Shown here piece after piece: positions 1 to 64,000 of a stretch of 64,000 nt of DNA. The position numbers and the translations under genes are program-made. Position 1 is the stretch's first letter; every line of letters begins with the position of its first letter. This DNA comes from Idiomarina aquatica (GTDB taxonomy: Bacteria; Pseudomonadota; Gammaproteobacteria; Enterobacterales; Alteromonadaceae): contig NZ_PIPS01000003.1 in NCBI RefSeq assembly GCF_003987185.1, forward strand, positions 124,001-188,000. Reading direction: 5' to 3'. Under the pieces are notes generated by a model, which saw only the letters and a list, made by a program, of their open reading frames with translations, was not told where the DNA came from and ran no database searches.

Positions 1-1427
1 GCCGATGCCGCACTTTGCTGCACCACTTGGTCTAGCTGTTGCAATGCTTTGTTAATTTCAGCAGCGCCTTTATCCTGCTCCAGTGCGGCGGCACTGATTT
101 CCTGCACGAGGCTGGAGGTTTTCATGATGCTCGGCAGTAATACTTCCAGCATTTCACCGGCGCGTTCGGACTTTTCTAGACTACCGCTGGAGTATTCAAC
201 GATTTCACCGGCTGCTAATTGACTGCGTTCAGCCAACTTGCGAACTTCGGCGGCAACCACGGTAAAGCCTTTACCGTGTTCACCGGCACGAGCGGCTTCG
301 ATGGCAGCGTTAAGCGCCAATAAGTTGGTTTGGCGAGCAATTTCTTCGATGATGCCAATCTTTTCCGCAATCGCTTTCATGGCGACCAGCGATTCATTCA
401 CGGCACTGCCGGTCTCGCGGGCGTTATTGGCGGCTTCTTGCGCCATTTGTTCCGTTTGACGGGCATTGTCAGCGGTTTGTGAGATATTTGCGGTCATTTC
501 TTCCATCGCGGATGAAATTTCTTCCAGCGAAGCGGCCTGTTCGGTCGCACCTTCTGCGATTTGCTGACCGGTATCACTCATCTCGACACTGCCGGAGGCG
601 ACGTTGCCCGATGACTCTTTAATCTCCGACACGATGTCGCGCAACTTACTGTTCATATTGCGCAGTACGCCATAAATGTCGTTGTCGCTGGCTTTTTCGT
701 CAAACACCTGATTGAGGTTGCCCTTGCCAATCTCGGTGGCCATGCGGTTAACTTCGCTGACACGGCGGAAGATAATGAAAGCTGTGGAAAGTGCGATGAA
801 CAGCGTAATAACGAACAGCAGTAGCATTTGATTACGTGCGGTGTCGTAATCGCGGGCGTTATTACCGAGCGTGGTCGCCATCTGGTTTTCGATGTTTTGG
901 TTGATGCTACTGACGCGGGTCAGAACATCATTCAATAAAGGTTCCAGTTCTTCCTGAACAAATAGGTAGCCATCGCGCGCTTGGGCATCTAGTTGCTCAA
1001 TGGTTGCGCCAGTGTCGAGGGTTGCCGAGGTCTTATCGAACAATTGATTGGTGGTTTGTTCAACACCGTTAAAGCTGCGTTCCAGTTCAGCGATTTCCTC
1101 TTTGGAGGCATCGGTAACCAGCGCTGACAATGCCGTTAAACTTTTGTCAAACGATTGCTGTGCCTCCTGAATTTGCGAACGGAAGGCGTTTTTCGAGTCG
1201 GCGGTACGTGCATTCGTGAACCGCATTGACTGCCGGTCAACCTCGAGGATGGCTGCTCGAATTCTGGCTGAAAGAACACGTTTCTCGACAGGATCGGCCA
1301 CCAGACGATTTAAACGATCGTTGGCGCCATCGAGTGAGTTGAGGCCAATTAAGCTGGATATTGCCATTAAGGCGATAAGCAGAATAAAGCCCAGTAATAC
1401 AAGGGTTTTAAGTGTGATGCGTTTCAT
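1..1427 (-). CDS. Methyl-accepting chemotaxis protein, C-terminus cut by window edge
   Basis: This is a membrane chemoreceptor that signals to a CheA-CheW array. The reading frame starts at ATG 1425-1427 and stays open to base 1, so about 475 codons are visible. The N-terminus ([20 protein letters not shown]) is a membrane segment. It is followed by a helical periplasmic region of about 170 residues resembling a four-helix-bundle sensor. A second membrane segment ([20 protein letters not shown]) and a HAMP-like stretch follow. The signalling tip is present: [20 protein letters not shown] followed by [21 protein letters not shown]. It is the last visible gene of the leftward chemotaxis operon, 27 bases after cheA. 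The ligand is unknown. Confidence 0.93.
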
Positions 1428-1454
1428 AACAAAGTTACCTTACAATGACAAAGT

Positions 1455-3527
1455 CTAAGATTGAATCGATTCAAGCAATTCGGATACGTCGAGCACCATT
1501 GCGATACTGCCGTCACCAAGAACCGTTGCCCCCATAACACCTGAAACACCGCGATAGAGCTGGCCCAGGCTTTTTATAACGGTCTGGAACTGACCCACCA
1601 CCTCATCAACGGTGATGGCGCCGGTCTCCTCGCCAACTTTTACTATTACACTTTGCTCAATGGCCGGAGCGGTGCCGGCCAAAGAGAACATCTTTCGAAG
1701 AGACACACAGGGCACCAATGCACCGCGGTGTTTTACCAACGTGGTGTCGCGCTCTACGCATTTTTCACTGGCATAAGTCTCGATGCATTCGTTGACGATA
1801 TTCAGTGGAATAACGAAGGACTCGCCAGCAACATTAACAAGCAGCCCATCGATGATGGCCAGTGTCATTGGCAATAAAATTTGTATTTCGGTACCAAGTC
1901 CAGCATCGCTCTTGATGTGAACCTTGCCCTGTAAAGAGTCAATCGACGTTCTCACAACATCCATGCCCACGCCGCGTCCTGAAACATCAGAGACTTTGTC
2001 AGCGGTAGAAAATCCGGCTTCAAAAATCAGTTGGTGTATCTGGTTTTCCGTTAATTCGTCAGTTGCTGAGATTAAGCCTTTTTCAATGGCCTTCTGACGT
2101 ACCTTTTGGGTGTTAATCCCCGCGCCATCGTCCTTAACTTTAATCAATATCTGGCCTTGGTTATGAGCGGCGGATAGGGTGATGGTGGCTTGTTCTGGCT
2201 TACCGTTAGCCGCGCGCTGTTCGGGTTTCTCAATACCGTGGTCTAAGCTGTTGCGAAGTAAGTGAATAAGCGGGTCACCCAGTTTATCCAGCATGACTTT
2301 ATCAAGTTCGGTTTCAGCGCCTTCCGTCACAAACTGGATATTTTTACCCAGCTCGTGACTGAGGTCGCGAACCACGCGGCGGAAGCGACCAAACAATGTG
2401 CCGATCGGCAGCATACGGATGTCAAACACGGTTTCGCGCAAGTCTGACGATAGCTGCATCAAGGTTTCGGCTATGGTGTTAAGCCCTTCATCATTTAACT
2501 CGCGGGCTTTTTGTTCCAGGAAGGACTGTAAGGTGACCAGTTCGCCAACCTTATCCATGAGTGCATCAAGCTTGGGCTGTGGCACTTTTATGCTGGGAAC
2601 CGAACGTGATTGTTGAGTTTCCTGTTGTGAGCGCAAGAATTTCTGCTGTTCGAGCGCTTGTTCCACGTCCTCTTGAGCGGCCGCACCACTACCCGATAGA
2701 ACTTCACCGAGTTTAGGTTGCTGCTGCAGGATGCTATCCAGTTGCTGCTGATTAATGGCGCCTTCCGCGAGTAACAAGTCTCCCAAACGGTAGGCTTCAT
2801 CGGGATCAAGTTCCTCGGTGGATATACTCCAGTCATCCGCAACAAATAAGAAAACATCATCGATACTGCTTTGACTGGCTTCGGTCGCTAATAACACGGT
2901 CAGAAAGAAGTGGCAGTCAAAAATATCAATGTCTCTGTAATCGTCTGCCGAATCAAAAGTCAGGGTTTTATTGAAGTGCGCGGACGAATGGCAGGATCCT
3001 AGCGCCGACAATTCCCGCATAACCGGGAGTAGATCAAAACCGTCTTTGAAACACTCCTTGGACGGCTTTATGGTGATCTTTAAGATGCGTTGCTCTGTCT
3101 CTGTGTTTGCAGACGTGGCGGCTGTCGACTTTGCTGGCGAACCTTCAGTCGGTAAATCTGCCCAGCGCCGGAATTGCTGAATTAAGGTTTCGCTGACCGC
3201 CATAGACTCTTTGGATGGTGGTGTTTTTTCCAGCAGTAATTCAATATGGTCTTTGGCCAATAACGTGGCTCGGATGTGCTCGTCATTCAGCATCAACTCG
3301 CCTGAGCGAACCCGTTCGAAAAAACTTTCAATGTGGTGAGTAAAGTAAGATAGGTGGTCAAAACCGACCATACCTGCAGAACCTTTAATGGTATGCATGG
3401 CACGAAATGCCGCAGCAATTTGCTCGGCGTCACGAGGGGACTCTTCTAGCACCAATAATGCATTCTCAAGGTTTTCCAGATGCTCGTAAGCTTCCTCTTT
3501 GAAAATAATGACGGGATCAATTGACAT
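1455..3527 (-). CDS. cheA: Chemotaxis histidine kinase CheA
   Basis: CheA autophosphorylates on a histidine in response to receptor arrays and passes the phosphate to CheY. The N-terminal Hpt domain has the phospho-acceptor His at about residue 45 (AMHTIKGSAGMVGF). A weakly conserved middle region of about 200 residues sits where P2 would be. The dimerisation domain, the kinase domain (HLLRNSLDHGIE N-box, DDGAGI, GRGVGMDVV) and a C-terminal CheW-like domain follow. I chose ATG 3525-3527 because GGGAG lies six bases upstream; a TTG at 3531-3533 is the alternative. The gene overlaps the STAS gene by 11 bases, so translation is probably coupled. No cheW, cheR or cheB is visible; they may lie left of the window. 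Confidence 0.95.
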   Translation of the reverse strand: MSIDPVIIFKEEAYEHLENLENALLVLEESPRDAEQIAAAFRAMHTIKGSAGMVGFDHLSYFTHHIESFFERVRSGELMLNDEHIRATLLAKDHIELLLEKTPPSKESMAVSETLIQQFRRWADLPTEGSPAKSTAATSANTETEQRILKITIKPSKECFKDGFDLLPVMRELSALGSCHSSAHFNKTLTFDSADDYRDIDIFDCHFFLTVLLATEASQSSIDDVFLFVADDWSISTEELDPDEAYRLGDLLLAEGAINQQQLDSILQQQPKLGEVLSGSGAAAQEDVEQALEQQKFLRSQQETQQSRSVPSIKVPQPKLDALMDKVGELVTLQSFLEQKARELNDEGLNTIAETLMQLSSDLRETVFDIRMLPIGTLFGRFRRVVRDLSHELGKNIQFVTEGAETELDKVMLDKLGDPLIHLLRNSLDHGIEKPEQRAANGKPEQATITLSAAHNQGQILIKVKDDGAGINTQKVRQKAIEKGLISATDELTENQIHQLIFEAGFSTADKVSDVSGRGVGMDVVRTSIDSLQGKVHIKSDAGLGTEIQILLPMTLAIIDGLLVNVAGESFVIPLNIVNECIETYASEKCVERDTTLVKHRGALVPCVSLRKMFSLAGTAPAIEQSVIVKVGEETGAITVDEVVGQFQTVIKSLGQLYRGVSGVMGATVLGDGSIAMVLDVSELLESIQS

Positions 3528-3792
3528 GCGCAACTCCCAGTAGCGAGTGCATTCCTAATAAAGCCATTGCGTTTTTAAGGTCATCGCCAACGTCGCTAAG
3601 AGTTAAACTGTGGCCACGAGCCTGTTGATTTTTTTTAACAAGGGTTAACCATTGCAGCCCGGCAGAATCAAACTCCTCAATTAACGCCAAGTTAATAACC
3701 AGCGCACCGGACCAATAACTTTCCATTATGTATTGATTCTGAAGTGCATCGAGGTCATAAATGGTTAATGAGGTGGGCTTCATCTCGTTCAT
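3517..3792 (-). CDS. STAS-domain protein of the chemotaxis operon
   Basis: This is a 91-residue single STAS domain, the fold of anti-anti-sigma factors and MlaB. It has the usual layout with a DSAG loop (EEFDSAGLQWL), in which the Ser is the position phosphorylated in SpoIIAA-type proteins. GAGGT lies five bases before the ATG. It sits between cheY (7-base gap) and cheA (11-base overlap), so it is almost certainly co-expressed with the kinase. Its role there is inferred only; it may be an array accessory or an output partner. No anti-sigma kinase gene is nearby. Confidence 0.85.
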   Translation of the reverse strand: MNEMKPTSLTIYDLDALQNQYIMESYWSGALVINLALIEEFDSAGLQWLTLVKKNQQARGHSLTLSDVGDDLKNAMALLGMHSLLGVAHVN

Positions 3793-3799
3793 AGTGACC

Positions 3800-4162
3800 T
3801 CAGGCGAGTTTAGCGACGGCGGACAACAACACGTCTGGCTTGAAAGGTTTTACCAACCAGGCTTTCGCACCGGCGGCTTTGCCTTCTGCTTTTTTACTCT
3901 CTTCAGATTCTGTGGTTAGCATGAGTACGGGCGTGAAGCGGTATTCTGGTTTGGCCTTTAGTGTTTTGACGAAGGTAATACCATCCATATTGGGCATGTT
4001 GACGTCACTCACAATCAAGTTAATTTTTTGGCCTTCGATTTTTTTTAGGGCATCCATGCCATCGACAGCATCAATCACTTGATACCCTTGAGATTTTAGT
4101 GACATTGAGACAACCTGACGGACAGATGCCGAGTCATCAACAACGAGAATGGTTTTGCTCAT
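3800..4162 (-). CDS. cheY: CheY-like single-domain response regulator
   Basis: This is a 120-residue receiver domain without an output domain. The acidic pair is at residues 9-10 (VVDDSAS), the phospho-acceptor Asp is at about residue 53 (VSDVNMPNMDG), a Thr is in MLTTES, and the Lys is in WLVKPF. CheA in the same operon is its expected phosphodonor. A CheY of this type would act on the flagellar switch or on another partner. GAGGA lies eight bases before the ATG. Seven bases separate it from the STAS gene and eleven from the receptor-like gene upstream. Confidence 0.93.
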   Translation of the reverse strand: MSKTILVVDDSASVRQVVSMSLKSQGYQVIDAVDGMDALKKIEGQKINLIVSDVNMPNMDGITFVKTLKAKPEYRFTPVLMLTTESEESKKAEGKAAGAKAWLVKPFKPDVLLSAVAKLA

Positions 4163-4173
4163 GATGTTTTTCC

Positions 4174-5346
4174 TCAGAAAAATGTAAGTTCGCTGTCAGA
4201 ATTTTTATTCGTGCTTTTAATGTTAAAGAGTCTGCGCTCGAGGTCTGTTGTCGAGCTGTCCTTTAATTCCTCAAACACCTGCTCCAGACCAGATTCAAAA
4301 CTATCTAGAGCGTCAAGTGATAATTGTTCGAATAACATTTCGGTGTTTTGTACGGAGGTTGAAAGGTGCTCAAATACCTGGCACAGACGATCCTGGAACT
4401 GCAGGCGCTGAATCGCATCGCCCACGTTTTGTTCGGCTTCGCTTCGCAATGCCATCAATTGCTCGGTATCGTCCATCACCGCATTTACCTGCCGCGTTAG
4501 CTCTTCCAGTGTTTCGCTGATACGGTCTTCGTTAGTCTTACGTTCCTGAATCGCGGCATCGTGGTTCTGTGTGGTTTGCTCGATAACTTGGTTAACTTGG
4601 GTATTCACCACATTGACCAGTTTTTCAATTTCGTTACCGGCCTGCGATGAGCGATGAGCCAATTTCCTTACTTCATCAGCAACCACAGAGAATCCTCGAC
4701 CATGTTCACCGGCACGTGCGGCTTCGATGCTGGCGTTTAGAGCAAGGAGGTTTATTTGGTCTGCAATGGTTTTGACTTCTTTGGAAAAATTAACCAGCGA
4801 TACGTTGGTATTGGCCAACGAATTAATTCGCGATGCGGTCTGATCATCTCGCTCACTGGCGTCAGCAAGTGATTGCAATAGTTGTTCGAACGTATGTGAT
4901 GTTTGTTGTAGAATAGAGCTAAGTTGCTTGCGTTCGTAATGAAGGTCGTCTTCATCGGAAGCCTTTAGCGCGATATCAAGTTGTTGCTTGAACGCATCAA
5001 ATAAGTGAGTCAAATCAGTCGTTTCTCGCTCCATTTCCGTTCGGCCCTCATCGATTAGGCGCTGCCAAATAGCGAGTAACCGGTTAAGTGGTTGGGAAAC
5101 TTTATTGCTGTCGTAGGTTACCGGGTTGTCGATGATGGTCTGTAGCCGGGTGATCGCTGAACGATGATTCAGGTTTAGTCGAGCCTGAGCTTGCCGGCAA
5201 AAAATCATCAATATCAATGCAACAAGTGTCGCAATGGCCGCTGCAACGTAGCTTACTGAAAGCCACAGTTGGATTGCCAACATGGTTAGTAAACCTGTTG
5301 CAAACCAATAAGCAGGGAGCGAGGCAGTCGGCATAACGAGACCCAT
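4174..5346 (-). CDS. Membrane-anchored MCP-like signalling protein, short
   Basis: This 390-residue chemoreceptor-like protein is probably the first gene of the leftward chemotaxis operon. It has two closely spaced N-terminal hydrophobic segments (about residues 8-50) with almost no periplasmic loop, then a coiled-coil cytoplasmic region. The conserved receptor tip is present: [20 protein letters not shown] followed by [20 protein letters not shown]. The segment after the tip is shorter and more divergent than in canonical receptors, and no separate sensor domain is visible. It may sense cytoplasmic or membrane cues. The start codon has no clear ribosome-binding site; ATG at 5332-5334 is an alternative. 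Confidence 0.85.
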
Positions 5347-5422
5347 AATGAGTTAAACCATTGAAGTCGCTATATAACCTTTGATTAAGAATGCTCGCAA
5401 TAGAAACCATTAAAACGGCTTC

Positions 5423-5443
5423 AAAATACGTATTTTTACGTAA
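5423..5443. promoter_or_regulatory. Tandem ACGT-centred palindromes in a divergent intergenic region
   Basis: A perfect 14-base palindrome, AAAATACGTATTTT (5423-5436), is followed immediately by a second one, TTACGTAA (5436-5443). The two ACGT centres are ten bases apart, one helical turn. They lie between the chemotaxis operon (start 5346, leftward) and the FixJ-like gene (start 5551, rightward). This is where a regulator of either unit would bind. The binding factor is not known. Confidence 0.45.
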
Positions 5444-5550
5444 GTGGTAACTCGCAAAGAAAAACTTAGCAAATTTTTTAACTATAAGTTGACACATAAA
5501 TTAAAGCATTTAGTCTTCTATAAACTACAAGAGCTATTTATTTGAAAAGT

Positions 5551-6165
5551 ATGAAAAAAAGTAAATTACCAGTTTACGTGGTAGATGATGATGCAGCCGT
5601 GACAAACAGCCTAAAATCGGTGTTGGAATACGCTGGCCACCAGGTTTTTTGCTTTGCGAGTGCCAATGAGTTTTTGCGCTCACAACCGGAACCCTCCGGT
5701 GTGCTCATATTGGACTTGAAGCTGCCGGATATTCATGGCTTGGAAGTGCAGCAACGCCTCGTTAAAAAGGGGGTCTACCTGCCAATCATCATTTATTCAG
5801 GTACCGCTGATATTCCGGACACGGTTTCCGCACTCAAAGATGGAGCTTACACGGTGCTGCAAAAACCTGTGGCGGCCAGGCAGCTGATCGAGGTGATTAC
5901 CGAAGCCGCTGAGCACGCTGAAAAGGTACGTCAGGATATCGTTTCCCGTAAAAAAGCGGCTGAACAAGTCGCTAAATTATCCCCTCGGGAGTTGAGTATT
6001 GCGTTGTTGACCGCCGAAGGACTCTCGGCAACGCAAATTGCGGAAAAGTTGTTTATTAGTAAACGTACCGCAGAGACTCACAAATCCAATATTTTTAAAA
6101 AATTAGACATTGGTTCAACCGCGCTCTTGATCCGAATGTTGATGCTATCGGAACACTTAAACTAA
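5551..6165 (+). CDS. FixJ/NarL-type two-component response regulator
   Basis: This is a DNA-binding response regulator of about 204 residues. The receiver domain (about 5-120) has VVDDD, phospho-acceptor Asp55 (LILDLKLPDIHG), a Ser/Thr in IIYSGT and the Lys in VLQKPV. A LuxR-type helix-turn-helix follows (about 145-200: LSPRELSIALLTAEGLSATQ then IAEKLFISKRTAETHKSNIF). The PDTVSALKDGAYTVLQKPV segment is FixJ-like. ATG 5551 is chosen because it puts the receiver at the usual distance from the start; a TTG at 5542 with AAGAG upstream is possible. The hybrid kinase at 8309-10441 is the closest plausible partner (inference). Confidence 0.9.
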   Translation: MKKSKLPVYVVDDDAAVTNSLKSVLEYAGHQVFCFASANEFLRSQPEPSGVLILDLKLPDIHGLEVQQRLVKKGVYLPIIIYSGTADIPDTVSALKDGAYTVLQKPVAARQLIEVITEAAEHAEKVRQDIVSRKKAAEQVAKLSPRELSIALLTAEGLSATQIAEKLFISKRTAETHKSNIFKKLDIGSTALLIRMLMLSEHLN

Positions 6166-6171
6166 ATTACG

Positions 6172-6192
6172 TATTTACACTGATAGTAAATA
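6172..6192. promoter_or_regulatory. Inverted repeat upstream of the EAL gene
   Basis: TATTTAC (6172-6178) and GTAAATA (6186-6192) form seven-base arms around a seven-base spacer. An overlapping ACGTATTT resembles the palindromes upstream of the FixJ-like gene. It lies 7 bases after the FixJ-like stop and 50 bases before the EAL gene. No T-run follows, so an operator is more likely than a terminator. Confidence 0.35.
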
Positions 6193-6241
6193 TAGTGACT
6201 TGCCGATACTGTCGCTTCAAATCAATTGTTGAGAAGAGGCC

Positions 6242-8305
6242 ATGCACGCAAGCAACCGAATACTTATTCTGGACGATCAAGAGTGCGTCGGTATCACCAT
6301 CCGTCAAATGGCGGAAAAGATCGGTTTAATCGCTGAAAGCACCACATGCCCGAATAAATTCCTGCATGACGCCGCCCACGAACCCTTAAGTTGCCTGATT
6401 CTTGACCTTATAATGCCAGAAGTTTCTGGTGATCAAATTATTCGCGAACTCGCACGAACCCACTCTCAAACGCCTTTGGTATTGATGAGCGGTGGTGACA
6501 GGCGTGTATTGTGGGCGGCAGAACGCTCCGCTAAAGAGCACGGATTGAATGTTTTGGGAGCTTTAGAAAAACCTTTTTTTCTGAAAAACCTCAAGAAAAT
6601 ATTTGACCGTTTACCCAAAAAGTTACGTGTAGACCCTCCTGCTGAAGCTTTTAACGCAGTAGTTCTGGATGCTGAAATTATTGAACAGGGCATTAGAAAC
6701 AACGAGTTTTTTACGGTTTATCAGCCAAAAGTAGATAGTTCAACGCAAAGCCTGGTCGGTTTTGAAGTTTTGTTACGCTGGTTTAATCCTCATATTGGTG
6801 TAATTGCACCGGATGTCTTTATTAGCGCTGCGGAACAATTTGGGCTAATCGATGAATTGACAGAGTATATGTTTGAGGGGGCATTACGCTGGTTCTCACA
6901 GCACAGCAAATACAGCGGTAAAAAACATTTAAATATCGCCCTTAATATATCACCGTTATCTCTGGACAACCCCGATCTTTTTGAGCGTTTGACGGAGCGT
7001 TGTGATTTTTATTGTGTAAAACCCCAGGCAGTCACGCTTGAACTTACCGAAACCCATGCGATGCGCGACGCAGTAACTTCACTGGATATGCTATTAAGCC
7101 TTCGGCTTAAAGGATTTAAACTTTCTATTGATGACTTTGGTACGGGTTACTCGTCGTTGAAGCAATTGGTTCGTTTGCCATTTACAGAGCTAAAAATCGA
7201 CAAAAGCTTTATTGGAATCGCTACAGCGAGTCGCGAAGCCAGACACGTGATAAAAACCATCATAGATATGGCGCGTGCTTTGCACCTTACTACTGTTGCG
7301 GAAGGCGTTGAAAGTAAAGAGGTGCTCAACCTTTTGCAAATTTATGGCTGTGATCAGGTACAAGGGTACTTCATAGAAAAGCCACTCTCTGGCGCTGATA
7401 TGGATCGTTGGTTGCAGCAACGCCGTAAAAATCAGGAGGTAATTCGTACGCAGCTCATACAAACGCTCAAGTCTAATGGAGACAGCAGATTCCAGGATCT
7501 TACATCGGTGACTGCACTCGTCACGCGAATACTTAATGTCGAGTACGCAACGATCTCGTTGCTTGCCGGAAATACAGTAACCTGTACTGCTTCGGTAGGA
7601 TTCAAGCCTGACCCTCAAGATATCAGCGAAACATTTTGTAAGTACGTGGTGAGTCGTGAAGACGCTGTTATTATTAACAGTCATGATGACAGCGCTAATG
7701 GCTATCAGTTGCCACAGAGCTGGGGCAAGGATTATCATTTTTATGGAGGGTATCCCCTTTACAGTAAAACGGGACTATTACTAGGAAGTTTGTGTGCACT
7801 TCACAATAAGCCGATATCAATTGATGAGGCCGGTATTTCGGCGCTTAAGCAGGCTGCTAAATTAATAGAACTTCTTATCGCGGAATCTGTAAAAGGAGCC
7901 GCTGGTAAGGCATTGCTAAAGTCGCAATTCGAACGAGTAGACCGGGTTTTGGATATCATTAAACCTTTAGGTTATCAGGCAACTTTATTGGTTATAAAGC
8001 CACACTGGCAAGAACCTCCACACAGTCTTCGTTGGCAACTTGAAAAGCTTGAACTCGTTTTGCGAAAAAGTTGTCGTCGTTCCGATATAGTTATTCGCTT
8101 ATCCGAGCGTGAGTATGCTGTTTTGCTTGTGCACAACGCTGGTGATGGGATTGAAGACATCATTATGGAGCGGGTTGGGAAAAAGTTAAATCAATTGCAA
8201 AAAACGTTCGACAGTTGGTGTTTTCTCGGCGTTGATTTTGCGACCACGAAGGAGTCTGCGGATTACTCAGCGCAAAGCCTAATGGCACAACTCTCGCCCT
8301 ATTAA
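6242..8305 (+). CDS. Response regulator with EAL phosphodiesterase, GAF and degenerate GGDEF
   Basis: This 687-residue cytoplasmic c-di-GMP phosphodiesterase is controlled by phosphorylation. Domains in order: receiver (about 5-125, Asp55 in LILDLIMPEVSG); EAL (about 140-385); a GAF-like domain (about 400-560); and a C-terminal region that aligns with GGDEF domains but has lost the motif (SDIVIRLSEREYAVLL, where an active enzyme has GGDEF). The EAL catalytic set looks intact: EVLLRW, LNISPLSL, ELTETHAM, DDFGTGYSSL, KIDKSF and AEGVES. It should therefore degrade c-di-GMP, with the decayed GGDEF perhaps regulatory. AGAGG precedes the ATG. It follows the FixJ-like gene by 76 bases and may share its input kinase. 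Confidence 0.92.
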   Translation: MHASNRILILDDQECVGITIRQMAEKIGLIAESTTCPNKFLHDAAHEPLSCLILDLIMPEVSGDQIIRELARTHSQTPLVLMSGGDRRVLWAAERSAKEHGLNVLGALEKPFFLKNLKKIFDRLPKKLRVDPPAEAFNAVVLDAEIIEQGIRNNEFFTVYQPKVDSSTQSLVGFEVLLRWFNPHIGVIAPDVFISAAEQFGLIDELTEYMFEGALRWFSQHSKYSGKKHLNIALNISPLSLDNPDLFERLTERCDFYCVKPQAVTLELTETHAMRDAVTSLDMLLSLRLKGFKLSIDDFGTGYSSLKQLVRLPFTELKIDKSFIGIATASREARHVIKTIIDMARALHLTTVAEGVESKEVLNLLQIYGCDQVQGYFIEKPLSGADMDRWLQQRRKNQEVIRTQLIQTLKSNGDSRFQDLTSVTALVTRILNVEYATISLLAGNTVTCTASVGFKPDPQDISETFCKYVVSREDAVIINSHDDSANGYQLPQSWGKDYHFYGGYPLYSKTGLLLGSLCALHNKPISIDEAGISALKQAAKLIELLIAESVKGAAGKALLKSQFERVDRVLDIIKPLGYQATLLVIKPHWQEPPHSLRWQLEKLELVLRKSCRRSDIVIRLSEREYAVLLVHNAGDGIEDIIMERVGKKLNQLQKTFDSWCFLGVDFATTKESADYSAQSLMAQLSPY

Positions 8306-8308
8306 GGC

Positions 8309-10441
8309 TTATTTGTTGCGTAAAACGTTGTTAATACGACTGAGCATATCTTGAGTCGCGTACGGCTTTTTTAGAAAGCGGCTCGGCTCAACGTGATCAA
8401 ATTCATTATAGCCGCTGGTTAATATAACTTTTAAATTTGGCTTTAAGGTTAACGCTTGCTCCGCCAGTTCGATGCCGTTCATACCCCCTGGCATCATTAT
8501 GTCGCTAAACAGTAAATCGATGTTGGGGTTATTTTTTAAGGTTGTCAGTGCTTTTGCGCCTGAACTGGCAGTAAGCACTTTATAGCCGTAGCGCTTTAGT
8601 GTTTTACTCGAAGTTTCCAGCAAGAACTCTTCATCTTCTGCAATGAGAATCGTAAAGCCTGAGTTGGCCGATTCCAATGCCGGTTTCAATGATCCGACTT
8701 GGCTGTCAGAATCACTGGTTTTGGCTTTATAAGCGAGGAGCGGCAATTGTATTGTAACGCTTGTGCCTACAAACTCTTCACTTTCAATGGTCAGATCCCC
8801 TCCAGATTGCTGCACAAATCCATAGACCATACTCAAGCCTAAACCGGTGCCCTTCCCGCGCTCTTTAGTGGTATAAAACGGCTCGACAACTTTGTTTAAT
8901 AGTTGCTCAGGGATACCTTTTCCGGTATCGGTGACCCTAATAAACGCTAATTGTTCGGCTTGGCTGACGGTCACCGCAATGGTCAGAGTACCCCCAGTCG
9001 GCATCGCATCGCGGGCATTGATGCACAGATTTAATAATGCCGTTTGCAATTGTGCAGGATCGACAGATACCGTTATATCATCTGAACTTGGCAGATCGAG
9101 GACCAGTTTAATATGGCTGTCGATAGAACGTGCAAGTAAATCTCTGGTCTCGTTGATTAACTCGCTGATATCCACTTGTTGCGGACGCAATTGTTGCTTG
9201 CTGGCAAAAGCGAGTAATTGCTGATTTAATGAAGCGCCGCGTTCTGCTGCTTTGATGATCATTTTACTAAAATGAAGAGTTTCTTCATCGTTCACGTGCT
9301 TCCAACTCAATAGCTCTGCATTGTTTAGTATGACCGTCAGAAGGTTGTTAAAGTCGTGCGAAACACCACCGGTAAGCTGCCCTATAGCCTCTAGTTTTTG
9401 TGAATGAAACGTCTCGTTATCACGCTCTTTACGTTCGGTAATGTCAGCAGCAATGGTTGCTAGCTTTGATGGCTTTTGCTGATCGGTTTCTTCAAAAATA
9501 GGGAAGGTACGGTCACTGATCCAACGCACCTCGCCATCGCTGCGAATGATGCGATACTCTAGGGTTAACGGCTCTCGATTTAGGTTATTGAGCGATTCTA
9601 TGACCTTTTTTTTATCATCGGGGTGTATGCTGTCTCGCCATAAATATTTGTTTTTGTATATTTCTTGTCTCGGTATTCCATAAATTTTGCTAAATGCAGG
9701 AGACAAATAAAGCACGCGATCTTCGAGCAGATCCTCAAGCCAAAACACCTCGTCGATTTTTTCCGCAAGCTCTAAAAACTTTTTCTCACTTTGCCTTAAT
9801 TCATAGTCGAGACGCAGGCGTTTGTACTCGGATTTTAATAACGAAGCGACTAAGGGCACTAACATGGCGATGGCGATAAGCATTGCAAAAGAAAACCACA
9901 GCCGTTGATTCATCCGTTCTTGTTCGAGTTCCTCTCTCAAGGTTTTCTCAATACTTCGGATGTTGGAATTTAACAGGTAGCTGGCCTGACGAAGCTTAAC
10001 GTCATTGGGGTCGCCTGGAAAACTGTAATTCTGCAACTCTTGCCGAAAAACGCTGGTCGATTGGCTGAGCGTTTCGCTGGCAGTTTGAGAGTCAATTTTA
10101 CGATTGACCTCTCGAAACTCGTCGAGTGCTTGCTCAATCAATGCTAAGCCTGTGTTGTAGTGCCAAGGACTGGAAGCATCATCCTTTGATAAACTGACGT
10201 GCATGACTCCGGTGTGAAAATCTTCAACGGCCATGCCTATTTTTGAGATTAAGAATACTCGACTGTCAACCTCACGCTCTTTCCAGAGTAGTAGGCCTGA
10301 TATTATCGAAATAATAATGAGGCCTGCGGCAATAATAAAAGAAACTTGACGGTTTAGCTTGCGTTTCTGTTGCTGATTACGAAGCGGCACGGTTGCGACA
10401 CTCTGTGGTAGACGGCTCAAAAGGAGGTCTGGTAAACCCAA
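8309..10441 (-). CDS. Hybrid sensor histidine kinase (PAS-HisKA-HATPase-REC)
   Basis: This is a 710-residue membrane sensor kinase. It has an N-terminal membrane segment (about 33-52), a periplasmic helical region, a second membrane segment (about 180-200), a PAS domain with a PAC tail (about 215-340), an H-box (TGGVSHDFNNLLTVI), an ATPase domain (NLCINARDAM, GKGIPE, GKGTGLGLSMVYG) and a C-terminal receiver (FSDIMMPGG). The gene overlaps the upstream binding-protein gene by 65 bases, so the two are probably co-translated and the binding protein may be its periplasmic sensor partner. It converges with the EAL gene, three bases apart. The PAS-HWE-free architecture resembles kinases with a C-terminal receiver for internal phospho-transfer. 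Confidence 0.9.
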   Translation of the reverse strand: MGLPDLLLSRLPQSVATVPLRNQQQKRKLNRQVSFIIAAGLIIISIISGLLLWKEREVDSRVFLISKIGMAVEDFHTGVMHVSLSKDDASSPWHYNTGLALIEQALDEFREVNRKIDSQTASETLSQSTSVFRQELQNYSFPGDPNDVKLRQASYLLNSNIRSIEKTLREELEQERMNQRLWFSFAMLIAIAMLVPLVASLLKSEYKRLRLDYELRQSEKKFLELAEKIDEVFWLEDLLEDRVLYLSPAFSKIYGIPRQEIYKNKYLWRDSIHPDDKKKVIESLNNLNREPLTLEYRIIRSDGEVRWISDRTFPIFEETDQQKPSKLATIAADITERKERDNETFHSQKLEAIGQLTGGVSHDFNNLLTVILNNAELLSWKHVNDEETLHFSKMIIKAAERGASLNQQLLAFASKQQLRPQQVDISELINETRDLLARSIDSHIKLVLDLPSSDDITVSVDPAQLQTALLNLCINARDAMPTGGTLTIAVTVSQAEQLAFIRVTDTGKGIPEQLLNKVVEPFYTTKERGKGTGLGLSMVYGFVQQSGGDLTIESEEFVGTSVTIQLPLLAYKAKTSDSDSQVGSLKPALESANSGFTILIAEDEEFLLETSSKTLKRYGYKVLTASSGAKALTTLKNNPNIDLLFSDIMMPGGMNGIELAEQALTLKPNLKVILTSGYNEFDHVEPSRFLKKPYATQDMLSRINNVLRNK

Positions 10442-11216
10442 ATTTGGTCAAGTATTTTTGGTATTGGTTGGACTTCATAAATCGCTGTTGCGCTTGTTGT
10501 GCTTGCTCAAGCTTACTCTCTAAACGGTGAGAGAACAACAAAGCAGGTGCTAAGGCCTCATCCTGTAAATCCTGAATTGGAAAAACGTTGACTGAATTTA
10601 GTCGTTTTTTTCGGTATTCAAGCGTGGGGCGGGTCAATAACAGGACATCGGCCTTATCGGTTAGTACCATGGATACCCCGGCCTGCACGTCAGGGACCCG
10701 CTCGATAGTTTTACCAAGGTGGTGCTTTACGGCAAGTGTTTCTTCAATACTTCCGCTAAGCGTGACCAGTGTCTTCTGACGAAGAGTGTGAAGCTTTACC
10801 GGCCGGGATATTGGCGCGTCTTTCTTGGTTAAAATAGCAGCGTGAGTCAATGCTAAAGGGGACAAAAAGCAGCCAAAGGGTTTTCTTTGTTCTGTGATAA
10901 CCAAACCTGCGGCGATAACATCTACTCGATTTGATAATAACGCCGGCAATAATTGTTCAAAAGTCATCATGACCCATTCAACTTTTTCGTAACCGAGCGC
11001 GCTTGCCATGTCGCGCAATGCCGCTGGAAACAGACCTTGAACACCGCCGCTTTTATCGTAATAAGCATAAGGAGGTTCATTGGTATAGCCTGCTACCAAG
11101 GTTTTTGAATGATGCCTGGCTTGCGACTTCACAGGGCTAAGCGACTGCATGGCAAGTAGAGTGAGGGCGGCAACCGCTGTAAAAAACAGAATAAAAAAGT
11201 AACTTCTTTGCTTCAT
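10377..11216 (-). CDS. Periplasmic solute-binding protein (family 3-like), kinase-associated
   Basis: This 279-residue exported protein has an N-terminal signal or anchor (YFFILFFTAVAALTLLAMQS). Its fold resembles bacterial extracellular solute-binding family 3 (LVAGYTNEPPYAYYDKSGGV, then VEWVMMTFEQLLPALLSNRV and DVIAAGLVITEQRK). No permease or ATPase gene is near. Instead the gene overlaps a hybrid kinase by 65 bases, so a sensing role is more likely than transport, as in BvgS-type sensors where such domains are fused to the kinase. AAGGA precedes the ATG. An FNR-like site lies about 55 bases upstream. The ligand is unknown. Confidence 0.85.
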   Translation of the reverse strand: MKQRSYFFILFFTAVAALTLLAMQSLSPVKSQARHHSKTLVAGYTNEPPYAYYDKSGGVQGLFPAALRDMASALGYEKVEWVMMTFEQLLPALLSNRVDVIAAGLVITEQRKPFGCFLSPLALTHAAILTKKDAPISRPVKLHTLRQKTLVTLSGSIEETLAVKHHLGKTIERVPDVQAGVSMVLTDKADVLLLTRPTLEYRKKRLNSVNVFPIQDLQDEALAPALLFSHRLESKLEQAQQAQQRFMKSNQYQKYLTKFGFTRPPFEPSTTECRNRAAS

Positions 11217-11271
11217 GGGCGTCCTTTCCCAAACCGTAAATAATGAGTCATAGCAATAGTTGAAACTTTGA

Positions 11272-11285
11272 TTGATCTATATCAC
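11272..11285. promoter_or_regulatory. FNR/Anr-like box
   Basis: TTGATCTATATCAC matches the consensus TTGAT-N4-ATCAA at nine of ten fixed positions. It lies in the 206-base region between the leftward binding-protein/kinase genes (start 11216) and the rightward serine hydrolase (start 11423), about 55 and 138 bases from the two starts. Nothing else stands out in this region. Confidence 0.45.
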
Positions 11286-11422
11286 TTGATTGTAGAAGAG
11301 TATTTATGCTTTGAACATCAGTAAGTTTACTTAAATGAAATGGTTTCTGGTCGTTGTGTGTATTCGCTATTTGCCGTGAGTTGTTATAGCCTAAAAACCA
11401 AATTCCTTTCTGCTACTTTACC

Positions 11423-12823
11423 ATGAAATATTCTTTAACTTCACTACTGACGGCAGGCTTTGCCACCACCCTCTCGGCCACGGCATTCGCTTCGGAGGAA
11501 ACGCAAACCACCTTAAACGCTTACGCGGCAGGCTATAAGGCTAACTTCACCTGCAGTGCGGTTTTTAATGCTGGCAAATCAACGGCGCAAATAGAAGAAG
11601 ATGAACTCACCGGTATTTACCCGTTGATTGCGGATGCCGTTCATCAACTTGACGCCTCAATTAATACCCAGCAGCGCTGGGTGCGGGTGGCTTATGATGA
11701 CGGTAAGCGGGAACGCTACTCGGTTTGGCGGCCACGGCTCGGGTGTGTGGATTTACCCGTTGGTGCGGGCGCTGACAGTATCAAAAAAGTCCATCGCCCC
11801 TTTACCAAAGATACTTCTGCGCAGCCGGATAGCGGTGCGCCATGGCAGCATCATAACGGTGTCAACCAGGCAACCGGCAATCCGCGTTTAGATGCAGTGA
11901 TTAAGCAAGCTTTTAGCAAACATTACGGAGACGGTGCGCGTACGTCTGCGGTGTTAATTGCAACACCGGATAAGATTCTGGCGGAGCATTACAAACAAGG
12001 ATTCACGCCGGAAACCGCCCAACGTACCTGGTCGGTTGCGAAAAGTATCGGTGCCAGCGTGATCGGGGCAGCGGTGCAACAAGGCATTGTCACAACCAAA
12101 CAGAAAGCGGGTCTCGAGAATTGGTCACATCCACTTGATCCGCGTCAGCATATTACTCTGGAAAATCTGTTACATATGTCTTCCGGACTGGACAGCAATA
12201 AGGCAGGCAACCGCACCGATCGGGTCTACATGGGCGGGGGGCTGGTGAGCGATACGGCAACCGAAACCGCGCTGGAAGTTGAACCGGGTTCCCGTTGGAA
12301 GTATGCCAATAACGACACCATGCTGGCGCTGAGAGTCCTGCGCGAGGCCATGGCAAGCGAAGAGGATTACGTCAAATTTCCCTACACATCGCTGCTCGAT
12401 AAGATCGGTATGCGTCATACGTTTTTGGAAACCGACTGGCAAAACGACTTTATCCTGTCGTCGCAGGTATGGACTACGTCGCGAGATTTAGCGCGGTTGG
12501 GCGTATTGCATTTACAACAAGGTGAATGGCAGGGCGAACAGATTCTTCCGGGCAATTGGTTGGATTATATCAGCGAACCAGCGCCGGCACAGCCGCCTGA
12601 AAATGCGCCGGGGTATGGAGCGCAGTGGTGGCTGTACAATGAACGTTTTCCAGAACTGCCCGACGATACCATTGCTGCGCGCGGGAATCGCGGCCAGTTT
12701 TTGCTGGTCATTCCAAGCGAAAATCTGGTTATCGTCCGTCGCGGTTATGACTTAGCAGGTCAGCAAGGGTTCAGTGAACACGACTTTGCGCGCGATGTGC
12801 TACGTGCGTTAAAGCGCGATTAA
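11423..12823 (+). CDS. Exported beta-lactamase-family serine hydrolase
   Basis: This is a 466-residue secreted hydrolase of the class C beta-lactamase / D-aminopeptidase / esterase superfamily. The signal peptide ends near ATAFA. The catalytic SxxK is S204-V-A-K207 (TWSVAKSIG), and YAN in KYANNDT is the second motif. Residues 25-140 form an N-terminal region unlike the hydrolase fold, with two cysteines (about 44 and 108) that could form a disulfide in the periplasm. The family includes penicillin-binding-like proteins and esterases, so the substrate cannot be named. No good ribosome-binding site precedes the ATG. The gene stands alone, 58 bases before an MCP gene. Confidence 0.88.
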   Translation: MKYSLTSLLTAGFATTLSATAFASEETQTTLNAYAAGYKANFTCSAVFNAGKSTAQIEEDELTGIYPLIADAVHQLDASINTQQRWVRVAYDDGKRERYSVWRPRLGCVDLPVGAGADSIKKVHRPFTKDTSAQPDSGAPWQHHNGVNQATGNPRLDAVIKQAFSKHYGDGARTSAVLIATPDKILAEHYKQGFTPETAQRTWSVAKSIGASVIGAAVQQGIVTTKQKAGLENWSHPLDPRQHITLENLLHMSSGLDSNKAGNRTDRVYMGGGLVSDTATETALEVEPGSRWKYANNDTMLALRVLREAMASEEDYVKFPYTSLLDKIGMRHTFLETDWQNDFILSSQVWTTSRDLARLGVLHLQQGEWQGEQILPGNWLDYISEPAPAQPPENAPGYGAQWWLYNERFPELPDDTIAARGNRGQFLLVIPSENLVIVRRGYDLAGQQGFSEHDFARDVLRALKRD

Positions 12824-12881
12824 GAAATTTTTATTACGGTCGATAATAAGCTCTATATAACAATAAAAAAGTGGCTGGGTT

Positions 12882-14930
12882 ATGCAAATAAAAGGCTCTT
12901 TGCAGCGTAAGCTGATTATTTCTATTTCTGGTGTGTTGGTGGTGCTACTGGCCGCTTTTGGTATTTTTGTCACGCAAACCATTGCCGAACTGACGCGCGA
13001 CAAAACAGAAGCCCAGGTGGCGGAACTGATAGAGCTTAAGGCTGCCGAAATAAAGAGCTTTTTTGCTGAACGCGCACGTATTCCGTTATCGGTACTGACT
13101 GACCCGCGGGTAACAGACTGGCTTGCCAGTTATGATCAGCGTGGTAAAGATCTATCCACCGATGATACGTACCAGTCCATTACGCGGACCTTTCAGAATC
13201 TGGCCAGTAATGACGCCACCATCAAGTCGGTGTTTATGGGCTCAGCCAACACCTATGAATACCTTTATGAACAAGGACGCGTTGGTGTGGACACTTCAGG
13301 GCCAGATGCTGGCGATCCGTCCATGGGTTATTTCACCAATCAGCGTCCCTGGTGGCATCAGGCGATAGAGAAGGACCGTTTGTACCTAACCTCACCGCAA
13401 GTGGATGCAACGGATGGTACGATTTCTTCGGTACTGCAAATGCCAATCAAAAACGCGAGCGGTGAATTACTAGGTGTTGGTGGTGTTGATATTCTGATCA
13501 CTACCATTGCGGATTTGGTTGATGGCATTAAGTATCAGGGCGACGGCAAAGCTTTTCTGGTCAATGAAGAAAACCAGTTGGTGTACTTCCCAACCGAGGA
13601 TGTTGAACTCGATTTAAACACGCCGATTGGCAAGCTCGATGGTATTTATGAACGCGCTCTGGATGTGCCGACCGCGGGTTTTGCCGCATTAGCCGAGGCG
13701 ATGACACAAGAACCCCGGGGGAGCGGTATTGAAGTGACCTGGAAAGGCCGCAATTATCGTGTTTTCTATGTGCCTATTGCATTGCAACAGCCTTATATTG
13801 ACTGGCAGCTCGGGTTGTTGGTGCCCAGCTCAATGATTGAGTCCCCAATTAGTCAGGCTCGCTGGTCATCCTTTGCAATCTTAATGCTGATTATCGTGGT
13901 GCTGACGTTGGTGACGTATTACGTTTCGATGAAGGTGTTCAAACCGGTCAAACAAATTGCTGCGGCGATGGAAGATGTCGCTCAGGGCGACGGTGATTTA
14001 ACGCGTCGGCTGAATATTGATTCAGACGACGAAGTGGGCAGTATGGCGCGTGCGTTTAATCGGTTCTCAGATCGCATTCAGCAACTGATTGCGCACGCTA
14101 ACCAATCCTCTGAGCAGGTCTCCGAGGCTGCTGATAGAGTGTCAAAAACGGTGAATGAATTTAACCGGGAAATGCAAAATGAGCAGCAGCAACTGGAGCG
14201 TATCGTAGCTGCGGTTCAGCGCATGAATGCCGCCAGCGATACCATCAATGACTATGCTGGCGATGCCACTCAGGCGGTGGAAGAAGCGGCGGATTCGGTG
14301 GCCGTTGTGGCGAATAACTCTCACAAAACCCAGCAAGTGATCAGTAACGTTTCGAAATCCATCTCAAGTGCAACCGAGGCGGTACAGAGCTTAAATGACG
14401 ATGTCGGTAACATCAGTACCGTGCTTGATGTCATCACCGGGATTGCCGAGCAAACCAATTTGCTGGCGTTAAACGCGGCGATAGAGGCTGCCCGTGCCGG
14501 TGAGCAGGGGCGAGGGTTTGCGGTGGTCGCCGATGAGGTGCGAACACTGGCCACGCGCACACAGGAATCAACGGACCATATTCAGGCGACGGTCGAGAAG
14601 TTGCAGCGCGGTGCCAATAAGGTGAAACAGGCGATGGAGCATACCGACGCGATGAGCGACGACGGAGAGCAGCAGGTAGAGCGTGTGCTGTCAGCCATTA
14701 CGCAAATCGAGCAGGCGATGCGTAAGGTCACCGATATGAACCGCAGTATTTCTGATGCAACGGGTGAACAAAGCACGCTTGCGGCCGAAGTTAACACTGA
14801 GCTGGAGAGTGTTCATAGTTTGACCGAACAAATGGTGGAACACTCCAGCGCAATGCAAGCCGATTTTCACCGGCTGCGTGATATTTCTGCGGAACTGAAA
14901 GGCACGGTCGGGCGTTTTAAGATCCAGTGA
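12882..14930 (+). CDS. Methyl-accepting chemotaxis protein with dCache sensor
   Basis: This is a 682-residue chemoreceptor. It has a membrane segment at about 9-30 and a large periplasmic double-Cache domain (about 35-310; note the [21 protein letters not shown] region and [13 protein letters not shown] typical of Cache receptors for amino acids or organic acids). A second membrane segment lies at about 325-345, followed by HAMP and a full signalling domain ([20 protein letters not shown] followed by [20 protein letters not shown]). It has no C-terminal CheR-tethering pentapeptide (it ends VGRFKIQ). The 3' end overlaps the convergent OsmC-YcaO gene by 14 bases. Confidence 0.93.
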
Positions 14931-17109
14931 TACGACGTGCTCTTGCCTGGTGCAGTTTTTTGTAGCTGTCCAGCAGTTTCAAATGACGGTCGATCCCTTC
15001 CAGGTTCATGCTGGTTGGGGTCAGGCCATAGAACCGGGTGCTTCCGTGAACGGAACCAATGACCGCTTCAATCACGTCTTCACCGTACATACGGCCAAGG
15101 TTATAACGGAAGTCGTCCAGCTCCAGTTCGTCATCGAGGGTAATCTCGAGCACCGCTTCTACCGCTCGGTAAAACAGCACTCGCTCAACGGTGTTGTCGT
15201 TATACTGCAGGAACATCTCGACGTATTCCTGCGCGTCTTCGTGACGTTGCAGCGCCAGGTAAATCAGTAGTTTTAGCTCAAGAATGGTGAGCTGGCCCCA
15301 GACACTGTTCTCATCAAACTCGATACCAATCAGCGTGATGATGTCCATATAGTTGTCCAACTGACTGTTTTCCAGCCGTTCGACCAGATCGCCCAGTTGT
15401 TCATCGGACAAACGGTGTAAATTAAGAATGTCCTCGCGGTACTGAAGCGCCACGTTCGTATTGTCCCAGACCAAGTCTTCCACCGGATACACTTCGGAAT
15501 AGTCGGGCACGAGAATACGGCAGACCGGCGCGCCTAAATCGTCGTGTACCATGATGTAGGATTCTTTACCCAGTTCGGCAAGAATGCCAAACAGTATTTC
15601 TGCTTCTTCTTCATTACTGGAGGCGGTAAAGTCCCATGCGACGAACTCAACATCGGATTTCGCGCTAAAGAAGCGCCATGAAACCACCCCCGATGAATCA
15701 ATAAAGTGTTCGACGAAGTTGTTGGGCTCGGTGACCGCCATCGAGTTGAACGTTGGCGGTGGCAAATCGTTCAGCCCTTCAAAACTGCGGCCCTGCAGCA
15801 GCTCGGTCAGGCTACGCTCGAGTGCCACTTCGAAGCTGGGGTGAGCACCGAAGGAGGCAAACACGCCGCCGGTGCGGGGGTTCATGAGAGTGACACACAT
15901 GACCGGAAACTGACCGCCTAATGACGCGTCTTTTACCAGTACCGGGTAGCCTTGTTGTTCGAGGCCTTGGATACCCGCCAGGATATCAGGGTACTGAGCA
16001 AGGACTTCCTGAGGCACATCCGGCAGTGCAATTTCCTGTTCAATAATGTGTTTTTTAACAGCCCGCTCGAAAATTTCCGACAAGCACTGCACCTGAGCTT
16101 CGGCCATCGTGTTACCGGCACTCATGCCATTACTCAGATACAGGTTCTCGATCAGGTTGGATGGGAAGTAAACGGTTTCGCCATCGGAGTGACGTATAAA
16201 AGGCAAGGCAACGATACCGCGATCGCTGCGACCGGAATTGGTGTCAATCAGATGGGAACCGCGTAATTCGCCTTCCGGATCGTAGAAAGCACGGGTGTAG
16301 TCGTCCAACAAGCCTTCGGGAAGTTGATCGTCAGGGCCTGGCTTAAACCACTTTTCATTGGGGTAGTGGACAAACTCGGCGTTCGCAATTTCTTCACCAA
16401 AGAACTGGTCGTTGTAAAAGAAATTACAGCTTAAGCGCTCGATAAATTCTCCGAGTGCAGAGCACAGCGCGCTTTCTTTGCTGGCGCCTTTACCGTTAGT
16501 GAAACACATATGTGAGGCCGCATCACGAACGTGCAAGGACCAGACATTCGGAACGATATTGCGCCAAGAAGAAACTTCGATTTTCATGCCCAGATCCGCC
16601 AAAATGCGGGTCATGTTTTTGATGGTATCTTCCAATGGCAGATCTTTACCTTCAATGAAGGTTTTGCGATCGCCATCGGGATCGATGGTCAGCAGCGCCT
16701 GTGCGTTTTGGGTAATACTTTCAACGGCTTCAACATCAAACTCGAGGTCGTTTTCGATCACACGCTTTACTGCGCAGCGCTCAGCCGCACGAATAATTCC
16801 GGTACGATCTTTGTCAGAAAGATCGGCCGGTAACTCCACCTGAATTTTGAACAGCTGTTTATAGCGATCTTCCGGATCCACCACGTTGTTCTGCGAAATG
16901 CGGATATTCTCGGTGGGAATATCCCGTGAGTCGCAGTACAAACGAATGAAGTGCGCTGCGCACATCACCGATGAGGCAAGGAAATAATCGAAAGGCCCCG
17001 GCGCTGAACCGTCGCCTTTATAGCGGATCGGTTGATCAGAGATAACGGTAAAGTCGTCAAATTTCGCCTCAAGGCGCATGTTTTCAAGAAAACGAACGTT
17101 GATTTCCAT
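14917..17109 (-). CDS. OsmC-YcaO fusion protein
   Basis: This is a 730-residue protein of two joined families. Residues 1 to about 135 form an OsmC-like domain with both redox cysteines in place (C50 in [10 protein letters not shown]112 in AERCAVKRV), as in hydroperoxide-reducing OsmC/Ohr proteins. The rest is a YcaO domain ([19 protein letters not shown] and [19 protein letters not shown] carry the Glu residues expected to bind ATP/Mg), with a C-terminal helical region of E. coli YcaO type. YcaO enzymes activate amide oxygens with ATP; E. coli YcaO is linked to RimO-dependent ribosomal S12 methylthiolation. No RiPP precursor or dehydrogenase gene is nearby, so a housekeeping YcaO is the better reading. 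Confidence 0.9.
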
Positions 17110-17153
17110 AGGGAGCAGGCTTTCGCTTGTAGTAGTGAACGGATAGTAAGCAT

Positions 17154-17180
17154 GAAAGTGCGGGATTATCCCACACTTTC
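17154..17180. terminator. Hairpin between DUF3750 and OsmC-YcaO genes
   Basis: GAAAGTG (17154-17160) pairs with CACTTTC (17174-17180), and inside it GGGAT pairs with ATCCC. The hairpin begins three bases after the DUF3750 stop codon and ends 45 bases before the OsmC-YcaO start. No T-run follows, so it may be an attenuating or RNA-stabilising hairpin instead of a true intrinsic terminator. Confidence 0.4.
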
Positions 17181-17182
17181 AG

Positions 17183-17722
17183 TTATTGATCATTATCGGC
17201 GTAGCCGCTGCCAATGGCACTGAAGGGTAATTTCAGGCCTAGCTCGGGAATTTGCAGGGCGATCCATGCCGGAAAGGTATTGCTGTTGGGGCCGGGTATG
17301 ACCTCATATTCATTGGCCCATGGGTAACGTTCCGCGGCTTGCTCGATTTGCGGGATTAGCTGAGCGGCTTTGGCGCCACTGAGCGACAACAGCTTATCGG
17401 GTTTGGCGCCGTACCAGAAGCGATCGGGGGTGGCTGTTTTATAAACGCGCAGGGCGGGGCGGCCGTGTTCAACACCCCAGCCAACCACTTCGTAGACCGT
17501 GTATTCAGCAGCATCCTGTGGCTTTACGGCCAGCCAGGTATGCACTGCAAACCAGCCGCGCCAACCAAACGCATCGGCCGCATAAGCTTCGATAACCGCC
17601 TCACGTTGCACAGCAGGGTCCGGTGCAATCCCCGCCGGTTCACGCGACGTGTTGCGCCAGTCGCCGGAAGAGCAAGCAACGAGAAAACCGGCGACAATAA
17701 CAATAAAGGACTGCCTCAACAC
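17183..17722 (-). CDS. DUF3750 family lipoprotein
   Basis: This is a predicted outer- or inner-membrane lipoprotein of about 179 residues. The N-terminus has a hydrophobic core ending in a lipobox (GFLVACSSG). The mature part matches the DUF3750 pattern: HTWLAVKP, YEVVGWG, DRFWYGAKPDKLLSLSG, RYPWANEYEVIPGPNSNTFPAWI and LPFSAIGSGY. The function of the family is unknown. I chose GTG 17722, just after the gdhA stop, because it gives a standard lipoprotein signal; ATG 17752 would overlap gdhA by 29 bases and add ten residues. Confidence 0.8.
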   Translation of the reverse strand: MLRQSFIVIVAGFLVACSSGDWRNTSREPAGIAPDPAVQREAVIEAYAADAFGWRGWFAVHTWLAVKPQDAAEYTVYEVVGWGVEHGRPALRVYKTATPDRFWYGAKPDKLLSLSGAKAAQLIPQIEQAAERYPWANEYEVIPGPNSNTFPAWIALQIPELGLKLPFSAIGSGYADNDQ

Positions 17723-17723
17723 G

Positions 17724-19076
17724 TTACACCACGCCCTGCTGTAACATCGCATCTGCGACTTTGCGGAAGCCGGCGATGTTCGCGCCCAGCGCTAAATTCG
17801 AAGGATGATCGAACTCTTCGGCGGCGCGCTTACAGTCGCGATAAATACTGCGCATGATGCGTTGCAATTTGTCGTCGACTTCTTCAAAGCTCCATTTCTG
17901 CATACTCGCGTTTTGTGCCATTTCCAGTTGACTGGTGGCAACACCTCCGGCATTTGCAGCCTTACCGGGTGCATAGGCGGTATTGCTCTCGATGAATAAG
18001 TCGACAGCATTCTGCGTGCAGGGCATATTGGCACCCTCAACAATGTAGCGGCAGCCGTTCTCGAGCAGCGCCTGTGCATCTTTCTCGGTCAGTTCGTTTT
18101 GCGTTGCGCAAGGGAAGGCGATATCGGCCTCGTAGCGCCATACCTGATGCCCGTCCTCGGGGTAGTCCTCACGAGCGGTATAGTGTGCATTACTGTGTGT
18201 TTCTAAATACGCTTCAAGACGATCGTGGTTTTCTTCTTTAATGCGTTTGACGAGGTCCAGATCAATACCGGCTTCGTGGTAAATCGTACCGCTGGAATCC
18301 GAACAGGAAACCGGTTTGGCACCAAGCTCGTAGAGTTTTTCCATCGCATAAATCGCAACGTTACCAGAGCCCGAAACCAGGCAGCGTTTGTCATTCATGG
18401 ATTCATTGTTGTCGCCCAACAAGCATTGTGCGAAATAAACAGCGCCGTAACCGGTGGCTTCTTTGCGCACATGGGAGCCTCCCCACAACGCGCTCTTGCC
18501 GGTGAGTACGCCGTCGAAGCGATTGACCAGACGTTTGTACTGGCCAAATAAATAGCCGATTTCACGGGTGCCGACACCAATATCACCGGCAGGGACATCG
18601 GTGTTGGGGCCAATATGACGGTGCAGCTCGTTCATAAAGGATTGGCAGAAACGCATGATTTCGCCATCAGACTTTCCTTTTGGATCAAAGTTGGCACCGC
18701 CTTTACCACCGCCAATGGGTAAGCCGGTCAGGGCATTTTTAAAAATCTGTTCAAAACCAAGAAACTTAATGATGCCGGCATTAACACTGGGGTGAAAACG
18801 CAAGCCACCTTTATAAGGCCCCAGCGCCGAATTGAATTCAATTCGATAGCCCTTATTCACCTGCACTTGGCCGTTATCATCAACCCAAGGTACGCGGAAC
18901 ATAATCTGCCGCTCAGGCTCAACTAAGCGCTCGATGATGCCTTGTTCACGGTACTTGGGACGTTCGGAGATAACCGGTTCGATGGATTCCAGGACTTCCT
19001 CCACCGCTTGATAAAATTCTGATTGGGCGGGACTGGTTTGTTTGAGTTTTTCAATCGTTTCTTTAATAAAGCTCAT
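17724..19076 (-). CDS. gdhA: NADP-specific glutamate dehydrogenase
   Basis: GdhA makes glutamate from 2-oxoglutarate and ammonium with NADPH in the cytoplasm. At 450 residues it has the usual length of the hexameric bacterial enzyme. Visible motifs are the substrate loop GLPIGGGKGGANFDPKGKSD with the catalytic Lys, PAGDIGVGTREIGYLFGQYK, and the nucleotide fold GSGNVAIYAMEKL. It is probably transcribed with the DUF3750 gene just downstream. The region upstream (19077-19209), shared with the divergent YdgA-like gene, is AT-rich and shows no operator I can name. Confidence 0.96.
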   Translation of the reverse strand: MSFIKETIEKLKQTSPAQSEFYQAVEEVLESIEPVISERPKYREQGIIERLVEPERQIMFRVPWVDDNGQVQVNKGYRIEFNSALGPYKGGLRFHPSVNAGIIKFLGFEQIFKNALTGLPIGGGKGGANFDPKGKSDGEIMRFCQSFMNELHRHIGPNTDVPAGDIGVGTREIGYLFGQYKRLVNRFDGVLTGKSALWGGSHVRKEATGYGAVYFAQCLLGDNNESMNDKRCLVSGSGNVAIYAMEKLYELGAKPVSCSDSSGTIYHEAGIDLDLVKRIKEENHDRLEAYLETHSNAHYTAREDYPEDGHQVWRYEADIAFPCATQNELTEKDAQALLENGCRYIVEGANMPCTQNAVDLFIESNTAYAPGKAANAGGVATSQLEMAQNASMQKWSFEEVDDKLQRIMRSIYRDCKRAAEEFDHPSNLALGANIAGFRKVADAMLQQGVV

Positions 19077-19209
19077 AATGGTCCCTATTTGTGATGCTTG
19101 TGGTTGATTGCTTAATTACTACTGTATCCACTCAACTCTGGATTATTTCAATAAAGAAAGATAGGATTTATCACTTCCTGAAACAAAAAAACAACAAGTT
19201 AATATAAAT

Positions 19210-20604
19210 ATGAATTTAAAAAAACCGGTATTAGGGATTCTCAGTGTGGGCGTTGCCGCAGTCTTAGTTGCGCCTCATTTTATTGGTCAGCAGGCGGAGC
19301 AAGATATCAACGCATTGGTCGCAGCGGTGAACAATAACCCGGTGCACCAGCTTGAACTGAAATCTTACCAACGTGGCTGGTTTAGTTCGAAGGCCATATT
19401 TGAACATTCGATGCAAATGGCTGACTTTGATCAAAGCGGCGGCACTAAAATGACAGAGGTTCGCAGTGGTGAAGTGGTGCTGGACTTACAACACGGTCCT
19501 GTGTTGACGGACTATGATGCGGGTTTAGGACTGCTGTCCTGGCAGTTGCAGGCGGCCGATGAACGATTAAGGGCAAATTTGACCTGGAATGACGGCGAAC
19601 CACTTTACCAGATGATTGGCTCGATGAATCTGGTCGGCAGCGGACAGTATCACGATCGGATTGCGGGGCTGGTATACCGCGACGCAGCTAGTGATATGAC
19701 GATTGAACTTAACGACTACCGTGGTAACGGGGAGTTTGGTGCCGAGCAATTCGCTTACCAAGGGACGAATAAACGATTCCGCGTGGATATTGCCGGTGAA
19801 AGTGTGCAAATAGATGATCTGACGTTCGCCACTGAAGCAAAGGGTACGCTCGCGGAAGCGTTAACTTCGCAACTGCTGGAATCTGAAGTGGTGCTGAACA
19901 TTGCAAAGGCATCGACGCCGGCCTTTTCGATGAGGGATGTTCAGCTTGATGCGAAGAGTGAGTTGTCGGACAACGGCGAAACCCTGGATATCAGTTTTGT
20001 CACCAATATTAATAACATCACCTCAGCAACCGGCGACTGGAACAACTTAGCGCTAGCGATGGAAATGCGGCGTGTTGATGTCGCCTTTATGCAGGCTTAC
20101 CAAGAAACGGTTAATGATGCATACAGTGCTGATGTTGAAGAGATGCAAGAGCAATTGCAGGCGTTAATGAAAGAACATTTAGAGCCTGTCGTTGCAGCGG
20201 ATCCTGAATTTATCATCAGTGAGCTGAGTGGGCAGGCACCGGATGGTCAATTTGACGGCGAGTTATCGGTAAAACTGGCGGAAAATGCGGCAGCAGAAAT
20301 GGTGAATGCCAGCGGTGATTATTGGTTAAAACAGCTGTTGGCAGAAGGCTATATGCAGATGGATAAAGCCTTGTTACGCAATGCGTTTATCATGCAGTTA
20401 GAAACGGCATTGGCGGCTCAAATGCCTAATCAAGATATGCAGTCAGAGCAAATTCAGTCGATGCTGAATCAGCAAGCTGAACAGGTCATTGGTGTCTATT
20501 TGCAACAAGGTTTTATTGAAGAGCAAGAGCAGCAGTACCGGAGTGCCATCGAATTACAGAATGGTGTGCTGTTACTGAACGGTAATTCGATTCCTCTTAT
20601 CTAA
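19210..20604 (+). CDS. YdgA-like DUF945 family protein
   Basis: This 464-residue protein has one N-terminal membrane segment (VLGILSVGVAAVLVAPHFIG), probably an uncleaved anchor, and a long periplasmic part. The ELKSYQRGWFSSKAIFEHS region is the hallmark of the DUF945/YdgA family, and the C-terminus is rich in helices and Gln. The function is unknown; E. coli YdgA is an inner-membrane-associated periplasmic protein. It is a single gene followed by a hairpin at 20621-20640. Confidence 0.85.
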   Translation: MNLKKPVLGILSVGVAAVLVAPHFIGQQAEQDINALVAAVNNNPVHQLELKSYQRGWFSSKAIFEHSMQMADFDQSGGTKMTEVRSGEVVLDLQHGPVLTDYDAGLGLLSWQLQAADERLRANLTWNDGEPLYQMIGSMNLVGSGQYHDRIAGLVYRDAASDMTIELNDYRGNGEFGAEQFAYQGTNKRFRVDIAGESVQIDDLTFATEAKGTLAEALTSQLLESEVVLNIAKASTPAFSMRDVQLDAKSELSDNGETLDISFVTNINNITSATGDWNNLALAMEMRRVDVAFMQAYQETVNDAYSADVEEMQEQLQALMKEHLEPVVAADPEFIISELSGQAPDGQFDGELSVKLAENAAAEMVNASGDYWLKQLLAEGYMQMDKALLRNAFIMQLETALAAQMPNQDMQSEQIQSMLNQQAEQVIGVYLQQGFIEEQEQQYRSAIELQNGVLLLNGNSIPLI

Positions 20605-20620
20605 TCTAGCTGTTAAGGAT

Positions 20621-20640
20621 TGGGGTCCTCAGAGACCCCA
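20621..20640 (+). terminator. Hairpin after the YdgA-like gene
   Basis: TGGGGTC and GACCCCA form a seven-base stem around a six-base loop, 17 bases after the stop codon. The following bases (TTACCTCTAT) are only moderately T-rich, so this is a weak intrinsic terminator at best. Confidence 0.45.
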
Positions 20641-20765
20641 TTACCTCTATATCCACCTCATTTTCTACTCCCGCCTTGGTTAAATCTGTATTTTCATAAA
20701 TTGTTCATTGTGCAACCAGTTTAATTGCGACAAAATGACACAGTGACTTTGCTAGAACGCAAACG

Positions 20766-20779
20766 AATAAGCATATAAC
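20766..20779 (+). promoter_or_regulatory. Shared operator-like motif, copy 1 (cytochrome bd operon)
   Basis: AATAAGCATATAAC lies 32 bases upstream of the DUF3365 start codon (20812). The same 14 bases occur at 29833-29846, and 13 of them occur inverted at 29997-30009. Each copy lies 32-48 bases upstream of a gene linked to respiration or persulfide removal. The core is an imperfect inverted repeat (ATA-N4-TAT), which fits an ArsR-type dimer (inference). Confidence 0.6.
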
Positions 20780-20811
20780 ATCACATGAGTTTCCAACCTT
20801 TGGAGTGGCCG

Positions 20812-21360
20812 ATGATGTTTAACAACTTTTTACGAATCTCCGGTATAGCCTTACTGTTAACCGGTTCTTCTCTGGCTTTAGCCGGCGATGAACCCTATCA
20901 ACAAGCGGTGCAGCAATTGCAGCAGCGGCTTGGCAAGGTACTCATGCATACCATTAAGACCGAAGGCCATGTGGCTGCGATTAGGGTCTGTAACGAGCAA
21001 GCCCCTCAAATTGCCCAAGCGGTCGGTAGCGATCTTAACTTGGAAGTAGGGCGTACCGCATTAAGGGTGCGTAATCCGAAAAATGCTCCAACAGCACGTC
21101 AACGTGACGTCTTGCAACAGTTTGTAGAACAGTGGCAACACACAAAAAATGTTGTGCCAACGGCAACCTATACCAACGATCAAGGCCAGCAAGTTTGGAT
21201 GCAGGCGATTGTCATGCAACCGCAGTGTGCCGCCTGCCACGGTAGCAATATTGAACCGGCTCTGAAGCAAGCCATTGTTGAGCGCTATCCGGAAGATGCC
21301 GCAACGAACTTTGAGGTTGGACAAATTCGGGGCGCATTTGTTGTAAAGTCTTCACAATAA
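20812..21360 (+). CDS. DUF3365 periplasmic haem-binding protein
   Basis: This is an exported protein of about 182 residues. The signal peptide ends near SLALAG. The mature domain is a DUF3365 (Tll0287-like) fold with a CxxCH c-type haem motif (QCAACHGSN), so a covalently bound haem in the periplasm is expected. ATG 20812 is chosen because GGAG lies six bases upstream; ATG 20785 has no such site. It is the first gene of the cytochrome bd operon, 61 bases before cydA. Family members are proposed redox or gas sensors, so it could report on, or pass electrons near, the terminal oxidase (inference). Confidence 0.87.
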   Translation: MMFNNFLRISGIALLLTGSSLALAGDEPYQQAVQQLQQRLGKVLMHTIKTEGHVAAIRVCNEQAPQIAQAVGSDLNLEVGRTALRVRNPKNAPTARQRDVLQQFVEQWQHTKNVVPTATYTNDQGQQVWMQAIVMQPQCAACHGSNIEPALKQAIVERYPEDAATNFEVGQIRGAFVVKSSQ

Positions 21361-21421
21361 CCATGTAATTTATATGGATATAAAGTAGACTGATATTAGT
21401 ATCTGATGAGGAGTTCTAATT

Positions 21422-22804
21422 ATGGAACTTGATCCGCTGTTACTTTCGCGAATTCAGTTCGCGTTCGTTGTTTCCTTCCATGCTATCTTTCCGGTCTTCA
21501 CTATCGGGCTGGCATCCTACATTGCCTTGATTTACGGACTTGCCTTTAAAACCAATGATCCCAAGTGGGAGCGCCTTGGTGGATTCTGGACTCAGGTATT
21601 TGCGGTTGTGTTTGGTATGGGGGTGGTTTCCGGTATTGTCATGTCGTTTCAGTTCGGCACCAACTGGAGTAACTTTTCGCTGGCAACCGCAAACTTTCTG
21701 GGGCCGGTATTGAGTTATGAGGTGGTGACGGCGTTCTTCCTTGAAGCGGCTTTCCTTGGGGTGCTGTTATTTGGCAGAGGCAAGGTACCTAACGGAGTGC
21801 ATTTCTTTGCCGCGTTGATGGTGTCGATAGGAACCTTCATTTCTTCATTCTGGATCCTTTCAGCCAACAGTTGGATGCAAACGCCGGCAGGGGTTGAGGT
21901 GCGTGATGGGATATACCATGTGGTCGATTGGTCAACAGCGATTTTCAATGACTCGTTCTGGTATCGTTTTGCCCACATGGGGCTAGCCTCGTTTCTTACC
22001 GGCGGCTTTGTGGTTGCTGGTGTCAGCGCCTGGTTCCTGATTCAGAAGCGTGACACAGAGCTGCACCGTAAAGCATTATCCATGACCTTATGGTTACTGT
22101 TGTTATTAACGCCATTACAAGTATTCATTGGTGACCTGCATGGTTTGAACACGTTAAAACATCAACCGACAAAGGTTGCAGCAATGGAAGGCAATTGGGA
22201 CACCCAGAAGGGGGCGCCGTTGCTGCTGTTTGCGATTCCGGATCAAGAGCAGCAAACCAACCATTTTGAAGTGGGTATCCCTAAGCTCGCGAGCTTCATT
22301 CTCACCCACGACTGGGACGGTGAGATTCCCGGCGTCAAGGAGCAACCTCCCGAGCTACAGCCGAATGTTCCCATTGTATTCTGGTCGTTCCGCGTCATGG
22401 TCGCGATGGGGTTACTCATGGTGCTGGTCGCTGTGATTGGGTTGTTCTTGCGTCGTAACCGCGCATACATGCACAGCCGCTGGTATTTGCAAACGCTGCG
22501 ACTGATGACGTTGAGTCCTTTTATTGCCGTCTTGGCGGGGTGGTTTGTTACTGAGGTTGGACGAGCGCCTTATTTGGTCTACGGACAAATGACTCAGGCT
22601 GAGGGACTGACTCCGTCGCTAACCGGCGGTATGGCGTTGTTTACTCTCATTGGCTACTTTTTGGTTTATGCCTGCGTGTTTGCTGCGGGTGCCTATTACC
22701 TCACGCGGGTCATCCGTACAGGTACTGAGGGCGCGGAACAGCATGATGACGATAAACATCGTGCCAAACGTCCGCTGTCTGCCGCAGAAGCCAGTTTTGA
22801 TTAA
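21422..22804 (+). CDS. cydA: Cytochrome bd-type quinol oxidase subunit I (CIO-like)
   Basis: This is the haem-carrying subunit of a bd-type quinol:oxygen oxidoreductase. It has 460 residues and multiple membrane segments. It starts at the haem b595 ligand region (His20 in SFHAIFPVFTIG), and FAHMGLASFLTGG carries the next His. The quinol loop is short, as in the cyanide-insensitive (CioA) branch. The usually conserved GRQPW motif reads GRAPY here (EVGRAPYLVYG). bd oxidases resist cyanide, NO and sulfide, which fits the neighbouring persulfide genes and the shared operator. GAGGAG precedes the ATG. Confidence 0.95.
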   Translation: MELDPLLLSRIQFAFVVSFHAIFPVFTIGLASYIALIYGLAFKTNDPKWERLGGFWTQVFAVVFGMGVVSGIVMSFQFGTNWSNFSLATANFLGPVLSYEVVTAFFLEAAFLGVLLFGRGKVPNGVHFFAALMVSIGTFISSFWILSANSWMQTPAGVEVRDGIYHVVDWSTAIFNDSFWYRFAHMGLASFLTGGFVVAGVSAWFLIQKRDTELHRKALSMTLWLLLLLTPLQVFIGDLHGLNTLKHQPTKVAAMEGNWDTQKGAPLLLFAIPDQEQQTNHFEVGIPKLASFILTHDWDGEIPGVKEQPPELQPNVPIVFWSFRVMVAMGLLMVLVAVIGLFLRRNRAYMHSRWYLQTLRLMTLSPFIAVLAGWFVTEVGRAPYLVYGQMTQAEGLTPSLTGGMALFTLIGYFLVYACVFAAGAYYLTRVIRTGTEGAEQHDDDKHRAKRPLSAAEASFD

Positions 22805-22815
22805 AGGTGATTGCA

Positions 22816-23823
22816 ATGAGTGAACCGATTTTTGATTTAACCTATATTTGGGCCGCTATCATCGCCTTTGGCGTGATCATGTACGTGCTGATGGACGGTT
22901 TTGACCTGGGGCAGGGTATCTTGTTCATGTTTGCACCGAGCGATCACGATCGGGACATTATGATGAACTCGATTGCGCCGGTCTGGGACGGCAACGAGAC
23001 CTGGCTGGTACTCGGCGGAGCCGGGTTATTGGCTGCGTTTCCGCTGGTTTATTCGATATTTCTGCCGGCGCTATACATTGGTGTTTTTCTGTTACTCGCC
23101 GGACTGATATTCCGCGGTGTGGCGTTTGAGTTCCGCTTTAAAGCACATTCTTCCCGTTACCTATGGAACTGGTCATTTGCCATAGGTTCAACGGTAGCTG
23201 CCTTTGCGCAGGGTGCGGTAGTGGGTGCTTACATTCAAGGCTTCGAAACGGAAAATATGCGCTATGTTGGTGGTGCTCTGGATTGGTTAACACCATTCAC
23301 GGTGCTGACCGGGATCGGTCTGGTGGCCGGCTATGCCTTATTGGGAGCGACCTGGCTGATAATGAAATCAGAAGGCTCAACGCAGCAGTGGGCGTATAAG
23401 CTGGTGAAACCGTTATTGGCTGTGGTGTTGTTGATTTTCGTCGTCATCAGTATTTGGACGCCTTTTGTTGATGAATTTGTCGCTAACCGCTGGTTTGACG
23501 GTGTTTCACCCATCTGGCTGCTGCCGATCCTCGGTTTAGCCAGTGCGTTCTGGATTTACCGCTCCGTCAGTCAACGCCGTGAGGGCACGCCGTTTGTGGC
23601 AACGATGGCGTTGTTTGTGTTCACTTACTTAGGCTTGTTGGCCAGCAAGTGGCCTTATGTGGTGCCGCCAAGTTATACACTGGCCGATGCCGCATCGGCT
23701 CATGAGTCCCAGTTGTTCCTGCTGATTGGCTTACTGTTCGTGATACCTATCGTGCTGGTTTACACGGCATGGACCTATTGGGTGTTCCGCGGCAAAGTGA
23801 AGGCCGATCAAGGTTATCATTAA
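22816..23823 (+). CDS. cydB: Cytochrome bd-type quinol oxidase subunit II
   Basis: This 335-residue membrane protein pairs with subunit I. It shows the family landmarks YVLMDGFDLGQGIL near the N-terminus, WDGNETWLVLGGAGLLAAFP, and RGVAFEFRFKA. ATG 22816 is used because AAAGGTGA lies just upstream; a GTG at 22807 would fall inside that site. It starts 11 bases after cydA. Only nine bases separate it from cydD, so there is no room for a CydX/CydY small-subunit gene after it. Confidence 0.95.
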   Translation: MSEPIFDLTYIWAAIIAFGVIMYVLMDGFDLGQGILFMFAPSDHDRDIMMNSIAPVWDGNETWLVLGGAGLLAAFPLVYSIFLPALYIGVFLLLAGLIFRGVAFEFRFKAHSSRYLWNWSFAIGSTVAAFAQGAVVGAYIQGFETENMRYVGGALDWLTPFTVLTGIGLVAGYALLGATWLIMKSEGSTQQWAYKLVKPLLAVVLLIFVVISIWTPFVDEFVANRWFDGVSPIWLLPILGLASAFWIYRSVSQRREGTPFVATMALFVFTYLGLLASKWPYVVPPSYTLADAASAHESQLFLLIGLLFVIPIVLVYTAWTYWVFRGKVKADQGYH

Positions 23824-23832
23824 GGATACCCG

Positions 23833-25464
23833 ATGAGTACAGTTGCGGCGTCTGCGCACGCTTATTTGCAGCAACTTGCGCGGACAGTAAAGCGCCCCAT
23901 TATGTGGGCGTTTTGTTTTGGCTTAATCAAAACCGCTGTCATCGTTATTCAGTTGGCAATCGTGGCTTCGCTGGCTCATGAACTCTTTGTTCATGGGCGT
24001 GGGCTGGTGTCTCTGTTGCACCTGTTTATTTGGTTGGTGGTGTTCAGTTTTGCTCGCGCGGGTATCGGGCTACTGCAAAATGCCTGCCTACGGTTGGCCA
24101 CACAGACGGCAAGCCACCATGCGCGAACGCGGTTGCTTACCCGTTGGCGTCGGCAAATTGATGGTGGGGCGCAGCTGTCGGCTGCCGACGGAGCGCTACA
24201 GTTAGAACCCATTGAGTCATTAAAGGGGTATTTTAGCCGCTATCTGGTGCAGCAGTACTTGGTGTTTGCCTCGCCGCTACTCATCTTAATTGTCTGTTTT
24301 TCACTGAATCCTGTGGTTGGCGTACTGCTGTTATTATCCGGCCCGATCATTCCGCTGTTTATGGCGTTGGTCGGGATGGGCGCTGAGCGTTTAAGTCAAA
24401 AACACGCGGAGCAAACGTTTGCGTTAAGTCGTACCTTTACGGACAAGCTACGCAACGTGATAACGCTGAAGTTATTTAACGCCGGTGATGCGGCTTTGCA
24501 AGATGTCGCTGAAGCCGGCGAGGGTTATCGCAAAGCCACCCTGTCGACGCTAAAAGTGGCGTTTCTGTCGTCGGCGGTGTTGGAGTTTTTTTCGAGTGTG
24601 GCAATTGCCGGGGTAGCACTGTACGTTGGCTTTGGCTTACTGGGTTACATTGACTGGCTGGGCGCGGATGAACTGACGTTGTTCAGCGGTTTACTGGTGC
24701 TGTTGCTGGCGCCGGAATATTTTGCGCCGTTACGACAATTCGCGCAAAGTTATCACGACCGCGCCGCGGCCATTGGTGCTGCAACTCTGCTGTGCGATCC
24801 ACAACAAGCCCCTGGCTCTGATGGACAGCCCGCCGTTAACACGGGGTTGCCTGAGGGCTTGTCGTTTCGCTGGCAGAACTTATCGGTCATCTTAGCCGAA
24901 GGTAAACGCATAACTTATGGGGACGGCGAGATAGCGAAAGGCGGCCTTTGCGCAATCAGTGGTCATTCCGGTAGCGGAAAAACCACCTTGCTCAGGGTAT
25001 TGCTGAAGCAAATGCCCTATCAGGGCAACCTGATTTGTACCACGGAGATGTCACGTGGAGTGGCTTACTTTGCGCAACAGCCGTTTCTGATCGCAGGCAG
25101 TTTACGCGATAACATTAATCTGTTTGAACGTCACAGCGACGACACCATCATCGCAGGTTTGCGCCAAGTCGGGCTGGGGTATCTGCTGAGGTCTTTGCCC
25201 GAAGGGCTGGCAGCTAAACTTGGCGAAAAGGGACGCGGTCTGTCCGGCGGTGAACAGCGTCGCATTGCATTGCTGCGCTGCGTGCTGTCAGAACGGCGGA
25301 TTGTCATCGCCGACGAGCCCACTGAGAACCTGGACGACGTGTCTGCTGAGGTCATTTGCGACTGTTTAGTGGATTTAGCCGCAACGGGTAAAACCGTTAT
25401 TGTTGCCACTCATGACCCGAAACTGTTGGCGCGGGCAACTCATGTGATCGAGGTGACGGCATGA
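23833..25464 (+). CDS. cydD: ABC exporter subunit CydD (cysteine/glutathione export)
   Basis: This is half of the CydDC heterodimeric ABC exporter, which moves reduced thiols (cysteine, glutathione) to the periplasm and is required for bd oxidase assembly. It has 543 residues: an N-terminal six-helix membrane domain (about 20-300) and a C-terminal ATPase with Walker A (GHSGSGKTT), signature (LSGGEQRR) and Walker B (IVIADEPTE). The stop codon overlaps the cydC start by four bases, so the two are translationally coupled. Confidence 0.93.
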   Translation: MSTVAASAHAYLQQLARTVKRPIMWAFCFGLIKTAVIVIQLAIVASLAHELFVHGRGLVSLLHLFIWLVVFSFARAGIGLLQNACLRLATQTASHHARTRLLTRWRRQIDGGAQLSAADGALQLEPIESLKGYFSRYLVQQYLVFASPLLILIVCFSLNPVVGVLLLLSGPIIPLFMALVGMGAERLSQKHAEQTFALSRTFTDKLRNVITLKLFNAGDAALQDVAEAGEGYRKATLSTLKVAFLSSAVLEFFSSVAIAGVALYVGFGLLGYIDWLGADELTLFSGLLVLLLAPEYFAPLRQFAQSYHDRAAAIGAATLLCDPQQAPGSDGQPAVNTGLPEGLSFRWQNLSVILAEGKRITYGDGEIAKGGLCAISGHSGSGKTTLLRVLLKQMPYQGNLICTTEMSRGVAYFAQQPFLIAGSLRDNINLFERHSDDTIIAGLRQVGLGYLLRSLPEGLAAKLGEKGRGLSGGEQRRIALLRCVLSERRIVIADEPTENLDDVSAEVICDCLVDLAATGKTVIVATHDPKLLARATHVIEVTA

Positions 25465-27098
25465 TACGAAGGGACTGGCGGTTTTTGCGGCCGTGGCTAA
25501 AACAAGTAAAAGGTACTCGTTGGTCGTTGTTATTAGGCCTGTTGCTGGCCTTGGCAACGGCACTGTTCGGAATTGGTCTGTTGTCGCTTTCAGGGTGGTT
25601 TATCACTGCGGCGGCGCTGTATGTGGCCTTTGATATTTATTCGCCCGGTGCGGGGATTCGGTTCTTTGCGATAGCACGCACCGTCAGTCGCTACGTTGAG
25701 CGGTTGGTTAATCATGATGTCGTGCTTGCCTTGCAGGCTCGCTGGCGAGTGGCTCTATTTAAACGCCTGCAGGCACAGCCGCTGGGTCGTTTATTAAGAT
25801 TGCGTGTGGCGGATGCGGTGCAGCAATTGACTCGTAATTTGGATGCGCTGGATAACCTGTTGTTACGGCTGCTGCTACCGGGGCTCGTGTTTACCATCGC
25901 CTCATTGTTGCTGGCGTTGTTCTGGAGCTTTTATAACCCGGTGTTAGCCGTGCTCGCCATTGGCGGCTGGCTCGCGGTATTGCTGTTTAGTGTGCGCTTA
26001 GCCGCAACAACGCGAACGTTGGCGGTACAACAGCTGCGCGTTGCAGAGCGTTTACGGCGCAGTGCCATGAATACCACAGAGTCCATAACCGAGCTTATGG
26101 CCTGGAACGTTTACCCGGACTATGAGCAGGCGTTATTGCAACAGGCTGATAGACAAGAGCGGCTTGATAATCGGCAGTTGTTACTGCAGCACCGGTGCCT
26201 GTATAAGGTCGAAATTTTTGCGCAGTTGCTGTTTTTACTGGTACTGGGCTTGGTTATTACTGAGTTCGAGCAAGGGCAGCTTATGAGTGCGGAGGTGATT
26301 ATGTTGTTGCTCTCGGCATTCGCATGGCAGGAGCTGGCAACCGAGTTACCGACACAATGGGGTGGTTACGGAAAAACCTTAGCAGCGGCTAAGCGCTTGC
26401 TCAGGTTTGCCGGGCAAAATGAGCCGGAGCCGGCAACGGATGCAGCGCATTCCGGGGGCAACAAGTTTGCTCTGATACTGGAGCAGGTTCGTGTAATGCA
26501 GGCTGGACGGATGGTGGTAGACAATGTGTCGGCACACCTGCAAGCAGGCAAGGTGCATTGGATACAGGGGGCATCCGGTATCGGTAAAACCACGCTCGCC
26601 GAAGCCATTATGGGCTGGCGACCGCTGCATAGCGGCTCAGTTAGCCTACGACCGGCGGCCAGTACCGATGCGCACGTTGGCTACCTTACCCAGCAAAGCG
26701 AAATGTTTGATGACACCTTGCGCGCCAATCTGAACCCGTCCCGGCAACGCCTGAGCGATCAGGATTACTGGCAGGTCTTAAAGCTGCTGGAGCTGGATAG
26801 TCTGATCAGCAGCTTACCGTTAGCGTTAGATACGTTGGTTGGAAGCCGCGGAGTTATGTTTTCCGGAGGACAACGGCGGCGACTGGCGCTGGCGCGGGTG
26901 TTGCTCCAGAATCGGCCGATTCTACTGCTTGATGAACCCTTTGCCGGACTTGAACGACCGTTGGCGAAACGTCTGTTAGAGCGCTTAGTGAAAGCCTATC
27001 CCGATAAAACCTGGCTTATCATTAGCCACATTGGGCCGCAACAACTGAATAGCCCGAACGTGCCTGATGGGGAACGAATTCAGTTAGCATCTTACTAA
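25461..27098 (+). CDS. cydC: ABC exporter subunit CydC
   Basis: This is the second half of CydDC, 545 residues. The membrane domain begins WSLLLGLLLALATALFGIGL, and YVERLVNHDVVLALQARWRV is typical of CydC. The ATPase has Walker A (GASGIGKTT), signature (FSGGQRRR) and Walker B (ILLLDEPFA). It is the last gene of the DUF3365-cydABDC operon. Its stop codon runs into the A-tract of the convergent terminator at 27097-27137. Confidence 0.93.
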   Translation: MIRRDWRFLRPWLKQVKGTRWSLLLGLLLALATALFGIGLLSLSGWFITAAALYVAFDIYSPGAGIRFFAIARTVSRYVERLVNHDVVLALQARWRVALFKRLQAQPLGRLLRLRVADAVQQLTRNLDALDNLLLRLLLPGLVFTIASLLLALFWSFYNPVLAVLAIGGWLAVLLFSVRLAATTRTLAVQQLRVAERLRRSAMNTTESITELMAWNVYPDYEQALLQQADRQERLDNRQLLLQHRCLYKVEIFAQLLFLLVLGLVITEFEQGQLMSAEVIMLLLSAFAWQELATELPTQWGGYGKTLAAAKRLLRFAGQNEPEPATDAAHSGGNKFALILEQVRVMQAGRMVVDNVSAHLQAGKVHWIQGASGIGKTTLAEAIMGWRPLHSGSVSLRPAASTDAHVGYLTQQSEMFDDTLRANLNPSRQRLSDQDYWQVLKLLELDSLISSLPLALDTLVGSRGVMFSGGQRRRLALARVLLQNRPILLLDEPFAGLERPLAKRLLERLVKAYPDKTWLIISHIGPQQLNSPNVPDGERIQLASY

Positions 27099-27137
27099 AA
27101 AAAGCGGCGACTACCGGAGAGAGTGAGTAGCCGCCGC
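27097..27137 (-). terminator. Intrinsic terminator of the leftward sulfur operon
   Basis: The arms 27104-27114 and 27127-27137 (GCGGCGACTAC / GTAGCCGCCGC) pair with one mismatch. On the minus strand the stem is followed by seven T. This is a standard Rho-independent terminator 16 bases after the stop of the gene at 27153-28898. It may also stop transcripts from cydC. Confidence 0.8.
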
Positions 27138-27152
27138 TGGGTTGGGAAAGCG

Positions 27153-28898
27153 TTATTTCTTTTCTTCGAAGTTACAAGCGTCAGGCGCGCCTTGAGGCTC
27201 AGGGCGATGACTTAAGTGTTTGGGTTTTGCCAACCACTCTTTTCCTTTTAACATGACGTCCCAATAGAGCCATGGCAACATTTTTTCTTTTAACAACCAA
27301 GCCAGCCTCGAGGGTTTGGTGCCGTCAACGAGCCAGGCTGGGAAGGTAGGTTGTAACTTGCCGCCATAACCAAATTCAGCTAATACGATTTTGCCGCGCT
27401 CTACTGTGAGAGGGCAAGAACCATAGCCTTCGTAAACCGCCATTGCCGGTTTACCGGCAAGTGTTGATAACACGTTTTCAGCCACAACCGGCGCTTGTTT
27501 TCGAACCGCAGCCGCCGTTTTCGCATTGGGTGCATTTGCCACGTCACCAACGGCATAAACGTTGCCATAATGTTTGTGTTGTAATGTTTCGGGACTGACG
27601 TCCACCCAGCCCGATTGATCCGCCAACGGACTGTGCGAGATAACATCCGGAGCCTTTTGTGGTGGGCATACATGCAACATATCGAATGATTTCTCTACGT
27701 TGGTGATATTACCGTCGTTGTCCGTTACGGCAAAGGTTGCTTTTCGATTGGGGCCGTCAACGGCAATCAGATTATGCTGAAAGCGTAATTGAATACCATA
27801 GTCGTCGACATATTTCTGTAGCGAAGGGACGTACTCTTTGACACCAAATAGCGCGGCACCGGCGGTACAAAATTCAACATTAATGTCGTTCAAGCGTCCG
27901 CTGCGTCGCCAGTCATCACAGGATAAATACATTGCCTTTTGTGGCGCCCCGGCACATTTGATTGGCATCGGAGGCTGAGTAAAGATGGCGTTGCCCTTGC
28001 GTGTTGCCTGCACCAGTTTCCAGGTATATGGGGCAAGATCAAAACGATAATTTGAGGTCACACCGTGCTGTCCGAGGCTTTCTTTTAACCCGGGAATGGC
28101 TTCCCAGTCCAACTTCAGCCCCGTAGCCACGACCAAGCTTTGATAAGCGAGCTGATCGCCATTTTCTAACACGATACGCTGTTGGTCGGGCCTAAATTCG
28201 CTGACCGCGGTTTGATACCATTTTGCGGCTTTGGGCATGACATCGTGCATTTTTCGCTTGGTCTGCTCGCGCTCGAATACTCCGCCGCCAACTAACGTCC
28301 AACCGGGTTGGTAGAAATGCGCGTCTGCGGGTTCCACAATAGCGATATCTGTTTGTGGTTGGCGCTGCAGGATGCTTGCGGCAACCGCTTGTCCTCCTGC
28401 GCCACCGCCGACAATAACCACCGTGTGTTTATTGATGGAATAATTGCCGGGCTTATCACTCTCGACGAGCGAAGATTGCGCAAAGCGTTGCTGTAACCGT
28501 GCTTGTTGACCTGAAAGATCATAGCCAGCCTGTTGAGCTGTATCGAGTAACGCTTGCGGTGCTAAATGACCTGCTTCTGCTAGTGCCCACAAGGTGCACG
28601 AGCGGGTACCGGTGCGGCAATAGGCAAGTACCGGGCCTTTCACCTTAGCCATCAGTTCAGCAAACGCACGGATATCATGGTCGGTAATGTTGCCGGAAAT
28701 GACCGGTAGGTATTCAAAGGCGATGCCATTTTTTTGCGCAGCTTGTCCGATTTTATCGGCATTTACCTGGTCTTCGCCCTCGTTGTCCGGGCGGTTACAA
28801 ATAATGGTTTTGAATCCGTGAGAAGCCGCGACCCCAACGTCCTCAATTGAAATTTGGGGAGACACACTGATAAAGGGACTGAGTTTACGAAGTTCCAT
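27153..28898 (-). CDS. DUF442 phosphatase/sulfurtransferase-like domain fused to SQR-like flavoprotein
   Basis: This 581-residue fusion has two parts. Residues 1 to about 140 form a DUF442/TIGR01244 domain of protein-tyrosine-phosphatase fold with active-site Cys94 in CRTGTRS, linked in other systems to sulfur transfer. Residues from about 155 form an FAD/NAD(P) oxidoreductase like sulfide:quinone reductase (VVIVGGGAGGQAVAA dinucleotide motif; CPPQKAPDVI and YAVGDVANAPNAKTAAAVRK near the flavin). The likely role is oxidation of sulfide to persulfide and transfer of the sulfur. It lies 11 bases downstream of a persulfide-dioxygenase-like gene, and the pair forms one operon. A phosphatase role for the N-terminal domain cannot be excluded. 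Confidence 0.9.
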   Translation of the reverse strand: MELRKLSPFISVSPQISIEDVGVAASHGFKTIICNRPDNEGEDQVNADKIGQAAQKNGIAFEYLPVISGNITDHDIRAFAELMAKVKGPVLAYCRTGTRSCTLWALAEAGHLAPQALLDTAQQAGYDLSGQQARLQQRFAQSSLVESDKPGNYSINKHTVVIVGGGAGGQAVAASILQRQPQTDIAIVEPADAHFYQPGWTLVGGGVFEREQTKRKMHDVMPKAAKWYQTAVSEFRPDQQRIVLENGDQLAYQSLVVATGLKLDWEAIPGLKESLGQHGVTSNYRFDLAPYTWKLVQATRKGNAIFTQPPMPIKCAGAPQKAMYLSCDDWRRSGRLNDINVEFCTAGAALFGVKEYVPSLQKYVDDYGIQLRFQHNLIAVDGPNRKATFAVTDNDGNITNVEKSFDMLHVCPPQKAPDVISHSPLADQSGWVDVSPETLQHKHYGNVYAVGDVANAPNAKTAAAVRKQAPVVAENVLSTLAGKPAMAVYEGYGSCPLTVERGKIVLAEFGYGGKLQPTFPAWLVDGTKPSRLAWLLKEKMLPWLYWDVMLKGKEWLAKPKHLSHRPEPQGAPDACNFEEKK

Positions 28899-28909
28899 GC
28901 TTGCCTCGA

Positions 28910-29788
28910 CTAAAATAGGTTCAACGGAATTTTGAGATAACGCTGTTGGTTATCCTCTGCCGGTGGTAGTTGACCGGCTCGCATATTGACCTGAACCGAG
29001 GGCAAGATCAGCCGGGGCATATCTAATGTCGCATCGCGTTCGGTGCGCATTTTTACAAACTCCTCTTCGGTTTTGCCGCCACCGACATGGATGTTGTGTT
29101 GCTTTTCTTCCGCGACCGTTGTCTCAAAAGCATACTCATCCCGGTTCGGCGCTTTGTAATCGTGACACATAAACAAGCGTGTTTGGTCGGGCAATGAAAA
29201 CACTTTTTGAATGGAACGATAGAGCGTGCGAGCGTCGCCTCCGGGGAAGTCACAACGTGCGGTGCCGAAGTCCGGCATAAACAGGGTGTCGCCGACAAAG
29301 GCTGCGTCACCAATGACATAGGTTAAACACGCTGGAGTATGGCCGGGGGTGTGCATTACACGGGCTTCAATATGGCCAATAGTAAAGGTATCACCGTCGG
29401 CAAAAAGGCGGTCGAATTGACTACCGTCACGAGCAAACTCGGTACCCGCATTAAAGGCTTTGCCAAAGGTTTCCTGGACGGTCTTAATGTGTTCACCTAT
29501 ACCTAACTTAGCGCCTGTCTTTTCTTGTAAAAACGGTGCTGCAGACAGGTGGTCAGCATGAACATGAGTTTCCAGAATCCAGTCAACGGTAAGTTGATGA
29601 TCCTGGATAAACTGTAAAATGGCCTCAGCCGACGTCGTGTTAGTGCGACCAGCGGCATAGTCAAAGTCCAGTACCGAGTCGACGATAGCACAGTGCTTCG
29701 AATCTGGATCCTGTACGACATAACTGTATGTGTTGGTTGGTTCATCGAAAAAATGCGTAACGATGGGCTTGCTGATACCTGCTGACAT
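28910..29788 (-). CDS. MBL-fold persulfide dioxygenase-like protein (ETHE1/Blh type)
   Basis: This is a 292-residue metallo-beta-lactamase-fold protein of the persulfide dioxygenase branch, which oxidises glutathione persulfide to sulfite using mononuclear iron. Metal ligands H75, H77, D79 and H80 (ETHVHADH) are followed by HTPGHTP, VGDTLFMPDFGTARCDFPGG and CHDY. It is the first gene of the leftward operon, and motif copy 2 lies 45 bases upstream. It is a paralogue of the divergent gene at 30057-30953; the two share the tail RAGQLPPAE...Y.KIP.N.F. Confidence 0.92.
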   Translation of the reverse strand: MSAGISKPIVTHFFDEPTNTYSYVVQDPDSKHCAIVDSVLDFDYAAGRTNTTSAEAILQFIQDHQLTVDWILETHVHADHLSAAPFLQEKTGAKLGIGEHIKTVQETFGKAFNAGTEFARDGSQFDRLFADGDTFTIGHIEARVMHTPGHTPACLTYVIGDAAFVGDTLFMPDFGTARCDFPGGDARTLYRSIQKVFSLPDQTRLFMCHDYKAPNRDEYAFETTVAEEKQHNIHVGGGKTEEEFVKMRTERDATLDMPRLILPSVQVNMRAGQLPPAEDNQQRYLKIPLNLF

Positions 29789-29832
29789 AATTCACACCTC
29801 ATAATATACATTTTCTTTATATATCTAAAAGC

Positions 29833-29846
29833 AATAAGCATATAAC
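29833..29846 (+). promoter_or_regulatory. Shared operator-like motif, copy 2
   Basis: AATAAGCATATAAC is identical over 14 bases to the copy upstream of the cytochrome bd operon. It lies 45 bases upstream of the leftward persulfide-dioxygenase start (29788). The surrounding 268-base intergenic region (29789-30056) separates the two divergent sulfur operons and holds no gene. Confidence 0.6.
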
Positions 29847-29996
29847 TATGGGTAGAACATACTCTGATTTTGGCAAGGGATCAAATAGCAATAGAGTATA
29901 ACTAAAGTGTCTATTAGAACGAAACATTTCATCGTATAAATCGATTACTGTAATCGGGGCAGATCAGAGCGGTATCACTTGCGATAAAAACATTAT

Positions 29997-30009
29997 GTTA
30001 TATGCTTAT
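29997..30009 (-). promoter_or_regulatory. Shared operator-like motif, copy 3
   Basis: GTTATATGCTTAT is the exact reverse complement of ATAAGCATATAAC. It lies 47 bases upstream of the rightward MBL gene start (30057). Reading the minus strand, the core becomes TTATA-AGCA-TATAA with perfect five-base arms, the most symmetrical of the three copies. Copies 2 and 3 therefore form a mirrored pair across the divergent promoter. Confidence 0.6.
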
Positions 30010-30056
30010 AACCACATTGATGGTTGCAAATGGCAATAACGGCCAGGAGGTCAAAG

Positions 30057-30953
30057 ATGACAAGCATTATTCGAAAAAGCCCTTCCACAGGTCCGCAGTC
30101 GCCGGACGTTTGGGGAATTTATGAGGCTGATACAGGATCAGTGCAGTACATTGTTGCTGACCCAGCAACGAAGAAAGCCGCCTTGGTTGATGTTGTGCAA
30201 AACTTTGACCCACGTAGCGCAAGATGCTCGTTTGAGAGCGCCGACGAGGTTTTGCAATTAGCACACGATAACGGACTCACGATTGAATGGGTGTTGGATA
30301 CGCACCCGCACGCTGATCACTTGATGGCGTCCAACTATCTCAAAGATAAGACGGGCGCGCCCAACGCGATTGGTGAGAAAACCTTTGAAATTGCAAAGCT
30401 ATGGAGTGATTACTATAACGTACCGGGTTTATTTGAGCCGACAAAAGATTTTGACTATCTGTTTAGTGAAGGCGATACCTTCAAAATTGGTGAACTCGAC
30501 GTCACTGTGTGGTTGTCACCGGGTCACACTTTGGGTTCGATAACTTACCTTGTCGGCGATGCCGCGTTTGTGCACGACACCTTTATGTACCCGGACAGCG
30601 GTACCTCTCGAGCGGATTTCCCGGGAGGTTCATCTAAGGATTTGTGGAGTTCGTTACAACGTATTTTGAGTTTACCGGATGATACCCGGCTGTTTGTGGG
30701 TCACGACTATGGCAAAGAAGGTCGGGAAGCGCAATGGGAAGCCACGGTGGCGCAGCATAGACAAAGCAATATTCATTTGTCCGGTGGTGTTAGCGAGCAG
30801 CAGTATCGCTCAGTTCGTGATGAACGTGATGCAACTCTGGCACTACCCGACAGAATGTTACATGCACTGCAGGTGAATTTGCGTGCAGGGCAGTTACCCC
30901 CGGCCGAGAATGACGGAGAGCATTACTTCAAAATTCCGGCTAATAAGTTTTAA
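30057..30953 (+). CDS. MBL-fold persulfide dioxygenase-like protein, second paralogue
   Basis: This 298-residue MBL-fold protein has metal ligands H83, H85, D87 and H88 (DTHPHADHL), SPGHTLGS, DTFMYPDSGTSRADFPGG and GHDYG. It is close to its divergent neighbour in plan and C-terminal tail but has an N-terminal extension and the sequence THPHADH in place of THVHADH. ATG 30057 has AGGAGG six bases upstream, so the upstream in-frame ATG at 30024 is rejected. It is 19 bases before a 1-Cys peroxiredoxin gene, with which it forms an operon. Substrate could be a different low-molecular-weight persulfide from that of the paralogue (inference). Confidence 0.9.
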   Translation: MTSIIRKSPSTGPQSPDVWGIYEADTGSVQYIVADPATKKAALVDVVQNFDPRSARCSFESADEVLQLAHDNGLTIEWVLDTHPHADHLMASNYLKDKTGAPNAIGEKTFEIAKLWSDYYNVPGLFEPTKDFDYLFSEGDTFKIGELDVTVWLSPGHTLGSITYLVGDAAFVHDTFMYPDSGTSRADFPGGSSKDLWSSLQRILSLPDDTRLFVGHDYGKEGREAQWEATVAQHRQSNIHLSGGVSEQQYRSVRDERDATLALPDRMLHALQVNLRAGQLPPAENDGEHYFKIPANKF

Positions 30954-30972
30954 TCACAGAGAGGTATGAAAA

Positions 30973-31602
30973 ATGAGCTTACGTATTGGTACTATTGCAC
31001 CCAACTTTAACATCGAGACAACAACCGGCACCATCGACTTTCATGAATGGGCAAAAGGTTCGTGGACGTTCTTTTTCAGTCATCCGGCGGATTATACCCC
31101 GGTGTGTACGACCGAAATGGGGCGCACCGCGCAACTCGCTCCGGAGTTTGCTAAGCGTAACGTTAAACCTCTGGGACTTTCTACAGATACCGTAGAAGAG
31201 CATCTAGGCTGGATTAAAGATGTTAATGAAACGCAAAACACGGTTCTTGAGTTTCCTATTGTCGCGGACAAAGACAAGAAAGTGGCTGAATTGTACGACA
31301 TGATCCACCCGGATGAAGACGACAACGCAGCGATTCGTTCGGTCTATATTATCGATCCGGATCTAAAAATTCGCTTGACCATGACGTATCCAATGACCGT
31401 CGGTCGGAACTTTGACGAAATCTTGCGTGTTATTGATGCACTGCAAACGACCGACAAGCAGGAAGTTGCGTGCCCAGCGGACTGGACTCCGGGTAAGCCG
31501 GTGATCATTCGTCCTAGCTTATCGGACGACGATGCCAAAGTTAAGTTTCCACAAGGCTGGAAAACACTGCGTCCTTACTTGCGTCTGACTGACCTCAAAT
31601 AA
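30973..31602 (+). CDS. 1-Cys peroxiredoxin (Prx6 type)
   Basis: This 209-residue peroxiredoxin reduces peroxides in the cytoplasm. Peroxidatic Cys45 is in the Prx6-type motif SHPADYTPVCTTEMG. The C-terminal half (VVRVIDALQTTDK-like region, then PADWTPGKPVIIRPSLSDDD) is the long tail of Prx6-class enzymes. It follows the MBL gene by 19 bases and ends in a strong terminator, so the two form a compact operon for peroxide and persulfide stress. GAGGTATGAAAA precedes the ATG. Confidence 0.94.
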   Translation: MSLRIGTIAPNFNIETTTGTIDFHEWAKGSWTFFFSHPADYTPVCTTEMGRTAQLAPEFAKRNVKPLGLSTDTVEEHLGWIKDVNETQNTVLEFPIVADKDKKVAELYDMIHPDEDDNAAIRSVYIIDPDLKIRLTMTYPMTVGRNFDEILRVIDALQTTDKQEVACPADWTPGKPVIIRPSLSDDDAKVKFPQGWKTLRPYLRLTDLK

Positions 31603-31623
31603 ATCGCGTTACTTGCAGTACAG

Positions 31624-31657
31624 GGTCGCGCTGACTGACGTCAGTGCGGCCTTTTTT
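31624..31657 (+). terminator. Intrinsic terminator after the peroxiredoxin gene
   Basis: A 12-base stem (31624-31635 with 31640-31651, two G-T pairs) with a TGAC loop is followed by six T at 31652-31657. This is a clear Rho-independent terminator that separates the MBL-peroxiredoxin operon from the TauE/SafE gene. Confidence 0.85.
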
Positions 31658-31729
31658 ATCGCTTTCATTTAATGAAAAAATAAATTAAAATAGTTATAAC
31701 GATATTCAATTAAGGAATATGAGGTAACC

Positions 31730-32482
31730 ATGTTGCTTGCCATTCTCGGTGCTTTGATCATTGGTCTTTCGCTTGGACTGTTCGGTTCCGGGGGATCAAT
31801 CCTGACGGTACCGGTGTTAATGTACTTGGTTGATATGCCGGCTGATGTATCGATTGCTTCGTCGTTGCTCATTGTGGCTGGTATCAGTTTGTTTGGCTCG
31901 ATTTCATACATTCGTCGTAAAACCGTCAGTTGGAAGCACTTCTGGGCCTTTGGGTTACCCGGTATGGCCGGCACGTATGGCGGTGCCTGGCTGGGAACTC
32001 TGGTGGACAGTCGTTGGCAACTGCTGGTGTTCTCATTACTGATGATTGTGGCGGCGGTATTAATGTGGCGAAGTAAGCCGAGAGCTCCCGATCATGTCAC
32101 CGCGATGAATTATCCCAAAGTGACCCTCGAGGGGCTTGTTGTCGGTGTTATCACCGGATTTGTCGGCGTTGGTGGTGGCTTCCTGATTGTCCCCGCGCTG
32201 GTGCTGTTGGCCGGATTGGCGATGCCGGTTGCCATTGGTACCAGCTTGTTGATCATTGTCATTAAGTCATTGGCGGGCTTTATAAAGTATTACGCGGTCA
32301 TGGCGTCCCAGAACGTTGAATTTGACTGGTTGGTGATTGGCTTAATGATTGCCGGGGGTGTTTTTGGGACGGTATTTGGCAGCAAAATTGGGCGGGCATT
32401 ACCCAAAGAAAAACTGCAAAAAGGTTTTGCAGTTTTCCTGGTTGCCATGGGCATTTTTGTTATCGCGAAATCTGTGCTTTAA
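31730..32482 (+). CDS. TauE/SafE family sulfite/anion exporter
   Basis: This 250-residue inner-membrane protein has about eight membrane segments. It shows the two-repeat TauE/SafE pattern: [19 protein letters not shown] near the N-terminus and [19 protein letters not shown] in the second half. The family exports sulfite, sulfoacetate or related anions. Next to persulfide dioxygenases, whose product is sulfite, sulfite export is the natural guess (inference). GAGGTAACC precedes the ATG. It is cut off from the upstream operon by a terminator and overlaps the convergent yghU by four bases. Confidence 0.9.
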
Positions 32483-33315
32483 AAGTCATCCGCACTGTGC
32501 CGCTCGCGTAACTGCTGGTGTTCATCGCCCCAGACTTTATTCACCCGGCGGCCGCGTTTAACCGCTGGGCGTTCGTTAATACGGTTGGCCCAGGCAACGA
32601 CATGTTTGTAGGTATGGGTCTGTAAAAACTCGGCGGCCTCGTACACTTCGTTCAGAACCAGCGCGCCGTACCATGGGAAAATGGCCATATCGGCAATGGT
32701 GTAGTCATCTCCGGCGATGAATTCGTGCTGAGCGAGTTGTTTGTCGAGTACGTCAAGCTGTCGTTTGACTTCCATGGTGTAGCGATTGATTGGGTACTCC
32801 AGTTTTTCCGGTGCGTAGGCGTAGAAGTGACCGAAGCCGCCACCAAGCATAGGGGCGCTGCCCATTTGCCAGAAGAGCCAATTTAAGCACTCGGTACGTT
32901 TGGCCGGCTCTGATGGTAAGAAGTGGCCAAATTTTTCGGCCAGGTAAAGCAAGATTGAGCCAGACTCAAAAACGCGGGTGGCCGGCTTCGTGGAAACGTC
33001 CAGTAACGCCGGGATTTTTGAGTTTGGATTGACTTCGACAAAGCCGCTGCTGAACTGTTCGCCTTCCATGATATCGACGATGAACGCATCGTATTCTGCA
33101 TCGCTAATACCAAGTTCGAGTAGCTCTTCGAACAGGATGGTAACTTTCTGGCCGTTAGGCGTTGCCAGGGAATAGAGCTGATGCGGATGTTTGCCAACGG
33201 GTAACGCCTTATCATGAGTTGCGCCCGCCGTTGGGCGGTTGATAGTGGCAAACTTACCACCGTTGGCCTGATCCGGTTGCCATACCTTGGGTGGCTGATA
33301 GTTATCGGCAGACAT
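32479..33315 (-). CDS. yghU: Glutathione-dependent disulfide-bond oxidoreductase YghU
   Basis: This 278-residue protein of the glutathione transferase superfamily reduces disulfides with glutathione. It closely matches E. coli YghU through its length: YQPPKVW, GKHPHQLYSLATPNGQKVTI, FSSGFVEVNPNSKIPALLD, RVFESGSILLYLAEKFG, GGGFGHFYAYAP, and ERPAVKRGRRVN. ATG 33313-33315 is chosen because AGGAGG lies five bases upstream. It follows kynU by 16 bases on the same strand. Its position near sulfur and ChaC genes suits thiol homeostasis. Confidence 0.94.
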   Translation of the reverse strand: MSADNYQPPKVWQPDQANGGKFATINRPTAGATHDKALPVGKHPHQLYSLATPNGQKVTILFEELLELGISDAEYDAFIVDIMEGEQFSSGFVEVNPNSKIPALLDVSTKPATRVFESGSILLYLAEKFGHFLPSEPAKRTECLNWLFWQMGSAPMLGGGFGHFYAYAPEKLEYPINRYTMEVKRQLDVLDKQLAQHEFIAGDDYTIADMAIFPWYGALVLNEVYEAAEFLQTHTYKHVVAWANRINERPAVKRGRRVNKVWGDEHQQLRERHSADDF

Positions 33316-33331
33316 AAAACCTCCTGTCGTA

Positions 33332-34576
33332 TTAAGTGACCGTCTGGCGTTGTGCCCAACGGGGTTGCAGGTAATCCTTTGATTCAATCACCTGTTGTAC
33401 CAGCTCAACGGCCTTCCAGACATCATCGAAACTGTTGTACAAAGGGGCAAAGCCAAAGCGAATGAAGTTAGGCGCTCGGAAATCCGCCACCACTCCGCGG
33501 GCAATCAATGCCTGACATAATTCGTAAGCGTAATCGAACGCGTAGCTGAGTTGACTACCGCGCTCGTTGGCGGACAACGGTGACAACAATGTCAGCGTCT
33601 TGGTGAGTCCTGTTTGTTCGATTAACTCATGAAACACTTGGGTGAGTTGCATACTTTTGGTACGCACTTGTTCCATATCAAGATCGCTAAATAACTCCAG
33701 TGAGGCGTCGACTGCGGCCATCGATATCACCGATGGCGTGCCGGCGAGAAATTGTTTAATGCCTTGGTCTGGTGTGTAGTCGGCAGCGAAAGCGAAAGGA
33801 TTGCTGTGACCAAACCAACCGGCGACAGGTTGTTGTAAGTTACCCAGTAAGTCGCTGCGAACATACAAAAACGCCGGTGCGCCCGGACCGCCGTTGAGGT
33901 ACTTGTAGGTACAGCCGACGGCCATATCGACCCGCCATTGATTGAGGTGAATAGGCATTACTCCGGCACTGTGCGCCAAATCGACCAAAATTAATGCGCC
34001 GTGCTGATGGGCCTTTTGGGCTAACGCAGCAATATCCAGTCGCTTGCCGCTGCGGAAGTTAACTTCGGTAACCATCACCACGGCGGTTTGGTCGTCGATG
34101 GCATGCATCAGCTCATCTTCCGCAACATCGACAAATTGGCAGCGCTCACTGCCGAGCAAAGTCTCCAGCCCTTGAGCGATGTATAAATCGGTGGGGAAAT
34201 TATCGTGACTGGAAACGATACGGTTGCGAACGTGAGTGCCATTAAAGGTGATGGCGGCAGCCAGTAATTTGAACAAATTTACCGAGATAGAATCACAACA
34301 CACCACTTCCTCAGCGTTAGCGCCAATCAATGGCGCAATTTTGGCCCCGACGCGCTGTGGCAGTGTGACCCATTGATGTTTGTTCCAACTGCTAATGAGG
34401 TCTTGTCCCCATTGCTGTCGGGTGGTTTCCTCCATCCGTTCGGATACTCGTTTGGGCAGCGCACCCAGTGAGTTTCCATCAAGGTAAATAACCTCGTCAG
34501 GCAAAGCAAATTGGGCCTTGTAGCTCGTCAGTGGATCGTTCTGATCGAGCGTTTTAATATCGTCGACAACTATCAT
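33332..34576 (-). CDS. kynU: Kynureninase
   Basis: KynU is a PLP enzyme that splits kynurenine to anthranilate and alanine (or 3-hydroxykynurenine likewise). Its 414 residues match the usual length. Landmarks are VIYLDGNSLGALP at the N-terminus, VSVNLFKLLAAA, the aspartate region LVDLAHSAGVMP, and the PLP lysine in CTYKYLNGGPGAPAF. The start codon overlaps the stop of the upstream hydrolase gene by one base. No tryptophan 2,3-dioxygenase gene is in the window, so the pathway is only partly visible here. Confidence 0.95.
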   Translation of the reverse strand: MIVVDDIKTLDQNDPLTSYKAQFALPDEVIYLDGNSLGALPKRVSERMEETTRQQWGQDLISSWNKHQWVTLPQRVGAKIAPLIGANAEEVVCCDSISVNLFKLLAAAITFNGTHVRNRIVSSHDNFPTDLYIAQGLETLLGSERCQFVDVAEDELMHAIDDQTAVVMVTEVNFRSGKRLDIAALAQKAHQHGALILVDLAHSAGVMPIHLNQWRVDMAVGCTYKYLNGGPGAPAFLYVRSDLLGNLQQPVAGWFGHSNPFAFAADYTPDQGIKQFLAGTPSVISMAAVDASLELFSDLDMEQVRTKSMQLTQVFHELIEQTGLTKTLTLLSPLSANERGSQLSYAFDYAYELCQALIARGVVADFRAPNFIRFGFAPLYNSFDDVWKAVELVQQVIESKDYLQPRWAQRQTVT

Positions 34577-35385
34577 CAGTGGTGTTCCTGCAGGATATCC
34601 AGAAGCTGTTTAAACGCCGGGGTTTGAGGGTGTAACCAGTCAAAATGACCGGCATCCGGCAGTACGTTCGGCTGGGCATCCTTGAGTTTGTGTGCGTATC
34701 GGTAATGTACAATCGCGTCGTTATCACCCTGCAGTAACAGGGTGTTGGGATGTGCCTGTTTGGTTGACGGGTTGGCCGCTGCGTAGGCGTCCGGTAGCTG
34801 CTCGGCGGTGCCTCCCATAAAGTCGACAGTAACGCGTTCGCAGCTGTTATCGCCCGTTGCGTACTCACGGATATCGGTGATGGCTGCCAAACCGATAACG
34901 GCGTCAATCTGGTTACGGTAATCCGACTCAGCGCCCAGTAATAATGCCAAATGGCCGCCGGCAGAGTGGCCTGCGACAATTAATGGGCGATTGCTGTCGC
35001 GTTGTTCTAACCATTGTGCGAAGCCTTGGCGAATATCGTCATAGGTTTGTGGCCAGCCGCCACCGGTTGCTCCGGTACGCCGATACTCAATGGCAAACAC
35101 CTGATGCCCTTGTTGTTGCAGAGCGCTGGCAAAAGCGCGAGCATGCTGCACATCATACTGAGACAGCCAGCAACCGCCGTGAATAAAGAAGACATCGGTA
35201 TAGGCGTTTTCGTTCAGCCACACGTCAATGCGTTGCTGCGCGGATTGGCCATAACTTAGTGTGCTATCCGGTTCCTGACTAGGGTGTGCCAAAACCTCGG
35301 CAAAGCTGACGTTTTGCTGGGCGTTGACCGCCGTCGAGCCGAGCGCCATCGCCGCCCAGAATATCGTATTACGTAACTTGTGCAT
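34576..35385 (-). CDS. Exported alpha/beta hydrolase, kynurenine formamidase-like
   Basis: This 269-residue alpha/beta hydrolase has HGGCW (oxyanion region) and the nucleophile GHSAGGHLAL, the pattern of arylformamidase and related esterases. The likely catalytic His is in DAGHFDW. It overlaps kynU by one base, so it probably supplies kynurenine from N-formylkynurenine. It carries what looks like a cleavable signal peptide (TIFWAAMALGSTAVNAQ), which would put it in the periplasm while KynU is cytoplasmic. That conflict makes the assignment less certain; a different ester or amide substrate is possible. Confidence 0.78.
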   Translation of the reverse strand: MHKLRNTIFWAAMALGSTAVNAQQNVSFAEVLAHPSQEPDSTLSYGQSAQQRIDVWLNENAYTDVFFIHGGCWLSQYDVQHARAFASALQQQGHQVFAIEYRRTGATGGGWPQTYDDIRQGFAQWLEQRDSNRPLIVAGHSAGGHLALLLGAESDYRNQIDAVIGLAAITDIREYATGDNSCERVTVDFMGGTAEQLPDAYAAANPSTKQAHPNTLLLQGDNDAIVHYRYAHKLKDAQPNVLPDAGHFDWLHPQTPAFKQLLDILQEHH

Positions 35386-35432
35386 GGTCGTTATCGGTTA
35401 GTTGCAATAGGTAAACTATACAAGTAACCACT

Positions 35433-36689
35433 TTATCGCTCAATCCCGGAGCCACTCAATGCCGCAATTGAAGCACGAATATCCTGGCCGCTGGTCTCCT
35501 GGAACACGTGTAAATCAAAGCGGGATAACACAGCATACAAGTGGTCAAATAAATCCGACTGAATGCCTTCATAGACCTCCCAACGGATATCATTGGTAAA
35601 ACAATAGACTTCCAGCGGTAGCCCCTGAGGTGTCGGGCTTAGCTGGCGCACCATCAGCGTCATACCTTGATGGATCTTGGGATGGTGTTTCAGGTAATTG
35701 AGGACATAGGCTCGAAAGGTCCCGATGTTGGTTAACTGACGCGTGTTCATGGGATCTTTGCCTTGCGCGATCAGCGCTCGGTTCCAGTCGTCAATTTCAG
35801 CCTGTTTTGAGTCCAGGTAATCACCTAACAACGACAGTTTTTTCAGTGATTGTATTTGCGCTTCGGAAAGAAAATCGATACTGGTTTGATCGATAAACAG
35901 CGAACGCTTAATGCGGCGCCCGCCACTGTCCTGCATGCCGCGCCAGTTTTTAAAAGAATCTGAAATCAGGCGCTTGGTGGGAATGGTGGTGATGGTTTTG
36001 TCCCAGTTTTGTACCCGCACCGTATGCAATGCCATATCGATGACTTCGCCATCGGCATTAAGTTGTGGCATTTCGATCCAGTCGCCGACTCGGATCATGT
36101 CATTGGAAGAAAGCTGAATGCTGGCGACAAAAGACAAAATGGTATCTTGAAACACCAACAGCGTGACGGCACCCATGGCACCAATACCGGAGAGCAGAAT
36201 AACGGGTGACTTATCGATGAGGGCCGCGATGATCAGTACCGCTGCGATAACGTAGACGACGATCTGCGCAATCTGCAAATAGCCTTTAATCGGCTTAAGG
36301 TGTGAGTCGGGGCGACGCATGTAAATTTCATTAGCACTGGTCATGGCCGCACTAAAGGCTCGTGCTAACGTCAGCACAATGTAGGCAATGGCGACGTTGC
36401 GAATAATGCTGACCAGAGTGTCGGGTATGTCCGGCACATAAGCGATGCCGGCTGATAACACCAGTGCCGGCACCACCTGAGCGATTCGACCGACAATTAA
36501 CTTAAGTCCTACACTGGGGTCACTGCCCAGTTCGGTACGAGACAACAGCCGGGCGATGCCGCGCAGTAAAATGTGCTTAGTGACTAATTGTGAAAACCAC
36601 ACCGCTACGATAAGGATCGTCAGTGCGGTGGCGGTGTAGGCCCAGTTATGTTGATTGGCCCAGTCAGTAAACCATTGCGGATAATTCAT
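35433..36689 (-). CDS. ybdG: Mechanosensitive ion channel, YbdG type
   Basis: This 418-residue inner-membrane channel of the MscS superfamily matches E. coli YbdG, the miniconductance-type channel that responds to osmotic downshock. Several membrane segments (about 20-190) are followed by the pore-lining and beta-domain region (LLSGIGAMGAVTLLVFQDTI and IQLSSNDMIRVGDWIEMPQL), RVQNWDKTITTIPTKRLISD, and the YbdG-specific NIGTFRAYVLNYLKHHPKIH and MTLMVRQLSPTPQGLPLEVY. The start overlaps the upstream Mpo1-like gene stop by four bases (ATGA), indicating coupling. Confidence 0.93.
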   Translation of the reverse strand: MNYPQWFTDWANQHNWAYTATALTILIVAVWFSQLVTKHILLRGIARLLSRTELGSDPSVGLKLIVGRIAQVVPALVLSAGIAYVPDIPDTLVSIIRNVAIAYIVLTLARAFSAAMTSANEIYMRRPDSHLKPIKGYLQIAQIVVYVIAAVLIIAALIDKSPVILLSGIGAMGAVTLLVFQDTILSFVASIQLSSNDMIRVGDWIEMPQLNADGEVIDMALHTVRVQNWDKTITTIPTKRLISDSFKNWRGMQDSGGRRIKRSLFIDQTSIDFLSEAQIQSLKKLSLLGDYLDSKQAEIDDWNRALIAQGKDPMNTRQLTNIGTFRAYVLNYLKHHPKIHQGMTLMVRQLSPTPQGLPLEVYCFTNDIRWEVYEGIQSDLFDHLYAVLSRFDLHVFQETSGQDIRASIAALSGSGIER

Positions 36690-37180
36690 CGTTGTTGCTC
36701 AACCGCCTTTTTCAGATCTTGGCGCAAACCTAGCATAAAAACGACTTCGGCCACGACAAACAAAGGACCAATAGCTAAGCCCATAATGTCGTCCACAAAC
36801 GCCGGTTTACGACCTTCAAAGTAGTGGCCGATAAACTGAAATACCCAACCTACGACAAACAGGCCAATGCCCCAGGCCAGCCATGCTGTTGTGCTGAGTG
36901 CGGCTATGTCGCGGCCTAGGCTAAGGCATAGCCACAGCAGTACGGTCATTAACAGGCCTAGCTTGATATCCAGGCGGATATAAAAAATGACGGCTGCAAA
37001 AACAACCAAATTGGCCGGTGTCAGCAGTAAATAGGCAACGGCAAATTCGGGGCGGCTAAGCAGTGTAATTAGCGCGACAACAATCATCGGAATGCCGATA
37101 AGATGCGTCAATACATTGCGGCGGTCACGGTGATAGTCGCCGTATTGGGCAAGGTGTTCAGCAACGGTTTTGCTGCTCAT
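36686..37180 (-). CDS. Mpo1-like (DUF962) membrane protein
   Basis: This 164-residue membrane protein of the DUF962/Mpo1 family contains the signature HLAQYGDYHRDRRNVLTHLIG and QFIGHYFEGRKPAF, with four or so hydrophobic segments. Yeast Mpo1 is an iron-dependent 2-hydroxy fatty acid alpha-oxygenase; the conserved histidines are present here. Bacterial members are uncharacterised, and a lipid-modifying role is inferred. It is the first gene of a two-gene unit with ybdG. Confidence 0.87.
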   Translation of the reverse strand: MSSKTVAEHLAQYGDYHRDRRNVLTHLIGIPMIVVALITLLSRPEFAVAYLLLTPANLVVFAAVIFYIRLDIKLGLLMTVLLWLCLSLGRDIAALSTTAWLAWGIGLFVVGWVFQFIGHYFEGRKPAFVDDIMGLAIGPLFVVAEVVFMLGLRQDLKKAVEQQR

Positions 37181-37347
37181 GAGGTTTGCTCCATGCGGTT
37201 CGGGATAGCGTTGTGTAAAGATTGCAACGTCCTGTGTTATGTGTCAATTATTGCACCTCAGTCGACCAAGGTCTAAGTTTACTTTTGTGTTTTTTAGCGC
37301 ACATTGTGTATCGGAGCATAACGTATGTTGGTCTGGGAGTAGGTCGG

Positions 37348-38913
37348 GTGAATAACGCGTTAATTGCATGGATCGTAGGTATTGCCGCACTAGCCGTGTC
37401 GTTAGTACAGCTGTTGTGGTTGAATCATCTGATGGTAACGGTGGTACTGCTGCCGTTGCTCTTTTTAGTGGTCGGCTGGACGAGTTTTTGGTGTGCACGA
37501 AAGACATCATCGATACCCATGACGACGGCAACAGAACCTGCACTGGACGAACAAACCGCGACCTTACAGCATGTCACTGAAAATGCCGGCAGTAATGCGA
37601 TAGCAACGGCAGAGCTCAGTTATGCGATAAGTGACTTAAATCGTGTCATCGGAGCAACCATCCAACGGCTTGAGTCGACGGCTGAGGATTCGGACAAGGT
37701 CAAGCAACAAGCGGCCGAAATAAAAGTGACCACAGAAGATGTGGCAGCGAATACAGAACAGACCAAGTCGATTAGCGAGCAGGGCAAGGTCGCCATCGAT
37801 CAGCTTGTAGCCGGTATTGCCCGTATCGTCGAGCAAAACAGGGCTGCGGCAGATACCCTGAATCAACTGCAGACGACCGCTGATGAGATCGTAAAAGTCA
37901 CCGATGTGATTGATGGAATTGCCGACCAGACCAACTTACTGGCGCTTAATGCGTCCATTGAATCGGCTCGTGCAGGCGAACACGGACGTGGTTTCGCGGT
38001 CGTTGCTGATGAGGTGCGACAACTGGCAGGCAGGACCTCAAAAGCCACCATAGAAGTAACCGATTTAGTGGGCTCTATCCGGGAACGCATTGCGCATGCC
38101 GTGAGTAGCATCCATACACTTTCTGACGATGTCGATGAGCAGGCGCAAAGCAGTAATGGCTTATCAGAGCAGTTGCAAACCCTAGCGCAACAATCGGCAA
38201 ATGTAGCGGAGCAGGTCGAACGCATGGCCGAACTGTCGGTTAACAATCAGCAGTTAATGGACACCAATGCGCAGGATATTCGGCAAACGCTGGATGACCT
38301 GAGTGCACGTAAAGACAAGTTGGCTCAGGTTGAACTTAAGTCCAAGCAGTTGGAACAGCAATCCGAACAATTGTTTGCATTACTGGTCAGCGATACCGAT
38401 GCAACGGAGCATGGTGAAATTTATCGGTTGGCCAGAGATACCGCTGATGCCATAGCGTCGCGACTGGAAGCGGCAGTGGAGCAGCACGAAATCAGTCTCG
38501 ATGACCTGTTTGACCGGCGCTATCAGCCGGTGAAGGGTGTGGTGCCGGAGAAGTTCGATACGCGCGCTACCCAATTTCTCGATGCGGTGTTGCCGAAACT
38601 TCAGGAACCCTTACTGGAAAAGAACCCGGATATTGTTTATGCAATTGCGACCGATCCCAATGGTTACGTTGCCCGCCACAACGATCGCTTTAATCAGCCG
38701 TTAACCGGCGATGCGCAGAGGGATTTGGTCGGTAATCGTTCGCGCCGCTTATTCAACGATGCAACGGGATCTCGCTGCGGTGCACATACCGAGAAATTGC
38801 TTTTACAAACGTACAAGCGGGACACCGGCGAAGTGATGCATGACTTATCGGTTCCTATTTGGGTGAAAGGTAAACATTGGGGTGGTTTTCGGGTAGGCTA
38901 TAGGCCAGCCTAA
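37348..38913 (+). CDS. Chemoreceptor-like protein with C-terminal sensor domain
   Basis: This protein of about 521 residues has two adjacent N-terminal membrane segments and almost no periplasmic domain. A receptor signalling domain follows ([20 protein letters not shown] followed by [20 protein letters not shown]). After the signalling region there is a further domain of about 150 residues at the C-terminus with a Cache/PAS-like stretch ([20 protein letters not shown] and [20 protein letters not shown]), which appears cytoplasmic. GTG 37348 with GGGAG eight bases upstream is the best start; the frame stays open 42 codons further up without a better signal. It probably senses cytoplasmic signals such as redox state (inference). 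Confidence 0.85.
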
Positions 38914-38931
38914 ATCATTGTAGTAAGCCAT

Positions 38932-39501
38932 ATGCCTCACGATACCTCAGCAATTAATAAACAACGACAAGACTTGAGCCAGCACCAGTCGGTATGGTTG
39001 TTCGGTTATGGCTCGTTAATTTATAAAGTGGACTTCCCATTCGTGGAGCGCCGACCGGCCTACATCGAAGGCTGGAGCCGCCGCTTTTGGCAAGGCTCGC
39101 ACGATCACCGTGGCACCCCCGAACGGCCGGGGCGAGTATTAACCTTAATTGAGACTCCCGGGGAGCGCTGTACGGGGATGGCCTACCGTGTCAGCCCAGA
39201 TGTGTTTGAACATCTCGACCATCGCGAGAAGAACGGCTATTTACGGTTTTTCACGCCGCTGACTTTTGCCAATGGTGAACAGCAACAAGGACTGGTTTAT
39301 ATTGCGACAGAAGATAATGCGGCATTTTTGGGGCCAGCGGATGAAGCCGTAATCGCCAAGCATATTGCGGAGTCAGAGGGCCCGAGCGGGAAAAATTCGG
39401 AATACTTGTTAAAATTGGCAGACGGCTTGCGGGAGTTGGGCGTTATTGATCCTCACGTTGAGAAGATTCGCCATCACTTGTTGCCGTTACTTTCTTCATA
39501 G
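38932..39501 (+). CDS. ChaC-like gamma-glutamylcyclotransferase
   Basis: This 189-residue cytoplasmic enzyme of the ChaC family cleaves glutathione to 5-oxoproline and Cys-Gly. It has the substrate loop WLFGYGSLIYK, RRFWQGSHDHRGTPERPGR, the catalytic Glu region (HREKNGY) and the YLLKLADGLRELGV C-terminus. It follows the receptor gene by 18 bases, though the two are probably functionally unrelated. It adds a glutathione-turnover step near yghU and the persulfide genes. Confidence 0.92.
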   Translation: MPHDTSAINKQRQDLSQHQSVWLFGYGSLIYKVDFPFVERRPAYIEGWSRRFWQGSHDHRGTPERPGRVLTLIETPGERCTGMAYRVSPDVFEHLDHREKNGYLRFFTPLTFANGEQQQGLVYIATEDNAAFLGPADEAVIAKHIAESEGPSGKNSEYLLKLADGLRELGVIDPHVEKIRHHLLPLLSS

Positions 39502-39661
39502 CATCATCGGTCGCAGACTTGTCCGCGACGGACCCAACACACAACCGGCAGTCGCCGTCAGCCGGTGCTGACGCCTCGACGTAACGTAATTTATGAGAGG
39601 CCCGTTGTCGGTTACTGGAAACCTGATAGACCCGGTCACGGGCTTTGTTATCGCTATTCAT
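39443..39661 (-). CDS. Possible small protein after the ArsR gene (doubtful)
   Basis: A 72-codon frame starts at an ATG that overlaps the ArsR stop region by eight bases and ends inside the 3' part of the convergent chaC gene. The product is hydrophilic, with a CRLC pair and no family I recognise. Position suggests translational coupling with the repressor, but the overlap with chaC and the absence of a known domain make it doubtful. The 150 bases between chaC and the repressor gene otherwise show only a short inverted repeat (ACCGGC / GCCGGT). Confidence 0.25.
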   Translation of the reverse strand: MNSDNKARDRVYQVSSNRQRASHKLRYVEASAPADGDCRLCVGSVADKSATDDAMKKVTATSDGESSQREDQ

Positions 39662-39956
39662 CGGTCGGACAATAGAGGTTATAAAGCAAATTCATGATTT
39701 TAATGGTTCGTTCGTCGGCCAATTTGTAGTGGATGTACTTACCTTCCCGGCGGGTGGTAACCAGTTCCTGTTGCCGTAAACGATTGAGATGCTGTGACAG
39801 CATTGGCTGGTGTAACTCCAACTGTTGCTCGATTTCGCCCACTGTGAACTCGCCCTGGCTCAGCAGACATAGAATGAGCAATCTATCGGGGTGCGACAGC
39901 AACTGCATGACACGTGCTGCCTGAGCGGATGACGCTCTCATTACTTCCGGGTTCAT
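39654..39956 (-). CDS. ArsR-family repressor of BigR/SqrR type (sulfide/persulfide sensor)
   Basis: This is a 100-residue winged-helix repressor. It has the two cysteines of the BigR/SqrR/YgaV group: C30 in RLLILCLLSQGEFTVGEI and C96 in LLYNLYCPTDE, 66 residues apart, the same spacing as C41/C107 in SqrR. These form a tetrasulfide bridge when persulfides rise, releasing DNA. The recognition helix region is HQPMLSQHLNRLRQQELVTT. No target gene is adjacent. Persulfide genes 7-12 kb away share an operator-like motif, making it a candidate regulator (inference). A palindrome TTACGTAA lies four bases upstream of the start. Confidence 0.9.
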   Translation of the reverse strand: MNPEVMRASSAQAARVMQLLSHPDRLLILCLLSQGEFTVGEIEQQLELHQPMLSQHLNRLRQQELVTTRREGKYIHYKLADERTIKIMNLLYNLYCPTDE

Positions 39957-40019
39957 AATTTACGTAATCTCTTAAGGTACTGACTTATACTATGATCATG
40001 TTGAATCAATTCGAGGATG

Positions 40020-42239
40020 CTAGTCGAGTTCATTCAGCTCATCGACAGGTTTTGCGGGATGAATCAAATGGCCCTGCCATTTAAGACAGCCCATCTTTCG
40101 GATAAGTTCAAACTGCTCTTCGCTTTCCACGCCTTCCGCGACAACTTCGACGCCAGCGGCTCGTGCAAAGGTCATCATTGACTCGACGATACGTTGCGTC
40201 TTTTCACTGCTGACCAGATTGGCAATGAAGCGACGGTCGATTTTAATCTGGTCAATGGGATACTCGGCTAAATAGGTTAAGCTGGCAAAACCGGTACCAA
40301 AATCGTCAATGATGATGTCTAAGCCAAGTTCGGAAAGTGCTTTGATGGCGTTCTGCACTTGCAAGTCCGGCTCGTTCAAAACGGACTCTGACAGTTCAAT
40401 GCCTAAGTGCGTGACCAGTCCCGGGTCACGGTCATAATGTTCTCTGAGCTTGTGAATCCAGGTCGAGGTTAATTGAGGCGCCGACAGGTTAATGGACACA
40501 TAATTCAGCGGTGAGTTATTTGCGATCCACTTATTCAATTGCAGCACGACTTCATCCAGCACCCATAAACCGATGTCTGCCAGTTTCTCAGCCTCTTCCG
40601 CATGGTGTAAAAACAGCGCCGGACTTAATAATCCGAACTCCGGATGGTTCCAGCGTAACAAGGCCTCGGCACCAATAATGTTTTTGGCGTCATTGAAGAT
40701 CGGCTGATAGTAAACTTCCAGCTCCTGGTGCAAGGTCGTGGACTTGATGTCTTCGGCCAACTGTAAATGGAAATGTGATGGCTGTGCGCTTTGCGGCTGG
40801 CTACCAGCAGAAATGGTTGTACCTTCTGTACGAGATCGGATCATCGCTGAACGCGCCTGCGCTAGCAACTGATCGCTGTCATAGCCATCTAACGGATAGA
40901 TACTGGAGCCAGAGCTACAGGTTAAATAAAACTGAGCGTTGTTATCGATGATAAATTTATCACGAAAGACCCGGAGAATGTTGTCCGTGATAACCTGTAT
41001 GTCAATGTATTCGGTGATGTTGTTGATCAGCACAACAAACTCGTCACCGCCGGCGGCATAGAGCTTACTTCCAAAGGGCAAGGCGGCTTTGATCCGCTTA
41101 GCGACCCGCTGTAAGGTCTTATCACCAACGAGCGAGCCATACCGATGATTGATGTGATGAAACTGGTTGATGTTCACCGTTATCAGCGCGGCCAGGCGAT
41201 CCTCGGGCAACTCATCAATCAACGACTTGAAATGTAAGTGCAGGCTGCGCAGGTTAGGCAGGCCACTGAGCTCGTCAAAAAAGGCGGCGTTATGCAGCGC
41301 TTGACGTTGCTGCTCGACCAACGAAATATCCGCTAGACAGGCAATAACCTGCTCGTTGCGGGGGCAAGGGCGGATCAGTAATTGCGCTTTAAAGCGCGAC
41401 TGGTCAGGGCGTCTGCCAATCACCTCAATGGCTTCGTTGGTTGGAAAGTGACCACCGCTAATGTTGTCACTGATTGGCGTCAGGATATCTTCCAGGCGCA
41501 GATTCTGAGCTTCCTCCGCGGATAGCCCGATAATTGACGCAAAGATATCGTCGACGACGTTCAGTTTGCGATGTTCTGTTAACTCTGCCAGGCCCACTTT
41601 TACGTGATGCATGGCATCGGTGTACAGGCTGTCATCGGGAACGCTAAAATCATTTGAAATATTAATCCATGAGCCGCGAATACGTTTGCCGGAAGGATCG
41701 TCGTGGCGCAATTGATCGCGTATCCAGATGTAATGGCCATCGGCGTGGCGGAAGCGGTACTCGTAGACAAATTCGGGCTCATCAAGCCCACGCAGCGCTT
41801 TTTTGACGACGCTGGATCGATCAGCCGGATGCAGATTGTTGTACCACCAGTTGACACTTTTTATTTCGTCAAGCGAATAACCGAGCAACTTTTCGGCGTT
41901 CTGACTCACCCAGTGCACGCGAAAGTCGTTCTCTACCCGGCGCAGTTCGAAATGAATCGTAGCGCTATTGGCAAGGTATTCACTCAGAAGGTCAGTCGGC
42001 TTACGATATTGCTTAACAATGGCGCGGGTATAAAACCACAGGAACAACACCGACAGCGCTAAAACGACCCACGGCTGCGCGGCATCCAGTTGTCGCGCAT
42101 TGGCTTCGGACAAACCGCCGAACTTAGAAACAGCGTACATACCCAGCTCGATCACCACCATCAGTACGACGTACATAATGACGCTGCGTATCGTTGCCCG
42201 CTGGTACCACTGCTTGCGCTTCATGCTGTTTTGGTTCAT
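40020..42239 (-). CDS. Membrane PAS-GGDEF-EAL protein, both catalytic motifs intact
   Basis: This 739-residue protein can in principle both make and degrade c-di-GMP. It has two N-terminal membrane segments with a short periplasmic loop, two PAS domains (a PAS_3-like one at about 95-205, then a second to about 320), a GGDEF domain with an intact AGGDEF motif, and an EAL domain with EALLRW, SINLSAPQL, ELSESVL, DDFGTGFASL, KIDRRF and AEGVES. ATG 42237-42239 is chosen: it overlaps the upstream stop by four bases (ATGA) and has AAGGA upstream. An in-frame ATG five codons earlier is less likely. Confidence 0.92.
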   Translation of the reverse strand: MNQNSMKRKQWYQRATIRSVIMYVVLMVVIELGMYAVSKFGGLSEANARQLDAAQPWVVLALSVLFLWFYTRAIVKQYRKPTDLLSEYLANSATIHFELRRVENDFRVHWVSQNAEKLLGYSLDEIKSVNWWYNNLHPADRSSVVKKALRGLDEPEFVYEYRFRHADGHYIWIRDQLRHDDPSGKRIRGSWINISNDFSVPDDSLYTDAMHHVKVGLAELTEHRKLNVVDDIFASIIGLSAEEAQNLRLEDILTPISDNISGGHFPTNEAIEVIGRRPDQSRFKAQLLIRPCPRNEQVIACLADISLVEQQRQALHNAAFFDELSGLPNLRSLHLHFKSLIDELPEDRLAALITVNINQFHHINHRYGSLVGDKTLQRVAKRIKAALPFGSKLYAAGGDEFVVLINNITEYIDIQVITDNILRVFRDKFIIDNNAQFYLTCSSGSSIYPLDGYDSDQLLAQARSAMIRSRTEGTTISAGSQPQSAQPSHFHLQLAEDIKSTTLHQELEVYYQPIFNDAKNIIGAEALLRWNHPEFGLLSPALFLHHAEEAEKLADIGLWVLDEVVLQLNKWIANNSPLNYVSINLSAPQLTSTWIHKLREHYDRDPGLVTHLGIELSESVLNEPDLQVQNAIKALSELGLDIIIDDFGTGFASLTYLAEYPIDQIKIDRRFIANLVSSEKTQRIVESMMTFARAAGVEVVAEGVESEEQFELIRKMGCLKWQGHLIHPAKPVDELNELD

Positions 42240-43924
42240 CGAATCCTTGCCCATGGAATATCGTCTTTGGATTGCGGCTTACTGAGAATTGATCCCTGTA
42301 GCTCTTCGCAACCAATTTGTCTTAATAATAACAGTTTACTGCGATCATCCACCCCGGTTGCTATGGTTTTTAAGCCCCGTGAACGCGCCATCTTGACCAT
42401 CGACAATAAAGCACGTTTTTTATCGCTGTTAGAGGTGGCTTTTCTCACCAAATCTTCAGAGAGTTTTACCGCATCAACGGGCAGTACAAACAAAGACTGT
42501 ATGGTTGATGCGCCTTCACCAAAATGATCCGCAATAACATTAACGCCAATACTACGAAGTTTCTCCAGGTATCGTTTCGCTTTGTCGGATATTCGCATCA
42601 GTGCTTTTTCACTGACCTCCAAACTGAAGTCCCGCGCCGGGAATTTTGAATCCTGTAATTCTCGGGCAACGACGTTTAACACACCCGGTTCGATTACGTC
42701 GTTTAAGGTAATGTGCAATGAAACGCGCACCACAAATTCGTTTTTGTGCCAGTAGCGGATATCTTCAAAGGCTTTTTTGACCATCCAGCAGGTAAACTGT
42801 TCTGTCAAAGCCGCTTCTTCAATTAACGGCCTAAAGTCGTCCGGACTCATATCTCCGCGTTTAGGGTCAGTCCACTTCACGACGACCTCGAGCACCGAGA
42901 AGTAACCGGTATTGGCGTTTAAGCGGGGTTGATAGTATAGCTTGATGTCGTTCCGCTCAATGGCATCCGTGAGTTGACGCGAGAAAGAGGCGTCTGAAAT
43001 TGAATTGATGGCGTCGTCATCCTCTAAAAACGAGAACGATTTCTTTTGTTCACGGGCTTCGAACGCGTGGTGCTGTGCCTGTTCAACCACTTCCTCGGCA
43101 CGTTCTTTAATGTTTCCTTTATTGGTACGTAGTACACCTGTTGCGCTGTCAAGATTGTAAGAAACCCCGTCAATGACGATAGGACGCTGCAACAGTTTCT
43201 TTAATTTTTCTTCAAGCTCCTGGTGGCTTTGTTTGGTGTCGGTACTGACACCAACCAGTTCGTTTTGTGAGGTCTGGCCGATATGCGCCGAGTCACCAAT
43301 CATCTTTTTTAGCTGCTCGGCCAACTGGCGCATTAATTTTTCGGTGCGCTCGGTACCAATTTGATGCTGGATGCGCTCAAGGTTCTGCAGTTTAAAGTTG
43401 AAAATATCAACCAGATCATTGGCATTGCCGCCCTCGTCAGCACCGATTTGCTTAAGCTGTTCGACAAAAGCGGCCATATTGGGCAGTTCAGTGCCTTGAT
43501 AGGTGTGCTTGGCTTTTTTCTCCATCGCCACCAACTCGCGAACTGAATTAGCAATCAGTCCGGCAATGGTCGGCAACAGCGTTAAAATTAACAGCCTGAC
43601 CAGCCAGCCAACCCCAATTTCGGAGTCAGCAATGGCGTCGTCCGGCAGTGACAAAGGACTCAGCGCAAGCCCACAGACGAAGCCCCCCAAAGCGCCAATA
43701 CGGGGGCCCAACAATAAACCGGCAAAAAACAGCGGTAAGTAGATAAAGTGTTCGTAAACACTCGGCAGCCCCCCGGTAACATCAATCACTTTAATAATGG
43801 CGGCAATAAAAATAGCCAACACAAATCCGAAAAATACCTGTTTCTCGGCATTAAGCTTGGTAAAGTCAGCAAGACTCTCACGGCACCAGGCCGCAAAGCT
43901 GTATGGGTCGTCTATTTTTGCCAT
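42236..43924 (-). CDS. Membrane protein with degenerate GGDEF-EAL domains
   Basis: This protein of about 562 residues has an N-terminal membrane domain of four to five segments (about 30-150), a long region that resembles a decayed GGDEF domain without the motif, and a C-terminal EAL-like domain with key residues lost. The EAL motif reads EVV, the Asn-containing strand reads SLHITLND, DDFGTG reads ADHFGEG, and AEGVE reads ATGVD. It is therefore unlikely to hydrolyse c-di-GMP and may act as a receptor or adaptor. It is coupled by a four-base overlap to an intact GGDEF-EAL gene. ATG 43924 is used; a TTG at 44008 lies in a probable promoter. Confidence 0.85.
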   Translation of the reverse strand: MAKIDDPYSFAAWCRESLADFTKLNAEKQVFFGFVLAIFIAAIIKVIDVTGGLPSVYEHFIYLPLFFAGLLLGPRIGALGGFVCGLALSPLSLPDDAIADSEIGVGWLVRLLILTLLPTIAGLIANSVRELVAMEKKAKHTYQGTELPNMAAFVEQLKQIGADEGGNANDLVDIFNFKLQNLERIQHQIGTERTEKLMRQLAEQLKKMIGDSAHIGQTSQNELVGVSTDTKQSHQELEEKLKKLLQRPIVIDGVSYNLDSATGVLRTNKGNIKERAEEVVEQAQHHAFEAREQKKSFSFLEDDDAINSISDASFSRQLTDAIERNDIKLYYQPRLNANTGYFSVLEVVVKWTDPKRGDMSPDDFRPLIEEAALTEQFTCWMVKKAFEDIRYWHKNEFVVRVSLHITLNDVIEPGVLNVVARELQDSKFPARDFSLEVSEKALMRISDKAKRYLEKLRSIGVNVIADHFGEGASTIQSLFVLPVDAVKLSEDLVRKATSNSDKKRALLSMVKMARSRGLKTIATGVDDRSKLLLLRQIGCEELQGSILSKPQSKDDIPWARIR

Positions 43925-43975
43925 TATTGCGTCTTGAGTTGTTAGCTGCCGCTGTTTATTGTTATTTAGTTGTGC

Positions 43976-44005
43976 ACACAGAGTGAGAAGTAAACTACTC
44001 TGTGT
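43976..44005. promoter_or_regulatory. Inverted repeat in a divergent promoter region
   Basis: ACACAGAGT (43976-43984) and ACTCTGTGT (43997-44005) form nine-base arms around a 12-base spacer. On the minus strand the outer arm begins TTGACA (44008-44003), a -35-like hexamer directed to the degenerate EAL gene. An operator overlapping the promoter is possible. Confidence 0.4.
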
Positions 44006-44047
44006 CAAGCATTTAGAATAATAACGTACGTTTTAAAGGAAACTTTA

Positions 44048-45091
44048 ATGAAAGACAAGCTGGAAACGCGATCATTTCTTCTTCTGTTGCTGCTCGTCAG
44101 CGTCGCTTTCCTATGGGTGTTAAAACCCTTTTGGATGTCGATTTTCTGGGCTTGCGCGGTGGCGGTGATTTTTTACCCGTTACAACGCAAGTTACAGCAG
44201 AGCTTAGGTGATAAACCGAACCGAAATGCGCTGTTAACCTTAACCATCGCGGTCGTGATTGTAGTGATTCCGGTGCTCGGTATTGCCTACTCGTTTATCC
44301 AGGAAGGCGTACAGTTTTATCAGAAGGTTGATTCCGGCGAAATCCGCCCCGGTGAGTTTTTGCAGCAAATTGAAACCGCCTTTCCATTTATTCCCGATTT
44401 GCTCGAGACGCTCGGTATCGAAATGGATAACTTGCGCCAGAAAATTTCAGAGTTTGCGGTTACCGCGAGTCGCACACTCGCTGAGCAAGCTCTGACGGTA
44501 GGGCAAAACACCTTTAGCTTTGTCGTCGGTGTTGCGCTGATGGTATATCTGGTTTTCTTTTTACTGCGCGATGGGCATTTGCTGATTAACCTGATGGTGC
44601 GGGCTTTGCCGCTCGGCGACCAGCGCGAGCGAGAGCTATTCGGTAAGTTCGCAGAAGTCACCCGAGCTACCGTTAAAGGCAACATTGTCGTGGCGATGGT
44701 TCAGGGGGCGTTGGGCGGTATTATCTTTGCTATTCTTGGCATTCCTGGAGCACTGCTCTGGGGCGTAGTCATGGCCTTTTTATCCCTGATACCAGCGGTT
44801 GGAGCTGGTATTGTCTGGTTACCGGTTGCGGTTTATTTGCTCGCGACCGGAAGCATTTGGGAAGGTCTTGTGTTGATCGCCTTTGGAGCGATAGTTATCG
44901 GCCTGGCGGATAATATTTTGCGACCCCTGTTGGTTGGTCGTGATACCAAGTTGCCGGATTACATCGTGTTGTTCTCAACCTTGGGTGGGCTGGCCCTGTT
45001 TGGTATTACCGGGTTTGTTATCGGGCCGCTGGTAGCAGCCCTGTTTATGGCGTTCTGGAATATTTTCATGCGCGAATTCAATATCGACTGA
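44048..45091 (+). CDS. AI-2E family transporter (PerM/UPF0118)
   Basis: This 347-residue inner-membrane protein has seven or eight membrane segments and the typical AI-2E family pattern: an N-terminal pair, a helical soluble stretch (about 90-150), the DNILRPLLVGRDTKLPDYIV motif, and GLALFGITGFVIGPLVAALF near the end. The family includes E. coli TqsA and YhhT/PerM, and members export AI-2 or exchange Na+/H+ and other substrates, so the cargo is not predictable. AAGGAAAC precedes the ATG. It converges with cfa, three bases apart. Confidence 0.92.
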   Translation: MKDKLETRSFLLLLLLVSVAFLWVLKPFWMSIFWACAVAVIFYPLQRKLQQSLGDKPNRNALLTLTIAVVIVVIPVLGIAYSFIQEGVQFYQKVDSGEIRPGEFLQQIETAFPFIPDLLETLGIEMDNLRQKISEFAVTASRTLAEQALTVGQNTFSFVVGVALMVYLVFFLLRDGHLLINLMVRALPLGDQRERELFGKFAEVTRATVKGNIVVAMVQGALGGIIFAILGIPGALLWGVVMAFLSLIPAVGAGIVWLPVAVYLLATGSIWEGLVLIAFGAIVIGLADNILRPLLVGRDTKLPDYIVLFSTLGGLALFGITGFVIGPLVAALFMAFWNIFMREFNID

Positions 45092-45094
45092 TTT

Positions 45095-46210
45095 CTAATA
45101 GAAGGGCCGCTGGTAGCCGCCTTCGAGCCCTTCTCGTGACAGCACCCATTGCCAGAGTTGTATGTCGCGGGCACGAAACGCACCGGCGCAGGACAACAAA
45201 TAATATTTCCACATGCGATAAAACGAACGGTCAAAGCCCGACTTCAATTCTGGCCAGGCGTGATCAAAATTGGCAAACCAAGCCATCAGCGTCTTATCGT
45301 AATCGGCACCAAAATTATGCAGATCTTCGCAGACAAAACGTTCTTCCAATGCCGAACCAATTTGTGAAATTGAGGGGATCTCGCCGTTAGGGAAAATATA
45401 ACGGCTGATCCAGGGATCAGCGGCTGTATCCGAAACGTTTTTGCCAATGGTATGCAACAGAAACAAGCCGTTATCGGTTAAGCAACGTCTGGCGACCGTC
45501 ATGTAGTCGTCGTAGTTTTTCCGGCCGACGTGTTCGAACATGCCGAGGCTGATGATGCGGTCAAAGGACTCATCCAGGTCGCGGTAGTCCTGTAGGCGAA
45601 ATTCAACCGGCAACCCCTCACAGCGCTTTTTACCCAGCGCGACCTGCTCTTTCGATATGGTCACGCCGACGCACTCAACGCCGTAGTTTTCTGCCGCATA
45701 CTGCATGAAACTGCCCCAGCCACAGCCGATATCAAGCACTCTCATGCCGGGTTCCAGTCCCAGCTTTTGGCAGCTCAGTTCGAGCTTGTTGCGCTGTGCT
45801 TCATCGAGATTACTGGCATGGCGCCAGTAGCCGCAGGTGTACACCATCCGTTCATCGAGCATTTTTTGATACAGATGGTTACCAATATCATAATGATGTT
45901 GGCCGACCTCCCAGGCACGACGGCTATCCTGCAGATTAAACATACGTGCCTTCAGGGAGTGAAAGATAAGCCGAGCCGGGTTCACTTCATGCTGAATGCC
46001 GGAGCGCAGCAGACGATGGAAAAACTGATCCAGCGCCGGAGCATCCCAATGGCCTGCCATATAGGACTCGCCCAACCCTAAGTTTCCACGCGATAAGGCT
46101 TGATCAAACACACTGTCATCATGCACTTGCATATCCCACGCACGGTCGCCGTTAATACGAATGTCGGCACGGGACAGCAGTTCTTCGACGTACGCTTTTG
46201 ACGTTGCCAT
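45095..46210 (-). CDS. cfa: Cyclopropane-fatty-acyl-phospholipid synthase
   Basis: Cfa uses S-adenosylmethionine to cyclopropanate unsaturated acyl chains in membrane phospholipids, a response to acid and stationary phase. It has 371 residues, near the usual 380. It shows QHHYDIGNHLYQKMLDERMV, YTCGYWRHASNLDEAQ, the SAM-binding VLDIGCGWGSFMQYAAENYG, and SLGMFEHVGRKNYDDY with the conserved acidic and His residues. It is a single gene with its own upstream region (46211-46294). Confidence 0.95.
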   Translation of the reverse strand: MATSKAYVEELLSRADIRINGDRAWDMQVHDDSVFDQALSRGNLGLGESYMAGHWDAPALDQFFHRLLRSGIQHEVNPARLIFHSLKARMFNLQDSRRAWEVGQHHYDIGNHLYQKMLDERMVYTCGYWRHASNLDEAQRNKLELSCQKLGLEPGMRVLDIGCGWGSFMQYAAENYGVECVGVTISKEQVALGKKRCEGLPVEFRLQDYRDLDESFDRIISLGMFEHVGRKNYDDYMTVARRCLTDNGLFLLHTIGKNVSDTAADPWISRYIFPNGEIPSISQIGSALEERFVCEDLHNFGADYDKTLMAWFANFDHAWPELKSGFDRSFYRMWKYYLLSCAGAFRARDIQLWQWVLSREGLEGGYQRPFY

Positions 46211-46294
46211 AAGGTCCTCATTTTCTGCTCAACAGCTTTTTTTACGCTAACAGGATGCGCTTAAACTGGCAACGGATGGACCTCTTAACCGCGG

Positions 46295-47470
46295 TTACCT
46301 GGATGAAGCGCCACGTACAAACTCCGGGTAGGCATCGATACCACAGTCGACGGTATCGGCGCCCTGATATTCTTGTTCCGCACTTACCCGGATTCCTATC
46401 AGTTTATGCAAAAGCCACCAAATAACCAGGCTGGAGCCGAACATCCAGACAAAAATGGTTGCAGCGGCTGCCGCTTGCACCGCCAGGGATGCGCTGGTGT
46501 CACTGATCGGTACCATCAGTAAACCAAACAAACCACAAACCCCATGCACCGATAGGGCGCCAACGGGATCATCCAGTTTGAGCTTGTCGAGCGCGATGAT
46601 GGATATCACCACCAGCACCCCGGCAATGGCACCAATCACAGCGGCCAATGGGGCTGAAGGACTGACCGGTTGCGCGGTAATCGCGACCAGACCGGCTAAG
46701 GCGCCGTTCAAAATCATGGTTAAGTCGGCTTTGCCGGACAGCCATTTTGTCATGACCAGCGCGCCAATGGTGCCCGCGGCAGCGGCGCTGTTGGTGTTAA
46801 CAAAGACATTAGCAATGGCCTCGGCATCGGCGCTGCTGCTCAGTTTAAGTTGTGAGCCACCGTTAAAGCCAAACCAGCCAAACCATAGGATGAACGTTCC
46901 TAAAGCCGCCAATGGCATGTTGGCACCCGGCAGCGCCTGCGCTTTGCCGTCCTTGTATTTTCCCAGCCGCGGACCGAGGATCAGTACACCCGCAAGAGCG
47001 GCAGCGGCACCGGCCAGATGCACAATACCGGAGCCGGCAAAGTCGACAAAGCCCCACTGGTTGAGGAAACCGCCACCCCAGCTCCAGGCGCCCTGCACCG
47101 GATACAATACCGCCGACAAGATGATACTAAAGAGCAAAAAACTGACCAGCTTCATCCTTTCGGCCACCGCCCCTGAAATGATCGACAGTGCCGTGGCGAC
47201 AAAAACGCTTTGGAAAAAGAAGTCGGCAGCGTCGGCATAATCGCTGGCGCCACCGTTGCCATACATCAGCGAATAGCCAATGATCAGGTAACAAAGACAG
47301 GCCAGCGCGTACAAGGTAATGTTTTTGGTGAGGATCTCGGTGGTGTTTTTCGCTCTGACTAAGCCTGCTTCGAGCATGGCAAAACCGGCCGCCATCCACA
47401 TCACCAGTGCGCCTGAGATGAGTAAGTAAAAAGTATCTAACGCAAAAGCGAGCTGATTATCTGCTGACAT
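46295..47470 (-). CDS. amtB: Ammonium transporter AmtB
   Basis: This is a 391-residue trimeric inner-membrane ammonium channel. The two pore histidines are in SGIVHLAGAAAAL and LSVHGVCGLFG, and LWFGWFGFNGGSQL and the DPVGALSVHG region are family hallmarks. ATG 47468-47470 with AGGAGC nearby is chosen. The frame extends 54 codons further upstream, but that stretch is an out-of-frame reading of glnK. AmtB follows glnK by 10 bases, the standard pairing in which GlnK plugs the channel when nitrogen is plentiful. No signal peptide is evident. Confidence 0.96.
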   Translation of the reverse strand: MSADNQLAFALDTFYLLISGALVMWMAAGFAMLEAGLVRAKNTTEILTKNITLYALACLCYLIIGYSLMYGNGGASDYADAADFFFQSVFVATALSIISGAVAERMKLVSFLLFSIILSAVLYPVQGAWSWGGGFLNQWGFVDFAGSGIVHLAGAAAALAGVLILGPRLGKYKDGKAQALPGANMPLAALGTFILWFGWFGFNGGSQLKLSSSADAEAIANVFVNTNSAAAAGTIGALVMTKWLSGKADLTMILNGALAGLVAITAQPVSPSAPLAAVIGAIAGVLVVISIIALDKLKLDDPVGALSVHGVCGLFGLLMVPISDTSASLAVQAAAAATIFVWMFGSSLVIWWLLHKLIGIRVSAEQEYQGADTVDCGIDAYPEFVRGASSR

Positions 47471-47480
47471 GATGTGCTCC

Positions 47481-47819
47481 TTACAGTGCCTGTTGACCGG
47501 TTTCACCGGTGCGAATACGGGTGCAATGCGTGAGGTTCCAGACAAACACCTTGCCGTCACCGATATTACCGGTGTGGGCATGCTCAGTGATGGTCTCAAT
47601 AACGCGCTCAAGCATATCGTCAGCAACCGCAAGCTCGACTCGAATCTTGGGCAGAAAATCTACGGTATACTCGGCGCCACGATAGAGTTCGGTGTGGCCC
47701 TTTTGGCGGCCAAAACCTCGGGCTTCGGATACCGTCATGCCGGCACAGCCAATATCGGCTAATGCGCGCCTGACATCATCGAGCTTAAAGGGCTTGATTA
47801 ATGCAATGACCATTTTCAT
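47481..47819 (-). CDS. glnK: Nitrogen regulatory protein P-II (GlnK)
   Basis: This 112-residue PII protein has the T-loop Tyr51 that is uridylylated (GHTELYRGAEYTVDFLPK) and the C-terminal region TGNIGDGKVFVW that binds ATP/2-oxoglutarate. It forms an operon with amtB and binds it under nitrogen excess. A sigma-54-like promoter lies 43-57 bases upstream, with an NtrC-like site further up. AGGAGAACCCC precedes the ATG. Confidence 0.96.
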   Translation of the reverse strand: MKMVIALIKPFKLDDVRRALADIGCAGMTVSEARGFGRQKGHTELYRGAEYTVDFLPKIRVELAVADDMLERVIETITEHAHTGNIGDGKVFVWNLTHCTRIRTGETGQQAL

Positions 47820-47861
47820 GGGGTTCTCCTAGCTGATTAACGGTTCGGCAGAAGTTCGGTT

Positions 47862-47876
47862 TCAATTGTCATGCCA
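47862..47876 (-). promoter_or_regulatory. Sigma-54-like promoter of glnK-amtB
   Basis: On the minus strand, TGGCATGACAATTGA matches the TGGCACG-N4-TTGC consensus at the -24 GG and at TTG of the -12 element, but the expected GC is GA. Transcription would begin about 30 bases before the glnK ATG. Strength is uncertain because of the -12 mismatch. Confidence 0.5.
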
Positions 47877-47958
47877 TAATGTAAGCAACTGAAAAGTAAT
47901 GGTTTAATTTCCACAAGGAGACCTCTTGCCCCATCGCGGTGGTTGTTTTGGTGCAACT

Positions 47959-47973
47959 GCACGAGAAAAGTGC
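47959..47973. promoter_or_regulatory. NtrC-like enhancer site
   Basis: GCACGAGAAAAGTGC has the GCAC-N7-GTGC layout of NtrC sites. Its centre is about 110 bases upstream of the predicted sigma-54 start of glnK, the usual enhancer distance. An overlapping GGTGCAACTGCAC lies next to it at 47950-47962. The remaining 240 bases between glnK and the cysteine synthase gene show nothing else. Confidence 0.5.
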
Positions 47974-48060
47974 TTATGGCTTATAACGCAAAGTGAGTTG
48001 AACCATTAACGCACTGGCGGGATACTAGGAGTCATTGTTCACAGAGTTACTGAGGTACCT

Positions 48061-49116
48061 ATGTTAGTAGGTCAACGTATGAGCGACTTGATCGGGCAAA
48101 CCGATCTTTTGAGAATTCCGTCACTGTCTGCACTGAGTGGCAGTGATATTTATTTAAAATGTGAATTTCAGAATCCCGGCGGTTCGATAAAAGATCGCGC
48201 TGCGAAACAGCTGATTGAAGATGCCTTTGAGCGTGGTGAGCTGAAGCCGGGTATGACCGTGGTCGAAGGAACCGCCGGTAACACCGGTATCGGCTTAGCT
48301 TTGGTGGCTAAGTCTTATGGCTTAAAAATGCTGGCGGTCATGCCGAACGATCAAGCGCCGGAAAAGGAGCGTATGATCGCTCTGCATGGGGGCGAGCTAA
48401 TGGCGGTTGACCCGGTGCCGTTTAAGAACCCCAATCATTTTTACCATACCGCACGGCGCATTGCAGAAGAGCGCAGCGACTGCTGGTGGGCTAACCAATT
48501 TGAAAATACCAGTAATGCGCGGGCGCACTATTTACATACCGGCCCGGAAATTTGGCAGCAGATGGAAGGTCGCATCGATACTTTTGTGTCGGTGGCGGGT
48601 ACCGGCGGCACCCTTGGCGGTAATTCGAAGTTTTTTAAAGAACAGGATGCCAATATCGATGTCTGGTTGGCGGATCCGGATGGTTCTGGTATTTATCAGT
48701 TCCTGAAGTCAGGAGAATACGTGGCGAATGGTGGCTCAATGACCGAAGGGATCGGTATTATGCGGTTGGTGGACAATTTCCGTCAGGCCAGCATCGATCA
48801 TGCGGTCAATTTGCCGGATCAGGACTTGGTAACGCTGTCACGCTATCTGCGTGAACAGGACGGTATTGTGCTGGGCAGTAGCTCGGCGTTAAACGTCGCA
48901 GCGGCGCTGGCTGCGGCTCTGCACAAAGGGCCAGGACAACGTATTGTTACCTTCGCCTGTGATTTAGGTGAGCGTTCGGCCAGCAAGCTTTATAACGAAG
49001 CCTATTTAAAAGGGCGTGGCCTTAATCCTGAGCCGGAGCCGATTGAACAATTGTGCGAGCGCTATGCGAATTTGGGCGACAACGTGCTGGCGAAAAAATG
49101 GTGTGGTCTTGAATGA
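48061..49116 (+). CDS. Cysteine synthase family PLP enzyme
   Basis: This 351-residue fold-type II PLP enzyme of the O-acetylserine sulfhydrylase family makes cysteine from an activated serine and sulfide. The PLP lysine is K44 (QNPGGSIKDRAAK), the substrate loop is EGTAGNTGIG (most CysK proteins have TSGNTG), and the phosphate loop is VAGTGGTLGG. A C-terminal extension (SKLYNEAYLKGRGL and after) is longer than in E. coli CysK and resembles eukaryotic-type and alternative cysteine synthases. GAGGT precedes the ATG. Ammonium genes are divergent upstream; a GlpQ-like gene follows by 16 bases. Confidence 0.88.
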   Translation: MLVGQRMSDLIGQTDLLRIPSLSALSGSDIYLKCEFQNPGGSIKDRAAKQLIEDAFERGELKPGMTVVEGTAGNTGIGLALVAKSYGLKMLAVMPNDQAPEKERMIALHGGELMAVDPVPFKNPNHFYHTARRIAEERSDCWWANQFENTSNARAHYLHTGPEIWQQMEGRIDTFVSVAGTGGTLGGNSKFFKEQDANIDVWLADPDGSGIYQFLKSGEYVANGGSMTEGIGIMRLVDNFRQASIDHAVNLPDQDLVTLSRYLREQDGIVLGSSSALNVAAALAAALHKGPGQRIVTFACDLGERSASKLYNEAYLKGRGLNPEPEPIEQLCERYANLGDNVLAKKWCGLE

Positions 49117-49132
49117 CCGCTTGGATGACGAT

Positions 49133-50167
49133 ATGCGTTTTATAACCAAAAACTATTCAGCGTTAACTGCAGCATGGCTGTTGGCGGTGGGGGCGGTGCA
49201 GGCACAAACGGTAGAACCCGTTACAAATCTGTCGACCATTGAAGTACGGGACTTTATCGATGTTGCGCATCGCGGCGCGTCCGGTTATCTGCCAGAACAC
49301 ACCCAGGCCAGTGCGGTGATGGCGCACGCGTTGGGCGCTGACTACATCGAGCAGGATGTGCAGTTAAGCCGTGATGGTATTCCGGTGGTGCTGCACGATC
49401 ACTATCTGGATGAAATATCGGATGTTGCTGACGTGTTTCCGAAGCGACACCGGCCAGATGGTAAATATTATGTGGTCGATTTCACGTTAAAGCACTTGCA
49501 GCAATTAACCTTAAAACCACGGGTGAATGATAAAGGTGAGCGACGCTACCCGCAGCGTTTCGGGCTGGCGACCACCTCCTTTAAGGTACAGACACTGGCC
49601 GAACACCTGGCGCTAGTAAAAGAGCTGAACCGGGTCAGGGGAACCGATACCGGTGTTTATATCGAAATAAAATCACCGCGTTGGTATCACCAGCAAGACT
49701 ATGACATCACCGCAGCCGTTATGCGGGTGCTGGAAGATGCGGGTTATAAAGAGGGGGCGTTGCCAACCCCGATTTATCTGCAGTCTTTTGACCCGGAAAC
49801 GCTACGACGGTTAAAGCGCCAGTACCATATTGATTATCCGTTGGTTCAGTTAATTGCCGACAACAGTTGGAACGAGAGCAGTGTGGACTATGATGCGCTC
49901 AGAACTTACGCGGGGATGGAGTCATTGTCATCCTATGCAGAAGGGGTCGGCCTGTGGCTCGGGCATGTACTGACCGGGGTGAAAGATGGCGAGCCGCAAT
50001 GGAGCGATGTGCTATCGAACGCCCAACGAGCTAAGTTGCCGGTGTTTGTTTACACCTTGCGAGCCGATGATTTGCCTGAAGGCGTGGAGTCTCACCGACA
50101 ATTGCGGGGTTGGCTAAAGCAAGCCGGTGTGACCGGCGTGTTTAGTGACTTTCCGGATAAAAAGTAA
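49133..50167 (+). CDS. glpQ: Periplasmic glycerophosphodiester phosphodiesterase
   Basis: This enzyme of about 344 residues hydrolyses glycerophosphodiesters to glycerol-3-phosphate and an alcohol. ATG 49133 gives a clear signal peptide (ALTAAWLLAVGAVQAQ), and the extended frame upstream would overlap the cysteine synthase gene. The catalytic motif HRGASGYLPEHT, the metal Glu/Asp in YIEQDVQLSRDG and HDHYLD match the GlpQ family, as do EIKSP and the IYLQSFDPETLRRL strand. The 3' end overlaps the convergent GNAT gene by 26 bases. A GlpT transporter gene is not visible. Confidence 0.92.
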   Translation: MRFITKNYSALTAAWLLAVGAVQAQTVEPVTNLSTIEVRDFIDVAHRGASGYLPEHTQASAVMAHALGADYIEQDVQLSRDGIPVVLHDHYLDEISDVADVFPKRHRPDGKYYVVDFTLKHLQQLTLKPRVNDKGERRYPQRFGLATTSFKVQTLAEHLALVKELNRVRGTDTGVYIEIKSPRWYHQQDYDITAAVMRVLEDAGYKEGALPTPIYLQSFDPETLRRLKRQYHIDYPLVQLIADNSWNESSVDYDALRTYAGMESLSSYAEGVGLWLGHVLTGVKDGEPQWSDVLSNAQRAKLPVFVYTLRADDLPEGVESHRQLRGWLKQAGVTGVFSDFPDKK

Positions 50168-50621
50168 CGCGCATCTTTAAGCCGTCGGTACCGTCGTCAT
50201 AATAACCCGGTAATACATCAATGGTTTCGAAATGATAGCGTCGATACAGTTGGATAGCCGCCAGGTTATCTGACTTCACTTCCAGCGACAGACCGTGGCA
50301 CTTGGCTTTTTTGGCCTCGGTAATGACATGCTCTAACATGGCTCGTGCCAGCCCTTGGCCACGGCGCTCGGCGTCTACCGCAAGCGAATAGACACGCCAG
50401 TAACGACTGTTGGAACGGCTCAGAGCGATGGCATAAGCGATAACTTGGCCGGCGTCGGTAACCACCCAAAAGTGCACCGAAGATGACTGCAACAGCCGCC
50501 GGAAGTTTCGGCGGCTGATGCGGCTGTAATCGAAGGTTCGTTGCTCGAGTTGCACCAAGGCGTCTAAATCGGCCTTGTCGGCCAGCCGAATGCGCCGCGT
50601 CGATGGGTGATCAGTATTCAT
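50142..50621 (-). CDS. GNAT N-acetyltransferase (RimI-like)
   Basis: This cytoplasmic acetyltransferase has about 159 residues. It has the GNAT signature: VYSLAVDAERRGQGLARAML (acetyl-CoA loop) and SLEVKSDNLAAIQLYRRYHF. The target is unknown. ATG 50619-50621 is used; TTG 50634-50636 is an alternative. It overlaps the 3' end of the RLAN/RimK-like gene by 11 bases, so the pair is coupled and may act on the same peptide or amino acid substrate (inference). Confidence 0.87.
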   Translation of the reverse strand: MNTDHPSTRRIRLADKADLDALVQLEQRTFDYSRISRRNFRRLLQSSSVHFWVVTDAGQVIAYAIALSRSNSRYWRVYSLAVDAERRGQGLARAMLEHVITEAKKAKCHGLSLEVKSDNLAAIQLYRRYHFETIDVLPGYYDDGTDGLKMRVTFYPESH

Positions 50622-52071
50622 CCAGGCGGCGTCCAAAGTCCGCCATAATCAGGCGGTAAAGCTCATAGCCCAGATGTTTATCTTCTACCCCGGATTCGAT
50701 CGACGGGTTGTCGTTAATCTCGATGATGACCGGGCCCTTAGCGGTCATTTTAACATCAACGCCGTAGAGGCCGTCGCCGATCAGACGCGTTGCCTGTAGC
50801 GCTATCTTAACGACATCTTTGGGCGCCTGATGAACCCCAAAGGTTTCGAACGAGCCACTTTTAGCACGGCCGGACGATTCTTTATGGTTGTATATCTGCC
50901 AGTGGTTACGTGCCATAAAGTACTGACAGGCGTATATCGGACGGTTATTAAGTACGCCGATACGCCAGTCGTAGTCGGTGCGCATAAACTCCTGTGCCAG
51001 CAAAATCGTTGATTGCGCGAACAGTTCTTCAGCCGTGGCTTTAAACTGCTCGGCATTATCGGCCTTCTCCACGCCAATCGAGAATGAGCCATCTGGAATT
51101 TTTAACACCACCGGATAACCCAGTGACTCACCGATTTCATGGTAGTTAATGTCGGTGCCGGATAACAATAACTCTGTTCGTGGCATACCGACCTGATGTT
51201 GTTCCAACAGCTCTTTTAGAAACACTTTGTTGGCGCATTTAACAATGGATTCAGGATGGTCGATGACGACCATGCCATTGGCTTCTGCTTTCTTGGCAAA
51301 GTGGTAAGTATAGTGGTTGATACGCGTGGTTTCGCGAATAAACAAGGCGTCAAACTCCAGCAACCGGTTAAAGTCTGCTGCCGTAATGAGTTCTGCTTCG
51401 ATGTCCGCTTCTTTTGCCGCCTTAATAAAAAGGTTCAGTGCTTTTTTGTCACTGGTTGGAATGGCTTCATCCGGGTTATAAAGAATCGCTAGGTCATAGC
51501 GGTATTCTTTGCGCGCCCGCGCTTTACGCCAGACTTTTTTATTAAAGGCATCGAGTGCGTCACCAAACATGGTTTGTTGAGCATCATCCAGTTGATTCAA
51601 ATAGCCGGCCGTTAAGGAATGAATATACCAGCGCCCTTCGTTACGTAACTGAACGCGCAGCAACGGGCACGGGTAGCGTTCGAACAACTGACGGGCAAAG
51701 CCATTAAACTCATCAATATCGGAAACACCGAAACAAATGATCAAATCCAGCGCGTCATCGGTATAGTTAGCAAGGTAGCGGCTGGCTGATTTATCTAATA
51801 CATTGGTTAATAACTGGTAATGTTTAAAGTTATTTAAATCATTGATGGTGGTGACCGACGGCATAACGCGCTGGCCACGGGCTTCTGCCAGTAAGCTGAC
51901 ATAGTAACCGGTAGACAGGTAGCTGAGGTCATCACAAAGGTTGAGAATGTGCGAACGAGTACGGCTAACGTGAGTACTGAGGTACTCATTAGCCGTTAAT
52001 AACGATTGGCTCGGATAGTAAGGCTGCCAATCGGACATATCATTGATAACTACATGGACGTGCTGCTGCAT
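50611..52071 (-). CDS. RimK-like ATP-grasp ligase with RLAN domain
   Basis: This ligase of about 486 residues has an N-terminal RLAN domain (about 1-170) and a C-terminal ATP-grasp domain of RimK/glutathione synthase type (KVFLKELLEQHQVGMPRTEL, GYPVVLKIPDGSFSIGVEKA, GDGLYGVDVKMTAKGPVIIE followed by INDNPSIESG with Mg-binding residues). Such enzymes form amide bonds between an amino acid and a carboxylate, in ribosomal protein tailing or in small-peptide synthesis. ATG 52071 places the domain at the usual start; a GTG at 52110 is possible. It pairs with the GNAT gene in a two-gene operon. Confidence 0.88.
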   Translation of the reverse strand: MQQHVHVVINDMSDWQPYYPSQSLLTANEYLSTHVSRTRSHILNLCDDLSYLSTGYYVSLLAEARGQRVMPSVTTINDLNNFKHYQLLTNVLDKSASRYLANYTDDALDLIICFGVSDIDEFNGFARQLFERYPCPLLRVQLRNEGRWYIHSLTAGYLNQLDDAQQTMFGDALDAFNKKVWRKARARKEYRYDLAILYNPDEAIPTSDKKALNLFIKAAKEADIEAELITAADFNRLLEFDALFIRETTRINHYTYHFAKKAEANGMVVIDHPESIVKCANKVFLKELLEQHQVGMPRTELLLSGTDINYHEIGESLGYPVVLKIPDGSFSIGVEKADNAEQFKATAEELFAQSTILLAQEFMRTDYDWRIGVLNNRPIYACQYFMARNHWQIYNHKESSGRAKSGSFETFGVHQAPKDVVKIALQATRLIGDGLYGVDVKMTAKGPVIIEINDNPSIESGVEDKHLGYELYRLIMADFGRRLDEY

Positions 52072-52148
52072 AAAGTAAAATGTTATTTGCGGGAGATACT
52101 TAGCAGACACTATATTAGAACATGGAAGAAAGACAAGGAGCTTTGTGT

Positions 52149-52655
52149 ATGTTGACGCTGTTGGCCAAATTATTAAAGGCCTTAAACTCAGAAACCAGCC
52201 CCTGGGCGCTCGCTATGGCGATGGTGCTGGGCATGATTTTGGGGTTGACCCCCTTGTGGCGGGTACACAACCTGATCATTCTGCTGGCCGCACTTATTTT
52301 TCGCGTTAACCTCACGCTGTTCCTGATTTCGTTTGGTGTGTTCTCAGGACTCGCTTATCTGCTCGACCCTTTATTTCACGAATGGGGACTCGCAATCCTG
52401 CAAGCTGATAGTTGGCAGGGGATCTACGAGGCCATTTATGCCACAGCAGCGGGTCGTGTCAGTCAGTTTTATCACACCATCACCATGGGTAGCCTGGTAT
52501 TTAGTTTATTAATCAGTCCTGTGATCGCGGCCTTAACCTATTTTGTGGTGGTTAATTACCGCAAACGCATTCAGCAAACCTTGTTAAAGTTAAAAATTGT
52601 GCAGGTTATCCGCGGTAGTCGTTTCTGGCAGTTGTATATGGATTTACGGGGGTGA
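52149..52655 (+). CDS. TIGR03546 family membrane protein
   Basis: This 168-residue protein of the TIGR03546 family has several membrane segments (PWALAMAMVLGMILGLTPLW, LIILLAALIFRVNLTLFLIS). It always accompanies a TIGR03545 gene, as here with a four-base overlap. ATG 52149 has AGGAG eight bases upstream, so an upstream in-frame ATG at 52122 is rejected. The function is unknown. Confidence 0.87.
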   Translation: MLTLLAKLLKALNSETSPWALAMAMVLGMILGLTPLWRVHNLIILLAALIFRVNLTLFLISFGVFSGLAYLLDPLFHEWGLAILQADSWQGIYEAIYATAAGRVSQFYHTITMGSLVFSLLISPVIAALTYFVVVNYRKRIQQTLLKLKIVQVIRGSRFWQLYMDLRG

Positions 52656-52657
52656 GT

Positions 52658-54409
52658 ATGAAACGCAGTATAATCCGCTGGCCGGGACTGGCCGCCTTCG
52701 CTGCCATCGTTGGCTTACTGGTCATTGTTTCCTGGTTATTTCTGGACGCTATTTTAAAAGTGACGCTGGAATATGGACTGGGGCGGTTAAATGGCGCCGA
52801 AGTTAATATTCAGAAAGTTGAACATAAGTGGTCGCCGTTAACCTTGACCGCCTACGATGTGCAGGCGACCGACCCGGCCAAACCATCCCACAACCAAGTG
52901 CAACTGGAAAAATTCAGTGCCGATGTGTCCGCGGCGGAGCTGTTACTGGGGCGCATCCATATCGAGCAGCTCGACGTTGTGGGTGTGCGTGTGGATCAAG
53001 CCCGCAAGCAAGGCGAAGGCGAGGTTTATGTCGCGCCCTCGAAAGAGGACATCAAAGAATGGGCCTCCGGTAGTTGGGAGCAGTTAAAAGTTTCATTGCC
53101 ATCAACCGATGAAATTGTTCAGCAAGTCGGCTTGCAGACCGAACAGATCCTGACGGAAGCAGAAACCCAGATTGAGCAACAACGCGAGCAGTTCGAGCAG
53201 GCCAAAGCAGCGCTGCCGACGAAGGAAACGTTGCAGCAGTATCAGCAGCAGGTAAAAGCAATTACCGAAGGTAAGGTTGAAGGTCTTGGGGATATTGCCG
53301 CGCGCAAAGAAAAACTGGACAACGTTAAGGCAGCCATCCGCCAGGATAAAGAAGCGATCCAAAAATTCCGGCAGCAGTTAAGTGAGTCTGCTGATGTCGT
53401 GAAAACTCAGATTGCCCGAGTCAAAGAGGCCCCGGAAAATGACATCAACCGTATTCGCAACTTTTTCCAGTTAAATGAATCTGGGCTACAGAACGTCACC
53501 GGCTTGTTGCTCGGTGATAAGGCACGTCAATGGAGCGAATATCTGTTACTGGCATATGAGCAACTAGCACCGATGCTGGCGCGCTCGGCAAATACCGAAA
53601 CGGTCGAGAAAGTCCGCGGCGAAGGTGAGAGCCTGTCATTTGTAGAAGACGACGCACCCCCGGAGTTCTGGATCAAGCAAGCCCGCACCGAAGTGATGAT
53701 TGGGGACACGGCCGTTAACATCGATTGGCAAAACATCACCCATCAACATGATTTATTAGGTCAGCCTACGACTTATCAGGCCCGAGTGGATAATGGCGAC
53801 CTCTGGCAGGCGTTTAATTTGGATGGCGAGCTATCGCTCCTGTCGTCGGGCATTGACGCCAAACAGCAGTGGCAGCTAAAAGGAGCCAACGTAAAAAATT
53901 TAGGTCTTAGCGACAGCAGTGAACTGACCGCGGCAATAACCTCGGCACTGATTGACAGTGACGGGCGGGTGTTAGTCCGAGGTAACCAATTGGATGGTGA
54001 AGCGATCATCCGTATGCTCGATTTAGCGGTTACCGCACAGGGCAGCAGCAAAATCACCAATGCCATTGCCCAAGCGCTGGCGCAATTAAAACGCCTGGAT
54101 ATCAATACCAAAGTGGGGGGCGATATCCTCAATCCAAAACTGAACCTAAACTCAGATCTCGACCAACAGCTGGGCAAACTGCTATCTCAAACCGCCATGG
54201 CGGAGGCACAAACCAAGCTTGATGACATAAAATCTGAACTGAGCGCCAAAGTCGAAAACCAACTGGGCCCCAAAAACCAATTACTGGAAGACATTACCCA
54301 ACTGAACGGCCAGGCCGAAAGCTTCGACCAGCAACTCGAAGAATTGCTAAAAGCCAAAATCGAAGACAGTCTCAAAGACAAACTCAAAGACCGCCTATTC
54401 GGCTCGTAG
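52658..54409 (+). CDS. TIGR03545 family protein
   Basis: This protein of about 583 residues has an N-terminal membrane segment (GLAAFAAIVGLLVIVSWLFL), an AsmA-like N-terminal region (GAEVNIQKVEHKWSPLTLTA, then LEKFSADVSAAELLLGRIHI), and a long coiled-coil middle section rich in Gln and Glu, probably periplasmic. It pairs with the TIGR03546 gene. ATG 52658 is used; the GTG at 52652 overlaps the previous stop. The stop codon TAG is the first three bases of the repeat element at 54407, so the C-terminus may have been set by insertion of that element (inference). Confidence 0.87.
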   Translation: MKRSIIRWPGLAAFAAIVGLLVIVSWLFLDAILKVTLEYGLGRLNGAEVNIQKVEHKWSPLTLTAYDVQATDPAKPSHNQVQLEKFSADVSAAELLLGRIHIEQLDVVGVRVDQARKQGEGEVYVAPSKEDIKEWASGSWEQLKVSLPSTDEIVQQVGLQTEQILTEAETQIEQQREQFEQAKAALPTKETLQQYQQQVKAITEGKVEGLGDIAARKEKLDNVKAAIRQDKEAIQKFRQQLSESADVVKTQIARVKEAPENDINRIRNFFQLNESGLQNVTGLLLGDKARQWSEYLLLAYEQLAPMLARSANTETVEKVRGEGESLSFVEDDAPPEFWIKQARTEVMIGDTAVNIDWQNITHQHDLLGQPTTYQARVDNGDLWQAFNLDGELSLLSSGIDAKQQWQLKGANVKNLGLSDSSELTAAITSALIDSDGRVLVRGNQLDGEAIIRMLDLAVTAQGSSKITNAIAQALAQLKRLDINTKVGGDILNPKLNLNSDLDQQLGKLLSQTAMAEAQTKLDDIKSELSAKVENQLGPKNQLLEDITQLNGQAESFDQQLEELLKAKIEDSLKDKLKDRLFGS

Positions 54410-54447
54410 CTTGCGCCCTTGGCGGTAGCTTGCGCCTTTGGCGCAAG
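54407..54447 (+). repeat. Left terminal inverted repeat of the nested element
   Basis: The 41-base left end begins TAGCTTGCGCC and contains a second direct copy of GTAGCTTGCGCC at 54425-54436, followed by TTTGGCGCAAG. It matches the right end at 38 of 41 positions (mismatches at positions 12, 13 and 18). Its first three bases are the stop codon of the TIGR03545 gene. Confidence 0.8.
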
Positions 54448-54611
54448 TTGGCCGTAAAGCGAGCCCGCTTCTGTCAGAGCTCGAGGGGGGTTGACCAGGA
54501 ACCGCCACGAGCACGTCCGTGTGGGCTTGTTTCCGGCCATCCATGGCCTCCAACATTCCTGGTCAACCCCCCTCAAACTCTGACGCGCGTACTCACTTTA
54601 CGGTCAACTTG
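54444..54611. repeat. Hairpin A of the nested element
   Basis: The arms are 54444-54501 and 54556-54611. The inner 19 bases pair perfectly (54483-54501 with 54556-54574), and the rest of the roughly 57-base arms pair with several mismatches. The 54-base loop (54502-54555) contains a further small stem GGCCAT-CC-ATGGCC and the string GAGCACGTCCGTGTG. Confidence 0.8.
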
Positions 54612-54620
54612 CGGAGATCG

Positions 54621-54759
54621 TGACAAGCAGGCACAGGATTTGTTGCCCCCGTGGCAGGGGGTGTCGAAGGCCAGGGATGGCCTGAGACAAGCGCACACGG
54701 ACGTGCTCGTAGCGTCCCCCTGCCACGGGGGCAACAGAGCCTGTTAAGCCTGCTTGTCA
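54621..54759. repeat. Hairpin B of the nested element
   Basis: The arms are 54621-54661 and 54716-54759; the inner 21 bases pair perfectly (54641-54661 with 54716-54736). The stem sequence is unlike hairpin A, but the 54-base loop (54662-54715) is the reverse complement of loop A with eight differences. Confidence 0.8.
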
Positions 54760-54774
54760 TGACCGCCCCCCTCC

Positions 54775-54815
54775 CTTGCGCCAAAGGCGCAAGCTACGGC
54801 CAGAGGCGCAAGCTA
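54775..54815 (-). repeat. Right terminal inverted repeat of the nested element
   Basis: The 41-base right end is the mirrored copy of the left end. Read on the minus strand it starts TAGCTTGCGCC, and those first three bases are the stop codon of the esterase gene at 54813-55994. Confidence 0.8.
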
Positions 54816-55994
54816 CTCGAGGAAGGTTTTTAGGGTGTTGGCTTTTTGCTGGATGCTGTAGATGCCGTCGAGGTGTCCCCAGGGGCCGTTGATGTGTTCG
54901 ATGGTGACGTCTTTGTTCAGGCTTTGTAGTTGCTCAGCAGCGGCTTCGGCCATGTAGGGCATCAGCAGTAGATCGTTGCTGGCGGGTAGAAACAGGGTTT
55001 TGGCGCTGATGTTTTGTAAGCCTTGTTGCAGGGTCTTTTGGTGTCCGGCAACGAACAGCTGGTTGGCACGCACGAGGTATAAAATATGATTGGCATCGGC
55101 CAGGGGGGCGCGCTGGCGGCTGCTTTCATAGAGCCATTGTGCGGCTGGTAGTTGATTGTCTACGGTATCCAGGCCTTGCTCTGGCAGGGTCTCTTGTGCG
55201 GGGGCGAGTTGGTTGAAAATGGTCGGGTGCATGGCACCGTGGGTGATCAACGCCTGTGCCATGGTTACTCCATCCAAGGGTGCTTCGGCGTCATAGTAAT
55301 CACCGCCGTTCCAGTTTGGATCCAGCTTGATCGCTTGTGACCAGGCTTCTAAGCCAGCAATGGTCCAGGCGTCCATGGATGCGGTACCAATAACCGATAC
55401 CATCCGCTCAACCCAGTCCGGGTAGCTTGCCGCCCACTCGATCGCTTGTAGTGAGCCCATGGATGCGCCGATAACGGCATGCAGTTTTTTTATGCCAAGG
55501 GATTCCAGCACCGCTTTTTGCACATTAACAAAGTCGCGAATCGTTACCACCGGAAAGTCGAGTCCATAAGGCTTTCCGGTGGCCGGATTGATACTGGCAG
55601 GGCCAGTGGTGATGACCGATGGCAAATGAGGGTAAGCGTTTACTAACGAGTCGACGCTGACAACGTAATACTTATCGGTATCAATCGCTTTGCCGGGACC
55701 GATAATCGCGTCCCAGTAACCGGCCTGTTCATCGTCGCTTGAGTATTTGCCGGCGGCGTGGCTGTTACCTGAGAAAAAGTGCGTTATCAAAATCACATTA
55801 TCTTTATTCTCATTTAATTGGCCATACGCTTCCCAGCCGACTTGCAGTTCCTGGATGGTTTCACCGCCATGAGTGACGTACTCATCCAGGGTGAAACGTT
55901 GTTTTTCGACCAGCATGGGTTGTTGCTGGGCCCATCCGGTCAGGCTGAACAGCAGGGTAGTCAGCCACAGAGCGAGTTTGGCGGTGCATTTCAT
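54813..55994 (-). CDS. Exported MetX-like alpha/beta hydrolase (E22-type esterase)
   Basis: This 393-residue protein of the homoserine acetyltransferase (MetX) fold has a signal peptide (LALWLTTLLFSLTGWAQ), so it is a periplasmic hydrolase and not a cytoplasmic acyltransferase. The nucleophile is in GASMGSLQAIEWA, the acid in the PASNDLLL stretch, and the His in GPWGHLDG. It resembles the E22 family of MetX-like esterases. GGAGAAG precedes the ATG, which overlaps the upstream ligase stop by four bases. Its TAG stop lies in the repeat element. It probably frees an organic acid used by the ligase and permease partners (inference). Confidence 0.87.
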   Translation of the reverse strand: MKCTAKLALWLTTLLFSLTGWAQQQPMLVEKQRFTLDEYVTHGGETIQELQVGWEAYGQLNENKDNVILITHFFSGNSHAAGKYSSDDEQAGYWDAIIGPGKAIDTDKYYVVSVDSLVNAYPHLPSVITTGPASINPATGKPYGLDFPVVTIRDFVNVQKAVLESLGIKKLHAVIGASMGSLQAIEWAASYPDWVERMVSVIGTASMDAWTIAGLEAWSQAIKLDPNWNGGDYYDAEAPLDGVTMAQALITHGAMHPTIFNQLAPAQETLPEQGLDTVDNQLPAAQWLYESSRQRAPLADANHILYLVRANQLFVAGHQKTLQQGLQNISAKTLFLPASNDLLLMPYMAEAAAEQLQSLNKDVTIEHINGPWGHLDGIYSIQQKANTLKTFLE

Positions 55995-57634
55995 GATTGC
56001 TTCTCCAGTAAGTAATTTTCATAGTCTTTGCGGAGCTGGTTTTTAACCAATTTGCCGGTGCCGGTGTGAGGCAGTTGATCGACAAAGAGGATATCGTCGG
56101 GGGTCCACCAGCGTGCGATTTTGCCGTCCAGGAACGCCTTAATATCCGCTTTGCTGGCGTCCATCCCCTTGTTCAATACCACCAGTAACAGGGGGCGCTC
56201 GTCCCATTTCGGGTGCTTTACGCCAATCACGCAGGATTCGTTAACCGCCGGATGCTGACTGACGATATTTTCGATATCCAGTGAGCTGATCCATTCGCCG
56301 CCGCTTTTAATCACATCTTTTTTTCGATCAACAACTTTCATAAAGCCTTCGGCGTCGATGACGGCAATATCGCCGGTTGCTAGCCAGCCGTCGGGAAAAC
56401 TGCTTACGTCATCGTTACGAAAATACTGCGCGGCGATCCAGTGGCCGCGAACTTGCAACTCACCTCGGCTTTCGCCGTCATGAGGCAGTGGTTGATTGTC
56501 GGCATCGACAATGCGGGCTTCGATGCCAAAGACCGGTCGGCCAGCGGTCGTTTGAATACGATACTGCTGTTCTTTAGGGCGGGCGAGGATATCGCCTTGT
56601 GGTGGGGCGGAGTACACCAACGGGCCGGTTTCCGTCATGCCCCAGATCGGCTGCCAGTACACATTATACGTTTGGTCGTAGGTTTTAACCAAACCCAACG
56701 GTGATGCGGCGCCGCCAACACAGACGCGGGCTAAGCTGGGTACCTCGAGCTGCTGTTCACTCAGGTAATTGTGCAACGTCAACCAGATGGTGGGTACACC
56801 CAATCCAACCGTGACGTTTTCTGCGCGGATCATGCTGGCCATGGCTTCACCGGAGGTACCGTCACCGGTAAACACCAATTTACAGCCGGCTATGGGAGCC
56901 GCATAGGGAGCGCCCCAGGCGGCAACGTGGTACATGGTAACCATCGGCATCAGCACGGTATCACTGTCGAGATCCAGCATATCCCGGCCGATGGTCGCTT
57001 GCGCATGCAGCACCATGGCGCGGTGCGAGGCCATTACCCCTTTGGGGTTGCCCGTTGTGCCTGAGGTGTAGCACAGCAGTGCCGCACTGTTTTCGTCGAT
57101 ATCCGGCCAGTCATACTGAGCGGGGTAGTCGCTAATCAGGGTTTCGTAGCAGAGCACATGAGCGAGAGACGTCTGAGGCATGTGTTCAGGGTCGGTCATT
57201 ATGATAAACCCTTTGACGTTGGGTAATTCATCTTGAATCTGCTCGAGTAACGGCACAAAACTTACATCGACGAATACCCAACCACTCTCAGCATGGTTCA
57301 TGATCCAGGCGATCTGGTCACCGAATAACCTTGGGTTGACGGTATGCATCACCGCACCGAGGCCGCTGACCGCATAATACAGCTCCATGTGTCGATAGGT
57401 GTTCCAGGCCAGGCTGGCCACACGCTCGCCGGGCTCGATACCAAGCTGAGTTAATGCATGAGCGAGCTGACCGGTACGGGCAAAGCAGTCGGCATAGTTG
57501 TAGCGGTGTATGTCACCCTCCAGTCGTCGCGTGACGATTTCCTGCTGAGGGTGGCGGGTGGCAGCAAAACGCAACAAATCAATGATTTGTAACGGTCGCT
57601 GCATCATATTTCCTTGAATGGGTGAAACCAACAT
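55991..57634 (-). CDS. Acyl-CoA synthetase (AMP-binding enzyme)
   Basis: This 547-residue cytoplasmic AMP-forming ligase activates a fatty or other carboxylic acid to its CoA thioester. Motifs are the P-loop [34 protein letters not shown], the hinge region [20 protein letters not shown] (D-x6-G-x-RKKD), and the C-terminal Lys in [11 protein letters not shown]. Chain length cannot be told; it resembles medium/long-chain ligases. Both ATG 57634 and ATG 57604 have AAGGA at good distance, so the N-terminus is uncertain by ten residues. It is the middle gene of the permease-ligase-esterase operon. Confidence 0.92.
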
Positions 57635-57644
57635 GTGTTATTCC

Positions 57645-58937
57645 TTACAGCATGAATAAACCAATGGCGACGGCCAGGCCGAGTAATGGCACCACGACCG
57701 TTACGGCGGCAACGGCCCAATAAGCGGCACTGTGTGTTTCGTTACAGATGGCGCGGATGGTGGTGACCACATAGCCATTGTGCGGCAGCGAATCAAGCGC
57801 ACCGGAGGAAATCGAAACAATACGGTGCAATTGCTCTGGGTTGACGCCGGCCTGCATGTAATGAGGCCCTACCTCCGGTAGCGCAATCGCCTGGCCACCC
57901 GAGGCCGAACCGGTCAAACCGGCGATGACGCTGACGGCAACCGCAGCACCCACTAATTCGTTGCCCGGCAAATTGGTCATGGCGGTAACCGCCGTATCAA
58001 AGGCCGGGGTGATTTTGGCGATGCTGCCAAAGCCGACCACGGCGGCGGTGTTACCGATGGCGACTAAAGCGCCGGTTGTGGCTTCGGAAATAGCGAGCTG
58101 CGGACGGTGGAAGTGTTTAAAGTTAATCACTGCAATGGCAATAACGCCGCCAAGCAGAGCAACGATTAGTGCATTCTGTGCGAGTTCGTCGTGAAAGAAA
58201 AACGACAGCCCTAATACCACCAGTAACGGAATCAAGCTAAGCACTGGCTTGGGCAGTTCCCGATCCAACAATACCGGGTCACCTTCGCGAGCTTCAAAGC
58301 TTTCACCATTCGCGATGGCGCGATTAATGATTTTGCGCAACCACCAATAACCGAAGGTTGCCATCAACACCGCAACTACCAGGCTTACCTCCCAGGCGGC
58401 ATAAGGTGAGGTACCAAGGTATTTGATCGGAATCCAGTTTTGGATTTCCGGTGATCCCGCTGAAGTCATGGTAAAGGTGACCGAGCCAAATGCCAGTGCG
58501 GCCGGGATAAAACGGCGTGGCAGGTTAGCGTCTTTGAACAGTGATAATGCCATCGGATAAACTGAGAAGGCGACCACGAATACACTGACACCACCATAGG
58601 TCAGAATGGCGCAGGCTAACACCACCGCCAGTACCGCTTGTTTGCGACCCAACTTATTAATGATCCACTGAGCGACGCTGTCGGCGGCGCCGGTATCTTC
58701 CATAAATTTGCCGAACATCGAACCGAGCAAAAACATGAAAAACCAGGCGGCTACAAAGCTGGCAAAGCCATCCATATAAGCGCTGACGTAATTTACCTCA
58801 CCGGTAAACAACGGGATGCCACTGCAAAGCGCGACGACGACCGCACACAAGGGTGCGCTGATAAATAAATTCATTCCTCTGAGTGTGAGGATGATCAGCA
58901 ACACCAGGCCGCCGATAAGACCAATCATACTTAACAT
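57645..58937 (-). CDS. GntP-family permease
   Basis: This 430-residue inner-membrane transporter has about 12 membrane segments and GntP-like features (GGVSVFVVAFSVYPMALSLF, AGLTGSASGGQAIALPEVG, LDSLPHNGYVVTTIRAICNE). The family imports gluconate, other sugar acids and hydroxybutyrate-like organic acids by proton symport. It is the first gene of the leftward operon and probably feeds the acyl-CoA ligase. The divergent TonB receptor begins 213 bases away (59150). Confidence 0.9.
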   Translation of the reverse strand: MLSMIGLIGGLVLLIILTLRGMNLFISAPLCAVVVALCSGIPLFTGEVNYVSAYMDGFASFVAAWFFMFLLGSMFGKFMEDTGAADSVAQWIINKLGRKQAVLAVVLACAILTYGGVSVFVVAFSVYPMALSLFKDANLPRRFIPAALAFGSVTFTMTSAGSPEIQNWIPIKYLGTSPYAAWEVSLVVAVLMATFGYWWLRKIINRAIANGESFEAREGDPVLLDRELPKPVLSLIPLLVVLGLSFFFHDELAQNALIVALLGGVIAIAVINFKHFHRPQLAISEATTGALVAIGNTAAVVGFGSIAKITPAFDTAVTAMTNLPGNELVGAAVAVSVIAGLTGSASGGQAIALPEVGPHYMQAGVNPEQLHRIVSISSGALDSLPHNGYVVTTIRAICNETHSAAYWAVAAVTVVVPLLGLAVAIGLFML

Positions 58938-59149
58938 GAGTTACCTCGCAACGAGTCAATAGAAATAGCCATGCTCCGGTCGTTGCATGAACTGTATTGT
59001 GCGTTATTCGGTAGTTTTGCCCCATAGTACTATGGTACAGATCACTTTTTTAACAATTTGCGCTAGTTTAATAGCCAGCCATGACTCTGGGCCGTTCAAA
59101 AAATAAACGGAACATCGATAAGAATGACAACATCGTCAGGGGAACAACA

Positions 59150-61363
59150 ATGAATACAGCCAAATTTAAGCACTCGCTGGTAGCCGTCGCAATCGCTGCA
59201 CTGTTTACCAGTCCTGCAAGCTTAGCTCAGGATGAGCAGGACACCACTCAGGCAGAAGATGGCAAACTAGAACGCATTGAAGTGACTGCGCGCCGAACCA
59301 GTGAAAGTTTACAAGAAGTGCCGGTGTCGGTATCCGCGTTTGGTGAGGAACTGCTCGAACGCGACGGCATTGAAGACATTACCGAGTTGCAATACAAAAT
59401 GCCGAACACCACGTTTCAGGTCAGTCGAGGCACCAACTCCACGCTGACAGCCTATATTCGTGGGGTTGGTCAGCAGGATCCGTTGTGGGGGTTTGAGCCC
59501 GGTGTTGGTATCTATATCGATGACGTGTACGTTGCTCGTCCGCAAGGCGCCGTGTTAGAAGTGCTTGATGTCCAGCGGGTTGAAGTCCTGCGTGGTCCGC
59601 AGGGCACGTTGTACGGTAAAAACACCATCGGCGGCGCGATGAAATACGTGACTCGCGAACTGACGGGTTATGATGAGTTTGAAGTAAAAGGCACGGTGGG
59701 TTCCTACAATCAGGCCGACTTAAAAGTGTCAGGACAGACGGCACTAGCCGATAATTTCTACGTCGGCGGCGCGTTTGCCACGCTTAACCGGGATGGCTTT
59801 GGTAAATTTGTTAATACCGGTGACGACAACTATAACAAAGAGTTAATGACCGGCCGTTTGAACGCCAAATGGCTGGTGAATAAAGACGTCAACGTCAAAT
59901 TTGCGGCAGACTGGACCCGCGACGACTCCAATGCTCGCGGTGGCCACCGTGAACAGGAGTCGTTGTTAAGTGATGAACCCAGATTGACCGATGTGTACGA
60001 TGCCTATACCGCGATGCCGACCTGGAACAAAGTCGAAACCGAAGGGTATTCCATGACCATCGACTGGGCGATTAACAACGATTGGCTGTTCAAGTCGGTC
60101 ACCGCCTATCGCGAGGGTCTTACCGACACCAACATCGATTTTGATTCAACGGTTAATCCGGTGCTATTGGTGCCGGCCATTTATGAAGACGACCAGACCA
60201 CCCAGGAATTCCAGTTCATGTACCGGGACGATCGGCTGGACTTTGTCGGTGGCTTGTATCTTTATGAAGGTGAAGCCTGTGGTGAATTCGGTACCGTGCT
60301 GGGCCTACTGGGATTATCCATTGATACCGGCGGTTGTGTTGATACCTCAAGTGAGGCCATTTTTGGCCAGGCGACCTATCAATTGGATGACCAGTGGTCG
60401 GTTACCCTGGGTGGCCGCTATACCCGAGATGATAAAACCGCAGATGTCTTTCGTTACACCTATGCCGGGGTAAAATTCCTCGACCGGGGCGACTACTCCG
60501 CCGATCCCATCGTGGTTAACTCGGACTTTACGACTCAGGCGGACTGGAGCAAATTCAGTCCACATGCCAGTGTCAGTTACCAAGTCGATCCTGAACTGAT
60601 GTTCTACGCAAGCTACAGTAATGGCTTTAAATCCGGCGGTGTGGATATGCGCGCCGATGTATCGCTTAATCCCGATGCCTCAAATCCTTATGACCCGGAA
60701 ACCGTTGACACCTTTGAATTTGGTGTTAAAAGCGAACTGCTTGACGGACGTATGCGTTTAAATGCGGCAACCTTCTTCTCCGATTACCAGGATATGCAGG
60801 TAACCGTGCAGCGCGCGATTGAAGGCGGTGGTGTGGCATCGCAGGTATTGAATGCTGCAGACTCGACGGTACAGGGCTTTGAAGTGGAATCCACCTTTGC
60901 CGCGACGTCGACACTGAATATCACCGGCTCACTGGGCTATATCGATGCCGAGTTCGATTCGGTGGCATTCTTTAATCCTGATACTCAGCAGGTTGAAGAT
61001 GTTTCCGATCTCTGGTCATTCCAGAATACGCCAAAAGTTACTGCGAACATTGGCTTCAACAAAGAATTCGCATTGGAAAGCGGTTCATTAGTGTGGTCAG
61101 GAAGCGTTTCCTACCGCGATGACACACAGATTTTTGAGGTACCTTCACCGCTGGACGAAGAGGCTTACAGCCTGAGCAATACCAGTTTGGTGTGGTATTC
61201 AAACTCGGGTCAATGGACCGTTGGGCTTCATGCTAAAAATGTCTTTGACGAGGAATATCGGGTATCCGGCTATAACTTTGGCTCGACTTTTGGTGAGAAC
61301 ATCGTAACGGGTTACTACGGCGACCCCCGTACTTATTCACTGACCGTCGGCTATCGTTTCTAA
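59150..61363 (+). CDS. TonB-dependent outer-membrane receptor
   Basis: This 737-residue receptor has a signal peptide (SLVAVAIAALFTSPASLAQ), a TonB-box region (ERIEVTARRTSESLQEVPVS), a plug domain (about 50-165: VEVLRGPQGTLYGKNTIGGA) and a 22-strand barrel ending in YSLTVGYRF with the expected terminal aromatic. ATG 59150 is chosen because of the upstream AGGGGA; an extended frame upstream from 59081 lacks support. The TBDR of this type (RTSESLQEVPVSVSAF) often serves compounds other than siderophores. Divergence from the permease-ligase-esterase operon suggests a shared organic substrate (inference). Confidence 0.93.
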   Translation: MNTAKFKHSLVAVAIAALFTSPASLAQDEQDTTQAEDGKLERIEVTARRTSESLQEVPVSVSAFGEELLERDGIEDITELQYKMPNTTFQVSRGTNSTLTAYIRGVGQQDPLWGFEPGVGIYIDDVYVARPQGAVLEVLDVQRVEVLRGPQGTLYGKNTIGGAMKYVTRELTGYDEFEVKGTVGSYNQADLKVSGQTALADNFYVGGAFATLNRDGFGKFVNTGDDNYNKELMTGRLNAKWLVNKDVNVKFAADWTRDDSNARGGHREQESLLSDEPRLTDVYDAYTAMPTWNKVETEGYSMTIDWAINNDWLFKSVTAYREGLTDTNIDFDSTVNPVLLVPAIYEDDQTTQEFQFMYRDDRLDFVGGLYLYEGEACGEFGTVLGLLGLSIDTGGCVDTSSEAIFGQATYQLDDQWSVTLGGRYTRDDKTADVFRYTYAGVKFLDRGDYSADPIVVNSDFTTQADWSKFSPHASVSYQVDPELMFYASYSNGFKSGGVDMRADVSLNPDASNPYDPETVDTFEFGVKSELLDGRMRLNAATFFSDYQDMQVTVQRAIEGGGVASQVLNAADSTVQGFEVESTFAATSTLNITGSLGYIDAEFDSVAFFNPDTQQVEDVSDLWSFQNTPKVTANIGFNKEFALESGSLVWSGSVSYRDDTQIFEVPSPLDEEAYSLSNTSLVWYSNSGQWTVGLHAKNVFDEEYRVSGYNFGSTFGENIVTGYYGDPRTYSLTVGYRF

Positions 61364-61373
61364 TGATGTGCGC

Positions 61374-61425
61374 ATTACCGGCACGCGAGCGTTATCCCTG
61401 TGGCTTGCGTGCTGGTAATTTTTTT
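61374..61425 (+). terminator. Intrinsic terminator after the TonB receptor gene
   Basis: A 17-base stem (61374-61390 with 61403-61419, two G-T pairs) is followed by a run of seven T. It is a strong Rho-independent terminator. It also rules out a GTG start at 61400 for the next gene. Confidence 0.85.
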
Positions 61426-61438
61426 GAAAGTCGCTAGC

Positions 61439-62131
61439 ATGGTTACTATTCAGTCGCCAACGAAGTTGAGCCTTATGGCCAGAGCTATTATTGCCGATGA
61501 CCATCCGCTGTTTCGGGCTGCAATGAAGCAAGCCCTGGCGGATTGCTTGTCATCTGACGTCATTGAAGCGTCGAGTTTTCAACAACTTGAGCAGTTACTT
61601 GGCGAGCAGCCGCAAATTGAATTGGTCTTTTTAGATCTGTCCATGCCCGGAAACCGAGGACTCACAGGGTTGTCGGTGTTACGCAGTCAGTATCCCGATA
61701 TTTTGGTCGTCATTGTTTCAGCCAACGAAGACAGCCGTGTTGTTCGTCAGGCGATGGCGCTGGGCGCCAGTGGTTATATTCCCAAATCAGTACCGCTGCC
61801 GGAGTGGAAAATCGCGGTAGAAACGGTATTGGCCGGAGATAACTGGCTACCTTCCTCGATGCAAAATCTAAGTGATGAAACGGACCAGGAAATGTCCGCA
61901 TTTGCGAACAAACTGGAACAACTGACACCGCAACAGTTTAAAGTCCTGCAGTGCATTGCTGATGGACTTTTGAATAAACAAATTGCCTACGAGCTGAACG
62001 TCCAGGAAACCACCATTAAGCAACACGCGTCTGCAATTCTGCGCAAACTGGGTTGTGTGAATCGTACTCAGGCAGGAATATTATTTCGGCAGATGCTGGA
62101 TACTTCTGAGACGTTTAATGAGCCGCTTTAA
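61439..62131 (+). CDS. LuxR/NarL-type response regulator, CrbR-like
   Basis: This DNA-binding response regulator has about 230 residues. Receiver: IIADDHPLF, Asp66 in FLDLSMPGNRG, and a Lys in ASGYIPKSV. HTH: LTPQQFKVLQCIADGLLNKQ followed by IAYELNVQETTIKQHASAIL. Sequence and neighbour match the CrbR/ErdR group, which works with an SLC5-type hybrid kinase (CrbS/MxtR) and controls acetate or ethanol metabolism, notably acs. ATG 61439 or ATG 61475 could be the start; 61439 is used here. Its 3' end overlaps the convergent kinase gene by 51 bases. Confidence 0.85.
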   Translation: MVTIQSPTKLSLMARAIIADDHPLFRAAMKQALADCLSSDVIEASSFQQLEQLLGEQPQIELVFLDLSMPGNRGLTGLSVLRSQYPDILVVIVSANEDSRVVRQAMALGASGYIPKSVPLPEWKIAVETVLAGDNWLPSSMQNLSDETDQEMSAFANKLEQLTPQQFKVLQCIADGLLNKQIAYELNVQETTIKQHASAILRKLGCVNRTQAGILFRQMLDTSETFNEPL

Positions 62132-64000
62132 TGCGCCACTTTTTAATGGTTTGGGAATAAAGTGAGCACCTACTTCTAATGCTTGCTCACGCAGCACTTC
62201 GTCCGGGTCAGCCGAATTAATGATCGCAGCGGTGTGATGCTGCCAACGTTCACGCAGCGCCCGAACCGCATCAATCCCGGTGGCGCCATGGTCGAGGTGA
62301 TAATCGGCAAAAATCAGGTCGACCTTAGTTGAGGATTTGACGTCGGCGAGGGAAGTTGCGGTAAGGACTTTTGCGCCCCATTGCTGTAGCAGTGACGCGG
62401 TCGCATTGAGCACGCGAACATCGTTATCGATAACCAAGACACAGAGGCCACGCAATAAGTCTTCGTCAACGCTAACGGCTGGAACGGAGGCTGGCGCTGA
62501 ACGCTGTCGAAGCCAGTGTTCGACGGGTAATTGAATACCAAATGCCGTGCCCATACCGGGCTCTGAGCGTACTTCGATGGGTACTTCCATTAGTCGACAG
62601 ATGCGCTCGACAATCGACAAACCCAGCCCCAGGCCGGGATTATCGCCTTCGGATCGTAATTGATGAAACTCTCTGAAAATTTCCTGCTGTTTGTGCGCAG
62701 GTATACCTTCGCCGGTATCGATAACCCACAGTGTTAGGCGATTGCCATTACGTTTACTGCCAAGAATGATCCGGCCCTGACCGGTATAACGGAGGGCATT
62801 GGATAACAGGTTCTGAACGATGCGGGTTAATAACTTTCTGTCACTGCGTATTACGGCAGAACTGCGTTGATAATGAAAGGTCAGTCCTTTTTCGGACGCC
62901 ATAGCCTGATACCGGTCAACCAATGGGGACAGTACCTGATCCAGTGCAATCGATTGCCACTCCGGGCTGAGGTTACCGGCATCCAGCTTGGTCATATCCA
63001 ACAGCATGGTCAGCAGCTCTTCTGCGTGATCAAGTGAACGGCGAAGGTTTAACGCTAACGGCAGTTGTTCGCTGTCAGCCCGCGACTGCAGCATTTCGCA
63101 AAAGAGGCTGGCGGCGTTAAACGGTTGCATCAAATCATGGCTGACAGCCGCAAAAAAGCGCGATTTACTCAGATGTGCTTTCTCTTCCGCCTGTTTGGCC
63201 AGCAATAGCTGCTCGGTGCGTTCGTTAACACGTTGTTCGAGCTCGGTGTTAATCCGCTGCAACGCCTGCTGAGCCTCGACACGGTCGGTGATATCGCTGT
63301 AGGTGGTGACAAAGCCACCGCCGGGCATTGGATTGCCTTGAAGCTCAATAATCGAATCGCCTTGTGCTCGTTGATATTTATAAGCGCTGCCGGCTCGTAG
63401 ATAATTCAGCCGTTTCTCAATTTCGGCGTTGACGTCATTATCCTCCGAGCAACTGAGTAGGCCGCGCTGGGCGTTGTAATAGAGCAGATCGGCAACAGGC
63501 ATTCCCGCTTTCACGAGGCCTTCAGGATAATCAAAGATTTCCAGGTAACGGCGATTCCAGGCAACCAGTCTGAGTTCACGGTCAATGACGCTGATGCCCT
63601 GTGGAATATTCTCTACCGACGCCTGTAACAGTTCACGGTTAAATTGGTACAGTTTGGATGCTTCGGTGGCCCAGTCAACCACCTTAGCTACGGGTAGGTT
63701 CTGTTGTTCGGTGATGGTATCAAACAGCAAGCGCGTGGCCGAAGTTCCGATAATACCGGACAGCTCGCGTTCCAGGCGCATTAACGTTCGTGCCGGTACG
63801 TAGCTTTGCGAATCCTGGCTGACAAGATCAGTACCAAGCTTCTGTTGCAGAGTGACCAGTTGCTCATCGTTATAGAGGCGCTCAAGCAAGGCGCGCAGAC
63901 GTCCCCAGGTTAAGCTGGGGTCTTGCGTCATCTCGTCAAAACCGCTGCTATCTCTGCCGTTGCTTGCGGGCCGATAAACCATGGAAACCAGCAGGTAAAG
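62081..64000 (-). CDS. SLC5/STAC-type hybrid sensor kinase (CrbS-like), N-terminus beyond window
   Basis: The frame stays open to base 64000 and the last visible codons read LYLLVSMVYRP, the end of a membrane helix, so the true start is outside. Visible parts: a STAC-like linker (LTWGRLRALLERLYNDEQLV), a PAS domain (ENIPQGISVIDRELRLVAWN), an H-box (FFAAVSHDLMQPFNAASLF), an ATPase domain (NALRYT, DTGEGIP, GLGLGLSIVERI) and a C-terminal receiver (FADYHLDHGATG). CrbS-type kinases have an SLC5 sodium/solute symporter domain at the N-terminus; I infer one here. An internal ATG at 63982 is not the real start. It overlaps its likely regulator gene by 51 bases at the 3' end. Confidence 0.87.
   Translation of the reverse strand, partial: LYLLVSMVYRPASNGRDSSGFDEMTQDPSLTWGRLRALLERLYNDEQLVTLQQKLGTDLVSQDSQSYVPARTLMRLERELSGIIGTSATRLLFDTITEQQNLPVAKVVDWATEASKLYQFNRELLQASVENIPQGISVIDRELRLVAWNRRYLEIFDYPEGLVKAGMPVADLLYYNAQRGLLSCSEDNDVNAEIEKRLNYLRAGSAYKYQRAQGDSIIELQGNPMPGGGFVTTYSDITDRVEAQQALQRINTELEQRVNERTEQLLLAKQAEEKAHLSKSRFFAAVSHDLMQPFNAASLFCEMLQSRADSEQLPLALNLRRSLDHAEELLTMLLDMTKLDAGNLSPEWQSIALDQVLSPLVDRYQAMASEKGLTFHYQRSSAVIRSDRKLLTRIVQNLLSNALRYTGQGRIILGSKRNGNRLTLWVIDTGEGIPAHKQQEIFREFHQLRSEGDNPGLGLGLSIVERICRLMEVPIEVRSEPGMGTAFGIQLPVEHWLRQRSAPASVPAVSVDEDLLRGLCVLVIDNDVRVLNATASLLQQWGAKVLTATSLADVKSSTKVDLIFADYHLDHGATGIDAVRALRERWQHHTAAIINSADPDEVLREQALEVGAHFIPKPLKSGALKRLIKRLRSIQHLPK

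Follow-up and report, generated by a model that had tools for sequence, protein, structure and literature searches.

A dispersed gene-end element in Idiomarina aquatica with two back-to-back hairpins, TwoAYGGAY-like heads and putative CsrA-binding loops

Organization of the locus

The window analysed here is a stretch of 64,000 nucleotides from Idiomarina aquatica (contig NZ_PIPS01000003.1, positions 124,001 to 188,000). Two convergent genes in this window are separated by an intergenic element bounded by GTAG...CTAC ends at 54406-54816. The initial annotation had described a nested palindrome of 409 bp at this place; the feature is real, and its length is corrected to 411 bp by these ends. 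The features of the locus are as follows.

52652..54409, plus strand: gene for a TIGR03545 family protein, upstream and convergent, with a stop codon from the element
54406..54447, plus strand: left end, a GTAG-tagged REP-type palindrome (partial copy 54406-54424, full copy 54425-54447)
54442..54613, head on minus strand: hairpin A (lower stem 54442-54468/54587-54613, upper stem 54473-54501/54556-54584)
54502..54555, minus strand: head of hairpin A, a predicted conserved three-way-junction core with two ANGGAY loops
54613..54767, head on plus strand: hairpin B (lower stem 54613-54632/54748-54767, upper stem 54633-54661/54716-54744)
54662..54715, plus strand: head of hairpin B, with GGA at 54675-54677 (P3 loop AGGGAU) and 54699-54701 (P2 loop ACGGAC)
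54775..54816, minus strand: right end, both REP-type units of the left end, inverted
54813..55994, minus strand: gene for a MetX-like putative esterase (NF005262), downstream and convergent, with a stop codon from the element

The TAG at 54407-54409, inside the left end, is the stop codon of the TIGR03545 family gene, and the CTA at 54813-54815, inside the right end, is the TAG stop codon of the esterase gene. The full left REP unit consists of GTAG followed by CTTGCGCC-TTT-GGCGCAAG. The terminal inverted repeats (54406-54447/54775-54816), annotated initially as 41-base repeats enclosing two hairpins, were found to span 42 nt and to be 93% complementary. Within them, each hairpin has upper arms of 29 nt (93%) that enclose a loop of 54 nt, and is lengthened by a lower stem. 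The inverted match reported between the two loops was confirmed (87% over 53 nt), and hairpins A and B carry their conserved strand on opposite strands. The small stem GGCCAT-N2-ATGGCC noticed in the loops corresponds to the P3 hairpin of the head. In hairpin A both GGA motifs are read on the minus strand, at 54540-54542 (P3 loop AUGGAU) and 54516-54518 (P2 loop ACGGAC); in hairpin B the two are separated by 21 nt. The RNA folding energy of the element had a z-score of -20.2, and none of 100 dinucleotide shuffles was equally stable. A simple scan of the element revealed neither promoter-like nor terminator-like sites, and no intrinsic terminator (a GC hairpin followed by a T run) was detected within 54200-55000, the only locus scanned for this.

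At the orthologous locus, the element was present in two of 12 genomes, the other ten having a spacer of about 20-35 nt; the presence or absence in relatives that had been proposed as a check is thus variable. The CTCG found at both flanks had been taken for a target duplication. The GTAG or CTAC end of the element itself contributes one base to each CTCG, and in the one other copy compared, that of a relative (G005) at the orthologous site, the flanks read CTC before GTAG and TGT after CTAC, without CTCG duplication. The proposed duplication was therefore rejected. Copying of the stems from local DNA at insertion was likewise unsupported here, the ten element-free loci being too short for either arm.

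A repeat family at gene ends

A hairpin model (R1) was trained on eight heads from the I. aquatica genome, so that head conservation among its matches is partly a matter of choice. It gave 13 matches in this genome, two of them within the window (hairpin A, 54472-54585 minus, 121 bits; hairpin B, 54632-54745 plus, 116.6 bits; both copies belong to the training set). Matches were found in 12 of 16 genomes of the genus, with up to 32 per genome, and in 14 of the 25 genomes searched overall. Full hairpin copies beyond the genus occurred in Marinobacter, Arsukibacterium and one Halomonas MAG. The loop thus recurs in its own genome and in relatives, which disposes of the possibility of a single, isolated copy. 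Exact-core matches in Tahibacter, Methanolinea, Nocardiopsis and Acidobacteria were not counted as hosts, since R1 support was weak or absent: on five such loci the model aligned in part, over 26 bases, in Tahibacter and found nothing at the other four. Loci were chosen for holding matches and include orthologous loci of several species, so the counts given below are not independent.

The genes on either side of the element (n=74) were convergent in 40 cases, co-directional in 34 and divergent in none, compared with 17, 119 and 42, respectively, at 178 neighbouring junctions without element. Neighbouring hairpins diverged in 56 of 58 pairs. The L086 pair, scored '++' by an orientation count that kept only its stronger match, is truly diverging, with a weaker match on the reverse strand (29 vs 110 bits). 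At the acnB locus, inspection by eye revealed an intrinsic-terminator-like sequence after the first hairpin, from which the head-sense form would be absent from acnB's own mRNA.

Such placement would also be expected if the element were an RNA structure at gene ends with no CsrA role, acting to stop transcription or to protect the 3' end against exonucleases, a function that has been proposed for REPs. The high stability of the stems agrees with this explanation, and according to the passages found in PMC3733652, REPs too lie at gene ends and their GT pairing is read as a sign of transcription. However, a U-tract was looked for at the window locus and none was found, and this explanation accounts neither for the conservation of the head relative to the stem nor for the fixed spacing of two ANGGAY loops. 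We consider it improbable.

REP-type ends and mobility

The CTTGCGCCNNNGGCGCAAG palindrome occurred at 37 places in the I. aquatica genome, and the reversed control pattern at none. The genome also contains a gene for a REP-associated tyrosine transposase (RAYT; NF047646, 128.8 bits for a cut-off of 80). The window copy has the inverted pair of GTAG-tagged REP hairpins that defines a REPIN or BIME, and shares with REP/BIME/REPIN systems the gene-end placement and the presence of a RAYT gene. It differs from them by a structured interior of 330 bp; in addition, most copies of the hairpin pair lack a detectable REP (among 35 elements checked, REP hairpins were found at both ends in four and at one end in four more). 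RAYT relatives and hairpins were not co-distributed in 13 genomes of the genus: G002, G003, G006, G010 and G011 have hairpins without a RAYT relative, and G008 and G009 the converse. This speaks against movement of the hairpin unit by RAYT. A transposase as a constant partner between the hairpins was not found.

These data bear on the suggestion, made in the initial annotation, of a non-autonomous transposable element: a relation to mobile DNA stands, through the REP-type ends and the RAYT gene, while the CTCG duplication does not. On one rival reading, the element would be primarily a transposable element, REPIN/BIME- or MITE-like and moved by RAYT or another enzyme, with the hairpins as ends or cargo and no role for the host. 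The patchy occupancy of the orthologous locus favours this, as do nine copies examined in G014 of an element of about 690 bp with a hairpin pair, conserved ends and roughly 90-95% identity. The scarcity of REP ends, the distribution of RAYT and the missing transposase argue against it, and the compensated drift at orthologous sites described below would be unexpected for mere cargo. We regard this explanation as unlikely, if less so than a terminator or 3' shield.

Pairing is kept while stem sequence drifts

Stem sequences were largely unrelated between copies and pairing was kept. In the eight I. aquatica copies, 95.6% of stem cells were paired, versus 68.9% in shuffles; for 115 rows, in an alignment fitted to the structure, the values were 94.0% and 59.2%. 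Pairing fell to 51% or less when the arms were slid against each other. Orthologous sites displayed stem drift with compensation (the 'liuB-liuA first' set, Marinobacter locus L167, neighbours unchecked, was left out of this comparison). Drifting stems that keep their pairing support the selection for structure that had been suspected from changed but still paired stems.

Stem mismatches read on the head strand of 112 hairpins comprised 326 G-U and 86 A-C, besides 322 mismatches of other kinds and 350 gap columns. G-U exceeded A-C in 87 hairpins, the reverse was true in 10, and 15 were ties; in columns outside the R1 model the counts were 135 and 47 (p 5e-11). This excess on the head strand suggests selection at the RNA level. 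The earlier idea of a structured RNA made from both strands was close, the conserved strands of the two hairpins lying on opposite strands, whereas the strand specificity of the G-U bias speaks against a cruciform protein-binding site. More broadly, the hairpins might be conserved as DNA, as a cruciform or single-strand hairpin bound by a DNA protein (gyrase, a recombinase or an IS110-type bridge-RNA transposase). The palindromes are indeed near-perfect, and genes for IS110-family transposases were seen within the head of one copy (L012) and between the two hairpins of one pair (L060). G-T tolerance limited to the head strand would nevertheless be unexpected for a double-stranded cruciform, an argument that leaves a single-strand DNA hairpin unaffected. 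Conservation as DNA appears very improbable.

The heads are related to TwoAYGGAY

The family, unrecognised in the initial annotation, became recognisable through cmscan. Two I. aquatica copies (L014) aligned over the whole Rfam TwoAYGGAY model (RF01731), with 30.0 and 29.1 bits; the gathering score is 43 bits, and 30.0 was the best among the listed matches in this genome. At the gathering score there was no match in the five loci scanned (L144, L142, L163, L164 and L055). Conversely, R1 recovered four of 14 RF01731-derived loci (L043 of L041-L045; L178, L181 and L182 of nine). Both RNAs combine a long base stem with two hairpins, P3 and P2, that end in A-Y-GGA-Y loops, and they share CAAG and CGG-like junction bases. 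The heads thus have the base stem and two terminal AYGGAY-loop hairpins by which TwoAYGGAY is defined, although some copies have AGGGAU or AAGGAU loops instead. The I. aquatica copies differ by a shorter P2, a GGA/GGA internal loop in P3 and an unconserved stem sequence. Judged by this alignment, the 54-base loops are heads of a predicted three-way-junction RNA related to TwoAYGGAY. Diverging pairs also occur among TwoAYGGAY members above the Rfam cut-off, as seen in genomes G306 and G196, and the published passages found on this RNA do not mention a multi-copy, diverging-pair, gene-end arrangement. Rfam microRNA matches were below cut-off and were dismissed as look-alikes of long hairpins.

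Two CsrA-type loops in each head

Each head carries, on the head strand, two CANGGANG loops about 21 nt apart. Of 161 distinct hairpins, 153 carry CANGGANG twice, and in 150 of those the two GGAs are separated by 19-23 nt; on the reverse strand this holds for one of 161. Among 115 distinct rows (alignment A3) the P3 GGA was invariant while flanking positions varied, and the P2 GGA varied in one row at each of two positions. According to the passages found in PMC7652899, the CsrA SELEX consensus is RUACARGGAUGU, and CsrA bridges sites from at least 10 to at most 63 nt apart, with an optimum above 18. The heads present GGA in hairpin loops, two at such a bridging distance. In loop sequence and spacing they thus look like published CsrA/RsmA sites, which makes them putative CsrA docks. 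CsrB, CsrC and RsmX/Y/Z similarly hold GGA in the loops of short hairpins and offer multiple sites at distances that CsrA can bridge; there, however, one sRNA gene holds many sites, whereas here numerous heads with two sites each are scattered over gene ends.

A CsrA gene was found in 21 of 21 relatives, including Idiomarina genomes without the element (G008, G009 and G012). All 17 TwoAYGGAY-positive genomes had CsrA, against 52 of 63 without TwoAYGGAY (p 0.06), so co-occurrence is barely informative as a test. No CsrB match was obtained in the I. aquatica genome at E<=0.001. G012, which lacks R1 matches, gave a CsrB-like match of 31.7 bits, below cut-off, and a blastn search for this stretch in other Idiomarina was negative; diverged CsrB genes may therefore exist, and the elements as a replacement for a lost CsrB are unsupported.

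Proposed function and significance

Taken together, a dispersed gene-end RNA element that putatively binds CsrA is the reading we somewhat favour. Its payload would be two back-to-back RNA hairpins, each with a long paired stem and a conserved three-way-junction head, on which one CsrA/RsmA dimer may dock at two A-N-GGA-Y loops about 21 nt apart. The stem would need only to pair, so that its sequence could drift freely. Owing to the symmetry, read-through from either flanking gene would meet one reverse hairpin and then one head-sense hairpin; the read-through transcripts and 3'-UTRs of these genes would carry a CsrA dock at the 3' end, and this may couple mRNA fate to CsrA. A dozen or more copies could in sum titrate CsrA. 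Counting against this reading are the scores below the Rfam gathering score, the scan of the window copy that found neither promoter-like nor terminator-like sites, the terminator-like sequence at acnB, and the Idiomarina genomes that have CsrA but lack the element. In the window copy, the GTAG-tagged REP palindromes bound the unit and also give both neighbours their stop codons.

A wider proposal, which we hold only tentatively, is that of distributed CsrA control in several gammaproteobacteria. REP-like gene-end elements, each with two back-to-back docks of TwoAYGGAY type, would tie numerous unrelated genes to CsrA in both output and decay, and would together act as a CsrA sponge, the docks being spread and swapped as modules. 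As part of this proposal, the change of heads on a common lower stem at orthologous sites would make the stem a disposable, self-complementary handle.

Since 2010 the function of TwoAYGGAY has stood unproven; the RNA has been predicted to bind CsrA (PMC4333381). The Rfam model appears to miss a large subfamily in Idiomarina and Marinobacter, and the RNA gains a setting: multi-copy, in diverging pairs, at gene ends, with pairing kept on the head strand and sometimes with REP boundaries. This multi-copy, gene-end setting makes the CsrA idea directly testable. If it is true, dispersed repeats would gain a route into the global regulator CsrA, and a poorly understood RNA family would be tied to a genome-wide control system.

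Conserved heads on unrelated stems

The element in the window runs from GTAG at 54406 to CTAC at 54816. The inverted repeats, both hairpins and the loop-to-loop match were confirmed as described in the initial annotation, and RNA folding of the 417-base region gave a structure far more stable than those of shuffled sequences (z -20.2). The suggestion that the flanking CTCG is a target duplication was not borne out. A search of the I. aquatica genome (G000) with the 54-base loop revealed further sites, each within a long stem. A BLAST-type search with the whole region gave 57 matches, many to the end palindrome only; this palindrome, CTTGCGCCNNNGGCGCAAG, has 37 occurrences in the genome, against zero for the reversed control pattern. 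Stems are mostly unrelated from site to site, with subgroups of mutual resemblance. One copy (L017) is degenerate and has lost its stem, another (L011) is a deletion derivative, and in a third (L012) the head is interrupted at 2507-3760 (G000:C1, about 741.5-742.8 kb) by an IS110-family transposase gene (PF01548, PF02371). The hairpin covariance model R1, built from 8 of these copies, found 13 matches in the genome. The genome also carries a REP-associated transposase (C1:530664-531230) and two equal-scoring partial Y1 transposase matches (G000:C1:835794-835937 and G000:C1:916654-916797).

Presence at the orthologous site varies. Among the 12 genomes with both neighbours adjacent (a thirteenth match, L118, was dropped, its partner being missing), the element occurs in I. 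aquatica and G005 and is missing from ten, where about 20-35 nt separate the same two genes. In both carriers the TAG stop of both flanking genes comes from the GTAG end, and the REP stem differs between them (CTTGCGCC versus CTCGCGCA), pairing being retained despite the change. Of 35 elements checked for REP hairpins, 4 had them at both ends and another 4 at one end.

R1 matched 14 of the 25 genomes searched and 12 of 16 in the genus, with up to 32 matches per genome (among the matches listed, 150 of 250). An exact 23-base core pattern was found in 49 stretches of named genomes: 21 in Marinobacter, 19 in Idiomarina, 3 in Tahibacter and one each in a Halomonas MAG and Arsukibacterium; the remaining 4, in Methanolinea, Nocardiopsis and Acidobacteria, were taken as chance matches. 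With R1, full hairpins were confirmed for Marinobacter, Arsukibacterium and the Halomonas MAG, whereas Tahibacter gave no more than a 26-base match. In genome G014 (L046-L054), nine copies, about 90-95% identical, of an element of about 690 bp with conserved ends CAATTCTTTACYGCGG carry a hairpin pair that is more conserved than the rest of the element.

The head and its CsrA-type sites

The head of hairpin A is a three-way junction, on the strand opposite to that read in the initial annotation. Its small hairpins are:

P3 of the hairpin A head: UGUU-GGA-GGCC-AUGGAU-GGCC-GGA-AACA
P2 of the hairpin A head: CAC-ACGGAC-GUG

With cmscan, two copies at L014 aligned to the entire TwoAYGGAY model (RF01731) at 30.0 and 29.1 bits, below its gathering score of 43. 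Weinberg and colleagues include TwoAYGGAY among their 104 motifs (PMC2864571), and CsrA binding has been proposed for it on motif grounds (PMC4333381). Among relatives, one search found it at or above the cut-off in 4 of 40 genomes; a second, covering 274 genomes of the class, found it in 13. The passages on TwoAYGGAY in PMC2864571, PMC4333381, PMC11701678 and PMC11661157 make no mention of repeats, diverging pairs or gene ends, and, judged by title, none of the papers found on CsrA together with REP, intergenic repeats, sponges or 3' UTRs describes such elements.

Two CANGGANG motifs were counted in 153 of 161 distinct hairpins (R1 matches of at least 95 nt), and in 1 of 161 on the reverse strand. 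The GGA-to-GGA gap in these 153 was 21 nt in 92, 22 in 39, 20 in 16, 19 in 2, 23 in 1 and of other length in 3. ACANGGANGU was present in 113 of the 161 hairpins, UACANGGANGU in 65 and UACARGGAUGU in 26. The SELEX consensus of CsrA is given as RUACARGGAUGU, with GGA placed in hairpin loops, and one dimer is said to bridge sites from at least 10 to at most 63 nt apart, with an optimum above 18 (PMC7652899). CsrA genes were found in 21 of 21 relatives, and I. aquatica has three of the family (G000:C2:12750, C4:160527 and C2:146025). A CsrB-like RNA with many AGGAT motifs was noticed in G012 (L183, 979-1287, minus strand; 31.7 bits, below the Rfam cut-off of 71); Rfam may have overlooked CsrB in Idiomarina.

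Pairing, drift and strand bias of the stems

In the 8 I. aquatica copies, 95.6% of cells were paired versus 68.9% in shuffles, both sides were altered in 32 of 43 pairs, and sliding the partner lowered pairing to 37.5-51.2%. In 115 distinct rows, whose alignment is itself fitted to the structure, 94.0% was paired. For orthologous hairpins at least 75% identical, a count of predicted pairs that took in 30-nt flanks gave 27 double-sided changes, 37 single-sided with pairing kept, 52 broken pairs and 1191 without change. Orthologous stems are strongly diverged at two junctions of a Marinobacter operon: counted against one reference, acyl-CoA dehydrogenase/enoyl-CoA hydratase gave 28 double, 12 single, 23 broken and 65 same, and enoyl-CoA hydratase/biotin carboxylase 25, 2, 19 and 66. 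Hairpins occupy junctions of this operon in three Marinobacter species (L144, L142, L163) and occur in an acyl-CoA operon, named by eye, of Arsukibacterium (L164).

For an arm-to-arm alignment blind to pair type, 5 short or identical matches were removed from 117, leaving 112 distinct hairpins. It gave 4975 Watson-Crick positions and, on the head strand, 326 G-U versus 86 A-C; mismatches of other kinds numbered 322, and 350 columns held gaps. G-U exceeded A-C in 87 hairpins, fell below it in 10 and equalled it in 15; beyond the R1 model columns the figures were 135 versus 47. For REPs, in an account of their placement, GT pairing is read as a sign of transcription (PMC3733652).

Proposed head exchange and inserted genes

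In other Idiomarina species, differing heads and upper stems stand on a common lower stem at the same site, both at the mdh-ispB junction and at acnB, and the species group differently at the two junctions. In G016 and G007, a complete hairpin of one type is followed by a retained 3' arm of the other type. We read these patterns as modular replacement. A second IS110-family transposase gene lies between both hairpins at the mdh-ispB junction (L060, 6669-7781). Such structures may be targets of IS110-type elements. Between the acnB-side and opposite hairpins, three species have a 110-aa reading frame (L057 16107-16439, L058 3189-3521, L059 14986-15318), reduced to a remnant in G016. Judged by eye, this frame resembles one member of a toxin-antitoxin pair; the L057 copy had no Pfam match at E<=1e-5.

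Arrangement and placement at gene ends

Adjacent hairpins diverge in 47 of 49 cases when less than 450 bp apart and in 9 of 9 at 450-1100 bp, where some wider Marinobacter pairs enclose a whole gene and thus represent two junctions, not one. The two exceptions are a counting artefact (L086) and a case involving a partial match (L099); same-direction neighbours beyond the counted set occur in G033 and G129. Single hairpins make up 40 of 78 clusters. With reading frames called by length, and at loci picked for hits with orthologous loci repeated, 40 of the 74 elements flanked by frames on both sides are at convergent junctions, 34 at co-directional ones and none at divergent ones; the 178 nearby element-free junctions comprise 17, 119 and 42, respectively.

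It is possible that the hairpin acts as a single-stranded DNA structure. We favour an RNA that would dock CsrA, because G-U tolerance is strand-specific, the GGA loops are invariant and the elements lie at gene ends. As the hairpin pair is symmetric, any transcript crossing the element, from either gene, would present one head in sense. Docking might protect or destabilise the RNA, or titrate CsrA.
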